This document shows positions 1-64,000 of a DNA stretch of 64,000 nt, piece by piece. The stretch is from Corynebacterium hansenii. GTDB taxonomy: Bacteria > Actinomycetota > Actinomycetes > Mycobacteriales > Mycobacteriaceae. Positions within the stretch are counted from its first letter, which is position 1; each line of letters opens with the position of its first letter. The notes under the pieces were generated by a model, which was not told the origin of the DNA, searched no databases, and saw nothing but the letters and a program-made list of their open reading frames with translations. The translations under genes were made by a program, and so were the position numbers. Where the stretch lies: positions 1,550,001 to 1,614,000 of the forward strand of contig NZ_CP047211.1 of assembly GCF_030408795.1 (NCBI RefSeq), in the 5' to 3' direction.

Positions 1-66
1 CGCCAGGCCGCGCAACGACAGCTCGTGGTCGTCGATCGCGGCGATTCTCCGGGTTATGCGGCCCAT
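1..66 (-). CDS. Response regulator, N-terminal fragment (runs off the window)
   Basis: The reverse strand from 66 down to 1 reads MGRITRRIAAIDDHELSLRG and continues out of the window. The hydrophobic strand followed by paired Asp and His-Glu (AAIDDHE) is the start of a receiver domain of the NarL/LuxR type; these acidic residues normally bind Mg2+ near the phosphorylated Asp. Only 22 codons are visible, so the output domain cannot be seen. It lies 139 bp downstream of a histidine kinase gene on the same strand, so the two probably form one two-component system. A GGAG just upstream of the ATG could serve as ribosome binding site. The call rests on a short motif and context. Confidence 0.6.
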   Translation of the reverse strand, partial: MGRITRRIAAIDDHELSLRGLA

Positions 67-122
67 GACTCCAGGACTACCCCCGGAAACGGTGTTCGGC
101 CACAAGACCAGCCCCGATGGGT

Positions 123-179
123 GACCACGAAAGTGGCGCACGACCACGAAAGTGACGCACGACCACGAAAGCGGAGCCG
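123..179. repeat. Three tandem 19-bp repeats upstream of the response regulator
   Basis: Three head-to-tail 19-bp units begin at 123, 142 and 161. All share GACCACGAAAG; the first two differ at one position and the third is more diverged. They lie between the kinase stop codon and the response-regulator start, about 57 bp upstream of the latter, so they could be regulator-binding iterons. That role is inferred from position only. Confidence 0.7.
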
Positions 180-205
180 GCGACGACGTTCGGGGATGCG
201 CGGGA

Positions 206-2497
206 TCAGAGACGGGTGCCGTCGGCGGCGAGCCGCACGACGCCCGAAGCGTCCGAGATGGTGGCGAAGACGTCCCGGTGCGGCGGGGACAGCCGGATGG
301 TCACGGATTCTCCGGCCTCCGACCGATCCAGTGCGCCGATCATTTGGCCCAGGTTCGCCACCACGGCCCGCGGGGCGTCGACGTCGTCCGCGCTCTCCGG
401 GGATGCGGCATCTTCCGCGGACGCGGAGTCTTCGGGCGACGTGGCCTCCCCGAAGGAGACGGCGCCGTCTTCGCCGTTGACGCGCGAGCTGGTCCGGTCG
501 TCGAGCAGGCGGACTTCCACGCCCCGTGAACGGGCGTCCCAGATGGCCGCGCGCAGGGCCGGGACGTCGAGAAGCGGGGAGCGCAGGACGTCACGCAGAC
601 CCAGCTCGGTCAGGCGCGCCCGCAGGCGCAGCCGGTCCGTGGCGGGATCGAGGACGCGGGCGGCGTCGATGACCGGCCGTATCTCGTGCTCCAGCCAGGC
701 CAGATTCTCGCGCCTGCGTTCCTTTTGCTCCCGGGCCGCGGCGGCCGCGGCGGCGGCGTCCATCTGGTCGGCCCGCGCCTCCGGCAGCCGTCGGAGGAAG
801 TAGCGCACGCCGATGTTCACCAACGCGGCGGCCGCCACGAGGATGGAAAAGAGGAAAACCGTGAGGAACGTCAGGTCGGGCGCCGGTGACGCACCGGTCC
901 GGCGGAGCACCTCCACGACGGTGGCGGCCGACAGGATCATCAATCCCGCCCCACCGGGCCTGCCCCGGATGGCGACCAGGGACGCCAGCAGCGCGACCAT
1001 GTCGAGGAAGATGAAGCGGTCCCAGTTCCACACCGTTTGGACGACCTCCTGCCATTGGCCGACTCCCGCCAGGATGGCCGCGACCACGACCAACCCCGCC
1101 GTCCGGGCGCGGGGCAAGCGCGGCCCTTTGCCGGGCATGAGGAGCGCCACGCCCACCGCCACCAGAGCCAGGGACGACAGCTCCGCCCAACCCAGGAAAT
1201 TCCCGCCGGAGAAATTTATCAGCGCCATCACCGCGACGATGCCGGAGCCGAATTGCCACGAGTAGACGATGTCCATCCCGAGAATGGACGTGATGGGTTC
1301 GTCGTCGGCACCCGCGGGCAGCGGCGCCTGGGGTGCGGACGGGTTGTCGCCGGCCCAATGCAGGGTCACCTCGGTGCCTTCGCCCGGCGCCGAGCGGACC
1401 ACCGCCGATCCGCCTTCCACCGACGCCATCCGGCCCAACACCGAAATGCGCAGCCCGGCGCGGGTGTCGTCGACGTCGTCGAGGCAAAACCCCGGGCCAT
1501 CGTCGGAATAGGTCACCCGCAGTTCCGACCCGCCGACCTCCAGCTCGCACCTGCGCAGCGCATCGGGGCCCGCGTGTTCGCCGGAATTCCGGGCCACCTC
1601 CGCCAGGGACGGCAGGAGGTTCGCGATGAGTTGCTCCGGGTAGTCGACGGCGCCGGTCGGGCCGCGCTTTTCCACGATCACCTCGCAGTCCGGGGTCTCC
1701 CGGTGGACGCACTCCGCGATCATCGCGATGAACTCGTCGACGTCGATGGCGCCGTTGCCCTTCAGGCCGCTCCCGAACCGCAGGTCGGCCGTCCCCGACG
1801 GCTTCATGCCCGCGGCGATCGCGGCCAACTCGGAGAGGACGTGGTCGTGCACGTGGGCGGTGAACCGGGTCATTTCCTTGTTCCGGGCCCGCATCCGGGC
1901 AGCACGTGCATGGTCCCCGCTGGCCCTGGCCTCGAACGCGTCGGTGACTCGGGATACGCGCATCGCCGCCGCGGCGAACACGATGAACGCGAACGTGTTG
2001 ATCAGCGCGAATCCGACGTCTCCCGCCAGCTCATCCCACTGCGAACGCCCCTGGAGCACGGCGTTGGCAAGCGTGACGCCGCCGACGGTGAAGACGAACC
2101 ACGGGATGCCCACCTGCAGCGGCACGGTCAGGGCGAAGGCGACGGCGGGCACCCCGACGAAACCGGTGAACCATATCGCCGACTGCGAACCGGCGTCGCC
2201 CTGTGCGATGCCGATCATGACCAGGAGCATGGCCATGGGCACCGACAGGCCGGCGATGCGGTTGGCCAGGATCATCGTGTCGCGCCGGCCGATCAGCCAC
2301 GCGACGAACATCAGCAGGTTCGGGACCGCGAAGACCAGCACGGTGACGGTGGGGAACCAGTGGCGCAGCCACTCCGTGCCCGGGTAGTTGAACAGGACCC
2401 GCTCCAGTTGCCACAGCGGCCAGGCGCACGCCATCGCCAGCGTCGCCGCCCTGAGCATCCCCGTCTCGAGGGTGGAGTCGGATCTGCGCGACCTCAT
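206..2497 (-). CDS. Two-component sensor histidine kinase with a second degenerate membrane/kinase half
   Basis: Membrane sensor kinase of 763 aa. Residues about 15-180 hold several hydrophobic segments. A HisKA_3-like H-box follows (AHVHDHVLSEL, His217-Asp218 the likely phosphorylation site), then an HATPase domain with N-box Asn304 (EVARNSGEH) and G1 box DDGPGF at 332-337. The protein does not end there. A second group of membrane segments (about 413-565) leads to an Ala/charged coiled region and a region around 598-640 that resembles a DHp helix (WLEHEIRP), but I see no second N- or G-box. NarL-type kinases are usually about 400 aa, so this looks like a fused or duplicated module with a degenerate second half. 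Residues about 672-710 are an acidic Ser/Ala/Glu low-complexity stretch. The start is supported by a TAACCT hexamer 7 nt upstream, suggesting a leaderless mRNA. Confidence 0.85.
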   Translation of the reverse strand: MRSRRSDSTLETGMLRAATLAMACAWPLWQLERVLFNYPGTEWLRHWFPTVTVLVFAVPNLLMFVAWLIGRRDTMILANRIAGLSVPMAMLLVMIGIAQGDAGSQSAIWFTGFVGVPAVAFALTVPLQVGIPWFVFTVGGVTLANAVLQGRSQWDELAGDVGFALINTFAFIVFAAAAMRVSRVTDAFEARASGDHARAARMRARNKEMTRFTAHVHDHVLSELAAIAAGMKPSGTADLRFGSGLKGNGAIDVDEFIAMIAECVHRETPDCEVIVEKRGPTGAVDYPEQLIANLLPSLAEVARNSGEHAGPDALRRCELEVGGSELRVTYSDDGPGFCLDDVDDTRAGLRISVLGRMASVEGGSAVVRSAPGEGTEVTLHWAGDNPSAPQAPLPAGADDEPITSILGMDIVYSWQFGSGIVAVMALINFSGGNFLGWAELSSLALVAVGVALLMPGKGPRLPRARTAGLVVVAAILAGVGQWQEVVQTVWNWDRFIFLDMVALLASLVAIRGRPGGAGLMILSAATVVEVLRRTGASPAPDLTFLTVFLFSILVAAAALVNIGVRYFLRRLPEARADQMDAAAAAAAAREQKERRRENLAWLEHEIRPVIDAARVLDPATDRLRLRARLTELGLRDVLRSPLLDVPALRAAIWDARSRGVEVRLLDDRTSSRVNGEDGAVSFGEATSPEDSASAEDAASPESADDVDAPRAVVANLGQMIGALDRSEAGESVTIRLSPPHRDVFATISDASGVVRLAADGTRL

Positions 2498-2504
2498 GCT
2501 TCCG

Positions 2505-2510
2505 AGGTTA
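2505..2510 (-). promoter_or_regulatory. -10-like TAACCT for the histidine kinase gene
   Basis: On the reverse strand TAACCT ends 7 nt before the ATG at 2497, so transcription would begin at or next to the start codon. The upstream terminator hairpin leaves no room for a longer leader. Confidence 0.5.
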
Positions 2511-2516
2511 GACCAC

Positions 2517-2558
2517 GTGAAAACACCCCACCGCCCCCAATTGCGGGGGCGGTGGGGC
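2517..2558 (-). terminator. Rho-independent terminator of the indolepyruvate oxidoreductase gene
   Basis: Perfect 13-bp arms (2527-2539 and 2546-2558) enclose a 6-nt loop. Reading on the reverse strand, the hairpin is followed by TGTTTTCAC. It lies 72 bp past the oxidoreductase stop codon and separates that gene from the sensor kinase gene. Confidence 0.85.
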
Positions 2559-2629
2559 GGACCCGGGATCGCCGCGGAACGGTTCGGCGTCGGAACCTCG
2601 CGAGCGGGGTCAGCGCGGCATCACCGGGG

Positions 2630-5600
2630 TCACTTCGGGACGGTCATGCCCAGCGCCTCGATCAGCGGCCGGGCCGAGCGCTCCTTGACGTCTTCGTACC
2701 CGCGCACCACGTCGGCCAGCGCCGCGAGGGCGGTGGCGTCGGACAGCAGCTTCTGCTTTGCGACGTCATCCGCCCCGCCGTTCATCTCCGCCGCGTAGCC
2801 GAGCAGGCGGGTGCGGTAGGCGTCGCGCAGCTCACGCTCGAAGCGTCGGCTGCGCATCCGCCCGAAGGGGTCGAGCGCGGTGCCGCGCAGGTGCTTGGCC
2901 TTGGTCAGGGCACGCAGTGCCGGACGGGCGGCCTTGCCCATGCGGATCTTGCTGTCCCAACCCAGGGCACGCAGCACCGGCGGGTGCAGGAGGATCTTGA
3001 CGTCCGCATCCGCGCCGTATTCCCCGGCGACGTCCTCCAGGAATCCGGTGTCCAGGGCCAGTCGGGCGACCTCGTACTCGTCCTTGTAGGCGGTGAGCTT
3101 GTGCAGGCCAAAGGACGCCGCGCGCAGCAGGGCGGTGCTGCGCGGGGCCACCGAGCGCTCGGCGCCGGCCAGCACGGCGAGGTCGTCGACGTAGCCGAGG
3201 GCGTCGGACTCGTCGCCCCACTCCTTCAGCTCGGCCACGCGCAGCGCGATCGAATCGCGCAGGTCGGCGGGCAGCTCGACGGGCAGGCCGCCCTCGATGC
3301 CGGTGCCCAGCTTCTCGTCCACCAGGCGCTTCGCCCAGGCGGGGGCCGCTGCGGCGCCCGAGGCTTCGGCGCGGCCGGACACCGCCGCGGAGCCCTTCTT
3401 CAGCAGGGCGGCGATGGCCTCCGGCGCGGCGACGAGCTGGCGGCCGCGGCGGAACGCCTGGATGTTGGCGTCCACGGCGATGCCGTTGCTGCGCAGCGCG
3501 CGCTCGACGGCCTCCGGGGAGACGGGCAGCGACCCGGACTGCACGGCGGCGCCGAGCAGCAGGGTGGTCTGGACGGTGGCGTCGCCGAAGATGCCCAGGG
3601 CGACGGCGGCGGCGTCGGTGGTAACGGCGCGGGCGGCGGAGCGCCCGATGGCCCCGGCCAACGCCACGCCATCGGGACGCTCGGCCTTGACGTCGGTGCA
3701 CATGACGCCCGTCGGCGACGACGTCGACGACACCACGGCGGTGGTGCGGCGGGGATTGATCACGCCCAGGTTGGCCGGGTCGGCCGAGGTCAGCCCGTCA
3801 CAGGCGAGCAGCAGGTCGGCTGCGCCGGCGGGGACGAGCCCCGACTGTTCCAGGGCGCCGTCGGTGATGCGCACGTCGGAGACCACGGCGCCGCCCTTCT
3901 GGGCCAGGCCGGTCATGTCGACGCCGCGCACGTGGCGGCCGTCCTCGCGGGCCGCGGCGGCGATGACGGCGGCCAGCATGACCACGCCGGTGCCGCCGAC
4001 GCCGGTGACTCGGACGTTCCAGCTGCGGCCGGGACCGATGTGGGCGGGCGGGGGCGCGGGCAGGTCGGCGTCGTCAAGCGGGGCCACCCGGGCCCCGGCA
4101 CCCGCCGGGCCCGAGGTCTTCTTCGCGTCCGGGTCGACGGTGACCTCGGTGAAGGCCGGGCAATCGCCCTGGATGCACGAGTAATCGAGGTTGCAGGTGG
4201 TCTGGTCGATGCGCGTCTTGCGGCCGAACTCGGTGTCGACCGGCTGGACGGACAGGCAGCCGGACTTCTCGCCGCAGTCGCCGCAGCCCTCGCAGATGCG
4301 CTCGTTGATGACGATGCGCTTCGTCGGCATGGGCGCCTTGCCGCGCTTGCGGGCGCGGCGCAGCTCGGTCGCGCAGGACTGGTCGTGCACCAGCACCGTG
4401 ACGCCGGATTCCGCGGCGAGCTCGCGCTGGACGTCGGCGAGGTCGGCGCGGTCGCGGATCTCCACGGCGCGCGCCCCGACGCGGGTGCGCAGGGTGCCGC
4501 CGAGCTCCTTGCGGGTTCGGGCGACGTCGTCGGTGGTCACCACGATGCGGCCGACGCCCTCGGCGCGCAGCAGCTCCAGGATCCCCGCCAGCGGCATCTG
4601 GCCGACCGGGTCCTGGCCGCCGGTCATCGCCACGGTGCCGTTGTGCAGCAGCTTCAGCGTCACGTCGACGCCCGAGGCCACCAGCGCGCGCACGGCCAGC
4701 GAACCGGAGTGGAAGAAGGTGCCGTCGCCGAGGTTCTGCACCAGGTGGCGCTCGCGGACGAACGGGCTCATGCCGATCCAGTGCGCGCCCTCGCCGCCCA
4801 TCTGGGTGGTGCCGGTGACGTCGCCGACGCGGTTTTCATCCATCAGCAGGACCATCGCGTGGCAGCCGATGCCGGCGCCGACCAGGCTGTCGCCGGTGAC
4901 GCGCGTCGAGGCGTTGTGCGGGCAACCCGAGCAGAAGTGCGGCGTGCGGGCGGGCACGGACAGCGGCAGCGACCGGCGGCGGATCGGCTCGGCGACGGGG
5001 GCGTCGTAGGAGATGCCCAGGCGGTCGAGCACCGGCGGCAGCGCCGCGGCGGGGTCGCGCGCCGGCTCCAGGCGCGGGCGGCGGTCGGTTTCGTACAGCG
5101 CCGCCTGGACGGACTCCAGCAGGAAGGTGCCCTTGTCCTCGACCACGATGATCGAGTCCAGGCCGGTGGCGAAGTCCTCGATCTGCTCGGGATCCAGCGG
5201 CCAGGTCATGCCCAGGCGCAGCACGCGGACGCCCTCGGGGGAGCCGAGGGTGCGCAGCGCCTCCTCGACGGCCAGCGCGGGGGCGCCGGCGCAGACGATG
5301 CCGAGGCGATCATTTTCGCCCACGTGCAGGAATCGGTTGAGGCCGCGGTCGCGGGCGTAGGCGCGGGCGCGGTCCAGGCGGACTCCGACGCGCGACGCCT
5401 CCAGTTCGTGGAGGGTGGGACCGAGGGTGCGCGCCGAGGGAGAATGACCGTCGGCGGGCGGGGCGGGGGCGACCGGCGGGCCGTCGAGGGTCACGGTCGC
5501 GGAGCCGTCGGCCACCGCGGCGGTGACGCGCAGGGCCGTCCACAGGCCGGACTCGCGGGACATCCACGCGGCGTGGATGCCCAGCTTGACCACCTCGGCG

Positions 5601-6256
5601 GCGTCGGCGGGGACCAGCACCGGCATGCCGATGTCGGCGAGCAGCCGCTCGGACGACGACGGGACCGTCGAGGACTTGGCGAAGGGATCGTCGCCCACGA
5701 TGGCGACCGCGCCGCCCGTGGGCGAGGTGCCCGACAGGTTGGCGTGGCGCAGCGCGTCGACCGAACGATCGAGGCCCGGGGCCTTGCCGTACCAGTAGCC
5801 GACCACGCCGTCGACGCCCTCGCGCAGCGTGCCCCCGCCGGCGGCGAGCTGGGAACCGGAGACGGAGGTGGCGCCCAGCTCCTCGTTGACGGCCGGCAGG
5901 TGCACGACGTCCAGGGCGTCGAGCAGGTCCTTGCGGCGCGCGAGCTCGAGGTCGTAACCGCCCAGGGGCGAGCCCTCGTAGCCGGAAATGAAGGACGCGG
6001 TCTTCAGGCCGCGGGCGCGGTCCGCGAGCGCCCGGTCGCGCACGGTGCGCACCAGGGCCTGGATGCCGGTCAGGTGGACGGTTCCCTTGTCCGCGGTGAG
6101 CCGCTCGGCGACGATGTCGCGTCGGGCGGCTCCGGGCCGCGCGGTGTCGTCTGCGGGGCGGGCCGGAGCGGTCGTGGTGGTGCCGCCGGCAGCGCGGTCC
6201 CGATTCGGGTCGTCGGATCGGGACGTGGGAGGGAGCATCGTGGTCATGGGGATCAC
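2630..6256 (-). CDS. Fused indolepyruvate ferredoxin oxidoreductase (alpha-beta-gamma type)
   Basis: Single-chain 2-oxoacid:ferredoxin oxidoreductase of 1208 aa. Members of this family oxidatively decarboxylate aryl pyruvates such as indolepyruvate to the aryl-acetyl-CoA, using thiamine diphosphate and Fe-S clusters, in aromatic amino acid catabolism. An N-terminal TPP-enzyme domain (GYEGSPLGGYD near residue 90) is followed by the thiamine-diphosphate binding domain (CSGCPHN, GIGCHAM about 462, GDGTFFHSG about 511). A Cys-rich cluster region follows (CEGCGDCGEKSGC about 658, then CNLDYSC...C), then a gamma domain (VTGVGGTGVV about 750) and a C-terminal DUF6537-like part. The start may be GTG 6256 or ATG 6247; each has a plausible Shine-Dalgarno sequence. 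The divergent Lrp/AsnC gene is its probable regulator. Substrate preference cannot be read from the sequence. Confidence 0.92.
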   Translation of the reverse strand: MIPMTTMLPPTSRSDDPNRDRAAGGTTTTAPARPADDTARPGAARRDIVAERLTADKGTVHLTGIQALVRTVRDRALADRARGLKTASFISGYEGSPLGGYDLELARRKDLLDALDVVHLPAVNEELGATSVSGSQLAAGGGTLREGVDGVVGYWYGKAPGLDRSVDALRHANLSGTSPTGGAVAIVGDDPFAKSSTVPSSSERLLADIGMPVLVPADAAEVVKLGIHAAWMSRESGLWTALRVTAAVADGSATVTLDGPPVAPAPPADGHSPSARTLGPTLHELEASRVGVRLDRARAYARDRGLNRFLHVGENDRLGIVCAGAPALAVEEALRTLGSPEGVRVLRLGMTWPLDPEQIEDFATGLDSIIVVEDKGTFLLESVQAALYETDRRPRLEPARDPAAALPPVLDRLGISYDAPVAEPIRRRSLPLSVPARTPHFCSGCPHNASTRVTGDSLVGAGIGCHAMVLLMDENRVGDVTGTTQMGGEGAHWIGMSPFVRERHLVQNLGDGTFFHSGSLAVRALVASGVDVTLKLLHNGTVAMTGGQDPVGQMPLAGILELLRAEGVGRIVVTTDDVARTRKELGGTLRTRVGARAVEIRDRADLADVQRELAAESGVTVLVHDQSCATELRRARKRGKAPMPTKRIVINERICEGCGDCGEKSGCLSVQPVDTEFGRKTRIDQTTCNLDYSCIQGDCPAFTEVTVDPDAKKTSGPAGAGARVAPLDDADLPAPPPAHIGPGRSWNVRVTGVGGTGVVMLAAVIAAAAREDGRHVRGVDMTGLAQKGGAVVSDVRITDGALEQSGLVPAGAADLLLACDGLTSADPANLGVINPRRTTAVVSSTSSPTGVMCTDVKAERPDGVALAGAIGRSAARAVTTDAAAVALGIFGDATVQTTLLLGAAVQSGSLPVSPEAVERALRSNGIAVDANIQAFRRGRQLVAAPEAIAALLKKGSAAVSGRAEASGAAAAPAWAKRLVDEKLGTGIEGGLPVELPADLRDSIALRVAELKEWGDESDALGYVDDLAVLAGAERSVAPRSTALLRAASFGLHKLTAYKDEYEVARLALDTGFLEDVAGEYGADADVKILLHPPVLRALGWDSKIRMGKAARPALRALTKAKHLRGTALDPFGRMRSRRFERELRDAYRTRLLGYAAEMNGGADDVAKQKLLSDATALAALADVVRGYEDVKERSARPLIEALGMTVPK

Positions 6257-6349
6257 CTGTCGTCCTTCGCCCGCGGGGTTGCGCGGGGTCGTCGTCGTGC
6301 CCGCCGACCTTGTGGGCCGCGGGAAGTGCCACTGGGTATGTGGTGTCCA

Positions 6350-6365
6350 TCACGCTAGAGTGTGA
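6350..6365. promoter_or_regulatory. Palindrome in the divergent promoter region, candidate Lrp operator
   Basis: TCACGCTAGAGTGTGA is an imperfect dyad (6 of 8 pairs match) lying 93 bp upstream of the oxidoreductase start and 151 bp upstream of the regulator gene. Its position between a catabolic gene and a divergent AsnC-type regulator suggests an operator, but no binding data are available. Confidence 0.4.
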
Positions 6366-6516
6366 CGCAGAACATAGTCACGGGTGCTCAACGAAATCGG
6401 TACCAGGTGGGCAGTCGGCGCATGTTCTCCCGCTCGCACCTGAGCAACTGGCCCATTTTCCGCGCGATCCACCAGATATGCGGTCATAAGGGCTTGACGA
6501 CGAAAGGATCCGACCG

Positions 6517-7044
6517 ATGGCAGATTCACCCGCAGGTGGCGGTTCGCCGGGCGCCGCCCGGAAGACGCCCGCGAAACCGCTGGACAAACTCGACGTGGAC
6601 CTGCTCCGGCTCGTCGTCGCGGAGCCGAGGGCGGGAGTGCGCGAATACGCCCGCAGATTGGGCATCGCCAGAGGCACGGCGCAATCGCGGCTGGACAAGC
6701 TCGTCGACGCGGGCGTCATCCCGGACTTCGCTCCCGCCCTCGATCCGGCGGCCATGGGGTATCCCCTCAACGCCGACGTGCATCTGACGCTGCGGCAGGC
6801 GGACCTGGACACCGTCGTGGCCCGCATCGCGGAGATCCCGTTCATCCTCCGCGCGGACTCGGTCGCCGGCACCGAGGACCTGGCCTGCCGCCTGGCCGCC
6901 CGCGATCACGCGCACCTGGAGGAGATCTTCTCGGCGATCATCGCCATTGACGGGGTGGAGCGGATGCGCTCGGAAATCGTGCTGCGGCGGCGCATCCCGC
7001 ACCGCATCCTCCCGCTGCTCGGGGATCTGCGGCGGCGCGTCTGA
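6517..7044 (+). CDS. Lrp/AsnC family transcriptional regulator
   Basis: Protein of 175 aa with the usual Lrp/AsnC layout. After a disordered N-terminal stretch of about 20 residues comes a winged HTH (DLLRLVVAEPRAGVREYARR then GIARGTAQSRLDKL, roughly 25-70), then a ligand-binding RAM domain (about 85-160). It is divergent from the fused indolepyruvate oxidoreductase, the common arrangement for a local regulator that senses an amino acid or its oxoacid; that ligand is inferred. AAAGGA 8 nt upstream of the ATG is a good ribosome binding site, so this mRNA has a leader. Confidence 0.9.
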   Translation: MADSPAGGGSPGAARKTPAKPLDKLDVDLLRLVVAEPRAGVREYARRLGIARGTAQSRLDKLVDAGVIPDFAPALDPAAMGYPLNADVHLTLRQADLDTVVARIAEIPFILRADSVAGTEDLACRLAARDHAHLEEIFSAIIAIDGVERMRSEIVLRRRIPHRILPLLGDLRRRV

Positions 7045-7106
7045 CGGGGGCCGGTCAGATCCCCGTCAGCCGGCCGGCCGCCCCGGTCGACCCCGTGAAG
7101 CTCCGG

Positions 7107-7895
7107 TCAGCCCCGGTGCCCGGAGTGCAGCCGCGTGAAGTTCCGCAGAACCTGCGCCGACCGGGCGACGTCGAACCGTCGCGCGTCGGCGACGGCGCGG
7201 TCGTTGCCCCCGGGTTGGTAGTACCCGTGGCCCGCGTAGATGCGAAGGCGCTGCTCGAACGCGTCTGCGTCGAGCTCCGGATGGAACTGGGAGGCGTAGG
7301 CGTTGCGGCCGAGCCGGAACATCTGCACCGGGCACGCGGCACCCGTGGCCAGCAGCGTCGCGCCCGCCGGCAGTTCCTCTATGGCCTCCTTGTGGCCGAC
7401 CATCGCGTGGAAGCGCTCCGGCAGCCCCTCGAGCACGGGGTCGGCCGCCCCTTCGGGGGTGACGGACACCTCCACGACGGCGGCTTCCTCGCCGTGCTTG
7501 CGCGACACCCGGCCCCGGCCGACCGTGCCCAGCAGGCCAACGCCGTAGCATGCGCCGAAGAAGGGGAAGCCCGTCTCCAGCACCTCGGCCAGATGATCGC
7601 GGAACCACGCCTCGACTTCGAGCTGCACCGCCGACTTCATTTCGTCCGACGCGTTGTACGGACCGCCGCCCACGATCACGCCGCCGTAGCGCGACAGATC
7701 CAGGTCCCGCGGACGCCGCCGTTCAAGGCGCACCTGGTGCAGCATCGCCGGCGCGAGACCCGCCGCGCGGGCGAAGGACAGCTGCTCGGCGTGCGCAGCG
7801 GCGTCCTCCGCGCGCGTCGACAGCAGCAGAAAGGGCTTCGCGGCGGCGGGAGGGTGCTGGGCCGCCGGGGCAACTCCGGCGGGAGAGGGGGTCAT
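7107..7895 (-). CDS. Class I glutamine amidotransferase, second of a tandem pair
   Basis: GMP-synthase-like class I amidotransferase domain of 262 aa, with the nucleophile elbow GACYGVGLLG (catalytic Cys) and the catalytic His in QFHPELD. Such domains release ammonia from glutamine or related gamma-glutamyl compounds; stand-alone copies have varied and mostly unknown acceptors. It follows a paralogous amidotransferase gene. GTG 7901 is possible, but ATG 7895 fits better because TAACCT ends 6 nt before it. That hexamer contains the TAA stop codon of the upstream gene, so this gene may have its own start site as well as read-through from the first. It lies downstream of acnR, where C. glutamicum carries one such gene. 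Confidence 0.88.
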   Translation of the reverse strand: MTPSPAGVAPAAQHPPAAAKPFLLLSTRAEDAAAHAEQLSFARAAGLAPAMLHQVRLERRRPRDLDLSRYGGVIVGGGPYNASDEMKSAVQLEVEAWFRDHLAEVLETGFPFFGACYGVGLLGTVGRGRVSRKHGEEAAVVEVSVTPEGAADPVLEGLPERFHAMVGHKEAIEELPAGATLLATGAACPVQMFRLGRNAYASQFHPELDADAFEQRLRIYAGHGYYQPGGNDRAVADARRFDVARSAQVLRNFTRLHSGHRG

Positions 7896-7901
7896 GAGCA
7901 C

Positions 7902-7907
7902 AGGTTA
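7902..7907 (-). promoter_or_regulatory. -10-like TAACCT overlapping a stop codon, internal to the amidotransferase pair
   Basis: The TAA stop of the upstream gene is the first half of this hexamer, and the ATG at 7895 follows after 6 nt. It decides between GTG 7901 and ATG 7895 as start. Confidence 0.45.
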
Positions 7908-8648
7908 TCGCCCTGACCTCGACGAACAGTAATCCATGAACGAGTGCAGGATCTGCTCCGCGGGGCCCAGATCCGTGGCCCGGACGATGCCCGAAATCTC
8001 CTCGACCTCCTCGGGCTTGAAGTAGCCCGCGTCCATGTAGAAGCCCATGCGCCGGATGATGCCCTCGGCGTCCATCTCAGGGTGGAACTGCGTCACCCAC
8101 GTCGACCGGTTCGCGCGGTACGCCTGCACCGGGCAGGTCGGGCCGGTGGCCAACAGCACGGCGCCGTCCGGCAGCTCCGCGACGGACTCCTTGTGCCCGG
8201 TCAACCCCTTGAATGACTTTCGGAGCGTGCCGACGATCGGGTCGTCCGCCGCGGCGTCGGTCAGGTTCACCTCGCTGACCCCCACCCGCTCGGGGTGGGA
8301 GCGGTCCACGCGGCCGCCGCCGGCGAAGGCCGCGAAGCTGTTGCCGTAGCACAGCATCAACGTGGGGATGGGGGAGACCAGCAACTCGTAGAGCTGATCG
8401 TGAACGTGCTTCTGCAGCTCCGTGTGCACCAGATCGGTGACGTTGAAGGGGCTGCCGCCGACGAAGACGCCGTCGTAGCCGGCCAGATCCGGCAGCACGT
8501 CGGAGGTGGACGTGATCGGGTGGTGCACCAGGCGGTCCTGCGGCAGTCGGGTGCCCCGCAGGAAGTCCTCGTACTCCGCCACCGCGACGTCGTCGCCGTC
8601 GCGCAGCGCCACCAGCAGGAAACGCCCGCCCTCTCGTCCACCGTTCAT
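7905..8648 (-). CDS. Class I glutamine amidotransferase, first of a tandem pair
   Basis: Protein of 247 aa with the same fold and motifs as its downstream neighbour: nucleophile elbow MLCYGNSFAAF, a GxxP-type oxyanion region (VFVGGSPFNVTD) and catalytic His in QFHPEMDAEG. The similar layout of conserved stretches, such as GHKE followed by ELP and TGPTCPVQAYR, shows the two genes are paralogues. A longer reading from 8729 is open, but ATG 8648 starts the conserved domain and has TAAGCT ending 8 nt upstream, so the short form is chosen. The acceptor substrate is unknown. Confidence 0.87.
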   Translation of the reverse strand: MNGGREGGRFLLVALRDGDDVAVAEYEDFLRGTRLPQDRLVHHPITSTSDVLPDLAGYDGVFVGGSPFNVTDLVHTELQKHVHDQLYELLVSPIPTLMLCYGNSFAAFAGGGRVDRSHPERVGVSEVNLTDAAADDPIVGTLRKSFKGLTGHKESVAELPDGAVLLATGPTCPVQAYRANRSTWVTQFHPEMDAEGIIRRMGFYMDAGYFKPEEVEEISGIVRATDLGPAEQILHSFMDYCSSRSGR

Positions 8649-8656
8649 GAATAGAC

Positions 8657-8662
8657 AGCTTA
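8657..8662 (-). promoter_or_regulatory. -10-like TAAGCT for the first amidotransferase gene
   Basis: Reverse-strand TAAGCT with an 8-nt gap to ATG 8648. It supports the 247-aa start over the longer reading frame. Confidence 0.5.
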
Positions 8663-8727
8663 GTCCAGTGGTGTTTCCGGTGGTTAATCGGGAGCCCGCG
8701 GCCGAACCCGGGGACCGGCGTCGTCGC

Positions 8728-8772
8728 AAAGCAAAGCGGGCCCGACCCGTTCCCGGAAACGACGGAGCCCGC
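8728..8772 (-). terminator. Probable terminator of acnR
   Basis: On the reverse strand a GCGGGC/GCCCGC hairpin (outer arms 8767-8772 and 8736-8741, imperfect inner stem) is followed by TTTGCTTT. That tail runs into a copy of the dispersed motif GCTTTGCGACG (8722-8732). The imperfect stem lowers confidence. Confidence 0.5.
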
Positions 8773-8836
8773 CCCCGCGCGATGCGGGGACGGGCTGCGT
8801 GCGTGGAACCGAAGAGCGAAGCGCCCTACGCCGGGG

Positions 8837-9403
8837 CTACCGCTGCCGGCGGACGGATTCCTCGATCAGATCGAGGACCTCGTCCATACCCTCGGTCGAC
8901 CGGCCCGTGGCCACCCGCGTGATGATGCCGTCGAGCATGAGCTCCAACAGCAGCCGCAGGGCCTCGGGGGAGTAATCGTCGCGGAGCGAACCCGACTTCG
9001 CGCTGTCGCGCAAACGCGACTGCACCGCACCGTCGAGGTGCTCCTGATGCTCCAGCCACCGACGCCGGAACTCGGCATCGGTGCGCAGGCGCCCGACGAT
9101 CTCCAACCGGGTGCCCAACCACTCGTGCTGGTCCGGATGGGCGACGACGTCGCGCATCACCTCGACCAGCCCCGACGTGGCGGTCACCTCGGCCATCCGG
9201 TCGGCATCCTCCTCGGCCAAAGCGAGGAAAAGGCCTTCCTTGGAACCGAAATGGTGGAAGATCGCGCCCCGGGACTTGCCCGTGGCGGCCTCCAACCGGG
9301 AAACGGTCGCCCCGTCATAGCCGAACTCCGCGAAACAACGGCGCGCGCCCACCAGGATCTCGCTCCTGCGGGAAGCGCGGGCCTCGTCACTGACTCTCGG
9401 CAT
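8837..9403 (-). CDS. acnR: TetR-type repressor of aconitase, AcnR
   Basis: TetR regulator of 188 aa. The N-terminal HTH (ILVGARRCFAEFGYDGATV, then SRGAIFHHFGSKEGLF) matches C. glutamicum AcnR almost residue for residue as I remember it, including TGKSRGAIFHHF. AcnR represses the aconitase gene and responds to citrate/Mg2+ and iron in C. glutamicum. The gene lies 126 bp downstream of acn on the same strand, and a matching operator is present upstream of acn (12480-12495). The frame is open to 9433, but ATG 9403 has AGGTGG at Shine-Dalgarno distance and gives the usual length. Confidence 0.95.
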   Translation of the reverse strand: MPRVSDEARASRRSEILVGARRCFAEFGYDGATVSRLEAATGKSRGAIFHHFGSKEGLFLALAEEDADRMAEVTATSGLVEVMRDVVAHPDQHEWLGTRLEIVGRLRTDAEFRRRWLEHQEHLDGAVQSRLRDSAKSGSLRDDYSPEALRLLLELMLDGIITRVATGRSTEGMDEVLDLIEESVRRQR

Positions 9404-9529
9404 CTGGGGCCACCTGCATTCCTCTCCGATCAAGCACGCGGGGCCGGGACGGACGGCGGAAACACCGACCGGCCCGGCCCCGGTGCCCGATCAAAGGCGG
9501 GTCACCCCCTCCGGAGGGAGGGGAAGCGA

Positions 9530-12322
<2,793 letters not shown>

Positions 12323-12472
12323 AGTCTGCTCCAATTCTTTGCTCGTGGGGTGCGCGCCTCGGACCCTGCACACGAGTGGGCCCTGGTGGCACTTGGCGCG
12401 AACGCGTCGCGTGGGGCACCGTTTGCGCATGTGGATCATGCGGTGCGCCGCGGTCCGGCTCGACCTCCCCCA

Positions 12473-12478
12473 AGAATA
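12473..12478 (-). promoter_or_regulatory. -10 element TATTCT of acn
   Basis: On the reverse strand TATTCT follows directly after the AcnR operator, so bound AcnR would cover the -35 side of this promoter. Predicted start of transcription is near 12466. Confidence 0.5.
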
Positions 12479-12479
12479 A

Positions 12480-12495
12480 CAGTACGGGCGTTCTG
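12480..12495. promoter_or_regulatory. AcnR operator
   Basis: On the acn strand the site reads CAGAACGCCCGTACTG. The published C. glutamicum AcnR box is CAGAACGCTTGTACTG as I remember it, so only the central bases differ. The dyad CAG-AC...GT-CTG is preserved. Confidence 0.85.
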
Positions 12496-12608
12496 TTGCA
12501 CCCACCCGGACACGGCGCGCCGGGGCCCTTGCCCGAATTCACCCCCTCGGGACGGCATGATGGTGGGGTACGCGGGGGACCAGACGACCGGGAGGAAACG
12601 CCGAGGCC

Positions 12609-13109
12609 ATGAACGAAGGCACACCGATGTACGTGGAGAACCTCGATCCGGAGACGGTCGTCCAGGCTCTGCGGGAGGATTCGATCGTCACGGCCAACGA
12701 GGATCTGGAGGCCGTGCTGCGCCCCATCGTCGATTCGGCGGCGGCCAGGGGAGTGGAGGACCTGAAGATCGTCGTCGTCGACCGCGACCCGATGGGGACG
12801 ACGGACCTGCGCAACTTCGCCAACGAGATCGTCGCCGCGGACGGCGGCACCGTCATCGTGCGCGCCCCGTTCTCCGTTGCGGCATCGTCGGACCAGATCC
12901 CGCGCGCGGCCCTGGAGCTCGCCGGCCACGAGATGATGGAGTACCCGAAGAAGTACCCGGAGGGCTTCGAGGCCTTCGTCGACACCGCGGGTTCGTTCAC
13001 CGTGCCGTTCTTCAACCTGAGCCTCGCCGTGGGCGGCGGGATCGTCCTCGTTTTCGCGGTCCTCATCATCTTCTGGTGGATCCGCTCCCATCGGCCGAAG
13101 CGCGGCTGA
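12609..13109 (+). CDS. Rv1476/DUF6676-type membrane protein
   Basis: Protein of 166 aa with a soluble N-terminal domain (about 1-130, alternating hydrophobic strands such as LKIVVVDRDP and GGTVIVRAP) and one C-terminal transmembrane helix (about 140-160, LAVGGGIVLVFAVLIIFWWI). It ends in a short basic tail, so most of the protein should lie outside the membrane. It sits between acn and the ripA-like gene, the place of Rv1476 in Mycobacterium and of its relative in C. glutamicum. The family has no established function. The start has an upstream GAGGAAA at somewhat long spacing. Confidence 0.85.
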   Translation: MNEGTPMYVENLDPETVVQALREDSIVTANEDLEAVLRPIVDSAAARGVEDLKIVVVDRDPMGTTDLRNFANEIVAADGGTVIVRAPFSVAASSDQIPRAALELAGHEMMEYPKKYPEGFEAFVDTAGSFTVPFFNLSLAVGGGIVLVFAVLIIFWWIRSHRPKRG

Positions 13110-13128
13110 GCACCGGCGGTTCGCCGCC

Positions 13129-13155
13129 CGCGACCGCCACGGGATAACGGTCGCG
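13129..13155 (+). terminator. Hairpin after the Rv1476-like gene, possible terminator
   Basis: Arms CGCGACCG (13129-13136) and CGGTCGCG (13148-13155) form an 8-bp stem about 20 bp past the stop codon. No T-tract follows, so termination is uncertain. Confidence 0.35.
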
Positions 13156-13296
13156 TAAACCCCTGACCGCATAGTTAATGCGATATACCTTTGCCTGCGC
13201 AAACGCGGAAATCAAGCCCTCTACCTTGACACCAGGCAAGCCTGAATACTTGCTTTTCGACGCTGCCGCGACCCGACACACGCCATTTTCGCTGTT

Positions 13297-13312
13297 TGTG
13301 ACCAATATCACA
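13297..13312. promoter_or_regulatory. GlxR/CRP-type binding site upstream of the ripA-like gene
   Basis: TGTGACCAATATCACA has perfect TGTGA and TCACA half-sites at the 6-bp spacing of the corynebacterial cAMP regulator GlxR. It lies about 270 bp upstream of the start codon, in an unusually AT-rich part of the 469-bp gap 13110-13578. The rest of that gap shows no second gene; I looked for the c-di-AMP (ydaO) riboswitch and did not find its conserved core. Confidence 0.7.
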
Positions 13313-13578
13313 CACTTCGAACACATGGCGGAATTGGCTGCACATCACCCGTAACGAAACGGTCACGAGCCAAGGTCTCCGCGTTTCACCTGTGACTCAT
13401 GTGTCCTCGGGGAGCGATGTGTCGTAGCGTGCAAATTGTTACCTGGGTTGTCTCTGTGGCCTCCCGGGACGCGCACCGCCGGGAGTGGCGTCGGTTCCGG
13501 CCGGCATCCGATTCGGGCAATGGGGAAGTTGCCTCCGAATCCCCGCCCCGGCCCATTTCGCATAGCAAGGAGTCGAAG

Positions 13579-15219
13579 GTGGCAGTCAGCCGGACATCCC
13601 GGAACCGCCTCGGGTGGATCCGCCCCATTGCCGGAGCCTTGATCGTCGGCCTCATGGTCGTGTTCGCGCCCGCCGTTTCGGCGCAGCCGGCCGGCGGTGG
13701 CACGCATGCCGAGTCGGGCACGGACGCCCTTCTGCAGAAGCTCGTCCGCGAGGTCGCGGATCGCGAGCGCCGCGTCTCCGACCTCGAGACGAAGATGGGC
13801 GGTCTCCGCGAGGACGCCAACCGCGCTTTCGCCGATCTCCAGATCGCGCGGGATGAAGCCAAGCGGCTCGGCGGCGAGGCGGAGAAGGCGAAGAAGACGT
13901 TCGGGGACACCCGCGACGATCTCCGCGGGGCGCAGGGCACCTTCGACGAGGTCGCCCGCGCCGCCATGCGCCAGGGCCACTCGCTGCCCTCCGCGCTCAA
14001 CGGGGCCGGCGACGCCGCCGAGGTGCTCGACCGTTCCTCCACCCTGCGCCGCGAGGCGGACAAGCAGGGCGCGGTCGTCAATGACCTGGATCGCGCGCGC
14101 ACCAAGGCCGCCAACGCGGAGTCCTCCCTGCGGCAGGCCCGGACGAAGGCCGAGAAGTCCGCGGTGGAGGCCGAACGCCTGCACGGCGAAGCCGACCGCG
14201 TGTACAAGGAGGCCGAGCGCCTGCTCGGCGACGAACGCGTCGCATACGCCGCCGCCGTCATCCAGCGCGACGCCGCCCGCGCGGCCCTCGATGCCGCCCG
14301 CCGCGCACTCGACGCCTACGCCCGATCGGGTGATTCCAACGGTGGGCGGACCGAGGATCAGGTGGTCCGCGAGGCCGCCGACGGCGCCCGCGACGGCGTG
14401 ATCGAGGGCGGCGGAAACGATGCCGCCTCCGATGCCGCCGATGCTGCGGAATCGAACGGGTCCGGCGACGCTGGGGCCGCCGCCACGGGCACGCCGCAGA
14501 CGCGCGGCGGGAACCGGACGAACGCTCCTTCGGCCACGACCACGCAGGACGCACCGTCGGAGGACTCCTCCGAATCGCCGTCCGCGCAATCGACTCCGTC
14601 CGACCCGACGACCACGCGGTCGGCGCGGCCCGATGCCCGGACGGGCGGCTCCTGGTTCGGGGACGGCGGGTCGTCGCAAAGCAATCCCGGCGCCACCGGC
14701 GACGGCGACGCGACCGAGGGGACCGGCGGCAACGCCACGACGGTCCAGACCGCGCCGCCCGCCAATCCGGAATCGCCGACGCCGAGCGCCGGTGACCGCT
14801 CCGCGAAGATCGAAACGGTCATCTCCCGCGCGATGGCGCAGGTCGGCGTGCCCTACGCCTGGGGCGGCGGCGACGCCAACGGCCCGACCAAGGGAATTCG
14901 CGACGGCGGCAACGCCGACGCGCACGGCGACTACGACAAGGTCGGCTTCGACTGCTCCGGCCTGACGCTGTACGCCTACGCCGGCATCGGCATCAGCCTG
15001 CCGCACTATACCGGCTACCAGTACCAGCGCGGCACCCACCACCCCGCCTCGGACATGCAGCGCGGCGACCTGATCTTCTACGGGCCCAACGGGCACGGCC
15101 ACGTGGCCATCTACCTGGGCAACGGCCAGATGATCGAGGCCCCGCAGTCCGGTTCGAACGTCCGCGTCACCGCCGTGCGGTACAACGGGATGACCCCCAA
15201 CGTCGTGCGCCTCGTCTAA
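13579..15219 (+). CDS. Secreted NlpC/P60 peptidoglycan endopeptidase, RipA type
   Basis: Exported peptidoglycan hydrolase of 546 aa. A signal peptide (basic start, hydrophobic IAGALIVGLMVVFAPAV, then SAQPA) precedes a long coiled-coil region (about 50-240, rich in Ala/Glu/Arg/Lys). A disordered Ser/Thr/Pro/Asp linker (about 250-410) leads to a C-terminal NlpC/P60 domain with Cys459 (DCSG) and His508 (GHVAIY). This layout matches Mycobacterium RipA, which cleaves D-Glu-mDAP bonds for daughter-cell separation, with the coiled coil restraining activity. The start is GTG 13579 because AAGGAG lies 6 nt upstream and the signal peptide follows directly; the frame is open to 13399 but that part is not protein-like. 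A copy of the dispersed 11-mer lies inside the linker (14672-14682). Confidence 0.92.
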   Translation: MAVSRTSRNRLGWIRPIAGALIVGLMVVFAPAVSAQPAGGGTHAESGTDALLQKLVREVADRERRVSDLETKMGGLREDANRAFADLQIARDEAKRLGGEAEKAKKTFGDTRDDLRGAQGTFDEVARAAMRQGHSLPSALNGAGDAAEVLDRSSTLRREADKQGAVVNDLDRARTKAANAESSLRQARTKAEKSAVEAERLHGEADRVYKEAERLLGDERVAYAAAVIQRDAARAALDAARRALDAYARSGDSNGGRTEDQVVREAADGARDGVIEGGGNDAASDAADAAESNGSGDAGAAATGTPQTRGGNRTNAPSATTTQDAPSEDSSESPSAQSTPSDPTTTRSARPDARTGGSWFGDGGSSQSNPGATGDGDATEGTGGNATTVQTAPPANPESPTPSAGDRSAKIETVISRAMAQVGVPYAWGGGDANGPTKGIRDGGNADAHGDYDKVGFDCSGLTLYAYAGIGISLPHYTGYQYQRGTHHPASDMQRGDLIFYGPNGHGHVAIYLGNGQMIEAPQSGSNVRVTAVRYNGMTPNVVRLV

Positions 15220-15259
15220 TCTGCGGGGAGGACCGCACCCGACCCCAGGAGAAGACGAC

Positions 15260-16243
15260 GTGACCGACACCCCGGAGACCCACGCCCCGGATCTGCGCAG
15301 GGTCCTCTCCGAGATGAGCCAGGTCGTCGTTGGCCAAGGCCACCTCTGCCGGCAGCTGGTCGTGGCCATGCTCTCCGGGGGCCACGTGCTGTTGGAAGGC
15401 GTGCCCGGCGTGGCGAAGACCCTGGCCGTGTCCACGTTCGCCACCGTCATCGGCGGCAGCTTCTCGCGCATCCAGTTCACCCCTGACCTGGTGCCCTCCG
15501 ACATCGTGGGCACGCGGGTGTTCCGCCAGGACACCGGCGAATTCATCACCGAGCCCGGGCCGGTCATGGCCAACGTCGTGCTTGCCGACGAGATCAACCG
15601 CGCTCCCGCGAAAGTCCAGTCGGCGCTGCTGGAGGTCATGGCGGAGCACCAGGTGTCCATCGCCGGCGTTTCCCGCCCCGTGCCCGAGCCCTTCCTGGTG
15701 CTGGCGACGCAGAACCCCATCGAGAACCAGGGCGTCTACCCGCTGCCGGAGGCGCAGCGCGACCGTTTCCTGTTCAAGGTCGTCGTCGACTACCCGACTC
15801 CCTCCGAGGAGCGCGAGATCGTCTACCGCATGGGTTCGACGCCGCCGACGGCGAGGCGCATCCTCGACCCCGAGACCGTGCGCGGCCTGCAGAGGCGGAC
15901 CCGCGAGGTGTTCGTCCACCATTCGCTCATCGATTACGTGGTCGCCGTCATCGAGCTGACCCGCAATCCCGCACGGGCGAACCTGGACGACGTGGGGCGG
16001 TGGCTGGCCTACGGGGCCTCGCCCCGCGCGACGCTCGGCACCGTCACCGCCGCGAGGGCGACGGCTCTGCTCAAGGGCCGCGACTACGTGACCCCCGCCG
16101 ACGTCGTCGAGGTGCTCCCGGACGTGCTGCGGCACCGTCTCGTCCTGTCCTACGAGGGGCTCGCCGACGAGGTGACCCCCGAGGCGATCATCGACCGGGT
16201 CCTGGCGCGGGTGCACCTGCCCGAGGTGGGCGCCGGGGCATGA
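15260..16243 (+). CDS. moxR: MoxR family AAA+ ATPase
   Basis: AAA+ ATPase of 327 aa with Walker A GVPGVAKT (about 48), Walker B VVLADEINRA, sensor 1 ATQNPIE and an arginine-finger segment EAQRDRF. MoxR proteins act with DUF58 and VWA partners as chaperone-like complexes that mature or activate envelope proteins. Here the three genes overlap by 4 bp each (ATGA), so they are translationally coupled. GTG start with AGGAG upstream. The operon follows the ripA-like gene by 40 bp, as in Mycobacterium Rv1477-Rv1481, which suggests a link with cell-wall hydrolase function. Confidence 0.93.
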   Translation: MTDTPETHAPDLRRVLSEMSQVVVGQGHLCRQLVVAMLSGGHVLLEGVPGVAKTLAVSTFATVIGGSFSRIQFTPDLVPSDIVGTRVFRQDTGEFITEPGPVMANVVLADEINRAPAKVQSALLEVMAEHQVSIAGVSRPVPEPFLVLATQNPIENQGVYPLPEAQRDRFLFKVVVDYPTPSEEREIVYRMGSTPPTARRILDPETVRGLQRRTREVFVHHSLIDYVVAVIELTRNPARANLDDVGRWLAYGASPRATLGTVTAARATALLKGRDYVTPADVVEVLPDVLRHRLVLSYEGLADEVTPEAIIDRVLARVHLPEVGAGA

Positions 16244-17184
16244 GCGGCGGGGACCCCGCCACGGGGGAGACGGGCATCGACCGCGACCTCGGCCGGGTGC
16301 TGCGGCACCTGGAGCTGACGGTCACGCGGCGGCTCGACGGGCTGCTGCGCGGCGCCTTCGCATCCGCCTCGACCGGTCCCGGCACCGATCCCGATTCGGC
16401 GCGCGAATACGTGGTCGGCGATGACGTCCGGTTCATGGACTGGTCCGTCACCGCGCGCACCGGAGTCGCCCACGTGCGCGACCCGGAGGCCGAGCGCGAG
16501 TTGGAGTCGTGGATCGCCGCCGAGGCGTCCCCGCGCCTGACGACGGGCTTCGGGCCCACGACGAAACGCCACCTGCTCACCGCCGCCACCGCCGCGGTCG
16601 CCCTTTTGGCGGACAACCCGGGCGATCGCACGGGTTTGATCGCCGACGGGACGTTGATCCCGCCGGGGCAGGGTCGGGCGCACGCCATGCGCCTGATCTC
16701 CCATGCGGCGCGCCACGTCGGCGGTTCCGGCCTGGCCGCGGACCTGGGCACGCTGCCCTCGCGGGCGCCGCAGGCCGGTCTGGTCACGGTCATCTCCGAC
16801 TTCCTCGGCCCCGTCGATTGGGCCGACGCCCTGCGGGTGGCGGGCACTCGCACCGACGTGCTGGCGATCCGGCTGATCGACCCGGCCGACGAGGCGCTGC
16901 CGGGCGACGGTCCCGTGCGCCTGTCCGATCCGGTCTCCGGCGAGATGCTCGAAGTCGACATCGACGACGACATCAGGAGGCGATACGAGGCCGCGGCCCG
17001 CGAGCATTCCCGGAAGGTCACCGCGGCACTGCGATCGTCCCGGGCGCGGATCGTCGAACTGCGCACGGACCGCGATTGGGTGCTCGATTTCGCCCGCCAG
17101 ATGGCTCCCGGCCGGTTGTCCCCGGCGTCGGGTCCGCCGCGCACGGTCGCCATGGGGCGAGGCGGGATCGGGGGCGGCCGATGA
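16240..17184 (+). CDS. DUF58 domain protein of the MoxR operon
   Basis: Protein of 314 aa with the DUF58 core motif GDDVRFMDWSVTARTG (about 65-80). This motif belongs to a VWA-like fold in which the partner proteins of MoxR ATPases cluster. No transmembrane segment is obvious, so it probably sits at the inner membrane face through its partners. The ATG overlaps the moxR stop (ATGA at 16240) and its own stop overlaps the next ATG at 17181. The open frame extends far upstream inside moxR, but the coupled start begins the conserved domain. Confidence 0.9.
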   Translation: MSGGDPATGETGIDRDLGRVLRHLELTVTRRLDGLLRGAFASASTGPGTDPDSAREYVVGDDVRFMDWSVTARTGVAHVRDPEAERELESWIAAEASPRLTTGFGPTTKRHLLTAATAAVALLADNPGDRTGLIADGTLIPPGQGRAHAMRLISHAARHVGGSGLAADLGTLPSRAPQAGLVTVISDFLGPVDWADALRVAGTRTDVLAIRLIDPADEALPGDGPVRLSDPVSGEMLEVDIDDDIRRRYEAAAREHSRKVTAALRSSRARIVELRTDRDWVLDFARQMAPGRLSPASGPPRTVAMGRGGIGGGR

Positions 17185-18158
17185 TCGGGGCATTCGCGCA
17201 TCCCTGGTGGTTGCTTGGCCTGCTGGTGCCCGCGGCCGCGGCGGCGGCGTACGTCATCATTGAAAAGCGGAAGCGCCGGCGGTCGATCGCATTCGGCAAC
17301 TTCAGCGTCGTCGCCGACGTCTCCGGGCCGGGGCGCCCGTGGCTGCGACATGCGCCGGTCGTGGCGCTGCTCACCGCGGTGGCGGTGCTCGCCATCGCGC
17401 TGGCGGGGCCGTTGGCCGAAACGAAGGTGGCGCGGAACCGGGCGACGATCATGCTCGTCGTCGACGTGTCCTTCTCGATGTCCGCGACGGATGTCCAGCC
17501 GGACCGCTTGACGACGGCGAAGAAGGCCGGCAAGGAATTCCTCGATTCGCTGCCCGACGACCTCAACGTCGGCCTGGTCACCTTCGCCGGCCGCGCGCAG
17601 ACGCCGGTCATGCCCACGACCGACCACGACACCGTCGCCCGCGCCCTCGAGGGCGCCCGCCTGGACAGCGCGACGGCCACCGGCGACGCCATCGCCGCGG
17701 CGCAATCGGCCATCGTCCAATTCGGCGAGCAGGTCCGGGGCCCCGAAGGTCCGCCCCCGGCCGCGGTCGTCCTGCTTTCCGACGGCAAGCAGACCATCCC
17801 CGCGGAACTGGACGATCCGCGCGGCGCCTACACCGCCGCCGACGAGGCCGCGAAGATCGGGCTGCCCATCCACACGATTTCCTTCGGCACCCGCGATGGG
17901 GCCATCACCTCCGGCGGCCAGACGGTGTTGGTGCCCAACGACGACGAATCCCTCATGGAGATCGCCAGGCGCACCGGCGGAGAGTTCCACGCGGCGTCGA
18001 GCCTGGACGAATTGCGGGGCGTCTACGGCGAACTCACCGACGAAATCGGCTACGAGCTGCGCCGGTCCGAGAACCCGCGGCCGTGGATGATCGGGGCGTT
18101 CGCCCTGCTCCTCGCATCCGCCGCAGCCTCCCTGTTCCTGGGCCGCCGCATCCCCTGA
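17181..18158 (+). CDS. VWA domain membrane protein of the MoxR operon
   Basis: Protein of 325 aa. An N-terminal membrane segment (WWLLGLLVPAAAAAAYVII) is followed by a second (VVALLTAVAVLAIALAGPLA, about 57-76). A von Willebrand factor A domain comes next with a complete MIDAS: DVSFS (DxSxS), the Thr in ATGDAI and Asp in LLSDGKQT. A last C-terminal membrane helix (IGAFALLLASAAASLFLG) leaves the VWA domain between the second and third segments, an aerotolerance BatA-like layout. It is the third coupled gene of moxR-DUF58-VWA. Confidence 0.92.
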   Translation: MIGAFAHPWWLLGLLVPAAAAAAYVIIEKRKRRRSIAFGNFSVVADVSGPGRPWLRHAPVVALLTAVAVLAIALAGPLAETKVARNRATIMLVVDVSFSMSATDVQPDRLTTAKKAGKEFLDSLPDDLNVGLVTFAGRAQTPVMPTTDHDTVARALEGARLDSATATGDAIAAAQSAIVQFGEQVRGPEGPPPAAVVLLSDGKQTIPAELDDPRGAYTAADEAAKIGLPIHTISFGTRDGAITSGGQTVLVPNDDESLMEIARRTGGEFHAASSLDELRGVYGELTDEIGYELRRSENPRPWMIGAFALLLASAAASLFLGRRIP

Positions 18159-18267
18159 ATCGTCCGGCGATCGCCCCGATTCCCGGCCGGCCGCGGTGAC
18201 GCGGGTCGTCGCAAAGCGGCGCCGCGCGTCTTAGGGTCCCCTCGCTCGACGGGTGCACCCATCCGAT

Positions 18268-18273
18268 TAAGCT
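18268..18273 (+). promoter_or_regulatory. -10-like TAAGCT of hemH
   Basis: A 7-nt gap separates it from ATG 18281. A copy of CGTCGCAAAGC lies 51 bp further upstream (18207-18217). Confidence 0.5.
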
Positions 18274-18280
18274 GGCCCCC

Positions 18281-19372
18281 ATGAGTGATGCCCCGCTTGA
18301 CCGCCCCTTCGACGCGATTCTGGTCCTGTCCTTCGGCGGACCGGAGAAGAAGGAGGACGTCCGACCCTTCCTGGAGAACGTCACCCGCGGCAGGGGCATC
18401 CCCCCGGAGCGGCTCGACGAGGTCGGCGAGCACTATTACCACTTCGGCGGCCGGTCGCCGCTCAACGACCTCAACCGCGAGATCATCGCGAACCTGGAAA
18501 AGAAGCTCGCCGAGCACGGCATCGACCTGCCCGTCTACTTCGGCAACCGCAACTGGCACCCGATGGTGGAGGACACCGTCGAGCGGATGGCGCGCGATGG
18601 CGTCACGCGCGCGCTGGTGTTCGCCACGTCGGCGTGGGCCGGGTACTCGGGCTGCCGCCAGTACCACGAGGACATCGCCCGCGCGCAGGAGCACCTCGCA
18701 TCGAAGCCGGAGCTGGGCTCCATCGAGATGGAGAAGCTGCGCGGCTTCCACGACCACCCGCTGATGATCGGCGAGTTCGCCCGCGCGGTGGAGGAGGCGC
18801 GGGCCAAACTGCCCGCCGAGCGCCGCGACGGTGCCCGCCTGGTGTTCACCGCCCACTCCATCCCGAACTCCGCCGACGACGCCTCGGGGCCGGCGTCGCT
18901 GGGCGGGAACCTCTACTCGCGCCAGGTCAACGAAGCCGCCGGCCTGATCGCAGAGCAGGTCGGCGCCGGCGAATACGACGTCGTCTGGCAGTCGCGCTCC
19001 GGCCCGCCGCAGGTCCCGTGGCTCGAACCCGACGTCGTCGACCACATCGAGGCGATCTGGGACGACGGCGTCGACGCGGCGATCGTGTGCCCCGTCGGGT
19101 TCATCTCCGACCACATCGAGGTCGTCTGGGACCTGGATTCGGAGCTCCAGGACGAGATGGACGCCCACGACATCATCATCGAGCGGGCCGCCACGCCGGG
19201 GCCGACGGAGGCGTTCTCCGAGATGATCGTCGAGCTGATCCGGGAGCGCACCGAAGGCGCCGAACCGCGCCGCCTGGGCCGCGAACCGCTGCTCGGCTCG
19301 GCCTGCGACGGCAAGCCCTGCGCCGTCGACTGCTGCAGCCCGGCCAAGCGGCCGTCTCACGCCCCCGCGTAA
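18281..19372 (+). CDS. hemH: Ferrochelatase (coproporphyrin-type, CpfC)
   Basis: Enzyme of 363 aa that inserts iron late in heme synthesis. Start [22 protein letters not shown] is typical, and the family motif TAHSIP with the metal-binding His is present. Actinobacterial enzymes use coproporphyrin III and carry a [2Fe-2S] cluster. Candidate ligands here are Cys125 ([10 protein letters not shown]) and the C-terminal cysteines 342, 347, 351 and 352 ([11 protein letters not shown]), one more than the four needed. The gene overlaps the 3' end of the convergent gene 19357-20217 by 16 bp. It follows the MoxR operon, as in Mycobacterium and C. glutamicum. Confidence 0.95.
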
Positions 19373-20217
19373 TCGGCGGCCCACTCCCGCACCGCGTGGT
19401 CGACGGCGGCGACGCGGGCCGCGCGGATGTCGCGCCACAGGGGGATCAGGTGCGGGTCATGCGCCGCGCCGGCGCCGGGTACGTCGGAGCGGCCGACGGT
19501 GAGGATCGCCGCCAGCCGGTCCGCCCGCGCCAACAGGCCGCCGGCGCGCCGCGGCAATTCGGCCGGCAACTCGGCGAGGTCGAAGTGGTCCGTCAGCGTG
19601 CCCACCATCAGGCGCGGATCGGGGGCGTCGACGCCGAGGCGCGCCGCCGGGCCCGATGCGGCGATGTTCGCCGCCGCCCGCCGGGTCGCGTCGGCCAGCA
19701 TCAGATCGGCTTCGCCGGGGGACAGGTGCGCGGGCTCCGGCAGGTGGCCCTCCACCGTCCACCACATCCAGCGCACGCCACCGCCGCCGGGCAGCCGGTC
19801 GGGCACGAGGACGTGGCGCCAACCCGGGGTGGCGTCCGCCAGGACGATGGCGGCGCCGGCGCGGGAGGCGGCATCGTAAAGCTCGGTGCCCGCCGGCAGC
19901 ATCGGCGCCTCGCCGGGCCCCGACAGCACCAGCCGTACCGGGGGCTCGGCGTCGCGGGCCCACGCGCCTCCCTCGGTCACCGCGCGGACCAGGCGCAGCA
20001 GAGCGGCGCGGTCGATCGGGCCGTCCGCGTCGACGACGTCGGGCACCGTCGCATCGATCAGCTCCGCGGTATGCGGGCCACCGACGGCGTCGAGCGCGTC
20101 GAGCAGGTGATCATAGGAGACGTGCCCCGTCACCCACGCGCCCAGCCACAGGGCGGTGTGCTGGACGGGGGTCCACACCTGATCCACGCGCACGCGGTCC
20201 ACCGGAGGTCGTTCCAT
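19357..20217 (-). CDS. Conserved hypothetical protein
   Basis: Protein of 286 aa that I cannot assign to a characterised family. It starts [20 protein letters not shown] and is soluble, with Ala/Asp/Pro-rich helices. A central segment ([21 protein letters not shown]) resembles a nucleotide- or ligand-binding loop, but no catalytic motif is recognisable. A corresponding gene sits next to hemH in other corynebacteria as I recall. The start is supported by TACGGT ending 8 nt upstream. Its 3' end overlaps hemH, so the two genes are convergent and could interfere. Confidence 0.75.
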
Positions 20218-20286
20218 GGCACGACACCGTAGCCGACGCCGCCGCCTGCCCGGAATCGGCGGCGCGGTCGGCTACCCTGGATCGCC

Positions 20287-21135
20287 ATGAGCTTCCACGA
20301 TCCCTACGCTTCGCAGGACGTTTTCGGCGGTGCCCGCGGCCATGCCCGCCGCCGGGCGATGGTGGCGCCGGAGGTGCCGGCCGAGGAGGGGCTCGTGGTG
20401 GAGTCGGCGGTCGACGGGTACGTTGGCGCGGTGGTCGGGTTCGAGAAGCTGCAGGATGCCGATTGCGTGAAGCTGGAGGACCGGCGCGGGAAGGTGCGGC
20501 TGTTCCGCATGTCGCCCAGCGCGTTCCTCGTCGACGGGCGGCGGGTCACCCTGACGCGGCCCGCGCCGAAGAAGGCCGATCCGCGGCTGGACAGGTCGGC
20601 GTCGGGTTCGCGGCGCGTGGCCGGCGTGGAGGCGAAGGTCGCCCTGCCGAGCCGGATCTGGGTGGAGGGCATCCACGACGCCGCCATCGTCGAGCGCGTG
20701 TGGGGCCATGACCTGCGCGTCGAGGGCTTCGTCGTCGAGCATCTCGAGGGCCTGGACAACCTCGGGGCGCGGCTCGCCGAGTTCGGGCCCGGGCCCGGCC
20801 GCCGCGTCGGCGTGCTGGCCGACCACCTCGTCGAAGGATCGAAGGAGTCCCGGATGACGCAGCGGGTCGGCCCGCACGTCCTGGTCACCGGCCATCCGTA
20901 CATCGACGTCTGGCAGGCGGTGAAGCCCTCCGCGGTCGGCATCCCTGCCTGGCCCGAGGTGCCCTACGGCGAGGATTGGAAGACCGGCGTCTGCGACCGC
21001 CTCGGCTGGGGTGACCCGCGGGACGGCTGGCGCCGCGTCTACGGTGCCGTGAACTCATTCCGCGACCTCGAGCCGGCGCTCATCGGCGCCGTCGAACGGC
21101 TCGTCGACTTCGTCACGGAACCCCACCTCAGCTGA
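20287..21135 (+). CDS. DUF3097 family protein
   Basis: Protein of 282 aa matching the actinobacterial DUF3097 family. Typical segments are the N-terminal VESAVDGYVGAVVGFEK with LEDRRGKVRLFRM, and the central WVEGIHDAAIVERVWGHDLR followed by VEHLEGLDNL and GRRVGVLADHLVEGSKE. The central block (VEG...D...E, then GVLADHLV with Asp) resembles a TOPRIM-like metal site, so a nucleic-acid role is possible, but the family has no proven function. TACCCT ends 8 nt before the ATG. A very strong terminator follows 31 bp after the stop codon. Confidence 0.88.
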   Translation: MSFHDPYASQDVFGGARGHARRRAMVAPEVPAEEGLVVESAVDGYVGAVVGFEKLQDADCVKLEDRRGKVRLFRMSPSAFLVDGRRVTLTRPAPKKADPRLDRSASGSRRVAGVEAKVALPSRIWVEGIHDAAIVERVWGHDLRVEGFVVEHLEGLDNLGARLAEFGPGPGRRVGVLADHLVEGSKESRMTQRVGPHVLVTGHPYIDVWQAVKPSAVGIPAWPEVPYGEDWKTGVCDRLGWGDPRDGWRRVYGAVNSFRDLEPALIGAVERLVDFVTEPHLS

Positions 21136-21166
21136 TTTTCGGCCCACATCCGCGGTGCCCCGGGAC

Positions 21167-21213
21167 TTTCGCTTGACGACGCCCGCGCGGGCGTCGTCAA
21201 GCGAAATTTTTTT
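21167..21213 (+). terminator. Strong rho-independent terminator with a perfect 40-bp palindrome
   Basis: Perfect 20-bp arms (21167-21186 and 21187-21206) meet without unpaired spacer and are followed by seven T residues. Each arm holds one copy of the dispersed 11-mer (GCTTGACGACG and its complement). It ends the DUF3097 transcript. Confidence 0.93.
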
Positions 21214-21250
21214 CGACTCCCCGGTCCGCCGTCTTCTGTAGGCTGGCCAC

Positions 21251-21688
21251 GTGGCTTCGATCATTTGGTTTGGACTGAGCATCTTGCTCGTCTTCCTCGA
21301 ACTTCTCGTCGGCGACCTGTCGATGCTGATGGTCGCGGGAGGCGCGCTGGCCGCCGCCGGGGTATCGCTGGCGGACACCCCGTTGTGGGTGGACATCACC
21401 GTTTTCGCCGTGACCAGCGTCGGCCTCATCGGCCTGGTGCGGCCAGTGCTGCGCCGGAAAATGTTCGCCGGCGCGGATCCGGACGCGGTGGAGTCCAACC
21501 CCCGGCAACTCACCGGGCGCACCGGGTCCGTCGAGGAAGCGGTCGACGACCACGCCGGAATGATCAGGGTCGCCGGCGAACTGTGGTCGGCGCGCGCATT
21601 GGTGCCCGGCGTGAGATTCTCACCCGGGGACCGCGTCACGGTGGTCAGCATCGACGGCAACACGGCCGTCGTGGATAAGGAGGTGTAA
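21251..21688 (+). CDS. NfeD-like membrane protein
   Basis: Protein of 145 aa with two or three hydrophobic N-terminal segments (about 3-20, 28-45, 50-68). A C-terminal OB-fold domain follows (TGRTGSVEEAV, then WSARALVPGVRFSPGDRVTVVSIDGNTAVV), the classic NfeD layout. NfeD proteins partner with SPFH proteins in membrane microdomains; the SPFH gene starts 5 bp after this stop codon. GTG start, with TAGGCT ending 6 nt upstream. Confidence 0.92.
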   Translation: MASIIWFGLSILLVFLELLVGDLSMLMVAGGALAAAGVSLADTPLWVDITVFAVTSVGLIGLVRPVLRRKMFAGADPDAVESNPRQLTGRTGSVEEAVDDHAGMIRVAGELWSARALVPGVRFSPGDRVTVVSIDGNTAVVDKEV

Positions 21689-21692
21689 GCCC

Positions 21693-23195
21693 ATGGCGGC
21701 AATCATTTTCTCGGTCGTACTCGTCTTGCTCGTGCTGGTGTTCGTGAGCAAGGCGATAATCCTCGTGCCGCAGGGCGAGGCGGCCGTCATCGAGCGGCTC
21801 GGGCGGTACACCCGGACCCTGTCCGGCGGGCTGGCGTTCGTCATCCCGTTCATCGATCGAGTGCGCGAAAAGGTGGACACCCGCGAGCGGATGGTGACGT
21901 TCCCGCCGCAGGCGGTGATCACCGAGGACAACCTGACCGTCGCCATCGACACCGTGGTGACCTTCCAGGTCAACGACCCCGCCCGCGCCATCTACGGCGT
22001 CGCCGACTACATCTTCGGCATCGAGCAGATCACCACCGCCACGCTGCGCGACGTCGTCGGCGGCCTGACGCTGGAAGAGACGCTGACGTCCCGCGACTAC
22101 ATCAACCGCCGCCTGCGCGGCGAGCTGGACGAGGCCACCGCCAAGTGGGGCCTGCGCATCGCCCGCGTCGAGCTGAAGGCCATCGAGCCGCCGCCGTCCA
22201 TCCAGCAGTCGATGGAGAAGCAGATGAAGGCGGACCGCGAGAAGCGCGCGATGATCCTCACCGCGGAAGGCACCCGCGAGGCGGACATCAAGACCGCCGA
22301 GGGCCGCAAGCAGGCGCAGATCCTCGCCGCGGAGGGCAACAAGCACGCCGCCATCCTCGCCGCGGAAGGCGAGCGGCAGGCGACGATCCTGCGCGCCGAA
22401 GGCGACCGCGCCGCCCGTTACCTGGAGGCCCAGGGCGAGGCGCGCGCCATCCAGAAGGTCAACGCGGCCGTGAAGGCGTCGCAGCTGACGCCGGAGCTGC
22501 TTGCGTGGCAGTACCTGGAGAAGCTGCCGGAGCTGGCCAACAACGAGGGCAACACCGTCTGGATGGTGCCGTCGCAGTTCGGCGACTCGCTGGAGAGCTT
22601 CGCCCGCGCCTTCGGCAAGGCCGACGAGAACGGCGTGTTCCGCTACGAGCCGCCGGCCGTCACCCCCGAGGCCCGCGAGGAAGCCGACCGGGACAAGGAC
22701 GAGGACTGGTTCGACATGTCCTCGAACCCGGAGATCGCCCGTGCCGTCGCGGCGGCCAACGAGGTCGCCAACCGTCCGGTGGAGGATCCCGCGCTGGCGG
22801 CGCAGTCGAAGCGCAAGTCGGTGGAAGAGGCGGCCCAGGAGTCGCCGATCACCCGTGAGAATGGCGGAAATGGCGCCCATGCGGGCCGTGGCGGGTCCGC
22901 CGAGCGGGGTCTGCCCGCCGGAGACCCGCGCGGTGCGGGCGCCGATGCCGGCTTCGGCCAGTACCCGGGAACGCAGGCCGGGGCGCAGCCGGGCCAGCCC
23001 GCCGCACATCCGACCGATTACCGTTCGGAGCCCGGTCACCCCGGACATGCCGGTCAGCAGGGCCCGGGCCAGGCGGGTCCTGCGGGCGGCTACGGGAAGC
23101 CGAGTGGTCGCCGTGACCTCGGACGCCCCGGACAGCCGGGTGGGCCGGATGATTCCGATCCGACCGGCATGGGCGGGCAAACCTGGCGCCCCTGA
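21693..23195 (+). CDS. SPFH/band 7 membrane protein (stomatin/QmcA-like)
   Basis: Protein of 500 aa. One N-terminal membrane helix (about 3-22) precedes an SPFH domain (VPQGEAAVIERLGRYTRTL to about 185). A long helical region follows with repeated AEG units (TAEGTREADI, AAEGNKHAAI, AAEGERQATI, RAEGDRAARY; about 185-260) that drives oligomerisation. Residues about 310-500 form an unusual low-complexity tail, at first acidic and then rich in Gly, Pro, Gln and Ala. Bacterial stomatins normally end near 300-350 aa, so this tail of roughly 190 residues is notable. AAGGAGGTG upstream of the ATG is a full-strength ribosome binding site that overlaps the end of nfeD. Confidence 0.93.
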   Translation: MAAIIFSVVLVLLVLVFVSKAIILVPQGEAAVIERLGRYTRTLSGGLAFVIPFIDRVREKVDTRERMVTFPPQAVITEDNLTVAIDTVVTFQVNDPARAIYGVADYIFGIEQITTATLRDVVGGLTLEETLTSRDYINRRLRGELDEATAKWGLRIARVELKAIEPPPSIQQSMEKQMKADREKRAMILTAEGTREADIKTAEGRKQAQILAAEGNKHAAILAAEGERQATILRAEGDRAARYLEAQGEARAIQKVNAAVKASQLTPELLAWQYLEKLPELANNEGNTVWMVPSQFGDSLESFARAFGKADENGVFRYEPPAVTPEAREEADRDKDEDWFDMSSNPEIARAVAAANEVANRPVEDPALAAQSKRKSVEEAAQESPITRENGGNGAHAGRGGSAERGLPAGDPRGAGADAGFGQYPGTQAGAQPGQPAAHPTDYRSEPGHPGHAGQQGPGQAGPAGGYGKPSGRRDLGRPGQPGGPDDSDPTGMGGQTWRP

Positions 23196-23279
23196 TCGCT
23201 CTGGCGCACCATTCCCGCGCCGGGACCGTTGACTTCACGCCGGCGCTCCGGTTCCGCACCGGGACCGGAGATGGGTGAG

Positions 23280-23315
23280 GGCGGCGATCGATCTTCGGAT
23301 CGGTCGCCGCCTTTT
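23280..23315 (+). terminator. Rho-independent terminator of the NfeD-SPFH operon
   Basis: Arms of 14 bp (23280-23293, 23298-23311, one G-T pair) with a TTCG tetraloop are followed by TTTT, about 85 bp past the SPFH stop codon. Confidence 0.88.
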
Positions 23316-23397
23316 CCGTTGCGGCGGCCCATATCACCGCGATCGGAATTCCGCTCAACCCTTGCCGCTTGTTGACATGTCATCTAGGGTGTACGGC

Positions 23398-24459
23398 ATG
23401 AGCGCACAGGCGAACGGCGACGGCAAGGACGGCAAGGACTCGAACGACACCGGAAACACCACGAACCCCCACGACACCCCGGGCGTCTACGTGGACAAGG
23501 GCAAGAGCTTCAAGCGCGACATGCGCTACATCACCACGCGCATCACGGTCGACGGGGAGGACGGCTACCCGGTCGAGCCGAACCGCTACCGACTCATCGC
23601 GGCACAGGCCTGCCCGTGGGCGAACCGGGCGATCATCGTCCGCCGCCTCCTCGGCCTGGAGGACGTCATCTCGATGGGGCTGGCGGGCCCGGTGCACGAT
23701 CCGCGGTCGTGGACTTTCGACCTCGACCCCGACGGCGTCGATCCCGTGCTGGGCATCGAGCGCCTGCAGGAGGCCTACTTCACGCGCGAGCCGGGCTACC
23801 CGCGCGGCATCACGGTCCCGGCGATGGTCGACGAGCGCGACGGCGCGGTGGTCACCAACGACTTCGACCAGATCACCCGGGATTTCGCGTCGCAGTGGAA
23901 GCAGTTCCACCGCGAGGGCGCGCCGGACCTGTGGCCGGCGGAGCACCGCGACGAGATGGAGGAGGTCATGCAGCGGATCTTCACCGAGATCAACAACGGC
24001 GTCTACCGCTGCGGTTTCGCGGGCTCGCAGGAGTCCTACGACGCCGCCTACGACCGGCTGTGGACCGCCATGGACTGGCTGGAGGAGCGCCTCGCCGACC
24101 GCCGCTACCTGATGGGCGACACGATCACCGAGGCCGACGTCCGCCTGTTCACCACGCTGGCGCGTTTCGACGCCGTCTACCACGGCCACTTCAAGTGCAA
24201 TCGGCAAAAGCTCTCGGAGATGCCGGTGCTGTGGGCCTACGCCCGCGACCTCTACCAGACGCCGGGCTTCGGCGAGACCATCGACTTCGACCAGATCAAG
24301 GCCCACTATTACGTGGTGCACGAGGACATCAATCCGACGCAGATCATCCCGAAGGGCCCGTCGGAGGACGTCTGGCTGACCCCGCACGGCCGCGAGGAAC
24401 TCGGCGGCCGCCCGTTCGGCGACGGGACGGCCCCGGACCCGCTCCGGCCCCTGAAGTAG
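23398..24459 (+). CDS. GST-fold thiol oxidoreductase (glutathionyl-hydroquinone reductase-like)
   Basis: Protein of 353 aa of the ECM4/YqjG-like family. An N-terminal thioredoxin-like part holds the active-site motif ACPWANR (nucleophilic Cys about residue 80), and a C-terminal all-helical GST domain follows (about 190-310; LGDTITEADVRLFTT-like core). Family enzymes reduce glutathionyl-hydroquinones. Corynebacteria make mycothiol rather than glutathione, and mshC is in this window, so the thiol partner is probably mycothiol or another small thiol (inference). TAGGGT ends 7 nt before ATG 23398; an ATG at 23377 in the same frame is less likely. Confidence 0.88.
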   Translation: MSAQANGDGKDGKDSNDTGNTTNPHDTPGVYVDKGKSFKRDMRYITTRITVDGEDGYPVEPNRYRLIAAQACPWANRAIIVRRLLGLEDVISMGLAGPVHDPRSWTFDLDPDGVDPVLGIERLQEAYFTREPGYPRGITVPAMVDERDGAVVTNDFDQITRDFASQWKQFHREGAPDLWPAEHRDEMEEVMQRIFTEINNGVYRCGFAGSQESYDAAYDRLWTAMDWLEERLADRRYLMGDTITEADVRLFTTLARFDAVYHGHFKCNRQKLSEMPVLWAYARDLYQTPGFGETIDFDQIKAHYYVVHEDINPTQIIPKGPSEDVWLTPHGREELGGRPFGDGTAPDPLRPLK

Positions 24460-24466
24460 GTCCCGG

Positions 24467-24511
24467 ACGACTGCTTGCGCACGACTGCTTGCGCAAAACT
24501 GCTTGACGACG
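24467..24511. repeat. Tandem 14-bp repeat ending in the dispersed 11-mer
   Basis: ACGACTGCTTGCGC occurs twice head to tail (24467-24480, 24481-24494). A third, diverged unit at 24495 turns into GCTTGACGACG (24501-24511). It sits between two convergent genes and has no clear stem, so a terminator role is doubtful. Confidence 0.6.
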
Positions 24512-24541
24512 GCCCGCCGCCGCAAACTCCCGTGCCCGCGA

Positions 24542-25114
24542 TCAGTCCCGCGCGGCACGTTCCAGGAGGTGGACGGCCAGCGACCAACCGGCTTCCTCGG
24601 CATGCCAGCCGGCGGCCTGCAGCCGCTGGTTGATGGCCTGCTTGCTCACGCCGAGCTCGGCGGCGGCCTCCACCTGCGTCCACCCCGCGCGCACGAGGTT
24701 CGTCGCCTCGCGGCCCTCGGGGGATCTGCGGGAGATGACGTGGTGGAGCAGGGTGAAGGCGGCGGCGATGTCGTCGGAAAGCTCCTTGCCGCCGGGATCG
24801 CCGGTGCGGATGCGGACGCGCACCGTGCCGGCGCGCCCGCCCTTGCCCAGAACGCCCGCAGCGGCGACGTCCGCGGCATCGGCGTCGCCGGCCGGGGACA
24901 CGCCGATGCCGACCGACCAGTCGCCGGCGGCGAGCAGCGCGAGCGTCAGCGTCGTCGTGGCGACCGCGTCGCGCGGCCGGGCCGTGAGCTCCTCGACGCC
25001 CGACGGGACCACCTTGCCCACGCCATCGAGCCGCGACAGCGCGGCCCCCGAGGCCCGCACGTGCTCGGCACGGCGGGTGGAGCGGCCCCGGTAACGGGCG
25101 TGTACGGAGAACAT
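24542..25114 (-). CDS. Hypothetical protein with C-terminal helix-turn-helix
   Basis: Protein of 190 aa not assignable to a named family. The C-terminal third holds a clear HTH (about 145-168: GWTQVEAAAELGVSKQAINQ, then RLQAAGWHAEEAGW). The N-terminal two thirds form an alpha/beta domain with a Ser/Thr/Ala-rich strand (TTTLTLALLAAGDWSVGIGV). The same general shape is found in corynebacterial proteins annotated as transcriptional regulators. It starts 9 bp after the stop codon of the TVP38-type gene, and a TAGACT hexamer in that gap could give it its own leaderless transcript. Confidence 0.75.
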   Translation of the reverse strand: MFSVHARYRGRSTRRAEHVRASGAALSRLDGVGKVVPSGVEELTARPRDAVATTTLTLALLAAGDWSVGIGVSPAGDADAADVAAAGVLGKGGRAGTVRVRIRTGDPGGKELSDDIAAAFTLLHHVISRRSPEGREATNLVRAGWTQVEAAAELGVSKQAINQRLQAAGWHAEEAGWSLAVHLLERAARD

Positions 25115-25123
25115 GCCCCGAGT

Positions 25124-25813
25124 CTATCCCCGTGACTTGACGGAATCGACGACCGGCGTCCGCGCGTCGAGGACCAATCCGGCCAGACCCACGCAGAGCA
25201 GCAGCGCGGTCACTCCGAGGATGCGGTAGTCCATTCCGCCGGTCAACGCGTCGCCGAACAGGACCGTCGCGATGGTGCCGGGGGCGGAGCCGATGATGGT
25301 CGCCAGGAAGAACGGCAGCGGCCGGATCGACGACAGCGCGCACGCGTAGTTCAGCGGCGCGAACGGCACCGCGGCGATCATGCGCAGCGAGGCGACGGCC
25401 AGCCAGCCCCGCCGCTCCAGGCGGCGGTCGACGTCCATGAGCCGGCGGTGCCGCACCAGGAAGCCGCGCGCCCAGTCGCGGGCGAAATGCCTGACGACGA
25501 CCAGCGACACGATCGCCGACGTCCCCGTCGCGACCAGCGCCATCGCGATCCCCGGCAGCGCGCCGAACAGAATGCCCGACGACAGCGTGAAGACGGTGCG
25601 CGGGATCGGAAGCTGCGTGAACCCCACGTACGCCAGGAAGAAGACGGCGGGGAACCACGCGCCCGTCGCGTCGGCCCATCCGCGGATGGCGTCGATGGTC
25701 GGCACGTCGACGACGAAGAGCACCGCCACGGCGGCCGCGGCGAGCGCCAACAGCACCAGCGGCCGGGCCGTTCGCGGGCGGTCCGCGCGGGGGCGGGGAG
25801 CGGTTCCTGACAC
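25124..25813 (-). CDS. TVP38/TMEM64 (DedA-related) membrane protein
   Basis: Membrane protein of 229 aa with about five hydrophobic segments. The SNARE-associated/DedA-like core includes FLAYVGFTQLPIPRTVFTL, SGILFGALPG and a later LRMIAAVPFAPLNYACAL, with GSAPGT near the C-terminus. Relatives take part in lipid scrambling or membrane homeostasis; the role here is unknown. The frame is open to 25936, but GTG 25813 is chosen because TAACCT ends 7 nt upstream and the residues before it are not conserved-looking. Confidence 0.87.
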   Translation of the reverse strand: MSGTAPRPRADRPRTARPLVLLALAAAAVAVLFVVDVPTIDAIRGWADATGAWFPAVFFLAYVGFTQLPIPRTVFTLSSGILFGALPGIAMALVATGTSAIVSLVVVRHFARDWARGFLVRHRRLMDVDRRLERRGWLAVASLRMIAAVPFAPLNYACALSSIRPLPFFLATIIGSAPGTIATVLFGDALTGGMDYRILGVTALLLCVGLAGLVLDARTPVVDSVKSRG

Positions 25814-26186
25814 CCGGATGAGGTTACCCCCGTTCGCGGCGCACCCCACCCCGGCACACCGGACACGGGGCGAAACGGACGTCGCAAAGCCCGTTCGTGT
25901 CGGGTCCGGGCAGAAAAGCCGCACGGCTTCCGGCATTCCGGGGGTGGGAGCCGAGACCCGGTCGAAGCTGTTGCAGGAGCCTAATTACTATTGACACGGT
26001 GACCGGTTCCGAGCGGGTGAACGGTGCTGCAGAGCACCGGGAATCCGTCCCGGCCGGTTTACGTGAACACGCAAACGCCGTCCATTCCCGGACCGACCGA
26101 CCACTCCGCACGGCTTTTCCGAGGCCGCCCCGGGGGAGGCCGGGGCCGGGTTTGGGGCGCATGACAAGCAAGGGAGAAGGTCCGCC
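25814..26186. other. Divergent promoter region between the TVP38 gene and mutA
   Basis: These 373 bp contain no gene that I can support. They hold a reverse-strand -10-like hexamer (25821-25826), a copy of CGTCGCAAAGC (25880-25890) with GTTCGTGTCGGGT next to it, and an AT-rich patch (TAATTACTATTGACA, about 25981-25996) that is the best candidate for the mut operon promoter. No cobalamin riboswitch core was recognised. Confidence 0.6.
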
Positions 26187-28070
26187 GTGACTGACCGAAC
26201 GGCCCCCAATGCCTCAGGGACCCCGCTTCCGCCCGACTTCGAGGAACAGCAAGCCTCGTGGCACAAGGCAGTCGCCGGGGTATTCGCCCGGGTGCGGAAG
26301 CAAGACGTCGCCGACGTTCCGTTGGACGTCTGGAAGAAGCTCAACACCACCACGTACGACGGAGTGGAAGTCCGCCCGCTGTACACCCGGGCGGATGATC
26401 TGGCGGAGGCCCCGGCCCCCGGCCAGTTCCCGTTCACCCGCGGCGCGCGCCTGCGCGGCGCCGACGACGCGGGCTGGGGTGTGCGCGAGACCTTCGGGCG
26501 CACCGGCAGCGGTTCCGCCGCCGAGGTCAGCAAGGCGCTTCTCGACGCCCTGACCAACGGCACGTCCGCCGTTCGCCTGGATCTGCGCAACGGGCTGTCC
26601 GCCGCGGACCTGCCCGCGCTGCTGAAGGGCGTGTACCTGGATCTCGCACCGATCGCGGTCGAGGCCGGGGACGACGTCGCAGAGGCCGCCGAGGCGCTGC
26701 TCGCGCTCGTCGACGCCGCGGACCTGAAGGACCCGGAAGCGGTCGACATCGAGCTGTCCGCCGCCCCGCTGACCAGCCAGTACACCGGCGCCGCCGAGGT
26801 TTCGCTGGAGAAGGCCGTGGAGATGGCCGTCGCCAACGCCAAGCGTTCCGGCAGCGTCCGCACCCTGCTGGTCGACGGCGTCGCCTTCGCCAACATGGGT
26901 GCCACCGACGCCCAGGAGATCGGCTACGCGCTGGCCGTCGGCGTCGCGTACCTGCGCGCCCTCACCGGCGCGGGCCTGAGCACCGAGGAGGCCCTGGACC
27001 AGATCTCCTTCCGGTACTCGGCCACCGACGACCAGTTCAACACCATCGCGAAGTTCCGCGCCGCCCGCACCCTGTGGGCCCGCGTCGCGGAGGTCGCCGG
27101 CGCCCCCGGCCACGGTTCCGCGCCGAACCACGCCGTCACCGCGCCGGTGATGTTCTCGCAGCGCGACCCGTGGGTGAACATGCTCCGCGTCACCGTCGCG
27201 GCGTTCGCCGCCGGCGTCGGCGGTGCGACCACCGTCGAGGTGCTGCCCTTCGACAACGCCATCCACGGCGGCCAGCCGGGCGTCTCCCGCACCTTCGCCG
27301 CCCGCATCGCGCGCAACACCAACCTGCTGCTCCTGGAGGAGTCGCACCTCGGCTTCGTCGCCGACCCCGCCGGCGGCTCCTACTTCGTGGAGGAGCTGAC
27401 CGACGAGATCGCCGACCGCGCGTGGAAGATCTTCACCGACGTCGAGTCCTACGGCGGCATCGAAACCGCCTACGACCACGTCCGCGAGAACATCGACGCC
27501 GCGTACGAGCAGCGCCGCGCCGACATCGCCCACCGCCGCACCAAGATCACCGCGATCAACGAGTTCCCGAACCTGGCCGAGGCCCCGCTGCCCGCGGAGG
27601 CCCGCCCGGTCAACGAGCGCGTCCGCCGCTGGGCCGCCGACTTCGAGGCGCTGCGCAACCGCTCCGACGACTTCCTCGCCGAGCAGGGCCGCCGCCCGCA
27701 GATCGCGATGCTGCCGCTGGGCCCACTGGCCAAGCACAACATCCGCACCGGCTTCACCGCCAACCTGCTCGCCTCCGGCGGCATCGAGGCCCTCAACCCG
27801 GGCCAGGTCGTGCCGGGCGAGGCGTCCTTCGACGAGGCCGCCAAGTCCGCCCCGATCGTCGTGCTGTGCGGCGCCGACGGCGAATACGCCGCCTCCGGCG
27901 CTGACGCCGTGAAGGCCGCCCGCGCGGCCGGCGCCTCCGAGGTGCTCGTCGCCGGTCCGGAGAAGATCTTCGCCGACGCCGAGGGCGATGCCCGCCCGGA
28001 CGGCTACCTGACCATGAACATCGACGCCGTCGCGGAGCTCTCGCGGCTGCTGGACTCCCTGGGAGCGTGA
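26187..28070 (+). CDS. mutA: Methylmalonyl-CoA mutase small subunit
   Basis: Protein of 627 aa, the non-catalytic partner of MutB. The TIM-barrel half (about 60-440) is recognisable from [51 protein letters not shown] and [13 protein letters not shown]. The C-terminal half keeps the flavodoxin-like shape (about 490-627) but lacks the cobalamin-ligand His motif found in MutB, as expected for the small subunit. The dimer interconverts (R)-methylmalonyl-CoA and succinyl-CoA, linking propionyl-CoA with the TCA cycle. GTG start with AGGGAGAAGG upstream. The stop codon overlaps the GTG codon at 28067. Confidence 0.96.
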
Positions 28071-28078
28071 ACGGACCA

Positions 28079-30352
28079 ATGACCACCATCCCCAGTTTCG
28101 CGGACGTGCCGCGGACCGGCGAGGACGCCGCCCCGGCCGCCGACGGGCAGCCCGGCGCCGCAACCGAGACCTGGACCATCCCCGAGGGCATCGACGTCAA
28201 GCGCGTCTACGACCGCGCCGATCGCGAGGCCGCGGCCGCCGAGGGCCACCCCGTGGACTCGTTCCCGGGCCTGGCCCCGTTCATGCGCGGGCCGTACCCG
28301 ACCATGTACACCAACCAGCCGTGGACGATCCGCCAGTACGCGGGCTTCTCCACCGCCGCCGAGTCCAACGCGTTCTACCGCCGCAACCTCGCGGCCGGCC
28401 AGAAGGGCCTGTCGGTCGCGTTCGACCTGGCCACGCACCGCGGCTACGACTCGGACAACCCGCGCGTCACCGGCGACGTCGGCATGGCCGGCGTGGCCAT
28501 CGACTCGATCTACGACATGCGCCAGCTGTTCGACAGCATCGACCTCGGCGGCGTGTCCGTGTCCATGACCATGAACGGCGCGATCCTGCCGGTGATGGCG
28601 ATGTACATCGTCGCCGCCGAGGAGCAGGGCGTGCCCCCGGAGGAGCTGCGCGGCACCGTGCAGAACGACATCCTCAAGGAGTTCATGGTCCGCAACACGT
28701 ACATCTACCCGCCGAAGCCGTCGATGCGGATCATCTCTTCCATCTTCGAGTACACCTCGCTGAAGATGCCGAAGTTCAACTCGATCTCCATCTCCGGCTA
28801 CCACATCCAGGAAGCCGGCGCGACGGCCGACCTGGAGCTGGCGTACACGCTGGCCGACGGCGTCGAGTACATCCGCGCCGGCCTGGACGCCGGCCTGGAC
28901 ATCGACAAGTTCGCCCCGCGCCTGTCGTTCTTCTGGGGCATCTCCATGAACACCTTCACGGAGATCGCCAAGCTGCGCGCCGGCCGCATCCTGTGGGCCG
29001 AACTGGTGAACAAGTTCGACCCGAAGAGCCCGAAGTCCCGGTCGCTGCGCACCCACTCGCAGACCTCCGGCTGGTCGCTGACCGCCCAGGACGTCTACAA
29101 CAACGTGGCGCGCACCGCGATCGAGGCGATGGCGGCGACCCAGGGCCACACCCAGTCGCTGCACACCAACGCGCTGGACGAGGCCCTGGCCCTGCCGACC
29201 GACTTCTCGGCCCGCATCGCCCGAAACACCCAGCTGCTGCTGCAGCAGGAGTCGAACACGGTCCGCCCGGTCGACCCGTGGGCCGGCTCGTACTACATCG
29301 AGTGGCTGACCAACGAGCTGGTCAAGCGCGCGCGCCAGCACATCGAGGAGGTCGAGGAGGCCGGCGGCATGGCCGAGGCCACCGTCGAGGGCATCCCGAA
29401 GCTGCGCATCGAGGAGTCCGCGGCCCGCACCCAGGCCCGCATCGACTCCGGCCGCCAGGCGCTCATCGGCGTCAACAAGTACCAGGTCGAAGAGGACGAG
29501 GAGATCGAGGTCCTCAAGGTCGAGAACTCCCGCGTCCGCCAGGAGCAGAACGAGAAGCTCCAGCGCCTGCGCGCCGAGCGCGACGAGGAGAAGACCCAGG
29601 CCGCGCTGCGCGCCCTCACCGAGGCGTGCCGCAACCCCGGCGAGCCGGGCGACCTGGACAAGAACCTGCTGAAGCTGGCCGTGGACTGCGCCCGCGCCAT
29701 GGCCTCCATCGGCGAGATCTCCGACGCCATGGAGGAGGTCTTCGGCCGCCACCAGGCCGAGATCCGCACGCTGTCCGGCGTGTACAAGGACGAGGTGGGC
29801 AAGGAGGGCACCGTGTCCAACGTCGCGAAGGCCATCGCCATGGCCGACGAGTTCGAGGCCGAGGAAGGCCGCCGCCCGCGCATCTTCCTGGCGAAGATGG
29901 GCCAGGACGGCCACGACCGCGGCCAGAAGGTCGTCGCCTCCGCGTACGCCGACCTGGGCATGGACGTCGACGTGGGACCGCTGTTCCAGACGCCGGAGGA
30001 GGCCGCCAAGTCCGCGGTCGACGCCGACGTCCACGTCGTGGGCGTGTCCTCGCTGGCCGCCGGCCACCTGACCCTGGTGCCGGAGCTGCGCGCCGAGCTG
30101 GCCAAGCTGGGCCGCGAAGACATCATGGTCGTCGTCGGCGGCGTCATCCCGCCGGGCGACTTCCAGGAGCTCTACGACGCCGGCGCCGCGGCGATCTACC
30201 CGCCGGGCACCGTCATCGCCGACGCGGCAATCGACATGATCGGCAAGCTGGCCGCCGATCTCGGCCTGGAGCTGAAGTCCGGCTCCGCCGAGGACGTCGA
30301 CGCCGGCGATGCCGAGGGCGCCTACGGCGGCGTCGAGGACGCCGAGGAGTAG
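28079..30352 (+). CDS. mutB: Methylmalonyl-CoA mutase large subunit
   Basis: Catalytic subunit of 757 aa. The N-terminal TIM barrel binds the CoA ester ([19 protein letters not shown]; Tyr and Arg contacts typical of the family), and a linker (about 450-590) leads to the cobalamin-binding domain. There GQDGHDRG supplies His612, which replaces dimethylbenzimidazole as lower ligand, and GVSSLAAGH and GGVIPPGD line the tail pocket. ATG 28079 (MTTIPSF) is chosen because homologous proteins begin this way; GTG 28067, overlapping the mutA stop codon, is an alternative that adds four residues. Confidence 0.97.
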
Positions 30353-30364
30353 ACGGCGCTCGCC

Positions 30365-30398
30365 CGGGCGGTGGCCGTCGGAAAGCGACCGCCGCCCG
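30365..30398. other. Hairpin in the mutB-meaB gap
   Basis: CGGGCGGTGG (30365-30374) pairs with CCGCCGCCCG (30389-30398) with one G-T pair, starting 13 bp after the mutB stop codon. No T-tract follows, so it may protect the 3' end or attenuate rather than fully terminate. Confidence 0.5.
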
Positions 30399-30499
30399 CG
30401 CGCGGCCAAAGCGCGTGCGCGAGCCGGGCCCGGGGTGCCGCCACGGCACCCGCGGCCCCCGGCCCGTCCCGCGCACCGCGTCCGCGTGCGACGCCGGCC

Positions 30500-30538
30500 A
30501 CCGGTGACCCTCCCTCGACCCGTGGGAGGGGACCCGGT
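30500..30538. other. Second, interrupted stem-loop upstream of meaB
   Basis: ACCGG...CCCTCCC (30500-30514) pairs with GGGAGGG...CCGGT (30524-30538) around an internal mismatch. It lies about 76 bp before the meaB start and could be a leader structure. I see no known riboswitch core in it. Confidence 0.4.
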
Positions 30539-30614
30539 GGCCGTTGTCGCAGGTGGATGACCCGAGCCCGGCAGGGCCCGGAGCTTCGCATCGATTTCGG
30601 TCTAAGAAGGGGAC

Positions 30615-31736
30615 ATGACGGGCTTTCTCGAGGACAACCTTGGCACGCTCAACACCACTGCCGGCACGGTGGTGGAGGGCCGCACCGCGGTGGCGCCGGA
30701 AAAGGTGCGCAGGGCGCGGCGCCGCATCGACGTCGACGAGCTTTTCGACGGCGTGCGCGCCGGAAACCGGACCACCCTCGCGCGGGCCATCACCCTGCTC
30801 GAATCCACCGCGCCCGCCCACCGGGTGCTGGCGCAGGAACTGCTGGTCAAGCTCCTGCCGTTCTCCGGCGACGCGATGCGCGTGGGCCTGACCGGCGTGC
30901 CGGGCGTGGGCAAGTCCACGACGATCGAGACGCTGGGCATGCACCTCATCGAAAAGGGGCACAAGGTCGCGGTGCTGGCCATCGACCCGTCGTCGACGAA
31001 GACGGGCGGGTCGATCCTGGGCGACAAGACCCGCATGGCCAAGCTGTCGGCGGCCGACGAGGCGTTCATCCGGCCATCGCCGTCGGCGGGCACCCTCGGC
31101 GGCGTGGCCAAGGCGACCCGCGAGTCGATGGTGGTGCTGGAGGCCGCGGGCTTCGACGTCGTCATCGTCGAAACCGTCGGCGTGGGCCAGTCCGAGGTCG
31201 CGGTGGCCCAGATGGTCGACTGTTTCGCGTTCCTGGCGCTGGCCGGCGCGGGCGATCAGCTGCAGGGCATCAAGAAGGGCGTGCTGGAGATGGCGGACGT
31301 CATCTCCATCAACAAGGCCGACGGGGCGAATCTGAAGCCGGCCAAGCGCGCCGCCCGGGACCTGTCCACCGCGATGAAGATGGTCCGCGCCAAGGACGCC
31401 ATCTGGACCCCGCCGGTGCTGACCATGTCGGCGCTGGAGAACGACGGCATCGAGAAGTTCTGGGCGGCGATCGAGAAGCACCGCGAGACGATGATCGAGG
31501 CCGGCCTGTTCTCGCGCAACCGCTCCGACCAGCAGGTCAAGTGGATGTGGTCGATGGTCCACGAGACGCTGCTGCAGCGCCTCGCCGACGATGAGGCGGT
31601 GCGCGAGGCGCAGGACCTGGTCGAATCGCAGCTGCGCGACGGGCAGATCACCCCGACGCTGGGCGCGGAGCGGATCATCGAGGCCTTCGACGGCGGCCGC
31701 CCCGGCACGTCGCGCGACGTCGACGCGGGGAAGTAG
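30615..31736 (+). CDS. meaB: Methylmalonyl-CoA mutase-associated GTPase MeaB
   Basis: G3E-type GTPase of 373 aa (ArgK/MeaB family) that protects methylmalonyl-CoA mutase and gates cobalamin loading. Motifs in order: Walker A GVPGVGKST (about 95), switch region IDPSSTKTGGSILGDKTRM, ETVGVGQSE (about 190), base motif NKAD (about 235). The C-terminal dimerisation helix (about 300-350) is present. GAAGG lies close upstream of the ATG. It follows mutB by 262 bp and is followed after 7 bp by the Hsp70-RCC1 fusion gene. Confidence 0.95.
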   Translation: MTGFLEDNLGTLNTTAGTVVEGRTAVAPEKVRRARRRIDVDELFDGVRAGNRTTLARAITLLESTAPAHRVLAQELLVKLLPFSGDAMRVGLTGVPGVGKSTTIETLGMHLIEKGHKVAVLAIDPSSTKTGGSILGDKTRMAKLSAADEAFIRPSPSAGTLGGVAKATRESMVVLEAAGFDVVIVETVGVGQSEVAVAQMVDCFAFLALAGAGDQLQGIKKGVLEMADVISINKADGANLKPAKRAARDLSTAMKMVRAKDAIWTPPVLTMSALENDGIEKFWAAIEKHRETMIEAGLFSRNRSDQQVKWMWSMVHETLLQRLADDEAVREAQDLVESQLRDGQITPTLGAERIIEAFDGGRPGTSRDVDAGK

Positions 31737-31743
31737 GCGCGCC

Positions 31744-34155
31744 ATGACCCGGCGGCTGGCGCTGGACATCGGCGCGACGACGGTGACCGCGCGCCACCGC
31801 AATGCGCACGGCGGCAGGTCGACGGTGCTTTTCGACGGCTCGCCGTCGGTTCCCGCGGCGGTGTGCTTCGAGGGGAAGGGCGCCTGCGCCGGCCGGGCGG
31901 CGGTGGCGGCGGGGGCGGGGGATCCGACCTCCTTCGCCGGTTCGCCGCTGACGGCGGTGCTGGACGGCCGGCTGCGCTACGGGGGAGTCGACCGGGATCC
32001 GGCGGAGCTGATCATGCCGGTGCTGTCGCTGGTTTTGGGGCACGCGCAGGACATCGACCCGGAACCGCCGGAACAGATCGCGTGCGTGGTGCCGCTGGGC
32101 GCGTCCGGGCGTCTGCGGAAACCGATGACCATGGCGGCGACGTCGCTGGGGCTGCCCGAGCCGTTTCTGATCCCGGAGCCGGTGGCCGCGGTGCTGCACG
32201 CCACGGGCGGGCAGGGGCTGCCGCCGGGGAGCACGGGCGTCGTCATCGACGCGGGCGGCAGTTCGATGGAGGTCACCGTCCTGCGGGGCACGGAATCCGG
32301 CGCGCCGGAGATCGTGGCCGACCGCTCCGACCGCTCGCTCGGCGGCGATGACGTCGACGCGCGGATCATGGCGTGGCTGGGCGCGGCCCTGGAGCGGGAG
32401 AATCCCGGTTTGGCGTCGGCCCTGCGCGCGGAAACCAACCGCACGCTGCTCGCGGCGCTGCACCAGGAGGTGCGCCGGGCCAAGGAGGAGCTGTCGCGGT
32501 TCCCGGAAACCGACATCGCGGTGACCACGCTCACCGGCCACGGAACGGTGCGCATCACCCGCGGCGACCTCACTCGCATCCTCGCGGACTGGTCGGCACG
32601 GGCCCGCGCCCTGGCGTCGGCGACGCTGACGGCCGCGGGGTTGCCCGCCGATGGGTCGATCGGATGCTTCATCATCGGCGGCGGTGCATCGCTGCCGACG
32701 CTGCCCGCCGCGCTCGCACCGGTCGGCCGCCTGACCCTGGCCCACGAACCGCTCACGGCGGCGGCCGATGGAGCGCTCCTCGCAGATGACGCGGTCCTCG
32801 CCGAGATCGCGGCGATGGACGAGGTTCCGCGGCGGCCCGTCGCAAAGCCCGAGGCCACGCCCGTTGAGCCGCGGGACACGCCGCCGCCGGCGCATCCCAT
32901 GACGCAGGAGGCGCCGCAGGCGCCCGGGATGACGGCCCCGCCCGCCGCACCGGTGTTCCGGGGCGCCGCAGTCGACCGGCCGCGCCCCGCTTCGCCCTTC
33001 GCGGGTGCGGTGGGCCATCGCCCGCCGGTGCGGGGCACGGGGGCCGCGTCGCCGTATGGGGCCATCGAGATGCCCGCTCGATTCTCGAAGATCTGGCCGG
33101 GCACGACGCACATCGCCGCGGAGGCCGCCGACGGCACGATGTGGCAGTGGGGCGACCTGCCGCGCCTGTATTTCGGGGGCAAGCCACGCGCCCCGCAACC
33201 GGTCCACGGCGTCGTCGGCCCCGTGCAATCGGGGGCGTCGGGCGCGTCGTTCACCGTCATCGTCGACGCCCGGGGGCGGATGATCGCGTGGGGCTCCTGC
33301 GACATGAACCAGATCGGCGTGGAGAGGTCCCCGATCCCGAAGGACGCACCGGTGCGGCCGATCATTCCCGCGCCGGTCACCGCCGTCAGCTGCGGGACGT
33401 CCCACTCGCTGGCCGTCACCGAAGACGGGCACGTGCTGGCGTGGGGCGCGCCCATGGGCGGGCGGCTCGGCTACATGGACGCACTGGACCTCGCCCCGCA
33501 GGTGCCCCAACCGGTGACGCACACCGTCTGCGACATCGTCGGGGTGGCGGCCGGGCGCAACCACTCCCTGGCCCTCGACGAAAACGGCGATCTGTGGGGG
33601 TGGGGCAACGACAACCGCGGGCAGATCAGCGGCACGCCGGGCCTCGGTTCGCTTCACCCGATGCGGCTGCCCACTGCGGTGGCGTTCACGGGCATCGTCG
33701 CCGGCAAGGACATCACGCTGGCCCTCGACGCCGACGGCGGGGTGTGGTCCTGGGGCCGCAACGACCGCGGGCAGTTGGGCCTCGGCGGTCCGGCGACGCG
33801 GTCGGGCGCGGGACGGGTCGGGCTGCCGGGGCCGGCCGTGCGCATCTTCGCCGGCCACGGTCACGCGGGCGCGGTGCTTGCCGACGGTGCGCTGTTCGTC
33901 TGGGGCTCGAACAACCACGGACAGCTCGGGTTCCCGGGCGCCAACCGCAGCTTCACGTCGGTGCCCCGGCCCGTGGTCATGCCCGGCGGCGCGCGCGTCG
34001 CGGATGCGGGCGGCGGCGACGGCTACACGGCCTGCCTGACCGTCGACGGCGCGGTGTTCACGTGGGGCAACGGCTTCCACGGGGTCGACGGCGGGGGCAG
34101 CCGAGGGCGGGACAACCCCACGCCCACGCGGCCGGCGGGCTCGCGCGCCGGCTGA
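31744..34155 (+). CDS. Fusion of an Hsp70-like actin-fold ATPase with a seven-repeat RCC1 propeller
   Basis: Protein of 803 aa with an unusual architecture. Residues 1-350 are an Hsp70/actin-type ATPase: phosphate-1 LALDIGATTV (5-14), IPEPVAAVLH (143-152), phosphate-2 VVIDAGGSSMEVTV (166-179), the Hsp70-like LGGDDVD (199-205) and RAKEELSRF (245-253), and the adenosine motif FIIGGGASLP (309-318). There is no substrate-binding domain. A Pro/Ala-rich linker (about 355-445) follows. Residues 450-785 hold seven RCC1-type repeats, each ending in WG or WGxxxxGQLG-like turns (e.g. HSLALDENGDLWGWGNDNRG, 607-626), enough for one closed seven-bladed propeller. No signal peptide or membrane segment is seen. 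It starts 7 bp after meaB, so it is probably cotranscribed with the mutase genes. The frame is open to 31591 but that part is inside meaB. Function unknown; a chaperone or scaffold for the mutase complex is a guess from context. Confidence 0.85.
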   Translation: MTRRLALDIGATTVTARHRNAHGGRSTVLFDGSPSVPAAVCFEGKGACAGRAAVAAGAGDPTSFAGSPLTAVLDGRLRYGGVDRDPAELIMPVLSLVLGHAQDIDPEPPEQIACVVPLGASGRLRKPMTMAATSLGLPEPFLIPEPVAAVLHATGGQGLPPGSTGVVIDAGGSSMEVTVLRGTESGAPEIVADRSDRSLGGDDVDARIMAWLGAALERENPGLASALRAETNRTLLAALHQEVRRAKEELSRFPETDIAVTTLTGHGTVRITRGDLTRILADWSARARALASATLTAAGLPADGSIGCFIIGGGASLPTLPAALAPVGRLTLAHEPLTAAADGALLADDAVLAEIAAMDEVPRRPVAKPEATPVEPRDTPPPAHPMTQEAPQAPGMTAPPAAPVFRGAAVDRPRPASPFAGAVGHRPPVRGTGAASPYGAIEMPARFSKIWPGTTHIAAEAADGTMWQWGDLPRLYFGGKPRAPQPVHGVVGPVQSGASGASFTVIVDARGRMIAWGSCDMNQIGVERSPIPKDAPVRPIIPAPVTAVSCGTSHSLAVTEDGHVLAWGAPMGGRLGYMDALDLAPQVPQPVTHTVCDIVGVAAGRNHSLALDENGDLWGWGNDNRGQISGTPGLGSLHPMRLPTAVAFTGIVAGKDITLALDADGGVWSWGRNDRGQLGLGGPATRSGAGRVGLPGPAVRIFAGHGHAGAVLADGALFVWGSNNHGQLGFPGANRSFTSVPRPVVMPGGARVADAGGGDGYTACLTVDGAVFTWGNGFHGVDGGGSRGRDNPTPTRPAGSRAG

Positions 34156-34168
34156 TCGCGGACGCGGC

Positions 34169-35836
34169 CTACCAGTTCGACGGTTCGTAATCCTTGAGGA
34201 AGACGCCCGAGTACTCCGGGCCGCCGGTCTCGCCGGCGACGATGGGGTGGTAGACCCGCGCGGCTCCGTCGATGAGGTCCAACGGAGCGTGGAACCCTTC
34301 CTTGGCCAGCCGCTCCTTGGTCACGTGGGGGCGCTCGTCGGTGATCCAGCCGGTGTCCACGGCGGTCATGAGGATCCCGTGTTCGCGCAGTTCGCTTGAC
34401 GACGTCCTGGTCAACATGTTCAGAGCGGCCTTCGCCATGTTGGTGTGCGGATGTCCGGGGCCCTTGTAGCCGCGGCCGAAGACGCCTTCCATGGCGGAGA
34501 CGTTGACCACGTACTTGCGCGGGAACGTCGACGCCTCCATGGCCGGGCGGAGCCTGTTGACCAGGATGAACGGCGCGACGGAGTTGCACAGCTGCACCTC
34601 GAGCAGCTCTACGGGGTCGACCTGGCCGACGGTGGCCACCCACGAATTGTGGGCGACGAGGTCGGGGATGAGGCCGCCGGCGTCGACGGCGGTCCCTTCG
34701 GCGACCCGCTCCAGCGACGCCGAACCGCCGGTCAGCGCGGCGGACACGAGCGCGTCTGCGGCGGCGGAGTCGGTGCGGATGGAATGCGCGGCATCGTCGG
34801 GGGAGAGGGCGCCGGCCGACTGATCGGGGGACGGCGCGCCGGCCACGGCATCGGGCGAACCGGTGGAACCGGGGGAGACGGCCCCGGGCAGCCCGCCGGA
34901 GATCGCGGCGCCGGCGGCCCCGGTGAGCTGGCCGGGGTGGATGGCGGTGGTCGAGCCGAGGCTGACCCAATCGACGGACTCGCTCAGCTGCGCGTCCAAC
35001 GGCGCGGCCTCCCCGTCGACGAGCCCCGAGCACGCGCCCGCCGAGCGCCGCACCGTCTGGGCTGCGTTGTTGATGAGGATGTCCAGCGGACCGGCGGCCG
35101 CCACTTCATCCGCGAGACGCACGACCTGCGCCGGATCGCGCAAGTCGATGCCGATGACCCGCAGGCGGTGGAGCCACTCCGCCGAGTCCTCCTGCGCGGC
35201 GAAACGGCGCACGGCGTCCTTGGGGAAGCGGGTGGTGACGGTCAGGTGGGCGCCGTCGCGAAGCAGCCGCAGAGCGATGTGCATGCCGATCTTCGCCCGA
35301 CCGCCGGTCAACAGCGCCCGGCGGCCCGTGAGGTCGCAGCGGGCATCGCGCCACCGGCGGTTCTCGTCGGCGCACTCCGGGCACAGCTGATGGTGGAAAC
35401 GATCGACCAGGGTGAACGGCTTCTTGCAGATGTAGCAGTTCTGCGACTTGATCAGCCGGCCCGCGAAACGGGAAGGATCCACCGGGCGGCCGTCGACCGT
35501 CTCCGGCAGCGAACCGGCGGGCAGCTCCCGCGCGGGCTTGAGGTCCAGCCCCAGGGTCTCGTCGTCGATGCGGTCGGCGCTGCCGGTGGCCGTGGCCTCG
35601 ATGACCGCCCGATCGGCGGCCAGCCGCTTATCGCGGGCCGCGCGCCGCCGATTGCGCTTGACCTCCTTGAACAGCCGGCCCACGGCGCGCTGCAGCGTCA
35701 CCGAATCCGGATGCTCCGGATAGAGCCGCCCGCCGGCGTCGAGCACCCGCAGGCACGTCGCCAGATCCTCCGGGGAGATCCGATCCCCGGCGCCCGCCGC
35801 CTCCGCGGTCCCGCGATCCTGCGCACCCTGATCCAT
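34169..35836 (-). CDS. SDR-family oxidoreductase with N-terminal zinc-ribbon
   Basis: Protein of 555 aa, about twice a usual SDR. Residues 1-130 are a helical region. A four-Cys zinc-ribbon follows (CYICKKPF...CPEC, about 132-155), then a Rossmann domain (LTGGRAKIGMH, about 170-180; DILINNAAQ about 250). An insertion of roughly 100 residues rich in Ser, Ala, Pro and Gly (about 270-370) interrupts the core. The catalytic region reads NVSAMEGVF...HTNMAKAAL: the Ser and Lys are present, but Thr occupies the position of the usual Tyr of YxxxK. Substrate unknown. It converges with the Hsp70-RCC1 gene (13 bp between stop codons). A Shine-Dalgarno GGAGAGG precedes the ATG. Confidence 0.85.
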   Translation of the reverse strand: MDQGAQDRGTAEAAGAGDRISPEDLATCLRVLDAGGRLYPEHPDSVTLQRAVGRLFKEVKRNRRRAARDKRLAADRAVIEATATGSADRIDDETLGLDLKPARELPAGSLPETVDGRPVDPSRFAGRLIKSQNCYICKKPFTLVDRFHHQLCPECADENRRWRDARCDLTGRRALLTGGRAKIGMHIALRLLRDGAHLTVTTRFPKDAVRRFAAQEDSAEWLHRLRVIGIDLRDPAQVVRLADEVAAAGPLDILINNAAQTVRRSAGACSGLVDGEAAPLDAQLSESVDWVSLGSTTAIHPGQLTGAAGAAISGGLPGAVSPGSTGSPDAVAGAPSPDQSAGALSPDDAAHSIRTDSAAADALVSAALTGGSASLERVAEGTAVDAGGLIPDLVAHNSWVATVGQVDPVELLEVQLCNSVAPFILVNRLRPAMEASTFPRKYVVNVSAMEGVFGRGYKGPGHPHTNMAKAALNMLTRTSSSELREHGILMTAVDTGWITDERPHVTKERLAKEGFHAPLDLIDGAARVYHPIVAGETGGPEYSGVFLKDYEPSNW

Positions 35837-35922
35837 TCCACGCCTCTCCGAAGTGTTGCCCCAACCGGGGCATCGTAGCCGTCGGCAAGCGAGTTCGGAA
35901 AAGCGGGATCCCGCCGGACACG

Positions 35923-35928
35923 TAGACT
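35923..35928 (+). promoter_or_regulatory. -10-like TAGACT of the cardiolipin synthase gene
   Basis: Seven nt separate it from ATG 35936, with no Shine-Dalgarno sequence in between. Confidence 0.5.
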
Positions 35929-35935
35929 TTCCCGC

Positions 35936-37417
35936 ATGGATTGGCTCACGAACTTCTTCACCGACATCTCGTGGTGGCAGGCGTCAATCCTCATCGTCGA
36001 TTACGTGATCAAGTTCATCGCCATCGGCGTCATCCCCGAGAACCGCAGCCCGTCGTCTTCGACCGCCTGGCTCCTGGTGATCATGCTGCTGCCCGTCATC
36101 GGTCTGCCGCTGTTCCTGCTGCTCGGCTCGCAGACGATCACCGGGCGGCGCAACCGCATCCAGGCGATGGCCAACGAACTCATCGTCGAAAGAACCAAGG
36201 ACCTGCCCGACGTGCCCGCCGGCGTCCGGCTCGACGGGTATTCCGCCACGACCATCCGGCTGTCGCGCAGGCTCACCGGCATCCCGTCGGTCACCGCCGT
36301 CGACCACGGCATCCACACCGACTACCAGGCCACCATCGACCGGATGATCGAGGTCATCGACCAGGCCCGCAACACCGTCCACGTGCAGATGTACATCTTC
36401 GCCCTCGACTCGGTCACCGAGCGGTTCGTGCGGGCGCTCGAGCGCGCCCACGAGCGGGGAGTGGCCGTGAAGGTGCTCATCGACCCCATCGGCTCGTACA
36501 AGTACCGCGGCTACCGGAAACTGAAGAAGCGCCTCGCCCGCAACGGCATCCCCTGGCACCCGATGCTGCCCGTCAGCCTGGTGAAGCTGACCTTCCGCCG
36601 CCTGGACCTGCGCAACCACCGCAAGATCGTGACCATCGACGGCCAGGTCGCGTTCATGGGCTCGCTGAACATGATCGAGCCCGAATACCAGCGCAAGAAG
36701 CACCACCGCATCGGCCGGCAGTGGGTGGACACCATGATCGAGGTGTCCGGCGACGTCGCGCGGCACCTCGACGCCGTCTTCGCCATCGACTGGACCAGCG
36801 AGGAATACGACCCGCCGGACGAGCAGCCGGTTCTGGAGCGCGCGCCGTACAGTTCGTCGGAGCGCGGCAACCTGGTGCAGATCCTCCCGTCCGGGCCCGG
36901 TTACACCACCATGCCGAACCTGCGCGTGTTCAACGACATGATCTACGCCGCCACCGAGCGGCTGATCGTGGTCAGCCCGTACTTCGTGCCCGACGAGTCG
37001 ATGCTCGTGGCCATCACCTCCGCCGCGTACTCGGGGGTGCGCGTGGAGCTCTACGTCAACGAGAAGTCCGACCAGTTCATGGTCGGGCACGCCCAGCAGT
37101 CCTATTATCAGGCGCTTCTCGACGCCGGCGTGATCATCTACCGCTACCCGGCGCCGAAGATCCTGCATTCGAAGTTCATGGTCGTCGACGACGACATCGC
37201 CGTGTTCGGGTCGTCCAACATGGACATGCGGTCGTTCGGCCTCAACTACGAGATCTCCATGATCGCCACCAACGGGTCGATCGTGCCGCGCCTGGTGGAG
37301 ATCGCCGACGAGTACCGCGCCGTGTCGTCGGTGCTCACCCCTGAGCAGTGGGAGAAGCGGCCGTGGGGCCAGCGGTACCTGGACAGCGTGTTCCGCCTGA
37401 CGTCGGCGCTGGTGTAG
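35936..37417 (+). CDS. cls: Cardiolipin synthase
   Basis: Phospholipase D superfamily enzyme of 493 aa that forms cardiolipin from phosphatidylglycerol (bacterial type). Two N-terminal membrane segments (about 12-35 and 44-65) anchor two catalytic half-domains. HKD motif 1 is HRKIVTIDG (about 223) and motif 2 is HSKFMVVDDD (about 405), each followed by the conserved GS-N stretch (MGSLNM, FGSSNMD). Length is normal for the family. It is transcribed divergently from the SDR gene. Confidence 0.93.
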   Translation: MDWLTNFFTDISWWQASILIVDYVIKFIAIGVIPENRSPSSSTAWLLVIMLLPVIGLPLFLLLGSQTITGRRNRIQAMANELIVERTKDLPDVPAGVRLDGYSATTIRLSRRLTGIPSVTAVDHGIHTDYQATIDRMIEVIDQARNTVHVQMYIFALDSVTERFVRALERAHERGVAVKVLIDPIGSYKYRGYRKLKKRLARNGIPWHPMLPVSLVKLTFRRLDLRNHRKIVTIDGQVAFMGSLNMIEPEYQRKKHHRIGRQWVDTMIEVSGDVARHLDAVFAIDWTSEEYDPPDEQPVLERAPYSSSERGNLVQILPSGPGYTTMPNLRVFNDMIYAATERLIVVSPYFVPDESMLVAITSAAYSGVRVELYVNEKSDQFMVGHAQQSYYQALLDAGVIIYRYPAPKILHSKFMVVDDDIAVFGSSNMDMRSFGLNYEISMIATNGSIVPRLVEIADEYRAVSSVLTPEQWEKRPWGQRYLDSVFRLTSALV

Positions 37418-37449
37418 GTGCCGGCGCAGGACGGCGCGGAAAGGGAGCG

Positions 37450-37884
37450 ATGGACATCCGATTCGACGGCGAGCTGTCCGGGGCCGAACTGGACTCGGTT
37501 CTCGATGTGCTGCGGCGCGACGTCTACTGGGGCAGGTGGCGTTCGCGGGATCAGATCCGGGCGCAGTTCGAATCCGCGTGGAAGGTGTTGGCGGCACACG
37601 ACGCGAATACCGGGGAGTTGCTCGGGGCGGGCAGGATTTCGTCGGACGGCATCAGCTACGGGTACATCGCCGACGTCTTCGTTTTCCCCGAGCACCGGGG
37701 CCGGGGCGTGGGCGGTGGTCTCATCGCCCACGCGGTGAACAATCCCGACGCCGCAGATTTCCGGTGGATGCTCCATACGGCGGATGCCCACGGGCTCTAC
37801 GCCCGCTTCGGTTTCGTCGCCCATGGCCCGACGTACATGGAGCGGCCCAGCCGCCACGAGTCCCCGCCGCCGAAGCAGCGGTAA
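37450..37884 (+). CDS. GNAT family N-acetyltransferase
   Basis: Protein of 144 aa with the acetyl-CoA binding signature IADVFVFPEHRGRGVGGGLIAH (R-G-R-G-V-G loop, about 77-98) and a C-terminal FGFVAHGPTYMERP stretch typical of small GNAT proteins. The acceptor is unknown. The ATG at 37450 has AAGGGAG upstream; the frame is open to 37348 inside cls but the conserved part starts here. It follows cls by 32 bp and may be cotranscribed. Confidence 0.88.
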   Translation: MDIRFDGELSGAELDSVLDVLRRDVYWGRWRSRDQIRAQFESAWKVLAAHDANTGELLGAGRISSDGISYGYIADVFVFPEHRGRGVGGGLIAHAVNNPDAADFRWMLHTADAHGLYARFGFVAHGPTYMERPSRHESPPPKQR

Positions 37885-37967
37885 ACGAGCCGTTCCGGGA
37901 ATGACGGGGTCACTTGCCGGGACGATGGACCGTCGCAAAGCAAACGCGGAGCGGACCCGACACGAAA

Positions 37968-37998
37968 GCGGGCCCCGACCATTTCGGTCGGGGCCCGC
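37968..37998 (-). terminator. Terminator of tRNA-Leu
   Basis: Perfect 13-bp arms (37968-37980, 37986-37998) and a 5-nt loop lie 15 bp beyond the tRNA 3' end. On the reverse strand TTTCGTG follows the hairpin. It may also stop transcripts from the acetyltransferase side. A CGTCGCAAAGC copy lies at 37931-37941. Confidence 0.85.
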
Positions 37999-38012
37999 CT
38001 CGCGTATTGCTC

Positions 38013-38101
38013 TGGTGTCCGGAGGGGGACTTGAACCCCCACGTCCGTTAATAGGACACTAGCACCTCAAGCTAGCGCGTCTGCCATTCCGCCACCCGGA
38101 C
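38013..38101 (-). tRNA. tRNA-Leu(GAG)
   Basis: Reverse-strand cloverleaf starting GTCCGGGTGGCGGAATGG. The anticodon stem CTAGC/GCTAG encloses loop TTGAGGT, giving anticodon GAG. A long variable arm marks a class II tRNA. The T arm GGGGGTTCAAGTCCCCC and an encoded CCA end (38013-38015) are present, and the acceptor stem GTCCGGG/CTCCGGAC closes properly. Confidence 0.97.
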
Positions 38102-38263
38102 AAGGTGGTGTTCACGCGGTGTCCCGCGCTGACTCCCGATAATTTACCCCACGGCCCGGGGGCCGCCAAATCCGCAGGTAGGCGGCAAATCCCACGGTTG
38201 TAAGAAGCTTTGCGACGCCCACCGTCATGGCACGCGCCCACGCCATTGGGCACACTGGACGCC

Positions 38264-38803
38264 ATGAGCACACCGACGAATTTCCCCGGTCCCGACCCGT
38301 ACGCCCCGCTGAAGGATCTGCCGACGTTCGAGCTGACGTCGCCGGACATCGCCGACGGTGAGGCACTCGACGAGAAGTTCCGCGCCCCGCAGAGCGTTTC
38401 GCCCGAGCTGAACTGGTCCGGGCTGCCGGAGGGCACCAAGTCCATCGCCGTGACCTGCTACGACCCGGACGCCCCGACCGCCGCGGGCTTCTGGCACTGG
38501 GCGGCGTTCAACATCCCCGCCGACGTGACCGGACTGAAGCAGGGCGCGAGCACCGAGGACGGCTCCGACCTGCCCGAGGGCACCATCCAGCTGAACAACG
38601 ACGCTGGCCAGCGCGCCCACTTCGGCGCCGCCCCGCCGGCCAACCACGCGCCGCACCGCTACATGTACGCCGTGCACGCGGTTGACGTGGAGAAGCTCGA
38701 CGTGCCCGAAGGCGCCACGCCGACCGTGCTGGGCTTCAACCTGTACTTCCACTCGATTGCGCGGGCGATCATCACCCCGTGGTGGGAGAACAAGGGGGAG
38801 TAG
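38264..38803 (+). CDS. YbhB/YbcL-type PEBP protein
   Basis: Phosphatidylethanolamine-binding-protein fold of 179 aa (Raf kinase inhibitor-like), with CYDPDAPTAAGFWHWAAFN (DPDxP motif and following HW, about 65-84) and PHRYMYAVHAVD later. Mycobacterium has a related protein (Rv2140c) next to pyrD and lppL, as here. The cellular role is not established. CACACT ends 7 nt before ATG 38264, a weaker match to TANNNT. The open frame continues to 38210, which is unlikely to be translated. Confidence 0.92.
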   Translation: MSTPTNFPGPDPYAPLKDLPTFELTSPDIADGEALDEKFRAPQSVSPELNWSGLPEGTKSIAVTCYDPDAPTAAGFWHWAAFNIPADVTGLKQGASTEDGSDLPEGTIQLNNDAGQRAHFGAAPPANHAPHRYMYAVHAVDVEKLDVPEGATPTVLGFNLYFHSIARAIITPWWENKGE

Positions 38804-38816
38804 GCCGCCGGCCCGG

Positions 38817-38999
38817 TCTGCTGCGGCCGCTGCGGCGCCCACCCCTCACAGATGCGCCAGTTACAGGCAGATGCGCCGGCTCCCGGCTGGTGCGTGCGTC
38901 TGCTGCGGACGCTGCGACGCCCATCCCTCACAGATGCGCCCGTTACATGCAGATGCGCCCGTTGCAACGGGTGTATATGCCTGCAACGGGCGCATCTGC
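38817..38999. repeat. Repeat cluster with two ~60-bp direct copies and a long inverted repeat
   Basis: Two diverged direct copies, about 80 bp apart, each run from CTGCTGCGG through CCTCACAGATGCGCC to GTTACA and a second CAGATGCGCC. The 10-mer CAGATGCGCC occurs at 38849, 38868, 38931 and 38950, and inverted at 38989-38998. The last direct and the inverted copy form a perfect 18-bp inverted repeat (38949-38966, 38982-38999) with a 15-nt loop. It lies between the convergent PEBP and pyrD genes and may act as a bidirectional terminator. Confidence 0.85.
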
Positions 39000-39017
39000 G
39001 TTTGAGGGCAGGGCTTT

Positions 39018-39049
39018 GAGGCGTGAGTGAGGCGTGAGTGAGGCGTAGG
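39018..39049. repeat. Three tandem copies of an 11-bp unit
   Basis: GAGGCGTGAGT is repeated at 39018 and 39029, with a truncated third unit at 39040. No other feature is seen in 39050-39134. Confidence 0.6.
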
Positions 39050-39134
39050 CGAATCGTCGGTGCCCGTCGGCGTGGGGCGTTGGTGCCGAGCGGGGCGGGG
39101 GAGACGCCAAACGCCTACAGGGGCGGCACGTGGT

Positions 39135-40247
39135 TCAGGCGCCGGACACTTCTCGCCAGGGCAGTCCCGAGCCGATGGCATCCGCGATCGAATCAAGCCC
39201 ATGGCGCCGGATCTGCGTCGCCAGCCCCAGGTGGATGTCCCGGATCCAATCGGGGCCGCCGTAAATCAGCGGGGTGTAGCCCTGCAGGAGGGTGGCGCCG
39301 GCGGTGATGCGCTCCCACGCCTGCTCCGGCGTCTCGATGCCGCCGACGCTGATCAGCGTCAGCTTCCCTCCGACGTGCCCGTGCAGCAGGCGCAGCACCT
39401 CCAGCGCGCGGGCGGCGACGGGCGCGCCGGACACCCCGCCGGCGCCCATCTTCTTCACGATCGACGCCGGCGTCTTCAATCCCTCGCGCGAGATGGTCGT
39501 GTTCGTGGCCACGATGCCCGCCAGCCCCAGCTCGACGGCGAGGTCGGCGACGGCGAGGACGTCGTCGTCGGAAAGATCCGGCGCGATCTTGACCAGCACC
39601 GGAGACGTGGTCTCCGCCTGCACGGCGGCGAGGATCGGCCGCAGGGTCTCCACCGCCTGCAGGTCGCGCAGGCCCGGGGTGTTGGGCGAGGACACGTTGA
39701 CCACCACGTAGTCGGCCAAATCGCCGAGCTTGCGAGCGGAATCGCGGTAATCGTCGACGGCGCCGTCCAGCGGGACGACCTTGGTCTTGCCCAGGTTCAC
39801 GCCGATGACGCCGTCGCCCCGGCGATCGCGCAGATTCGCGGCGACCATGTCGGCGCCGGGGTTGTTGAAGCCCATCCGGTTGAGGATCGCCCGATCCTCC
39901 TTCAGCCGGAACAGCCGCGGCTCCGGGTTGCCCGGCTGCGGCTGCGCGGTCACGGTGCCCAGCTCGGCGTAGCCGAAGCCCAGGTCCGCCCAGCAATCGG
40001 CGGCGGTGGCGGCCTTGTCGAAACCGGCCGCGAGCCCCAAGGGGCGGGGGAAGTCGACGCCGAACACGGTCTGCCGCAGCACGGGGTCATCGACGACGAG
40101 CAGCCGCGCGATCGCCCGGCGCACCTTCGGGGCGCGCTGGAGCCGTGCCAGCCAGTCGTTCATCATCACGTGGATGCGCTCCGGCGGGAGCTGGAACATC
40201 GCCTTCAGGGAAGCCTGGTACGCGGCGGTGCGGATGGGATGAGACAC
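39135..40247 (-). CDS. pyrD: Dihydroorotate dehydrogenase, class 2
   Basis: Quinone-linked flavoenzyme of 370 aa that oxidises dihydroorotate to orotate in pyrimidine synthesis. Class 2 traits are the N-terminal helical membrane-association segment, [17 protein letters not shown], the catalytic Ser in [23 protein letters not shown] and the FMN-phosphate site [30 protein letters not shown] 40247 has GAGGAG upstream and starts the conserved sequence; the frame continues to 40310 inside the neighbouring gene. The lppL gene ends 44 bp upstream on the same strand. Confidence 0.96.
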
Positions 40248-40290
40248 GGGTGCTCCTCGGGCCCTCGATCTACTGGCGACAAACGGGAGA

Positions 40291-41415
40291 TTACTCGCCG
40301 TCGCCGGCACCCGCGGGCAAGCGGTTCTCCGGCTCGCGCGGCTTCATCAGCTTGCGCTCGGCATCCAGGTCCGCCTTGCCCTCTTCGAGGGCCTTGCCGA
40401 CGTCGCCGGCCGTGAGATGCTGGGCGCCCGCGCCGGTCGCCGAATACGCCACGAGACCGCCGTCCCGGGTGATGGCGAGCGCTTGGGCGTCGGCGATGAG
40501 CGGCAGTTGCGCCGCCTTGAGGGCCGTGCCCGAGGAGATGTCGTAGGCAGTCAGCACGCCGTCGACGGTGGAGGTCACCCACACGAGCTTCCGCGCGGAA
40601 TCGACGGCCACGGCCCACGGGCCCTTCGGCACCGGGGTGGAGTTGTGCAGGCGGACGACGTCGCCGGCGGTGTAGATCAGCAGCTGGCCGCCCTTGACGT
40701 CGACGGCCGCGATGGTGCCGTCCTCGCCCACCGCGGCGGGGCCGACGCCGATGCCCGCGCGCAGGCCGGAGCCGCGGCGGGATTCGTCGAGGATGATCTC
40801 GTGGACCGAGGTCTCCGGGCGGTTGACCTCGAGGAGCACCGCCGATTCGCGGGTCGACGGCACGGACAGCAGCTGGGAACCGTGGCGCGAGACCGGGAAG
40901 TCGTCGGCGTGCTCGCCGTCGGCGCCGAAGACGTCGACCCGGTCGGAGTCGCTCCTGTGACCGACGATGCGCCCGTCGGAAAGCCCGACCGCCGCGGAAT
41001 ACGCGGTGCCGCGGCCGATGACCGCGGTGGCCGACCCGTCCGCGGCCAGCACGTGGATGCCGTCCGGGCAGGGCAGCACCGCGACGTTGCCGGCGGGGGC
41101 GAGGTCGCCGCAGGCCGCGTCGACTTCGCTGACCTTCATGGCGGGCTTGTCGGGGGTGCCGGACAGGATCTCCGACCCGGCGCGCAGCAGGATGCGGTCG
41201 CCGAGGACCAGCGCACCGGTGACGTTCTTGTCCAGCTTCGCCACAGTGCCGGCCGGATCCGCGGCGGGAGCTCCGGCCGCGGGCGCCGGCGTCGCGTTGC
41301 CCATGCCCTCGACCACCTCGCCCTCGGTGTCGGAACCGCACGCCGCCAGCGGGATGGCGAGGGCGGCGATGCCGGCGATGGCAACGGACATGCGGATGCG
41401 GGAGTTGCTGCTCAC
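40291..41415 (-). CDS. lppL: Lipoprotein with predicted beta-propeller, LppL-like
   Basis: Protein of 374 aa. A short basic start and hydrophobic segment end in the lipobox IPLAAC, so it should be an outer-leaflet lipoprotein. The mature part alternates beta strands with DG-type turns ([37 protein letters not shown]), suggesting a propeller. Gene order with pyrD, a PEBP gene and uppP matches the Rv2136c-Rv2140c region, where the equivalent is LppL. GTG 41415 is chosen because TACCGT ends 8 nt upstream and the signal peptide then begins VSSNSRIRM. Confidence 0.82.
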
Positions 41416-41423
41416 GCTTGCCG

Positions 41424-41429
41424 ACGGTA
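41424..41429 (-). promoter_or_regulatory. -10-like TACCGT of lppL
   Basis: The 8-nt gap to GTG 41415 favours this start over ATG or GTG codons further upstream (41433). Confidence 0.45.
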
Positions 41430-41445
41430 CCACCCGGGGTTTCGG

Positions 41446-42381
41446 CTACAACGACACGTCGTCGAGCGCGTCGCAGATGGCGCCAGGCAACACCAGCTCG
41501 TCCGCGGCGAGCAGCTCGCGCAGCTGGGCCCTCGTGCGCGCGCCCATGAGCACCGACGTCACCCCCGGCCGGTCGCGGGTCCAGGCCAGGGCCGCCGCCG
41601 GGGGAGACACGCCCAGGCCCTCGGCCGCGGTGCACAGCGCGCCGACGACGGTGACGCCGTGGGGGTCGAGGTAGTCCTGCACCTCGGCGTCGGCGTGCTC
41701 GGAGGCGCCGCGGGAATCCTCCGGGATCGAGTCGCGGTACTTGCCGGTGAGCACGCCCTGCGCCAGCGGCGCCCCGGCGATGAAGCCGACGCCCAGGTGC
41801 TCGGCGGCGGGCAGCAGTTCGTGCTCCGGTCCGCGCTGCAGGAGGCTGAACTCGTGCTGGGCGACGACGGGCCGGATGCGCCCGGCGGCCGCATGCGTCA
41901 CCGCCAACTGCCAGCCGGTGTATCCGCGCACCCCGGCGTAGCGGACGCGGCCGGAGCGCACGGCGAACTCCATCGCGTCGGCGACTTCCTCCGGCGGCGT
42001 CGACGCGTCCCAGTACCCGGCCGACCAGATGTCCACGTGGTCGACGCCGAGGCGTTCCAGCAGCGCATCCAGATCCGCTTGCAGCGCCCGCCGCGAGCAG
42101 TCCACGCGGCGCCCCACGGGCCGGCCGGGGTCCACGCCCGACGCCGCCGACAGCACGACCTCGCCGCGCAATCCCCGCCGCCGCAGCACGGAACCGAGCA
42201 TGTCCTCCGGCGACCCCGAACCGGTCACTGGCGTGGCGTCGACCAGCGTGCCCCCGGCGTCGACGAAGTCGCCGAGGATCTTCGCCGCCTCATCCCGGCC
42301 CGTCCCCGCACCCCACGTGGCGGTGCCCAGCCCGAGGGTCGACACCCTCAGCCCACTCGCTCCCAAAAGTCGTCGTCGCAC
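41446..42381 (-). CDS. Aldo/keto reductase-like protein, catalytic residues apparently lost
   Basis: AKR-fold protein of 311 aa ([20 protein letters not shown] start; [16 protein letters not shown] end, the NADPH-phosphate region). By comparison with the usual family pattern, the catalytic Tyr position (DTADVYG) reads VDATPVTG, the Lys position (VVLATK) reads VVLSAASG, and the His position (LHRWDP) reads SAGYWDAS. So Tyr, Lys and His are all replaced while the fold is kept. A pseudoenzyme or an unusual activity is likely. GTG 42381 has TAGACT ending 6 nt upstream. Spacing to lppL is 30 bp. Confidence 0.82.
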
Positions 42382-42480
42382 GCCACCAGTCTACGTGGCG
42401 GCCGCACCCGATCCCGCACCCCGAACGGGGCGGGCGCGGGCGTCGCAAAGCATGCTTGCCCGATCGGCCCGGCGGGGGAG

Positions 42481-42486
42481 TAGCCT
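42481..42486 (+). promoter_or_regulatory. -10-like TAGCCT of uppP
   Basis: Seven nt upstream of GTG 42494. It fixes the start within a frame that is open for another 465 bp upstream. Confidence 0.5.
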
Positions 42487-42493
42487 GTCCGCC

Positions 42494-43375
42494 GTGACTT
42501 CTTCCCCCCTCTTCCTCGCGGCCGCCGACGCCGCCGGCACGTCCGACATGACGTGGGCCCAGACCATCGTCCTGGCGATCGTCCAGGGGCTCACCGAGTT
42601 CCTGCCCGTGAGCTCCTCCGGCCACCTGCGCATCGTCTCGCAGCTGTTCTGGGGAGCCGACGCCGGCGCGTCCTTCACCGCCGTGATCCAGCTGGGCACC
42701 GAGGCGGCGGTGCTGGTGTTCTTCGCCAAGGACATCTGGACCATCCTCACCGGCTGGTTCCGCGGGCTGTTCGACAAGGAGGCCCGCGGGTTCGACTACC
42801 GCATGGGCTGGATGGTCATCGTCGGCACGCTGCCGATCGCGATCATCGGCTACCTGGGCAAGGACCTCATCCGCGAGGGCCTGCGCAACCTGTGGATCAC
42901 CGCCGCCGTGCTGGTGCTGTTCTCCTTCGTGTTCATCGCGGCGGAGCGCTTCTCGCGGCGCGACCGCTCCTACGACGAGCTGACCATGCGCGACGCGATC
43001 ATCATGGGTTTCGCCCAGTGCCTGGCGCTGATCCCCGGCGTCTCCCGCTCCGGCGGCACGATTTCCGCGGGCCTGTTCCTGAACCTCGACCGCGAGGTCG
43101 CCACCCGCTTCAGCTTCCTGCTGGCCATCCCGGCGGTGCTGGCGTCGGGCCTGTTCTCGCTTCCCGACGCCTTCGCCCCCTCCTCCGGGCAGGCCGCGTC
43201 CGGCGCCCAGCTGCTGGTGGGCACGGCGATCGCGTTCGTCATCGGCTACGCCGCCATCGCGTGGCTGCTGAAGTTCGTGGCCAACCACTCCTTCGCCTGG
43301 TTCGCGGCGTACCGCATCCCGGTGGGCATCCTGGTGATGATCCTCCTGGGCGTCGGCGTCATGCAGCCGATGTAA
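42494..43375 (+). CDS. uppP: Undecaprenyl-diphosphatase
   Basis: BacA/UppP membrane enzyme of 293 aa that recycles undecaprenyl pyrophosphate for cell-wall synthesis. Motifs: [14 protein letters not shown] (about 25-38) and the second conserved loop [14 protein letters not shown] (catalytic Arg and Ser, about 180). About eight hydrophobic helices are visible. The stop codon TAA is part of the -10-like hexamer of mshC. Confidence 0.96.
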
Positions 43376-43378
43376 GGT
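43373..43378 (+). promoter_or_regulatory. -10-like TAAGGT of mshC, containing the uppP stop codon
   Basis: TAA of uppP opens the hexamer; ATG 43386 follows after 7 nt. There is no Shine-Dalgarno sequence in the 10-bp gap, so mshC is probably translated from its own leaderless mRNA. Confidence 0.5.
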
Positions 43379-43385
43379 TTCCGGC

Positions 43386-44693
<1,308 letters not shown>

Positions 44694-44765
44694 TCGCACC
44701 GGCGCGAGTGCCCCCGCCGCATCGCGCGGCGAGCGGAACCGTCGGCGCGCGGGCATGATTGGCGC

Positions 44766-45152
44766 ATGATTCGCGACACCTTCCAGCCGCAGCTCGACGA
44801 GATCATCGGCGACCTCGAGTCCTACGCCACCGGTTCCTACCTCACGGACGGGGAACGCGCGGACTGGATCGAGCCCTACGACGCTTCCGCGGTCACCGAG
44901 GTCCGCGACGCCGCCGAGCGCTACTTCGACGCCCTCGACGCGCTGTCCTCCCAGAGCGAGCCGGCGTCGCAGGAGGCGCTGCTGGAAGCCACCGAGCGGG
45001 TCACCGCCGACCTCAACGCCATCAACGAACGGCACGACTACGCGGTGCTGGAAACCGAGGAGCGAGAGTCCCTCGTCCCGCTGCTCATGAACGCGGCGCA
45101 CGCGGCCGGTCTCGACGAGGAGCACTACGACCTCCCGAACCGCGAGTTCTAG
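44766..45152 (+). CDS. Small acidic hypothetical protein
   Basis: Protein of 128 aa with no recognised family. It is strongly acidic and predicted all-helical: four amphipathic helices (about 5-22, 38-60, 65-92, 95-115) such as VTEVRDAAERYFDALDAL. No cysteine, signal peptide or membrane segment. The start has CATGAT 6 nt upstream, a weak -10-like match. It stands alone between mshC and metH. Confidence 0.7.
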   Translation: MIRDTFQPQLDEIIGDLESYATGSYLTDGERADWIEPYDASAVTEVRDAAERYFDALDALSSQSEPASQEALLEATERVTADLNAINERHDYAVLETEERESLVPLLMNAAHAAGLDEEHYDLPNREF

Positions 45153-45249
45153 CCCGCGGCACCTTCTTTGCCCGACGACGGACCGCGGTGAGGCGAGCCG
45201 TCGTCAAGCATGGGCACCACCCGAGACCTGGTTGACGGGCACAACAGAC

Positions 45250-45255
45250 TAAGGT
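45250..45255 (+). promoter_or_regulatory. -10-like TAAGGT of metH
   Basis: Eight nt before ATG 45264. A copy of CGTCGTCAAGC (45199-45209) lies about 40 bp upstream as one arm of a short inverted repeat (45174-45181/45198-45205). No room for a cobalamin riboswitch. Confidence 0.5.
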
Positions 45256-45263
45256 GTCTACTC

Positions 45264-48908
<3,645 letters not shown>

Positions 48909-48931
48909 GTGCCGTGCCCGCGGGCTGCGCG

Positions 48932-49026
48932 CGGGTGCTTCGCGCACCCGGGGCGTGCGCCTGCTTCGCGCACCCGCTTTGCGACGGCCCTCCGGCCCGT
49001 GCAGCCCGCGCACCTGCTTTGCGACG
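48932..49026. repeat. Hairpin plus two copies of the dispersed 11-mer after metH
   Basis: CGGGTGC/GCACCCG (48932-48938, 48944-48950) forms a 7-bp hairpin 24 bp after the metH stop codon. A diverged second copy of the same segment follows. GCTTTGCGACGGCCC then occurs at 48976 and again at 49016, 40 bp apart. The hairpin may be a terminator without a T-tract. Confidence 0.6.
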
Positions 49027-49119
49027 GCCCGCCGAACCATGAGGTAAGCCACGGTTGCGGCTCGGTGGGCAGCCCGTACTTCCTGGTCACGGCCGGTTCT
49101 TTCGTCCACAATGGGGGAC

Positions 49120-51063
49120 ATGGGCACAAAATCGGGGACATTGGCGCCGGTCGACGGCGCCCCGGCCGGATCACCGACGGCGGGGCAGGCGTTGCGCGGT
49201 TTCGCTTCCTCGCGGGACGGGGCGCTGGCGCTGGGCACGCTGGCGGCCATCGCCATTCACCTGGTGCTGAAGTTCGCCGTCGGGCTGGAGAGCTGGGCGG
49301 CGGACTGGCCGTTGGTGGTGATGGTGGTCATCGGCGGCATCCCGTTGACCATCGACGTGATCAAGGGGGCCATCGAGGCCCGCGGCGGCGCGGACATGCT
49401 CGCCGCGGTCTCCATCATTTCCGCGGTGTTGCTGGGGGAGTGGCTGGTCGCGGCGATCATCGTGCTCATGCTCTCCGGCGGCGAGGCGCTGGAGGAGGCG
49501 GCGTCCAAGCGCGCCTCGGCCACCCTCGACGCGCTGGCCAAGCGCAGCCCCTCGGTGGCGCACAGGTTGCGCGGCGCGACCATCGCCGACGGAGTCGAGG
49601 ACATCCACGCCGATGACGCCGAGGTCGGCGACCTGCTCATGGTCCTGCCGCATGAGCTGTGCCCGGTCGACGGCGAGGTCGTCGACGGCGACGGCTCCAT
49701 GGACGAGTCGTACCTGACGGGCGAGCCCTACGTGGTGAAGAAGTCGAAGGGTTCGGCGGTCATTTCCGGCGCGGTCAACGGCGAAACCGCGCTGACCGTG
49801 CGGGCCGATAAGGTCGCCGGCGATTCCCGATACGCGAAAATCGTCGGCGTGCTGCGCGAGGCGGAACAGAACCGGCCGCCGATGCGCCGCATGGCCGATC
49901 GCCTGGGCGGCTGGTACACGCTGGTGGCCCTGGTGCTCGGCGCCATCGGCTGGATCATTTCGGGCGATCCGACGCGTTTCCTGGCCGTCGTGGTCATCGC
50001 AACGCCGTGCCCGCTGCTCATCGGCGTGCCGGTGGCCATCATCGGCGCGATTTCGTTGTCCGCGAAGCGGGGCATCATCATCAAGAACCCCGCGATGCTC
50101 GAGGACGTCGGCCGCGTGCAGACCGTCATGTTCGACAAGACCGGCACGCTGACCTACGGCCGGCCGGTGGTGACGGAGGTGTCGACGGCGCCCGGACTCG
50201 ACCGGGACGACGTGATGGCGGCCGCGGCGGCCGTCGAAAAGTACTCGAAGCACCCGCTGGCCACCGCAATCGTCGACGATGCCGACGCGCGCGGCTTGGA
50301 GCTGCCGCCGGTGGAGTCGGTGTCGGAAAAACCCGGTCAGGGCCTGGTAGGCGTCGTCGGCGGCCGCGAGCTGCGCCTGACCAACCGCAAGGGCCTCGCG
50401 GACATCGACCCCGGTTCGGTGCCGCTGCTGCCCGAGCGCGCCCTGGGCATGGAGACGATCGTCCTGCTTGACGACGCCTACGCCGCAACCGTCACCTTCC
50501 GGGATGAGCCGAGGGGGTCCGCGTCGGAATTCGTGGCGCACCTGCCGCGCCACCACGGGGTGCGGAAGATGATGATCATCTCCGGCGACCGAGAGGCCGA
50601 GGTCCGCCGCCTGGCGGAACAGGTCGGCATCGAGGAAGTCCACGGCGGCGTGAGCCCCGAAGGCAAGCTGGAGATCGTGCGTGAGCGCACCAAGTTGGGG
50701 CCGACGCTGTTCCTCGGCGACGGCATCAATGACGCGCCGGCGATGACTGCGGCGTCGGCCGGCGTGGCGTTCGGCGCGACGTCGGACGTCACCGCCGAGG
50801 CCGCGGATGCGGTGGTGCTGGACTCTTCGCTCGAGCGGCTCGATGATCTGCTCCACATCGGCGCGCGGATGCGGCGGATCGCGCTGCAGTCGGTGATCGG
50901 CGGCATGGGCCTGTCGATCCTGGGCATGATCCTGGCGGTGTTCGGCCTGCTCACGCCGATCATGGGAGCGGTGGCGCAGGAGATCATCGACATCGTGGCC
51001 ATCGCCAATGCCGCGCGCGTGGCGATGGTGCGCGGGGGATTGAGCGACTTCGACCGGAAGTAG
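49120..51063 (+). CDS. P1B-type heavy-metal transporting ATPase
   Basis: Metal-pumping P-type ATPase of 647 aa. It lacks an N-terminal heavy-metal-binding domain; after about 30 residues it begins with membrane helices (LGTLAAIAIHLVLKFAV, then WPLVVMVVIGGIPLTIDVI). Actuator motif LTGEP, transmembrane metal motif TPCPLLIG, phosphorylation site DKTGTLT, nucleotide-domain HP (YSKHPLATAI) and GDGINDAPA are intact. The metal cannot be told from TPCP alone; Zn, Mn, Co or Cu are possible. ATG 49120 fits a leaderless start (CACAAT ends 7 nt upstream); ATG 49111 is three codons earlier. Confidence 0.93.
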   Translation: MGTKSGTLAPVDGAPAGSPTAGQALRGFASSRDGALALGTLAAIAIHLVLKFAVGLESWAADWPLVVMVVIGGIPLTIDVIKGAIEARGGADMLAAVSIISAVLLGEWLVAAIIVLMLSGGEALEEAASKRASATLDALAKRSPSVAHRLRGATIADGVEDIHADDAEVGDLLMVLPHELCPVDGEVVDGDGSMDESYLTGEPYVVKKSKGSAVISGAVNGETALTVRADKVAGDSRYAKIVGVLREAEQNRPPMRRMADRLGGWYTLVALVLGAIGWIISGDPTRFLAVVVIATPCPLLIGVPVAIIGAISLSAKRGIIIKNPAMLEDVGRVQTVMFDKTGTLTYGRPVVTEVSTAPGLDRDDVMAAAAAVEKYSKHPLATAIVDDADARGLELPPVESVSEKPGQGLVGVVGGRELRLTNRKGLADIDPGSVPLLPERALGMETIVLLDDAYAATVTFRDEPRGSASEFVAHLPRHHGVRKMMIISGDREAEVRRLAEQVGIEEVHGGVSPEGKLEIVRERTKLGPTLFLGDGINDAPAMTAASAGVAFGATSDVTAEAADAVVLDSSLERLDDLLHIGARMRRIALQSVIGGMGLSILGMILAVFGLLTPIMGAVAQEIIDIVAIANAARVAMVRGGLSDFDRK

Positions 51064-51194
51064 GGCCGCTTAATCGCCCGCGGCACCTGCACCGGCCGGT
51101 GGCGCGTGATGGGCACCTGCACGCGGAGCCCGGAACGCCGGCGAAAACTGCATCGGCCGTAGGGCCGTAAAAGGGCCCGCGGCACCTGCACCGG
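51061..51194. repeat. Pair of 35-bp direct repeats, the first on the stop codon of the metal ATPase gene
   Basis: 51061-51095 and 51160-51194 agree at 30 of 35 positions (TAGGGCCG...GCCCGCGGCACCTGCACCGG). The first copy starts with the ATPase stop codon. A shorter GGCACCTGCAC copy lies at about 51112. The gene-free stretch continues to 51638. Confidence 0.7.
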
Positions 51195-51319
51195 GCGCGG
51201 CAGCCGCTCAAGCACTCTCAGGGACTTATAGCGAGGAGTCCCGTTTCCCCAGGTCAGGGCGTGGCCGTCGCTGTTCTTTGGCGAGGGGCCGGCTTGGATT
51301 CGCGGATAAGCGCCCATCT

Positions 51320-51450
51320 ATTCAATACCGGCGTTTTCGCGCGGTCGGCAGCGGTCACCAGACCGCCGAAGTTGAAGGATCGGGGCCCGAAAAGTTCAAC
51401 TAGGCAGCTTTCGCGTGGCAATTCGGCGCGCGAAATCGCCGGTGTTGAAT
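51320..51450. mobile_element. MITE-like element with 24-bp inverted termini
   Basis: Ends at 51320-51343 and 51427-51450 are inverted copies matching at 22 of 24 positions, flanked on both sides by TCT, a possible 3-bp target duplication. The 83-bp interior holds a small AGTTGAA/TTCAACT stem and no reading frame. The region is visibly poorer in G+C than the genes around it. It could also be a structured RNA. The rest of 51195-51638 holds two short hairpins (51221-51242 and 51517-51531) and no supportable gene. Confidence 0.45.
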
Positions 51451-51638
51451 TCTCGCGGTGAATCGCAGCATCAAGCTCCGCAGTTGAGTAACGGCGCCGA
51501 GCTCTAGCCTCGATTTCCGACTTTGAGTCGGGGCAACCGGAGGGGCACACTCACTTTCCGGGAGAGCACCAAGCCGGCGGAACGCGGAGCGACGACCAAG
51601 ACGCAAAGAGCTTTCCGGCAGCCCCCGCTATCGCCGGG

Positions 51639-52688
51639 CTATCCCTCGGCCTCTCCCTGGCCGGCCCGGCCCGACACCTGCGGGAACGGCTTGGCGCGGA
51701 ACTCGCGCAGCAGCTCGTGGCCGTCGGCGCCCTGGATCACCGGCGCACCGTGGCCGTCGTCGGTGGCGATCTTCTCCAGCGGGTTCGCCGTGCCGTGCGA
51801 CAGCACGTGCTCGCTGGCGGACAGCTGCCGGATGGCGACGCCGGCGACGCGGTCGGGATGCTCGAACACCGCCTCGCCGTAGATCAGCGGATCATGCTGG
51901 CCGTCGTCGCCGACGAGGATCCAGTTGATGTCGGGGAAGTCGATGAAGAGGTTCCTCAACTGGACCTTCTTGTGCTCCTGCCCGGACCGGAACAGGCCGG
52001 TCGGAGTTGGCCCCCAATCGGTGAGCAACATCGGCCCGTCGGGAAGCCCGTTGACGTCGAGGAACGTCTGCAGCGTCTCGAAGGTGTTCCAGGCACCCGT
52101 GGACAGGTAGATGACCGGGGCGCCGGGATGCTCGGCCAGCAGCTCGCGGTAGAACTCGGCCATGCCGGGCACGGGTTTGCGGGTGTTGGTGTGGCGCACC
52201 CACGAATTCCAGGCGGCCAGCGCGGCGCGGGGCAGCCACGTGACCATGACGGTGTCGTCGATGTCGGAGACCAGCCCAATGCGCGCGGATGGCTCCACGA
52301 TGAGGACCCGTGCCGTGATGGGGCGGGCGTCGCGGGCCTCGATGACGACGTCGTTCCACCCCGGGCGCAGACCGTGGTCGAGGACGAGGACGTCGATGTA
52401 GCCGTTGTCGTCGGTCCGCGAGTGGACCACCTTGTCGCCGACGCGCACGGTCACCGGGTGACCGCCGACCTGCGTGGTGATGAACTGCCGCCACCCGCGC
52501 TGGATCTGCGTCTCCGGCTCCGAATACGGGTCCTCCATGAGCACGCGGCCGAGGACATGCACGCGATCCGCCGAGCCGTAACCGGAGAAGCCCTTGATGG
52601 CGGGCTTCCATCCCTTGGCGGTCTTGCGCTGCCTCCCCACCCGGTTGATCATTCGTTCCATCTTGCGCGCGACGTCGGAGAGGGCCAT
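51639..52688 (-). CDS. App1-type phosphatase (DUF2183 catalytic domain)
   Basis: Protein of 349 aa. The N-terminal part (about 30-150) is a beta-rich domain (RVHVLGRVLMEDPYSEP, VTVRVGDKVVHSRTDDNGYIDV). The C-terminal part carries the HAD-like signature SDIDDTVMVT (DxDxT) and later LSTGAWN and DFPDINWILVGDDGQHDP, as in yeast App1 phosphatidate phosphatase. A lipid phosphatase role is inferred from that family. TACCCT ends 7 nt before the ATG. The C-terminal segment PQVSGRAGQGEAEG is low in complexity. Confidence 0.88.
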   Translation of the reverse strand: MALSDVARKMERMINRVGRQRKTAKGWKPAIKGFSGYGSADRVHVLGRVLMEDPYSEPETQIQRGWRQFITTQVGGHPVTVRVGDKVVHSRTDDNGYIDVLVLDHGLRPGWNDVVIEARDARPITARVLIVEPSARIGLVSDIDDTVMVTWLPRAALAAWNSWVRHTNTRKPVPGMAEFYRELLAEHPGAPVIYLSTGAWNTFETLQTFLDVNGLPDGPMLLTDWGPTPTGLFRSGQEHKKVQLRNLFIDFPDINWILVGDDGQHDPLIYGEAVFEHPDRVAGVAIRQLSASEHVLSHGTANPLEKIATDDGHGAPVIQGADGHELLREFRAKPFPQVSGRAGQGEAEG

Positions 52689-52709
52689 GGGGATGAGGGT
52701 ACCGCCCCG

Positions 52710-53660
52710 CTACTTCGTCTGCGGCCTGACCAGCAGGGTCTGCATGGAACGGCCGACGGGGCCGCGCTGGTCGTAGAGGTAGGCGGCGGTCATGCCGATG
52801 CCGTCGGGGCCGATGGACGCCTTGGCGGAGATGCCGATCCATTCGCCCTCGGGCTCGCGGTGCAGGTGGACGACGAGGTCGGTGTTCATGAACATCCAGT
52901 CGCGCGGGTCGAGGGAGGCGCCCACGCCGTTGGCGACGTCCGCCATGCTCATCAGGTACTCGACGCCGTCGGTGTCCACGCCGTCGACGATGGGCTTGTC
53001 GGTGCGCACCCAGTGGATGCGGTGGTGGCCCTCGGGTTCGTCGGGGTCGGCCATGCTGACGATGTCGATGGAGTCGATGTAGCCGCAGTCCCAGTCCTCG
53101 TACAGCGGCCCGCCATCGTCGGCCGCGTCGGGGCCGGGGATGGCGCGGGCGAAGGACTTCTCCACTTCGTTGGTCTCCAGCACGGCCATGCGCCATGCGG
53201 AGGCGGAGGCGACGGGGCGCCAGTTGCCGTTGCGGTCCTCGGCGAGCAGTTCGGCCTCCACCTTGAGGATCTGCTTGCCCGGCCGGGAGATCCGCGCGCG
53301 GGTGCGCACTTCGGTGTAGGGCACGGCGCCGAGCAGGTCGACGGCGACGCGGGTGGTGCGCATGCCGTCGGGCAGGCCGGGGCAGTGCTGGAGGGCGTGG
53401 GTCAGGATCGCCGCCGGGGGAGCGCCGTGCTGGAACGCGCCCCACGGGCCCCAGGTGTGCAGGGTCGGGCGGTAGCGTTCGATGACCTCGCCGGCGGGCA
53501 GCCCCATTTCCTCCGGGTCGGCCTGGCCGAGGTGCTCGAAGTAGGCGTCGATCTCCGTGGCGGGGTCGAGGCCCATCTGCGTGATGCGGTCGGCCTTGGT
53601 GGGGTCGCCGAGGGCCTTGGCCTTCGGCGGGCGGGCGGTGGCGGTGTTCTGAGTTCCCAT
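52710..53660 (-). CDS. Acyl-CoA thioesterase family protein (TesB-like double hotdog)
   Basis: Protein of 316 aa that fits the actinobacterial thioesterase-like family: RYRPTLHTWGPWGAFQHGAPPAAILTHAL in the first half, and SMADVANGVGASLDPRDWMFMNTDLVVHLHREPEGEWIGI in the second, the layout of a fused double hotdog with the typical late Asp and Thr. Its natural acyl-CoA is unknown. It is 21 bp upstream of the App1-type gene on the same strand and may be cotranscribed, suggesting lipid metabolism. TAGGGT ends 6 nt before the ATG, and a GTTAA/TTAAC dyad lies just upstream (53677-53692). Confidence 0.82.
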   Translation of the reverse strand: MGTQNTATARPPKAKALGDPTKADRITQMGLDPATEIDAYFEHLGQADPEEMGLPAGEVIERYRPTLHTWGPWGAFQHGAPPAAILTHALQHCPGLPDGMRTTRVAVDLLGAVPYTEVRTRARISRPGKQILKVEAELLAEDRNGNWRPVASASAWRMAVLETNEVEKSFARAIPGPDAADDGGPLYEDWDCGYIDSIDIVSMADPDEPEGHHRIHWVRTDKPIVDGVDTDGVEYLMSMADVANGVGASLDPRDWMFMNTDLVVHLHREPEGEWIGISAKASIGPDGIGMTAAYLYDQRGPVGRSMQTLLVRPQTK

Positions 53661-53798
53661 GCCGAAACCCTAACCGTTAATCACGCTTAACGTGACCGGC
53701 GACACACTCCCGGGGGCACCTGCGGGGGAGCGGCAACCGAAAGCGCAGCTCCCGGCCCCGCATTTTCCCGTTTTTGCTTTTCGACGGCCACCGCTTGC

Positions 53799-54647
53799 CT
53801 AACCCTTCTTTTCCTCGCCGGCTATCTCCTCGTCGGCTTTCTCCCCGCCGGCCGTCTTCTCGGCGCCCTTCTCCTCGACAACCTTTTTGGTGTCGGATTT
53901 CTCCACGACGCCCTTCTCCTCATCGTCCTTCTGCTGCGCCAGGCCGACGATCACGAAGAGCGACGCGATGAAGATCCCGAACAGCACGCGCGCCAACGAC
54001 AGCATCGAGGGGTTGATCACCGTGTACTCGCCCCGAAAACCAAACAGGGCCATCAACACCGCGTACTGCGCCGGGCGGGCGACGGTGTGCACGTCAACCG
54101 CCATGGCCCCCACGACGCCGATCAGCGGCACCTGGAAGATGAACACGGCAATGGAAATGAGCCCGATGCCATCACCGGGGCGGCCGCCGACGAAATCCCA
54201 GAGGCCCCGGCCGACCAGTTCCAGAGGAATCGCGACGAAAATCGCCAACAGGAAAGACACGAGCAGGCTGGCGTAGGAAATGAGCGCCCACAGGAACAGC
54301 GATTCGATCGGCCCGGACTCTTCGTCGGCCAGGCCGGGGCCGATCCACCAAAAGCCGACCAACACGGTCACCGGCACGGCCAGAAACAAGAACACCGGCA
54401 ACCGCAGCGCGGCCCCCGGTTCGGCGGGCATCGCGAGCCGGAAGCTCAGCGTCCCCATCAGCATCTGCAGGATGAGCATGACGAACGCAAGTTGGTCGTC
54501 GACGTGCAGCACGCCCCACCCGATGGGGATGCTGACCAGCACGATGCCGACGGCCATCCAGAATTCATACGGTTGGCGGCGATAACGCGTGGCCAGCCAG
54601 TTCCACGCCCTGGACACGCCGGTTGCCGCCGCCCTTCGGTTCCCCAT
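53799..54647 (-). CDS. Polytopic membrane protein of unknown function
   Basis: Protein of 282 aa. After a basic N-terminus come about six hydrophobic segments (MAVGIVLVSIPIGWGVL, LAFVMLILQMLMGTLSF, LPVFLFLAVPVTVLVGFWWI, LFLWALISYASLLVSFLLAIFVAIPLE split, and two later). The last about 45 residues are a highly charged, repetitive Lys/Glu tail (EEKG, EKSDTKK, EEKGAEKTAGGEKADEE). No transporter or enzyme motif is recognised. ATG 54647 is chosen because the frame before it (open to 55412) is antisense to the HAD gene. Confidence 0.75.
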   Translation of the reverse strand: MGNRRAAATGVSRAWNWLATRYRRQPYEFWMAVGIVLVSIPIGWGVLHVDDQLAFVMLILQMLMGTLSFRLAMPAEPGAALRLPVFLFLAVPVTVLVGFWWIGPGLADEESGPIESLFLWALISYASLLVSFLLAIFVAIPLELVGRGLWDFVGGRPGDGIGLISIAVFIFQVPLIGVVGAMAVDVHTVARPAQYAVLMALFGFRGEYTVINPSMLSLARVLFGIFIASLFVIVGLAQQKDDEEKGVVEKSDTKKVVEEKGAEKTAGGEKADEEIAGEEKKG

Positions 54648-54685
54648 GGCAAACCATCTTCCCGGCGCTTTCCGCCCAGGGCAAC

Positions 54686-54691
54686 TACCGT
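54686..54691 (+). promoter_or_regulatory. -10-like TACCGT of the HAD gene
   Basis: Seven nt to GTG 54699; it selects this start among two in-frame GTG codons 9 bp apart. Confidence 0.45.
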
Positions 54692-54698
54692 GGCGGGG

Positions 54699-55388
54699 GT
54701 GCGAGCGATTCTCTGGGACATGGACGGCAGCCTCATCGACACCGAGCCCCTGTGGGAGGTGGCTACCTACGACTGCTCCGAGCGGCTGGGCAGGCGCCTG
54801 ACGCCGGAGCTGCGGGCGAAGTGCATCGGCAACACGCTGCCGGACACCATCACCATCTGCGCGAACCACGCCGGGGTGGAGGTCACCGATGAGGTCATCG
54901 CCCGCGAGTCGGCGTTCATGGAGTCGCGAGTGGCGCAGCTCATCGCCGAGCGCGGCATCGAGTGGCGCCCCGGCGTGCGCTCCCTGATCGAGCAGGCCCA
55001 CGACGCCGATATCCCGGTGGTGCTGGTGACCAACACCCGCCGCCGCGTCGCCGACTACTGCATCGACGCGATGGGCCGCGACGCCTTCACCGACACCGTC
55101 TGCGGCGACGAGGTCCCCGCCGGCAAACCCGCCCCGGACCCGTACCTGCGCGGCGCCGAAATCGCCGGCGTCGACCCGGCCGAGTGCCTGGCCCTGGAGG
55201 ACTCGGTCACCGGCGTGCGCTCCGCCCTCGGTGCCGGCTGCCGCGTGCTGTGGGCGCCGATGCCGCAGGCCGCTCCTCCATCCGAGGCGATCGCCGAGTT
55301 CGCGCCGCCCGCCGAACATCTCGACGGCGACCTCGACGGCTGGACCATCGACGACCTCCGCGCCGTCCACGCGCGGCTGTCGGGGTAG
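54699..55388 (+). CDS. HAD-family phosphatase (beta-phosphoglucomutase-like)
   Basis: Protein of 229 aa with all HAD motifs: motif I WDMDGSLIDTEPLW (nucleophile Asp, general acid Asp), a helical C1 cap (about 20-85), motif II VTNTRRR, motif III Lys in PAGKPAPDPY and motif IV ALEDSVTGVRSAL. Substrate unknown. In C. glutamicum a HAD gene lies between metH and hisE as I recall. The start is GTG 54699, 51 bp from the divergent membrane-protein gene. Confidence 0.9.
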   Translation: MRAILWDMDGSLIDTEPLWEVATYDCSERLGRRLTPELRAKCIGNTLPDTITICANHAGVEVTDEVIARESAFMESRVAQLIAERGIEWRPGVRSLIEQAHDADIPVVLVTNTRRRVADYCIDAMGRDAFTDTVCGDEVPAGKPAPDPYLRGAEIAGVDPAECLALEDSVTGVRSALGAGCRVLWAPMPQAAPPSEAIAEFAPPAEHLDGDLDGWTIDDLRAVHARLSG

Positions 55389-55545
55389 CCCCTCATCCGG
55401 CGACGCACTCACTGTCCGGGGCCCTCATCCGCGTCACCGTCGCCGCCTGGGGTGCCCATGATCCGCGCCGTCTTCCCGCTTTACGACGCCCATGTGGCGC
55501 ACCCTCCCGTCGCAACGCAAAGAGCCGCGTGGAATGATGGTGCGC

Positions 55546-55809
55546 GTGAAAAACTTCGATGACCTCTTCGCGGAACTGAAGGACAAGGCGGCCACCCGCC
55601 CCGAGGGTTCGGGCACCGTCAAGGCGCTCGACGCCGGCGTGCATTTCCAGGGCAAGAAGATCGTGGAAGAGGCCGCCGAAGTCTGGATGGCCGCGGAGTA
55701 CCAGTCCGACGACGAGCTCGCCGAGGAGATCTCGCAGCTCATGTACTGGACCCAGGTCGTCATGGTGCAGCGCGGGCTGACGCCGGAAGACGTCTACAAG
55801 TACCTGTAA
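55546..55809 (+). CDS. hisE: Phosphoribosyl-ATP pyrophosphatase
   Basis: All-helical MazG-related enzyme of 87 aa for step 2 of histidine synthesis, hydrolysing phosphoribosyl-ATP. Motif [16 protein letters not shown] holds the metal-binding Glu residues, and [13 protein letters not shown] follows. GTG 55546 ([11 protein letters not shown]) gives the usual 87 residues; ATG 55534 and 55537 are alternatives. It is 36 bp upstream of hisG. Confidence 0.95.
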
Positions 55810-55845
55810 GCGCCACCGCCGCACCGAACAACGAGGAGCAACATC

Positions 55846-56697
55846 GTGACCATCCTGCGAGTCGCAGTGCCCAACAAGGGTTCCCTCTCCGAGGCCGCCC
55901 TGGAAATCCTCCGGGAAGCCGGATACCCGGGCCGCGGGGAATCGAAGAGCCTGTCGGTGGCCGACGAGGCCAACCAGATCGAGTTCTACTTCCTCCGCCC
56001 CAAGGACATCCCGGTGTACGTGGGCAACGGCCATCTGGATCTGGGCATCACGGGCCGTGACCTGGCCGCCGACTCGCTCGCCCCGGTCGCCGAGGTGCTC
56101 ACCCTCGGCTTCGGCGCGTCGACCTTCCGCTACGCCGCTCCGGCGGACGAGGAGTGGACGGTGGAGGGCCTGGCGGGCAAGCGCATCGCCACGTCCTACC
56201 CGAACCTGGTGCGCGAGGACCTCAAGGCCCGCGGCATCGAGGCCGAGGTCATCCGCCTCGACGGCGCAGTGGAGATCTCCATCCGCCTGGGCGTCGCCGA
56301 CGCCATCGCCGACGTCGTGTCCACCGGCCGCACGCTGCGCAAGCAGGGCCTGGCGGTCTTCGGTGACTCGCTGTGCGACTCCGAGGCCGTCGTCGTCGGC
56401 CGCCGCGACAACGAGGTCACCGAGGCGCAGAACGTCTTCCTGCGCCGCCTGACCGGCATCCTCCACGCGAAGAACTACATGATGCTGGACTACAACATCA
56501 CCGCCGACAAGGTCGACGAGGCCTCCCGCATCACCCCGGGCCTGTCCGGCCCCACGGTGTCGCCGCTGGCCCACGAGGATTGGGTCGCCGTGCGCGCCAT
56601 GGTCCCGCGCGACCGCGCGAACCCCATCATGGACCAGCTCGCGGGCCTCGGCGCCGAGGCGATCCTCGCCTCCGACATCCGCATCGCGCGAATCTGA
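55846..56697 (+). CDS. hisG: ATP phosphoribosyltransferase, long form
   Basis: First enzyme of histidine synthesis, 283 aa. The catalytic part ([32 protein letters not shown], the PRPP loop [15 protein letters not shown]) is followed by the C-terminal ACT-like regulatory domain (about 210-283) that binds histidine. The length and this domain mark the HisZ-independent form. GTG start with GAGGAG upstream. A strong terminator follows, so hisE-hisG ends here. Confidence 0.97.
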
Positions 56698-56715
56698 CAC
56701 CCGCAATCGGGCCCG

Positions 56716-56766
56716 ACGGGGCCCGGCGCCCCGACTTCGGAGGCGCCGGGCCCCGTTCGTTTTTTC
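56716..56766 (+). terminator. Rho-independent terminator of hisEG
   Basis: Perfect 15-bp arms (56716-56730, 56742-56756), an 11-nt loop, and then TTCG followed by six T residues, 18 bp beyond the hisG stop codon. Confidence 0.93.
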
Positions 56767-56785
56767 GATGGGGAAGCGGCAACCC

Positions 56786-56872
56786 ATGACCGAAGCGACT
56801 CTCATCGCCCCCATCGATGAATACGATGAGGTCTGGTTATTCCCATCACTTTATCGATCCGACCTGCACTGA
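56786..56872 (+). CDS. Possible 28-residue leader peptide upstream of aspA
   Basis: A short frame reads MTEATLIAPIDEYDEVWLFP and eight further residues, with GGGGAAG about 10 nt upstream. It ends 39 bp before aspA. An inverted repeat TCGATGGGG/CCCCATCGA (about 56765-56818) overlaps its first half. It could be a small peptide or a leader, but the frame is short and the aspA promoter seems to lie after it, so this is weakly supported. Confidence 0.2.
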   Translation: MTEATLIAPIDEYDEVWLFPSLYRSDLH

Positions 56873-56898
56873 CGCGTGCCATTTCGCCTTTCGGCACG

Positions 56899-56904
56899 TA
56901 TGCT
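56899..56904 (+). promoter_or_regulatory. -10-like TATGCT of aspA
   Basis: Seven nt upstream of ATG 56912; fixes the start, since an in-frame ATG 12 bp earlier (56900) overlaps this hexamer. Confidence 0.5.
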
Positions 56905-56911
56905 CAACCTC

Positions 56912-58510
56912 ATGAGCACATTTGGAAACGAGAAGGCGCCGGCTGACGGATTCCGGATCGAAACCGACCTCCTGGGTGACCGGGAAGTGCCGGCGGACGC
57001 CTACTACGGCGTGCACACGATGCGCGCGATCGAGAATTTCTCCATCTCCGGCACGTCCGTCAACGACGTCCCGGAGTTCATCCGCGGCATGGTGATGGTC
57101 AAGAAGGCCACGGCCATCGCCAATCGCCGCATCCACACCATCCCGTCCGACGTCGCCGACGCCATCATCTGGGCCTGCGACCAGGTGCTGGTCAACCACC
57201 GCTGCCAGGATCAGTTCCCCACGGACCTGTTCCAGGGCGGCGCGGGCACCAGCATCAACATGAACACCAACGAGGTCATCGCCAACCTGGCCCTGGAGTA
57301 CCTCGGCTTCCCCAAGGGCCGGTACGACGTCGTCAACCCCAACGACGACGTCAACCAGTGCCAGTCGACCAACGACGCCTACCCGACGGGTTTCCGCCTC
57401 GCCGTGCACATCGCGCTGCAGTCGCTGCTCGTCGAGCTGGATGAGCTCGAGCACGCGCTCCACGCCAAGGGCGATGAATTCAACGACGTCATCACCATGG
57501 GCCGCACGCAGCTGCAGGACGCGGTGCCCATGACCCTGGGCCAGGCGTTCCACGCCTTCGGCAACAACCTGGCCGAGGAGCACGCCGTACTCGCGCACGC
57601 CGGCGAGCTGCTGCTCGAGGTCAACCTCGGCGCCACCGCCATCGGCACCGGCGTCAACGCCCCGGCCGGCTACCAGAAGGCGGTCGTGCAGGCGCTGCGC
57701 GAGGTCACCGGGCTGGAGGTCTCCTCCGCGAAGGACCTCATCGAGGCCACCTCCGACACCGGCGGCTACGTCAACGTCCACTCGGCCCTCAAGCGCACGG
57801 CCATGAAGCTGTCCAAGATGTGCAACGACCTGCGCCTGCTGTCCTCCGGACCGCGCGCGGGCCTCAACGAGATCAACCTGCCGGAGCGCCAGGCGGGTTC
57901 GTCGATCATGCCGGCGAAGGTCAACCCGGTCATCCCGGAGGTCGTCAACCAGGTCTGTTTCAAGGTCTTCGGCAACGACGTCACGCTTTCCATGGCTGCG
58001 GAGGCCGGGCAGCTGCAGCTCAACGTCATGGAGCCGGTCATCGCCCAGTGCCTGTTCGAGTCGATCGGCCTGATGCGCCGCGCGGCGATGACCCTGCGCA
58101 CCAAGTGCATCACCGGCATCACCGCCAACCCGGAGGTCTGCCGCGCCTACGTCGACAACTCCATCGGCATCGTCACCTACCTCAATCCGGTCATCGGCCA
58201 CCACGAGGGCGACATCATCGGCCGCGAGGCCGCCGACACGGGCCGCGGCGTGCGCGAGATCGTCCTGGAGCGCGGGCTGCTCGACGAAGCCGAGCTGGAC
58301 CGGATCCTGTCCACGGACAACCTCATGCACCCGGAGTACCGCGGCAAGCGGTACGTGGCGGGGGAGACCCGGCTCGCCGAGCTCGGCCTGACGCCGAACG
58401 ACGAGGACGCGGACCCCGAGAACCCCGACACCTCCGCCGATGACGCGGGCGCCGCCACCGACGCCTCCGACGCCGACGACCGGGAAACGGAAGCCGGCGA
58501 CCTCCAATGA
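56912..58510 (+). CDS. aspA: Aspartate ammonia-lyase
   Basis: Enzyme of 532 aa that deaminates aspartate to fumarate reversibly. The fumarase/aspartase signature [11 protein letters not shown] (about 330, on the flexible SS loop) and [26 protein letters not shown] and [10 protein letters not shown] are present. The C-terminus carries about 40 extra residues, strongly acidic ([17 protein letters not shown]), not expected of the catalytic core. The stop codon overlaps the ATG of the Dcu-type transporter (ATGA), so the two are coupled. Confidence 0.95.
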
Positions 58511-59817
58511 TGCTCGCGGCCCAGATCCTCGTTGTCGTCGCCGCGCTGATCATCGGCGCCCGGTGGGGCTCCGTCGGCATCGGCTTCGCCGGCGGCGCCG
58601 GCGTGCTGTTGCTCGGCGCCCTGGGCACGCCGGTCAAGGCGGAGGACATCCCCTTCGACGTCATCGGCATCATCATGGCCGTCATCGCGGCCATTTCCGC
58701 CATGCAGCGGGCGGGCGGCATGGACTATCTGGTCCACCTCGCCGAACGGCTGCTGCGGCGCAACCCGAAGCGCGTGACCACGCTGGCCCCGCTGGTGACG
58801 TGGTCGATGACCGTGCTGGCCGGCACCGGCCACACCGCCTTCTCCACCCTCCCCGTCATCGTGGAGGTCTCGAAGGAAGGCGGCGTGCGCCCGTCGCGCC
58901 CGCTGTCCATTTCGGTCGTCGCCTCGCAGATGGCCATCACGGCGTCGCCGATTTCCGCGGCGGTCGTGTTCATGGCATCGGTCCTCGAGCCCCGCGGCGT
59001 GGGTTACCTGCAGCTGCTGGCGGTGGTCATCCCCGCGACGCTGCTGGCGGTGATCGTGACGTCCCTCCTGGTCCAGCGGCTCGGCCCCGAGCTCGACGAT
59101 GACCCGGTGTACAAGCAGCGCCTCGCCGACGGCCTGGTCAAGCCGCCGCAGGGGGCCGCGTCCTTCGAGGCCCCGCGCGGCGCGAAGGCGTCCGTGGTCA
59201 TCTTCCTGGCGGCGATCCTCGTCGTCATGGTCTACGCGACCATGATCTCGGACCAGCTGGGCCTGATCAAGGATCCGGCGCTGCCGCGCAACGAGGCCAT
59301 CATGGCCATCATGCTGGCCACCGCCGGCCTGATCGTCGCCGTGGCCAAGATCCCGGCCGCCGAGGTGCCCGGCACCCAGGTGTTCAAGTCCGGCATGAGC
59401 GCCTGCGTGTGCGTCATGGGCGTGGCCTGGTTGGGCACGACCCTGGTCAACGCCCACATCGACGGCATCAAGAGCACCGCCGGCGACCTGCTCACGCAGT
59501 GGCCGTGGCTGCTGGCCGTGATCCTCTTCTTCGCCTCCGCGCTGCTGTACTCGCAGGCCGCGACGGCGAAGGCCATGATCCCGGCGGCCCTCGCGGTGGG
59601 CGTCAGCCCGCTGACCGCCGTGGCCAGCTTCGCCGCGGTGTCGGCGCTGTTCGTCCTGCCGACCTACCCGACGCTGCTGGCGGCCGTGGAGATGGACGAC
59701 ACCGGTTCGACGCGGCTGGGCAAGTACGTCGTCGACCACCCGTTCTTCATCCCGGGCACGGTGTGCATCGCCCTGGCGGTCGTGTTCGGCTTCGCCATCG
59801 GCGCCGTCGTTCTCTGA
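58507..59817 (+). CDS. Dcu-type C4-dicarboxylate transporter
   Basis: Membrane carrier of 436 aa of the DcuA/DcuB family, exchanging aspartate, fumarate, malate and succinate. About ten to twelve helices are visible; family stretches include [26 protein letters not shown] and [19 protein letters not shown] in the N-terminal half, and [36 protein letters not shown] near the C-terminus. Coupling with aspA suggests aspartate uptake with fumarate or succinate export. DcuA versus DcuB cannot be decided from this alone. Confidence 0.94.
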
Positions 59818-59851
59818 CGCCGAGTCACCGAACCCGTCGCACGTCGATTGG

Positions 59852-59890
59852 CCCGCACCGGCTTCCGGTGCGGGTCATTCGATTTTCCCG
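59852..59890 (+). terminator. Terminator of aspA-dcu
   Basis: Perfect 10-bp arms (59852-59861, 59865-59874) with a 3-nt loop and ATTCGATTTT after it, 34 bp past the transporter stop codon. The hairpin directly abuts the stop codon of the convergent TetR gene (59875). Confidence 0.8.
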
Positions 59891-60465
59891 GCCACGAAGT
59901 CGAAGGCCTCGTCGAGAAGCTGCGCGACGGTTCGCCCGTCGGCGAGCGCCTCGTCCCGCACGCCGTCGAGCACCGCGGCCGACGCCGACAGGCACACGTG
60001 GATCAGCGTCTGCGCGCGGTAGGGGGACAGGTCGCCGCCGGACCGCTTGACGACGGCCTCGCGCAGCTCGTCGAATATCGCGCGCACGCGGGCGCCGCCC
60101 TCCGGGCCCATCCCCGCGAGGACGTGCTCCACCACGGTGGCCAGATTCGGCACCGAGGCGGCATCGGCGCGGGGCCGGTCGTACATGGCCACCGTGAGGC
60201 GGCGCAGAACCCGGAAAGGGGTCTCGCCGGCCGGGGCCTCGCGCATCTCCGACACCCAGTCGGCGAAGGTGTCCTCCAGGAAGCACAGGAAGGCGTCTTC
60301 GCGGGCGGCGAAGTAGTTGTGGAACGTGCGCGTGGACACGCCGGCCCGGGATGCGATGGCGGCGACGGTCGCGCCCTCATCTCCCTCCGAGACCAGCAGT
60401 TCCACGGCCGCGGTGGCCAGGCTCGACCTCGTCTGACGCTTCTTCCGTTCGCGAAGCCCGCTCAT
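59875..60465 (-). CDS. TetR family transcriptional regulator
   Basis: Protein of 196 aa. The N-terminal HTH (SSLATAAVELLVSEGDEGATV, then IASRAGVSTRTFHNYFAAREDAF; about 14-58) is well conserved. The C-terminal ligand domain is unassigned. GGGGAGGAG sits at good distance before the ATG, so unlike many neighbours it has a leader. It is convergent with dcu and 120 bp downstream of the RecB-like gene on the same strand. Its target is unknown; a TTATC/GATAT dyad lies upstream at about 60517-60534. Confidence 0.88.
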   Translation of the reverse strand: MSGLRERKKRQTRSSLATAAVELLVSEGDEGATVAAIASRAGVSTRTFHNYFAAREDAFLCFLEDTFADWVSEMREAPAGETPFRVLRRLTVAMYDRPRADAASVPNLATVVEHVLAGMGPEGGARVRAIFDELREAVVKRSGGDLSPYRAQTLIHVCLSASAAVLDGVRDEALADGRTVAQLLDEAFDFVAGKIE

Positions 60466-60585
60466 GGCGATCTCCTCCCCGGTTCGTCGGCGGGCGCTGC
60501 CCGCTCCGTGGTCGTCTTATCGGAAGAAGATATCAGGAAGCATCCCGGATCCCATCATCGTTTCGGGCCCGCGCGTCAGCCCGAA

Positions 60586-61620
60586 TCAGGCGTGGGCGCC
60601 GGGCCACCCCGGGTACTCCGGCGGGGTGCCGCCGAACGCCGGGCACAGCTGTTGGAAGGAGCACCAGCCGCACAGCTTCGACTTCTTCGGGCGGAAATCG
60701 CCGAACCTGCCGTCGCGGACGATGGCGCCCCACAGCTCGGCGAGTTCGGCTTCGAAACGCTCGAGCTCGGGTGCCGTCGGGGAGTGGGTCAGGTCATCGG
60801 CGACCTTCAGGTACATCAGGCGCAGCTGCTCGGGGATGTGGCCCGTCAGCCGCCACCACACCAGCGCGTAGAACCGCATCTGGAACAGCGCCTCATCCTG
60901 GAACCGGGGGTGGGGCTTTTTGCCTGTCTTGTAGTCGACGATGCGGACCTGGCCCGTCGGCGCGATGTCCACGCGGTCGATGAAACCGCGGACCGGCACG
61001 CCGCCGGAACCGGACGAACCGGACGAACCGGCCGAGCCGTCGGCCTCACCGTCGCCTTCCACGCCGGCATCGCCACCGAGGCCCGGGACGTCCACGCCGA
61101 GGGTCATCTGCACGAACTTCTCGATCTCCGCCGCATCGAAGCCCGTCGGGTTCTCCATGATGAAGTAGCCCTTCAGCAGGCCACGGCACTCGACGAGGAA
61201 ATCGAGCAAATCCGATTCGGGGACGAGCCTCGAAAGCTCGCCGCTCGAGTCGTCGTCAAGCATCCCCTGCCACGTCGGCTTGAGCCGCTTCACGGCGGCC
61301 GGGTACGAACGTTCCTCGCGCGGACGGCCGTGCATGTGCTCCAGTACCGCATGGACGAGCGTGCCCTTGACCTGCGCGACGGTCGACGGCTCGGGCAGCT
61401 TGTCGATCGCCCGCAGCCGGTACTTCAGCGGGCACTGGCGGTAATCCCCGGCGCGCGACGGCGACAACGCCAGGCCGCGCCGCCCCCGGGGCGCCGGTGC
61501 GGGGGAATCCGCGGCAGCGGGTGCGGTGGGTGACGCGGGAGCGGGGGAATTCCCGGCGGGTGACGCTGGAGTGTCGGAAGGTGACGCGGCCGAATCGGAG
61601 TGCAGGGGGTTTTCGGGCAT
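60586..61620 (-). CDS. RecB-family nuclease with Fe-S-type cysteines
   Basis: PD-(D/E)XK nuclease of 344 aa. An N-terminal Ala/Pro/Ser-rich extension (about 1-48) precedes LSPSRAGDYRQCPLKYRLR, the helix-motif His in KGTLVHAVLEHM, a core Asp in GFIDRVD and the DYKTGK motif. At the C-terminus CGWCSFQQLCP with the first Cys of YRQCPLK gives four cysteines, the layout of the [4Fe-4S] nuclease domain of AddB and its relatives (Rv2119 type). A Gly/Ser insertion (about 196-215) is present. TAACCT ends 7 nt before the ATG. It is divergent from trmI. Confidence 0.9.
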   Translation of the reverse strand: MPENPLHSDSAASPSDTPASPAGNSPAPASPTAPAAADSPAPAPRGRRGLALSPSRAGDYRQCPLKYRLRAIDKLPEPSTVAQVKGTLVHAVLEHMHGRPREERSYPAAVKRLKPTWQGMLDDDSSGELSRLVPESDLLDFLVECRGLLKGYFIMENPTGFDAAEIEKFVQMTLGVDVPGLGGDAGVEGDGEADGSAGSSGSSGSGGVPVRGFIDRVDIAPTGQVRIVDYKTGKKPHPRFQDEALFQMRFYALVWWRLTGHIPEQLRLMYLKVADDLTHSPTAPELERFEAELAELWGAIVRDGRFGDFRPKKSKLCGWCSFQQLCPAFGGTPPEYPGWPGAHA

Positions 61621-61634
61621 ACTGGCCAGGTTAA

Positions 61635-62525
<891 letters not shown>

Positions 62526-62581
62526 CCGCACCGCCGGGCCGCGCGGCGCCCACCCGCGGAAGATCCCGCCCGGCCAAACGG

Positions 62582-62587
62582 TAGCCT
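62582..62587 (+). promoter_or_regulatory. -10-like TAGCCT of arc
   Basis: Seven nt separate it from ATG 62595, 57 bp after the trmI stop codon. Confidence 0.5.
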
Positions 62588-62594
62588 GGTGGCC

Positions 62595-64000
62595 ATGACC
62601 ACCCCCGCCGACGAAATCCGCGATCTGCGGCAGAAGAACCGGGCCCTGGGCGCGCGCAACGAGAAGCTCGTGGAGCTGCTCCGCGAGTCGCGCGACCAGA
62701 TGACGCTGCTGCGCCAGGACCTCGAGCAGATGACCAATCCGCCGAGCACGTACGGCATTTTCCTCGAGCCGGCGAAGGGCAAGATCGACGACCCGAACGG
62801 GCCGATCGTGCAGACCGGCGGTTCGGGCAGGCCCGCCCAGGCCGCCGAGGTGTGGACCGGCAACCGCCGGATGCGCCTCAACGTCCTGCGCGGCCTGGAC
62901 GTGGAGGAATTCAAGCCCGGCACCATGGTCCGGCTCACCGACGGCAACCTCATCGTCGAGGACTGCGGTTTCCCCGATCACGGCGACCTCGCGCTCGTCC
63001 GGGAAACTTTGCCCGACCGCAAGCGGGTTCTGGCCACCGATCACCACGGCGAGGAGTTCGTCGTTAAGCTCGCCGGCGACCTGAAGGCGAAGGTGGGCGA
63101 CACCGTCCTCATCGACCGCAAGTCGGGCCACGCCTTCGAGGTCATCCCGAAGGCGGAGGTGGAGAACCTGGTGCTGGAGGAGATCCCCGACGTCGAATAC
63201 TCCGACATCGGCGGCCTGAAGCGCCAGATCGCGCAGATCCACGACGCGGTGGAGATGCCCTTCCTGCACCCGGAGCTGTTCACGCGCTACCGGCTGCGGC
63301 CGCCGAAGGGCGTGCTGCTGTACGGCCCGCCGGGCAACGGCAAGACGCTGATCGCCAAGGCGGTGGCCAATTCGCTGGCCCGCAAGATCGCCCTGAACAA
63401 GGGCCATTCGGAGGAGGAGGCGCGCCGCGCGCAGTCCTACTTCCTCAACGTCAAGGGCCCGGAGCTGCTGAACAAGTTCGTCGGCGAGACGGAGCGCCAG
63501 ATTCGCCTGATCTTCGACCGCGCCCGCGACATCGCCGAAGCCGGCCGGCCGGTGATCGTCTTCTTCGACGAGATGGACTCGATCTTCCGCACCCGCGGTT
63601 CGGGCGTGAGCTCCGACATGGAGAACACCGTCGTGCCGCAGCTGCTGGCGGAGCTCGACGGCGTGGAGGGGCTGGAGAACGTCATCGTCATCGGCGCGTC
63701 GAACCGCGAGGAGATGATCGACCCGGCGATCCTGCGCCCCGGCCGCCTGGACGTGAAGATCCGCATCGAGCGCCCCGACGAGGAGGCGGCGAAGGACATC
63801 TTCTCCAAGTACCTCACCGCCGACCTGCCCTACGCGGCCGACGAGATCGAGCGGCACGGGGGAGTCGACCGGCTGGTCGCGGCGCTGACCGATTCCGTGG
63901 TCGAGCGAATGTACCGCACCAGCCCGGACAACGAATACGTGCGCATCCGCTACGCCGACGGGTCGAGCGAGATGCTGTATTTCCGCGACTTCAATTCGGG
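62595..64000 (+). CDS. arc: AAA+ ATPase forming ring-shaped complexes, ARC/Mpa (3' end outside the window)
   Basis: The first 468 codons are present. A short N-terminal coiled coil ([20 protein letters not shown]) is followed by tandem OB folds (about 70-190) and the AAA+ module: Walker A GPPGNGKT (about 244), Walker [12 protein letters not shown] (about 317) and sensor 1 IGASNRE. A signature DIGGLKRQI precedes it. Mycobacterial Mpa feeds pupylated proteins to the proteasome. Corynebacteria have the homologue (ARC) but usually no 20S core, and here it probably unfolds pupylated proteins. The C-terminal proteasome-binding motif cannot be checked because the window ends. Confidence 0.95.

Follow-up and report, generated by a model that had tools for sequence, protein, structure and literature searches.

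The window analysed here, a 64,000-nucleotide stretch of the Corynebacterium hansenii genome (contig NZ_CP047211.1), carries genes for both subunits of methylmalonyl-CoA mutase, the gene for the GTPase MeaB and, directly downstream of meaB, a gene whose product joins an Hsp70-type nucleotide-binding domain (NBD) to an RCC1 propeller. The features are listed below in window coordinates; blade strands are those of an AlphaFold model.

26187..28070, + strand: mutA, methylmalonyl-CoA mutase small subunit (TIGR00642, 600.4 bits, just below the cut-off of 617.25)
28067..30352, + strand: mutB, methylmalonyl-CoA mutase large subunit (NF006944, 1252.5 bits, cut-off 876)
30615..31736, + strand: meaB, MCM-associated GTPase (NCBIfam NF006958, 502.5 bits, cut-off 329)
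31727..31733, + strand: GGGGAAG, possible ribosome-binding site within the last codons of meaB (putative role)
31744..34155, + strand: Hsp70-type NBD/RCC1 fusion gene (803 aa plus stop)
31744..32787, + strand: degenerate Hsp70-type NBD, aa 1–348 (Pfam HSP70, hhalign)
31762..31785, + strand: phosphate-1 motif LDIGATTV, aa 7–14, with Ala at the DnaK Thr11 position
31948..31950, + strand: codon of Leu69, at the site of the Hsp70 catalytic Lys (DnaK K70)
32245..32280, + strand: phosphate-2 motif IDAGGSSMEVTV, aa 168–179
32668..32697, + strand: adenosine motif FIIGGGASLP, aa 309–318, the motif Arg being Ser/His
32788..33063, + strand: Pro/Ala-rich linker, aa 349–440, of variable length, without a membrane span
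33064..34152, + strand: seven-bladed RCC1 propeller, aa 441–803
33082..33153, + strand: blade 1 strands, aa 447–470
33187..33294, + strand: blade 2 strands, aa 482–517
33376..33447, + strand: blade 3 strands, aa 545–568
33535..33606, + strand: blade 4 strands, aa 598–621
33649..33753, + strand: blade 5 strands, aa 636–670
33808..33906, + strand: blade 6 strands, aa 689–721
33955..34068, + strand: blade 7 strands, aa 738–775
34169..35836, − strand: convergent SDR-type gene

The fusion gene and its place beside meaB

The fusion frame (31744–34155, + strand) translates without a stop over 803 codons. Four species, represented by five genomes, have both halves in one frame; these genomes are that of the window (G000) and G122, G261, G109 and G198, whose proteins are 98.5% (G122, same species), 67%, 68% and 71% identical to the window's; the frameshift or join between the halves that the original prediction had allowed for was thus not seen in these four. 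A sixth Corynebacterium, G199, has the gene broken across two contigs. This broken copy, together with the very long branch (2.45) ahead of the four fusion forms in the tree, might be taken as a sign of a frameshift, of two genes wrongly joined during assembly or of gene decay. However, the G199 pieces stop at contig ends, the single frame is kept in five genomes of four species, and dN/dS is well below 1 in both domains, so that the chance of an artefact is negligible: the fusion is a real gene. Between species (five pairs), dN/dS was 0.19–0.24 for the NBD, 0.37–0.51 for the propeller, 0.32–0.84 for the linker and 0.09–0.14 for meaB; within the species (G000–G122) the corresponding values were 0.06, 0.18, 0.71 and 0. 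Both domains are under purifying selection, the NBD more strongly.

With meaB ending at 31736, the gap to the fusion is 7 bp, as originally noted. meaB lies directly upstream of the whole gene in G000, G122, G261, G109 and G198 and of its first 54 codons in G199, with gaps of 4–11 bp across the six genomes. The GGGGAAG letters are identical in G122, G261 and G198; G109 has GGAAAG, and G199 has GGGGAG inside the gap. The fusion is probably co-produced with MeaB through translational coupling. A genome lacking the fusion, G235, has meaB abutting the SDR-type gene directly. No dynamin-family gene was found in the fusion loci, including 15–18 kb stretches of G122, G261 and G109.

A degenerate nucleotide-binding domain joined to a complete propeller

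All five motifs on which the original prediction based its Hsp70 assignment were located in the N-terminal part, among them LGGDDVD (aa 199–205) and RAKEELS (aa 245–251). By sequence this region has the Hsp70 nucleotide-binding fold: Pfam HSP70 matched aa 135–322 (E 8e-13), a profile comparison gave E 1.3e-14 to DnaK 2v7y, and the best solved relatives were DnaK chains. Alignment by hhalign with ten NBDs of an actinobacterial Hsp70-like family gave 100% probability (E 1.9e-44, 343 columns).

The residues of the active site have nevertheless changed. The catalytic Lys, present in 95 of 96 relatives and in 9/9 DnaKs, is Leu in all four distinct whole forms of the fusion; the register at this site shifts by one residue between alignments (Leu69 versus Pro68), and aa 56–75 contain neither Lys nor Arg. 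The Thr199 equivalent is likewise replaced in 4/4 forms (Ser in three, Ala in one), Gly198 has become Ser and Asp201 Glu in the phosphate-2 site, and the Thr11 position, Thr in 92/96 relatives, is Ala in every form. The equivalents of Asp8, Glu171 and Asp194 are retained. Hydrolysis in an Hsp70 chaperone requires Lys70 and Thr199, and the fusion has neither; in the available portions of two papers, the substitutions K70A and T199A reportedly stop DnaK from hydrolysing ATP (PMC5561102, PMC9691929), while the accessible portion of a third (PMC12126525) contains nothing on the Hsp70 catalytic Lys. In the AlphaFold model, NBD blocks had pLDDT values of 21–55, too poor for pocket geometry. Because the Lys, Thr199 and Asp201 equivalents are replaced in all four forms, the NBD is likelier a pseudo-ATPase than an ATP-driven machine; weak ATP hydrolysis may remain, given the retained Asp8, Glu171 and Asp194 equivalents. 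The motif order behind the earlier label 'ATPase' is therefore present, but several catalytic residues are not.

These replacements bear directly on the original proposal of an active, ATP-driven Hsp70-type clamp or scaffold whose target would be methylmalonyl-CoA mutase or the delivery of cobalamin. Other B12 enzymes do have Hsp70-like reactivases (DdrA, EutA, MutL), the motif order and the three acidic residues fit such a machine, and the position after meaB is kept wherever the fusion exists. Against this, the catalytic Lys, Thr199, Asp201 and Thr11 equivalents are replaced in 4/4 forms, no B12-enzyme reactivase (DdrA, EutA, MutL) had its model among the matches in Pfam (limit E 1) or NCBIfam (limit E 0.01), and no copy of the fusion turned up in 60 of the 66 Corynebacterium genomes that carry meaB. 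An ATP-driven clamp is consequently very unlikely.

The HSP70 model matches only aa 135–322, and the linker and RCC1 repeats follow the NBD in place of a peptide-binding domain, whose absence had been correctly read. The propeller is also as first described, complete and seven-bladed. Pfam RCC1 matched at E 5e-39 with six repeats above threshold; Trp-Gly blade cores were found by pattern near residues 466, 564, 617, 667, 717 and 771, and a further core near 513 was read by eye, consistent with the model strands. The AlphaFold model has seven strand groups over aa 447–775, with pLDDT of at least 60 in 22 of 37 ten-residue blocks of the propeller and loops down to 25. Foldseek matched the model to RCC1-fold structures, among them UVR8, HERC2 and RCC1, with a best E of 3.4e-25; the 50 matches listed had TM-scores by target of 0.57–0.76, rmsd of 4–7 Å and 18–28% identity. 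Hydropathy revealed a hydrophobic span in none of the four fusion forms.

Relatives and distribution

The closest comparison is with a mostly membrane-anchored actinobacterial group annotated 'Hsp70 family protein' (NBD, Pro-rich linker, span, outer domain), with which the fusion has in common a homologous NBD, a Pro-rich linker and a variable C-terminal module. It differs in its Leu where 95/96 relatives keep the catalytic Lys, in lacking the membrane span that hydropathy identifies in 89/95 others, and in its propeller: RCC1 occurs in 0 of the other 99 proteins (3 of them ended by a contig end). A dynamin-family gene is near 27/100 loci of the family, which is frequent rather than constant; the fusion adjoins meaB instead. 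The NBD was placed among these relatives with support of 85/93 on long branches, and its position is unsure. No paper dedicated to this family was found in the literature searched.

WD40 propellers occur on 9/95 NBD relatives. Two proteins found elsewhere in the order (L072, L074) resemble the fusion in pairing an Hsp70-like NBD with a C-terminal beta-propeller and in having no visible span, but their propellers are WD40 rather than RCC1, their catalytic Lys is kept and their NBDs fall elsewhere in the tree. DnaK and HscA have the NBD motif order in common with the fusion, which differs from these chaperones in its missing peptide-binding domain and replaced hydrolysis residues and scores far below both models (HscA 54.7 versus a cut-off of 620 bits; DnaK 47.4 versus 822.55 bits). 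Animal Hspa13/STCH likewise has an Hsp70 NBD without a peptide-binding domain, but has the Lys (K100), and the available portion of its description mentions no propeller (PMC9691929). RCC1-fold propellers (RCC1, UVR8, HERC2 domains, BLIP-II) have the same type of fold, and none of the 50 structural matches listed is described as joined to an Hsp70-type domain. No earlier description of an Hsp70–RCC1 fusion was found in the literature searched, so the claim that no characterised bacterial protein has this pairing stands as far as that literature goes, but the NBD belongs to a large family with varied C-terminal domains, WD40 propellers included.

The figure of 60 in 66 genomes comes from a genus search with four candidates scored per genome and a limit of 1e-13. 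A scan of genome contigs with an alignment (A1) gave three relatives, all Corynebacterium. Among the matches listed, none covered both halves in 397 genomes of the order besides G000 and G261, or in 394 of the class and 296 of the phylum besides G000; these searches covered overlapping genomes with two to three candidates each at limits of 1e-20, 1e-32 and 1e-35, at which a rare or distant fusion could escape. In tblastn, 129 plasmid and 23 phage records matched and none reached 80% query coverage at a single locus; among the rows listed (30/129 plasmid, 15/23 phage) the match was to the Hsp70-like or the RCC1 part, never both, and a mobile origin was set aside. An anti-phage defence role was also set aside, PADLOC having no match for the fusion or two paralogues. 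The NBD–RCC1 combination is real and unusual, and RCC1 on such NBDs was observed only in the fusion clade.

In a meaB tree of 30 rows, the six fusion-bearing genomes grouped with seven lacking the fusion (91/86). The history may be one of gain, or of gain followed by loss; the tree fits either. Absence next to meaB, which the original prediction had itself named as telling against a functional connection, is the rule in relatives, and the mutase link is weaker than it suggested: every copy found does adjoin meaB, but the gene was not found in most meaB-bearing genomes, and in G235 meaB abuts the SDR-type gene. These data give weight, somewhat short of even odds, to the possibility that the fusion is a passenger that arose after meaB in one clade and serves an unrelated client. 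Its confinement to one species group, the occurrence of all copies at one place and its position at the very junction where meaB abuts the SDR-type gene in G235 are all consistent with this. The 4–11 bp gaps and the possible ribosome site in meaB fit co-expression instead, although shared function is not thereby proved.

Possible roles and meaning

Taken together, we favour, at a probability of roughly 60%, a soluble, non-cycling binding protein of two modules, a pseudo-ATPase NBD and an RCC1 propeller. Its NBD, kin to those of the mostly membrane-anchored Hsp70-like family but without the membrane span, would hold nucleotide without turnover or act as a fixed protein-docking surface in the cytosol. 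The Pro/Ala linker would form a flexible tether to the propeller, which, by analogy with other RCC1-fold proteins, most likely grips a protein partner. Its most likely job would be that of a non-cycling adaptor bringing the propeller's client to the docking target of the NBD.

It is rather unlikely, though far from remote, that this client is the MeaB/mutase complex; the alternative is something unrelated. Gene order weakly suggests a link to the neighbouring B12 enzyme genes, and the adjacency may be passive; since every copy lies at meaB, no copy elsewhere offers an independent test of it. A more specific proposal is that the propeller regulates MeaB, through nucleotide exchange or docking as RCC1 acts on Ran, with the dead NBD positioning it. 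The fusion tightly adjoins this GTPase gene in 6/6 genomes that have it, the Foldseek matches include RCC1 in complex with Ran (1i2m), and the parent family is near a dynamin-family gene in 27/100 loci. Yet MeaB and Ran are distant GTPases, many RCC1-fold proteins (UVR8, HERC2, RPGR) are to our knowledge not exchange factors, and most species have MeaB without the fusion, all of which makes such regulation improbable. Distinctly improbable, too, is its fullest form, a clade-specific regulator whose RCC1 propeller acts on the GTPase that both loads and protects the mutase, with the dead Hsp70 domain as anchor. Were it true, an RCC1-on-GTPase pairing would have arisen in bacteria, and the fusion would be a domesticated branch of a broader Hsp70-like/GTPase partnership beside dynamin-family genes; binding to MeaB, if demonstrated, would in itself extend the maintenance of B12 enzymes by a further layer.

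The NBD stands as a clear candidate, found in nature, for the conversion of an Hsp70-type domain into a pseudo-ATPase while selection holds it more tightly than the propeller; the whole protein is likewise a candidate for an Hsp70-like membrane protein made soluble and given a new propeller. The fusion also points to a large family of actinobacterial proteins in which an Hsp70 NBD carries exchangeable C-terminal domains, often near dynamin-family genes.

Distribution and domain structure of the fusion

The fusion gene starts 7 bp downstream of the stop codon of meaB, which itself comes after mutA and mutB.

Features of the mutase–fusion region
26187-28070, + strand: mutA, mutase small subunit (TIGR00642 600.4 bits, slightly below the cut-off of 617.25)
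28067-30352, + strand: mutB, mutase large subunit (passes the NCBIfam cut-off)
30615-31736, + strand: meaB, mutase-associated GTPase (passes the NCBIfam cut-off)
31744-34155, + strand: fusion gene, 803 residues in a stop-free frame

A search of 242 Corynebacterium genomes, with at most four candidates scored per genome, recovered the whole gene in five: the source genome (G000), G122 of the same species, G261, G109 and G198. Full-length identity to the source protein was 99% (G122), 68% (G109), 67% (G261) and 71% (G198), percentages that vary by a few points between programs. In G199 the gene is split between the ends of two contigs, one carrying codons 1-54 downstream of meaB and the other carrying the last blades next to the SDR gene. 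The order mutA-mutB-meaB-fusion-SDR-cls-PEBP-pyrD is common to the window, G122, G261 and G109, while the short G198 contig carries meaB-fusion-SDR. The 99% relative is on record NZ_JVMD01000024.1 (locus L075), whose label, Corynebacterium halotolerans 307_CHAL, may be a misnomer; a further relative is labelled C. xerosis.

By Nei-Gojobori, dN/dS over five between-species pairs was 0.19–0.24 for the nucleotide-binding domain (NBD), 0.37–0.51 for the propeller, 0.32–0.84 for the linker and 0.09–0.14 for meaB, values that are rough because between-species synonymous change is high. The corresponding values between G000 and G122 were 0.06, 0.18, 0.71 and 0. Both NBD and propeller are constrained, the NBD more strongly. 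With the whole gene present in five genomes and both domains constrained, an artefact is ruled out; its recurrence in G122, G261, G109 and G198 shows that no frameshift or assembly join lies between the halves.

Pfam placed HSP70 at residues 135-322 (E 8e-13) and RCC1 in the C-terminal half (E 5e-39, six repeats above threshold). A pattern search located W-G blade cores at ~466, 564, 617, 667, 717 and 771; another at ~513, read by eye, is consistent with the strands of an AlphaFold model. In this model (four-row input alignment, mean pLDDT 46), the NBD was unusable (pLDDT blocks 21-55); in the propeller, pLDDT was at least 60 in 22 of 37 ten-residue blocks and seven strand groups were visible. 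Foldseek matched the model, at E values down to 3.4e-25, to structures of UVR8, HERC2, RCC1, RPGR and BLIP-II, with TM by target of 0.57-0.76 among the 50 matches listed. The six Pfam repeats and seven strand groups together bear out the predicted seven blades. In the G109 form (L061:7613-10039), blades 6 and 7 are separated by an insertion of 33 residues.

Catalytic positions of the NBD

The NBDs of the four distinct fusion forms (G000, G261, G109 and G198; the near-identical G122 was excluded) were aligned with 96 family relatives and nine DnaKs. At the position of DnaK Lys70, all four forms have Leu, against Lys in 95/96 relatives and 9/9 DnaKs. They likewise carry Ala for Thr11 (Thr in 92/96 relatives), Ser for Gly198 (Gly in 96/96), Ser (three forms) or Ala (one) for Thr199 (Thr in 95/96), Glu for Asp201 (Asp in 96/96) and Ser or His for the adenosine-motif Arg (Arg in 91/96); Asp8, Glu171 and Asp194 are retained. 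An alternative alignment to 2v7y puts the Lys position at Pro68, and residues 56-75 of the fusion protein contain no Lys or Arg.

In DnaK, K70A and T199A are reported to block hydrolysis while still allowing ATP binding (PMC5561102; see also PMC9691929), and K70A to block ATP-driven opening too (PMC5561102); K70A reportedly failed to substitute for a deleted dnaK in mycobacteria (PMC4109909). Because the catalytic residues are replaced and the published mutants behave in this way, the fusion NBD is probably a pseudo-ATPase, in which nucleotide binding may persist. An active ATP-driven clamp, as first proposed, is unlikely, since the Lys70, Thr199 and Asp201 positions are replaced in 4/4 forms.

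The Lys is also absent from just one other relative, at locus L154 in the Corynebacterium genome G085 (L154:544-2883). That protein has Ile at this position, a GAAT phosphate-1 motif and a retained membrane span, and is apparently a separate pseudo-ATPase.

The parent Hsp70-like family

Profile comparison of the fusion NBD with ten NBDs of the Hsp70-like family gave a probability of 100% (E 1.9e-44, 343 columns). Family members are present in many genomes of the order, and in their usual build a Pro-rich linker and a single hydrophobic span connect the NBD to an outer domain. By hydropathy, the span occurs in 89/95 non-fusion proteins that are 430 residues or longer (the six others being L005, L072, L074, L118 and two 5'-truncated pieces) and in 0/4 fusion forms. 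Among the first 25 of 55 domain families listed for the C-terminal parts of 95 family proteins were WD40 in nine and Peripla_BP_6 in four. The relatives thus already offer a precedent for an Hsp70-like NBD that bears a propeller. RCC1 in this position was seen only in the fusion, since the RCC1 half, as query against 103 family proteins, matched the four fusion forms and none of the other 99 (three of them cut at contig ends). Loci L004/L102 (G047) and L071 (G060) combine the NBD, a hydrophobic span and the Peripla_BP_6 periplasmic binding-protein domain, an arrangement that resembles a receptor sensing a ligand outside, with the Hsp70-like domain on the inner side.

In a tree of 94 rows, the four fusion forms made a single clade (support 100/100, branch 2.45 changes per site) beside divergent Corynebacterium relatives, a placement that is uncertain (85/93). 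The fusion shares the family NBD but differs in its lack of a span, its RCC1 propeller and its degenerate catalytic residues.

Genomic neighbours and possible function

A meaB of this kind was found in 66/241 Corynebacterium genomes (E 1e-100), six of which have the fusion (G199 in pieces), with none found in the other 60. Searches of ~11 kb around meaB in eleven fusion-less genomes (G233, G235, G196, G023, G070 and six nearer relatives, G064, G065, G132, G034, G223 and G138) listed no match at E 1e-6 and >25% identity; the six nearer relatives show neither fusion nor SDR after meaB. Only 5 bp separate the aligned end of meaB from that of the convergent SDR gene in G235, and the fusion therefore occupies that junction. 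The meaB tree fits either a gain of the fusion after this sister group of nearer relatives had split off, or an earlier gain followed by loss in it. Read by eye, the dehydrogenase region of the window's convergent SDR-type gene (34169-35836, - strand) contains a long segment rich in Ala, Gly and Ser, and this segment differs between G000 and G198.

Gaps between meaB and the fusion are 4-11 bp. GGGGAAG lies inside the end of meaB in G000, G122, G261 and G198, GGAAAG in G109, and GGGGAG within the 11-bp gap of G199. The short gaps and such motifs suggest co-expression of the two genes, tentatively because the GGGGAAG bases double as coding for the MeaB end.

The paralogue encoded in the same genome at locus L064 (L064:7567-12508) adjoins a gene with a Dynamin_N match (Pfam, E 1.2e-12). 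As a tblastn query, this dynamin-family protein matched 27/100 family loci (E limit 1e-4) and none of the fusion loci; the flank available was just 1.5 kb at most family loci, and those of related species were tallied individually. The fusion adjoins a different GTPase gene, meaB, a parallel that we note without further claim. Among the open-licence papers listed in literature searches, none was seen to describe the family/dynamin-gene pairing.

We favour the interpretation that the fusion is a soluble, non-cycling scaffold, in which the pseudo-NBD would dock or sense nucleotide and the RCC1 propeller would hold a client. The suggested link to the mutase is weak: the fusion follows meaB wherever it is found, but none was found in 60/66 meaB-bearing genomes; because every copy recovered lies at this one site in a single group, gene order gives no independent test. 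That the client is MeaB or the mutase is a tentative proposal, somewhat improbable on balance; regulation of MeaB by the fusion is the boldest reading and an unlikely one, and a serious competing view is that of a passenger gene whose client is unrelated.

In titles and abstract openings of the open-licence papers listed by searches on Hsp70 with RCC1, bacterial RCC1, the Hsp70-like family and Hsp70-like pseudo-ATPases, no description of an Hsp70–RCC1 pairing was found. The fusion is related to the actinobacterial Hsp70-like family but is degenerate and probably soluble, and its new part is the C-terminal RCC1 propeller.
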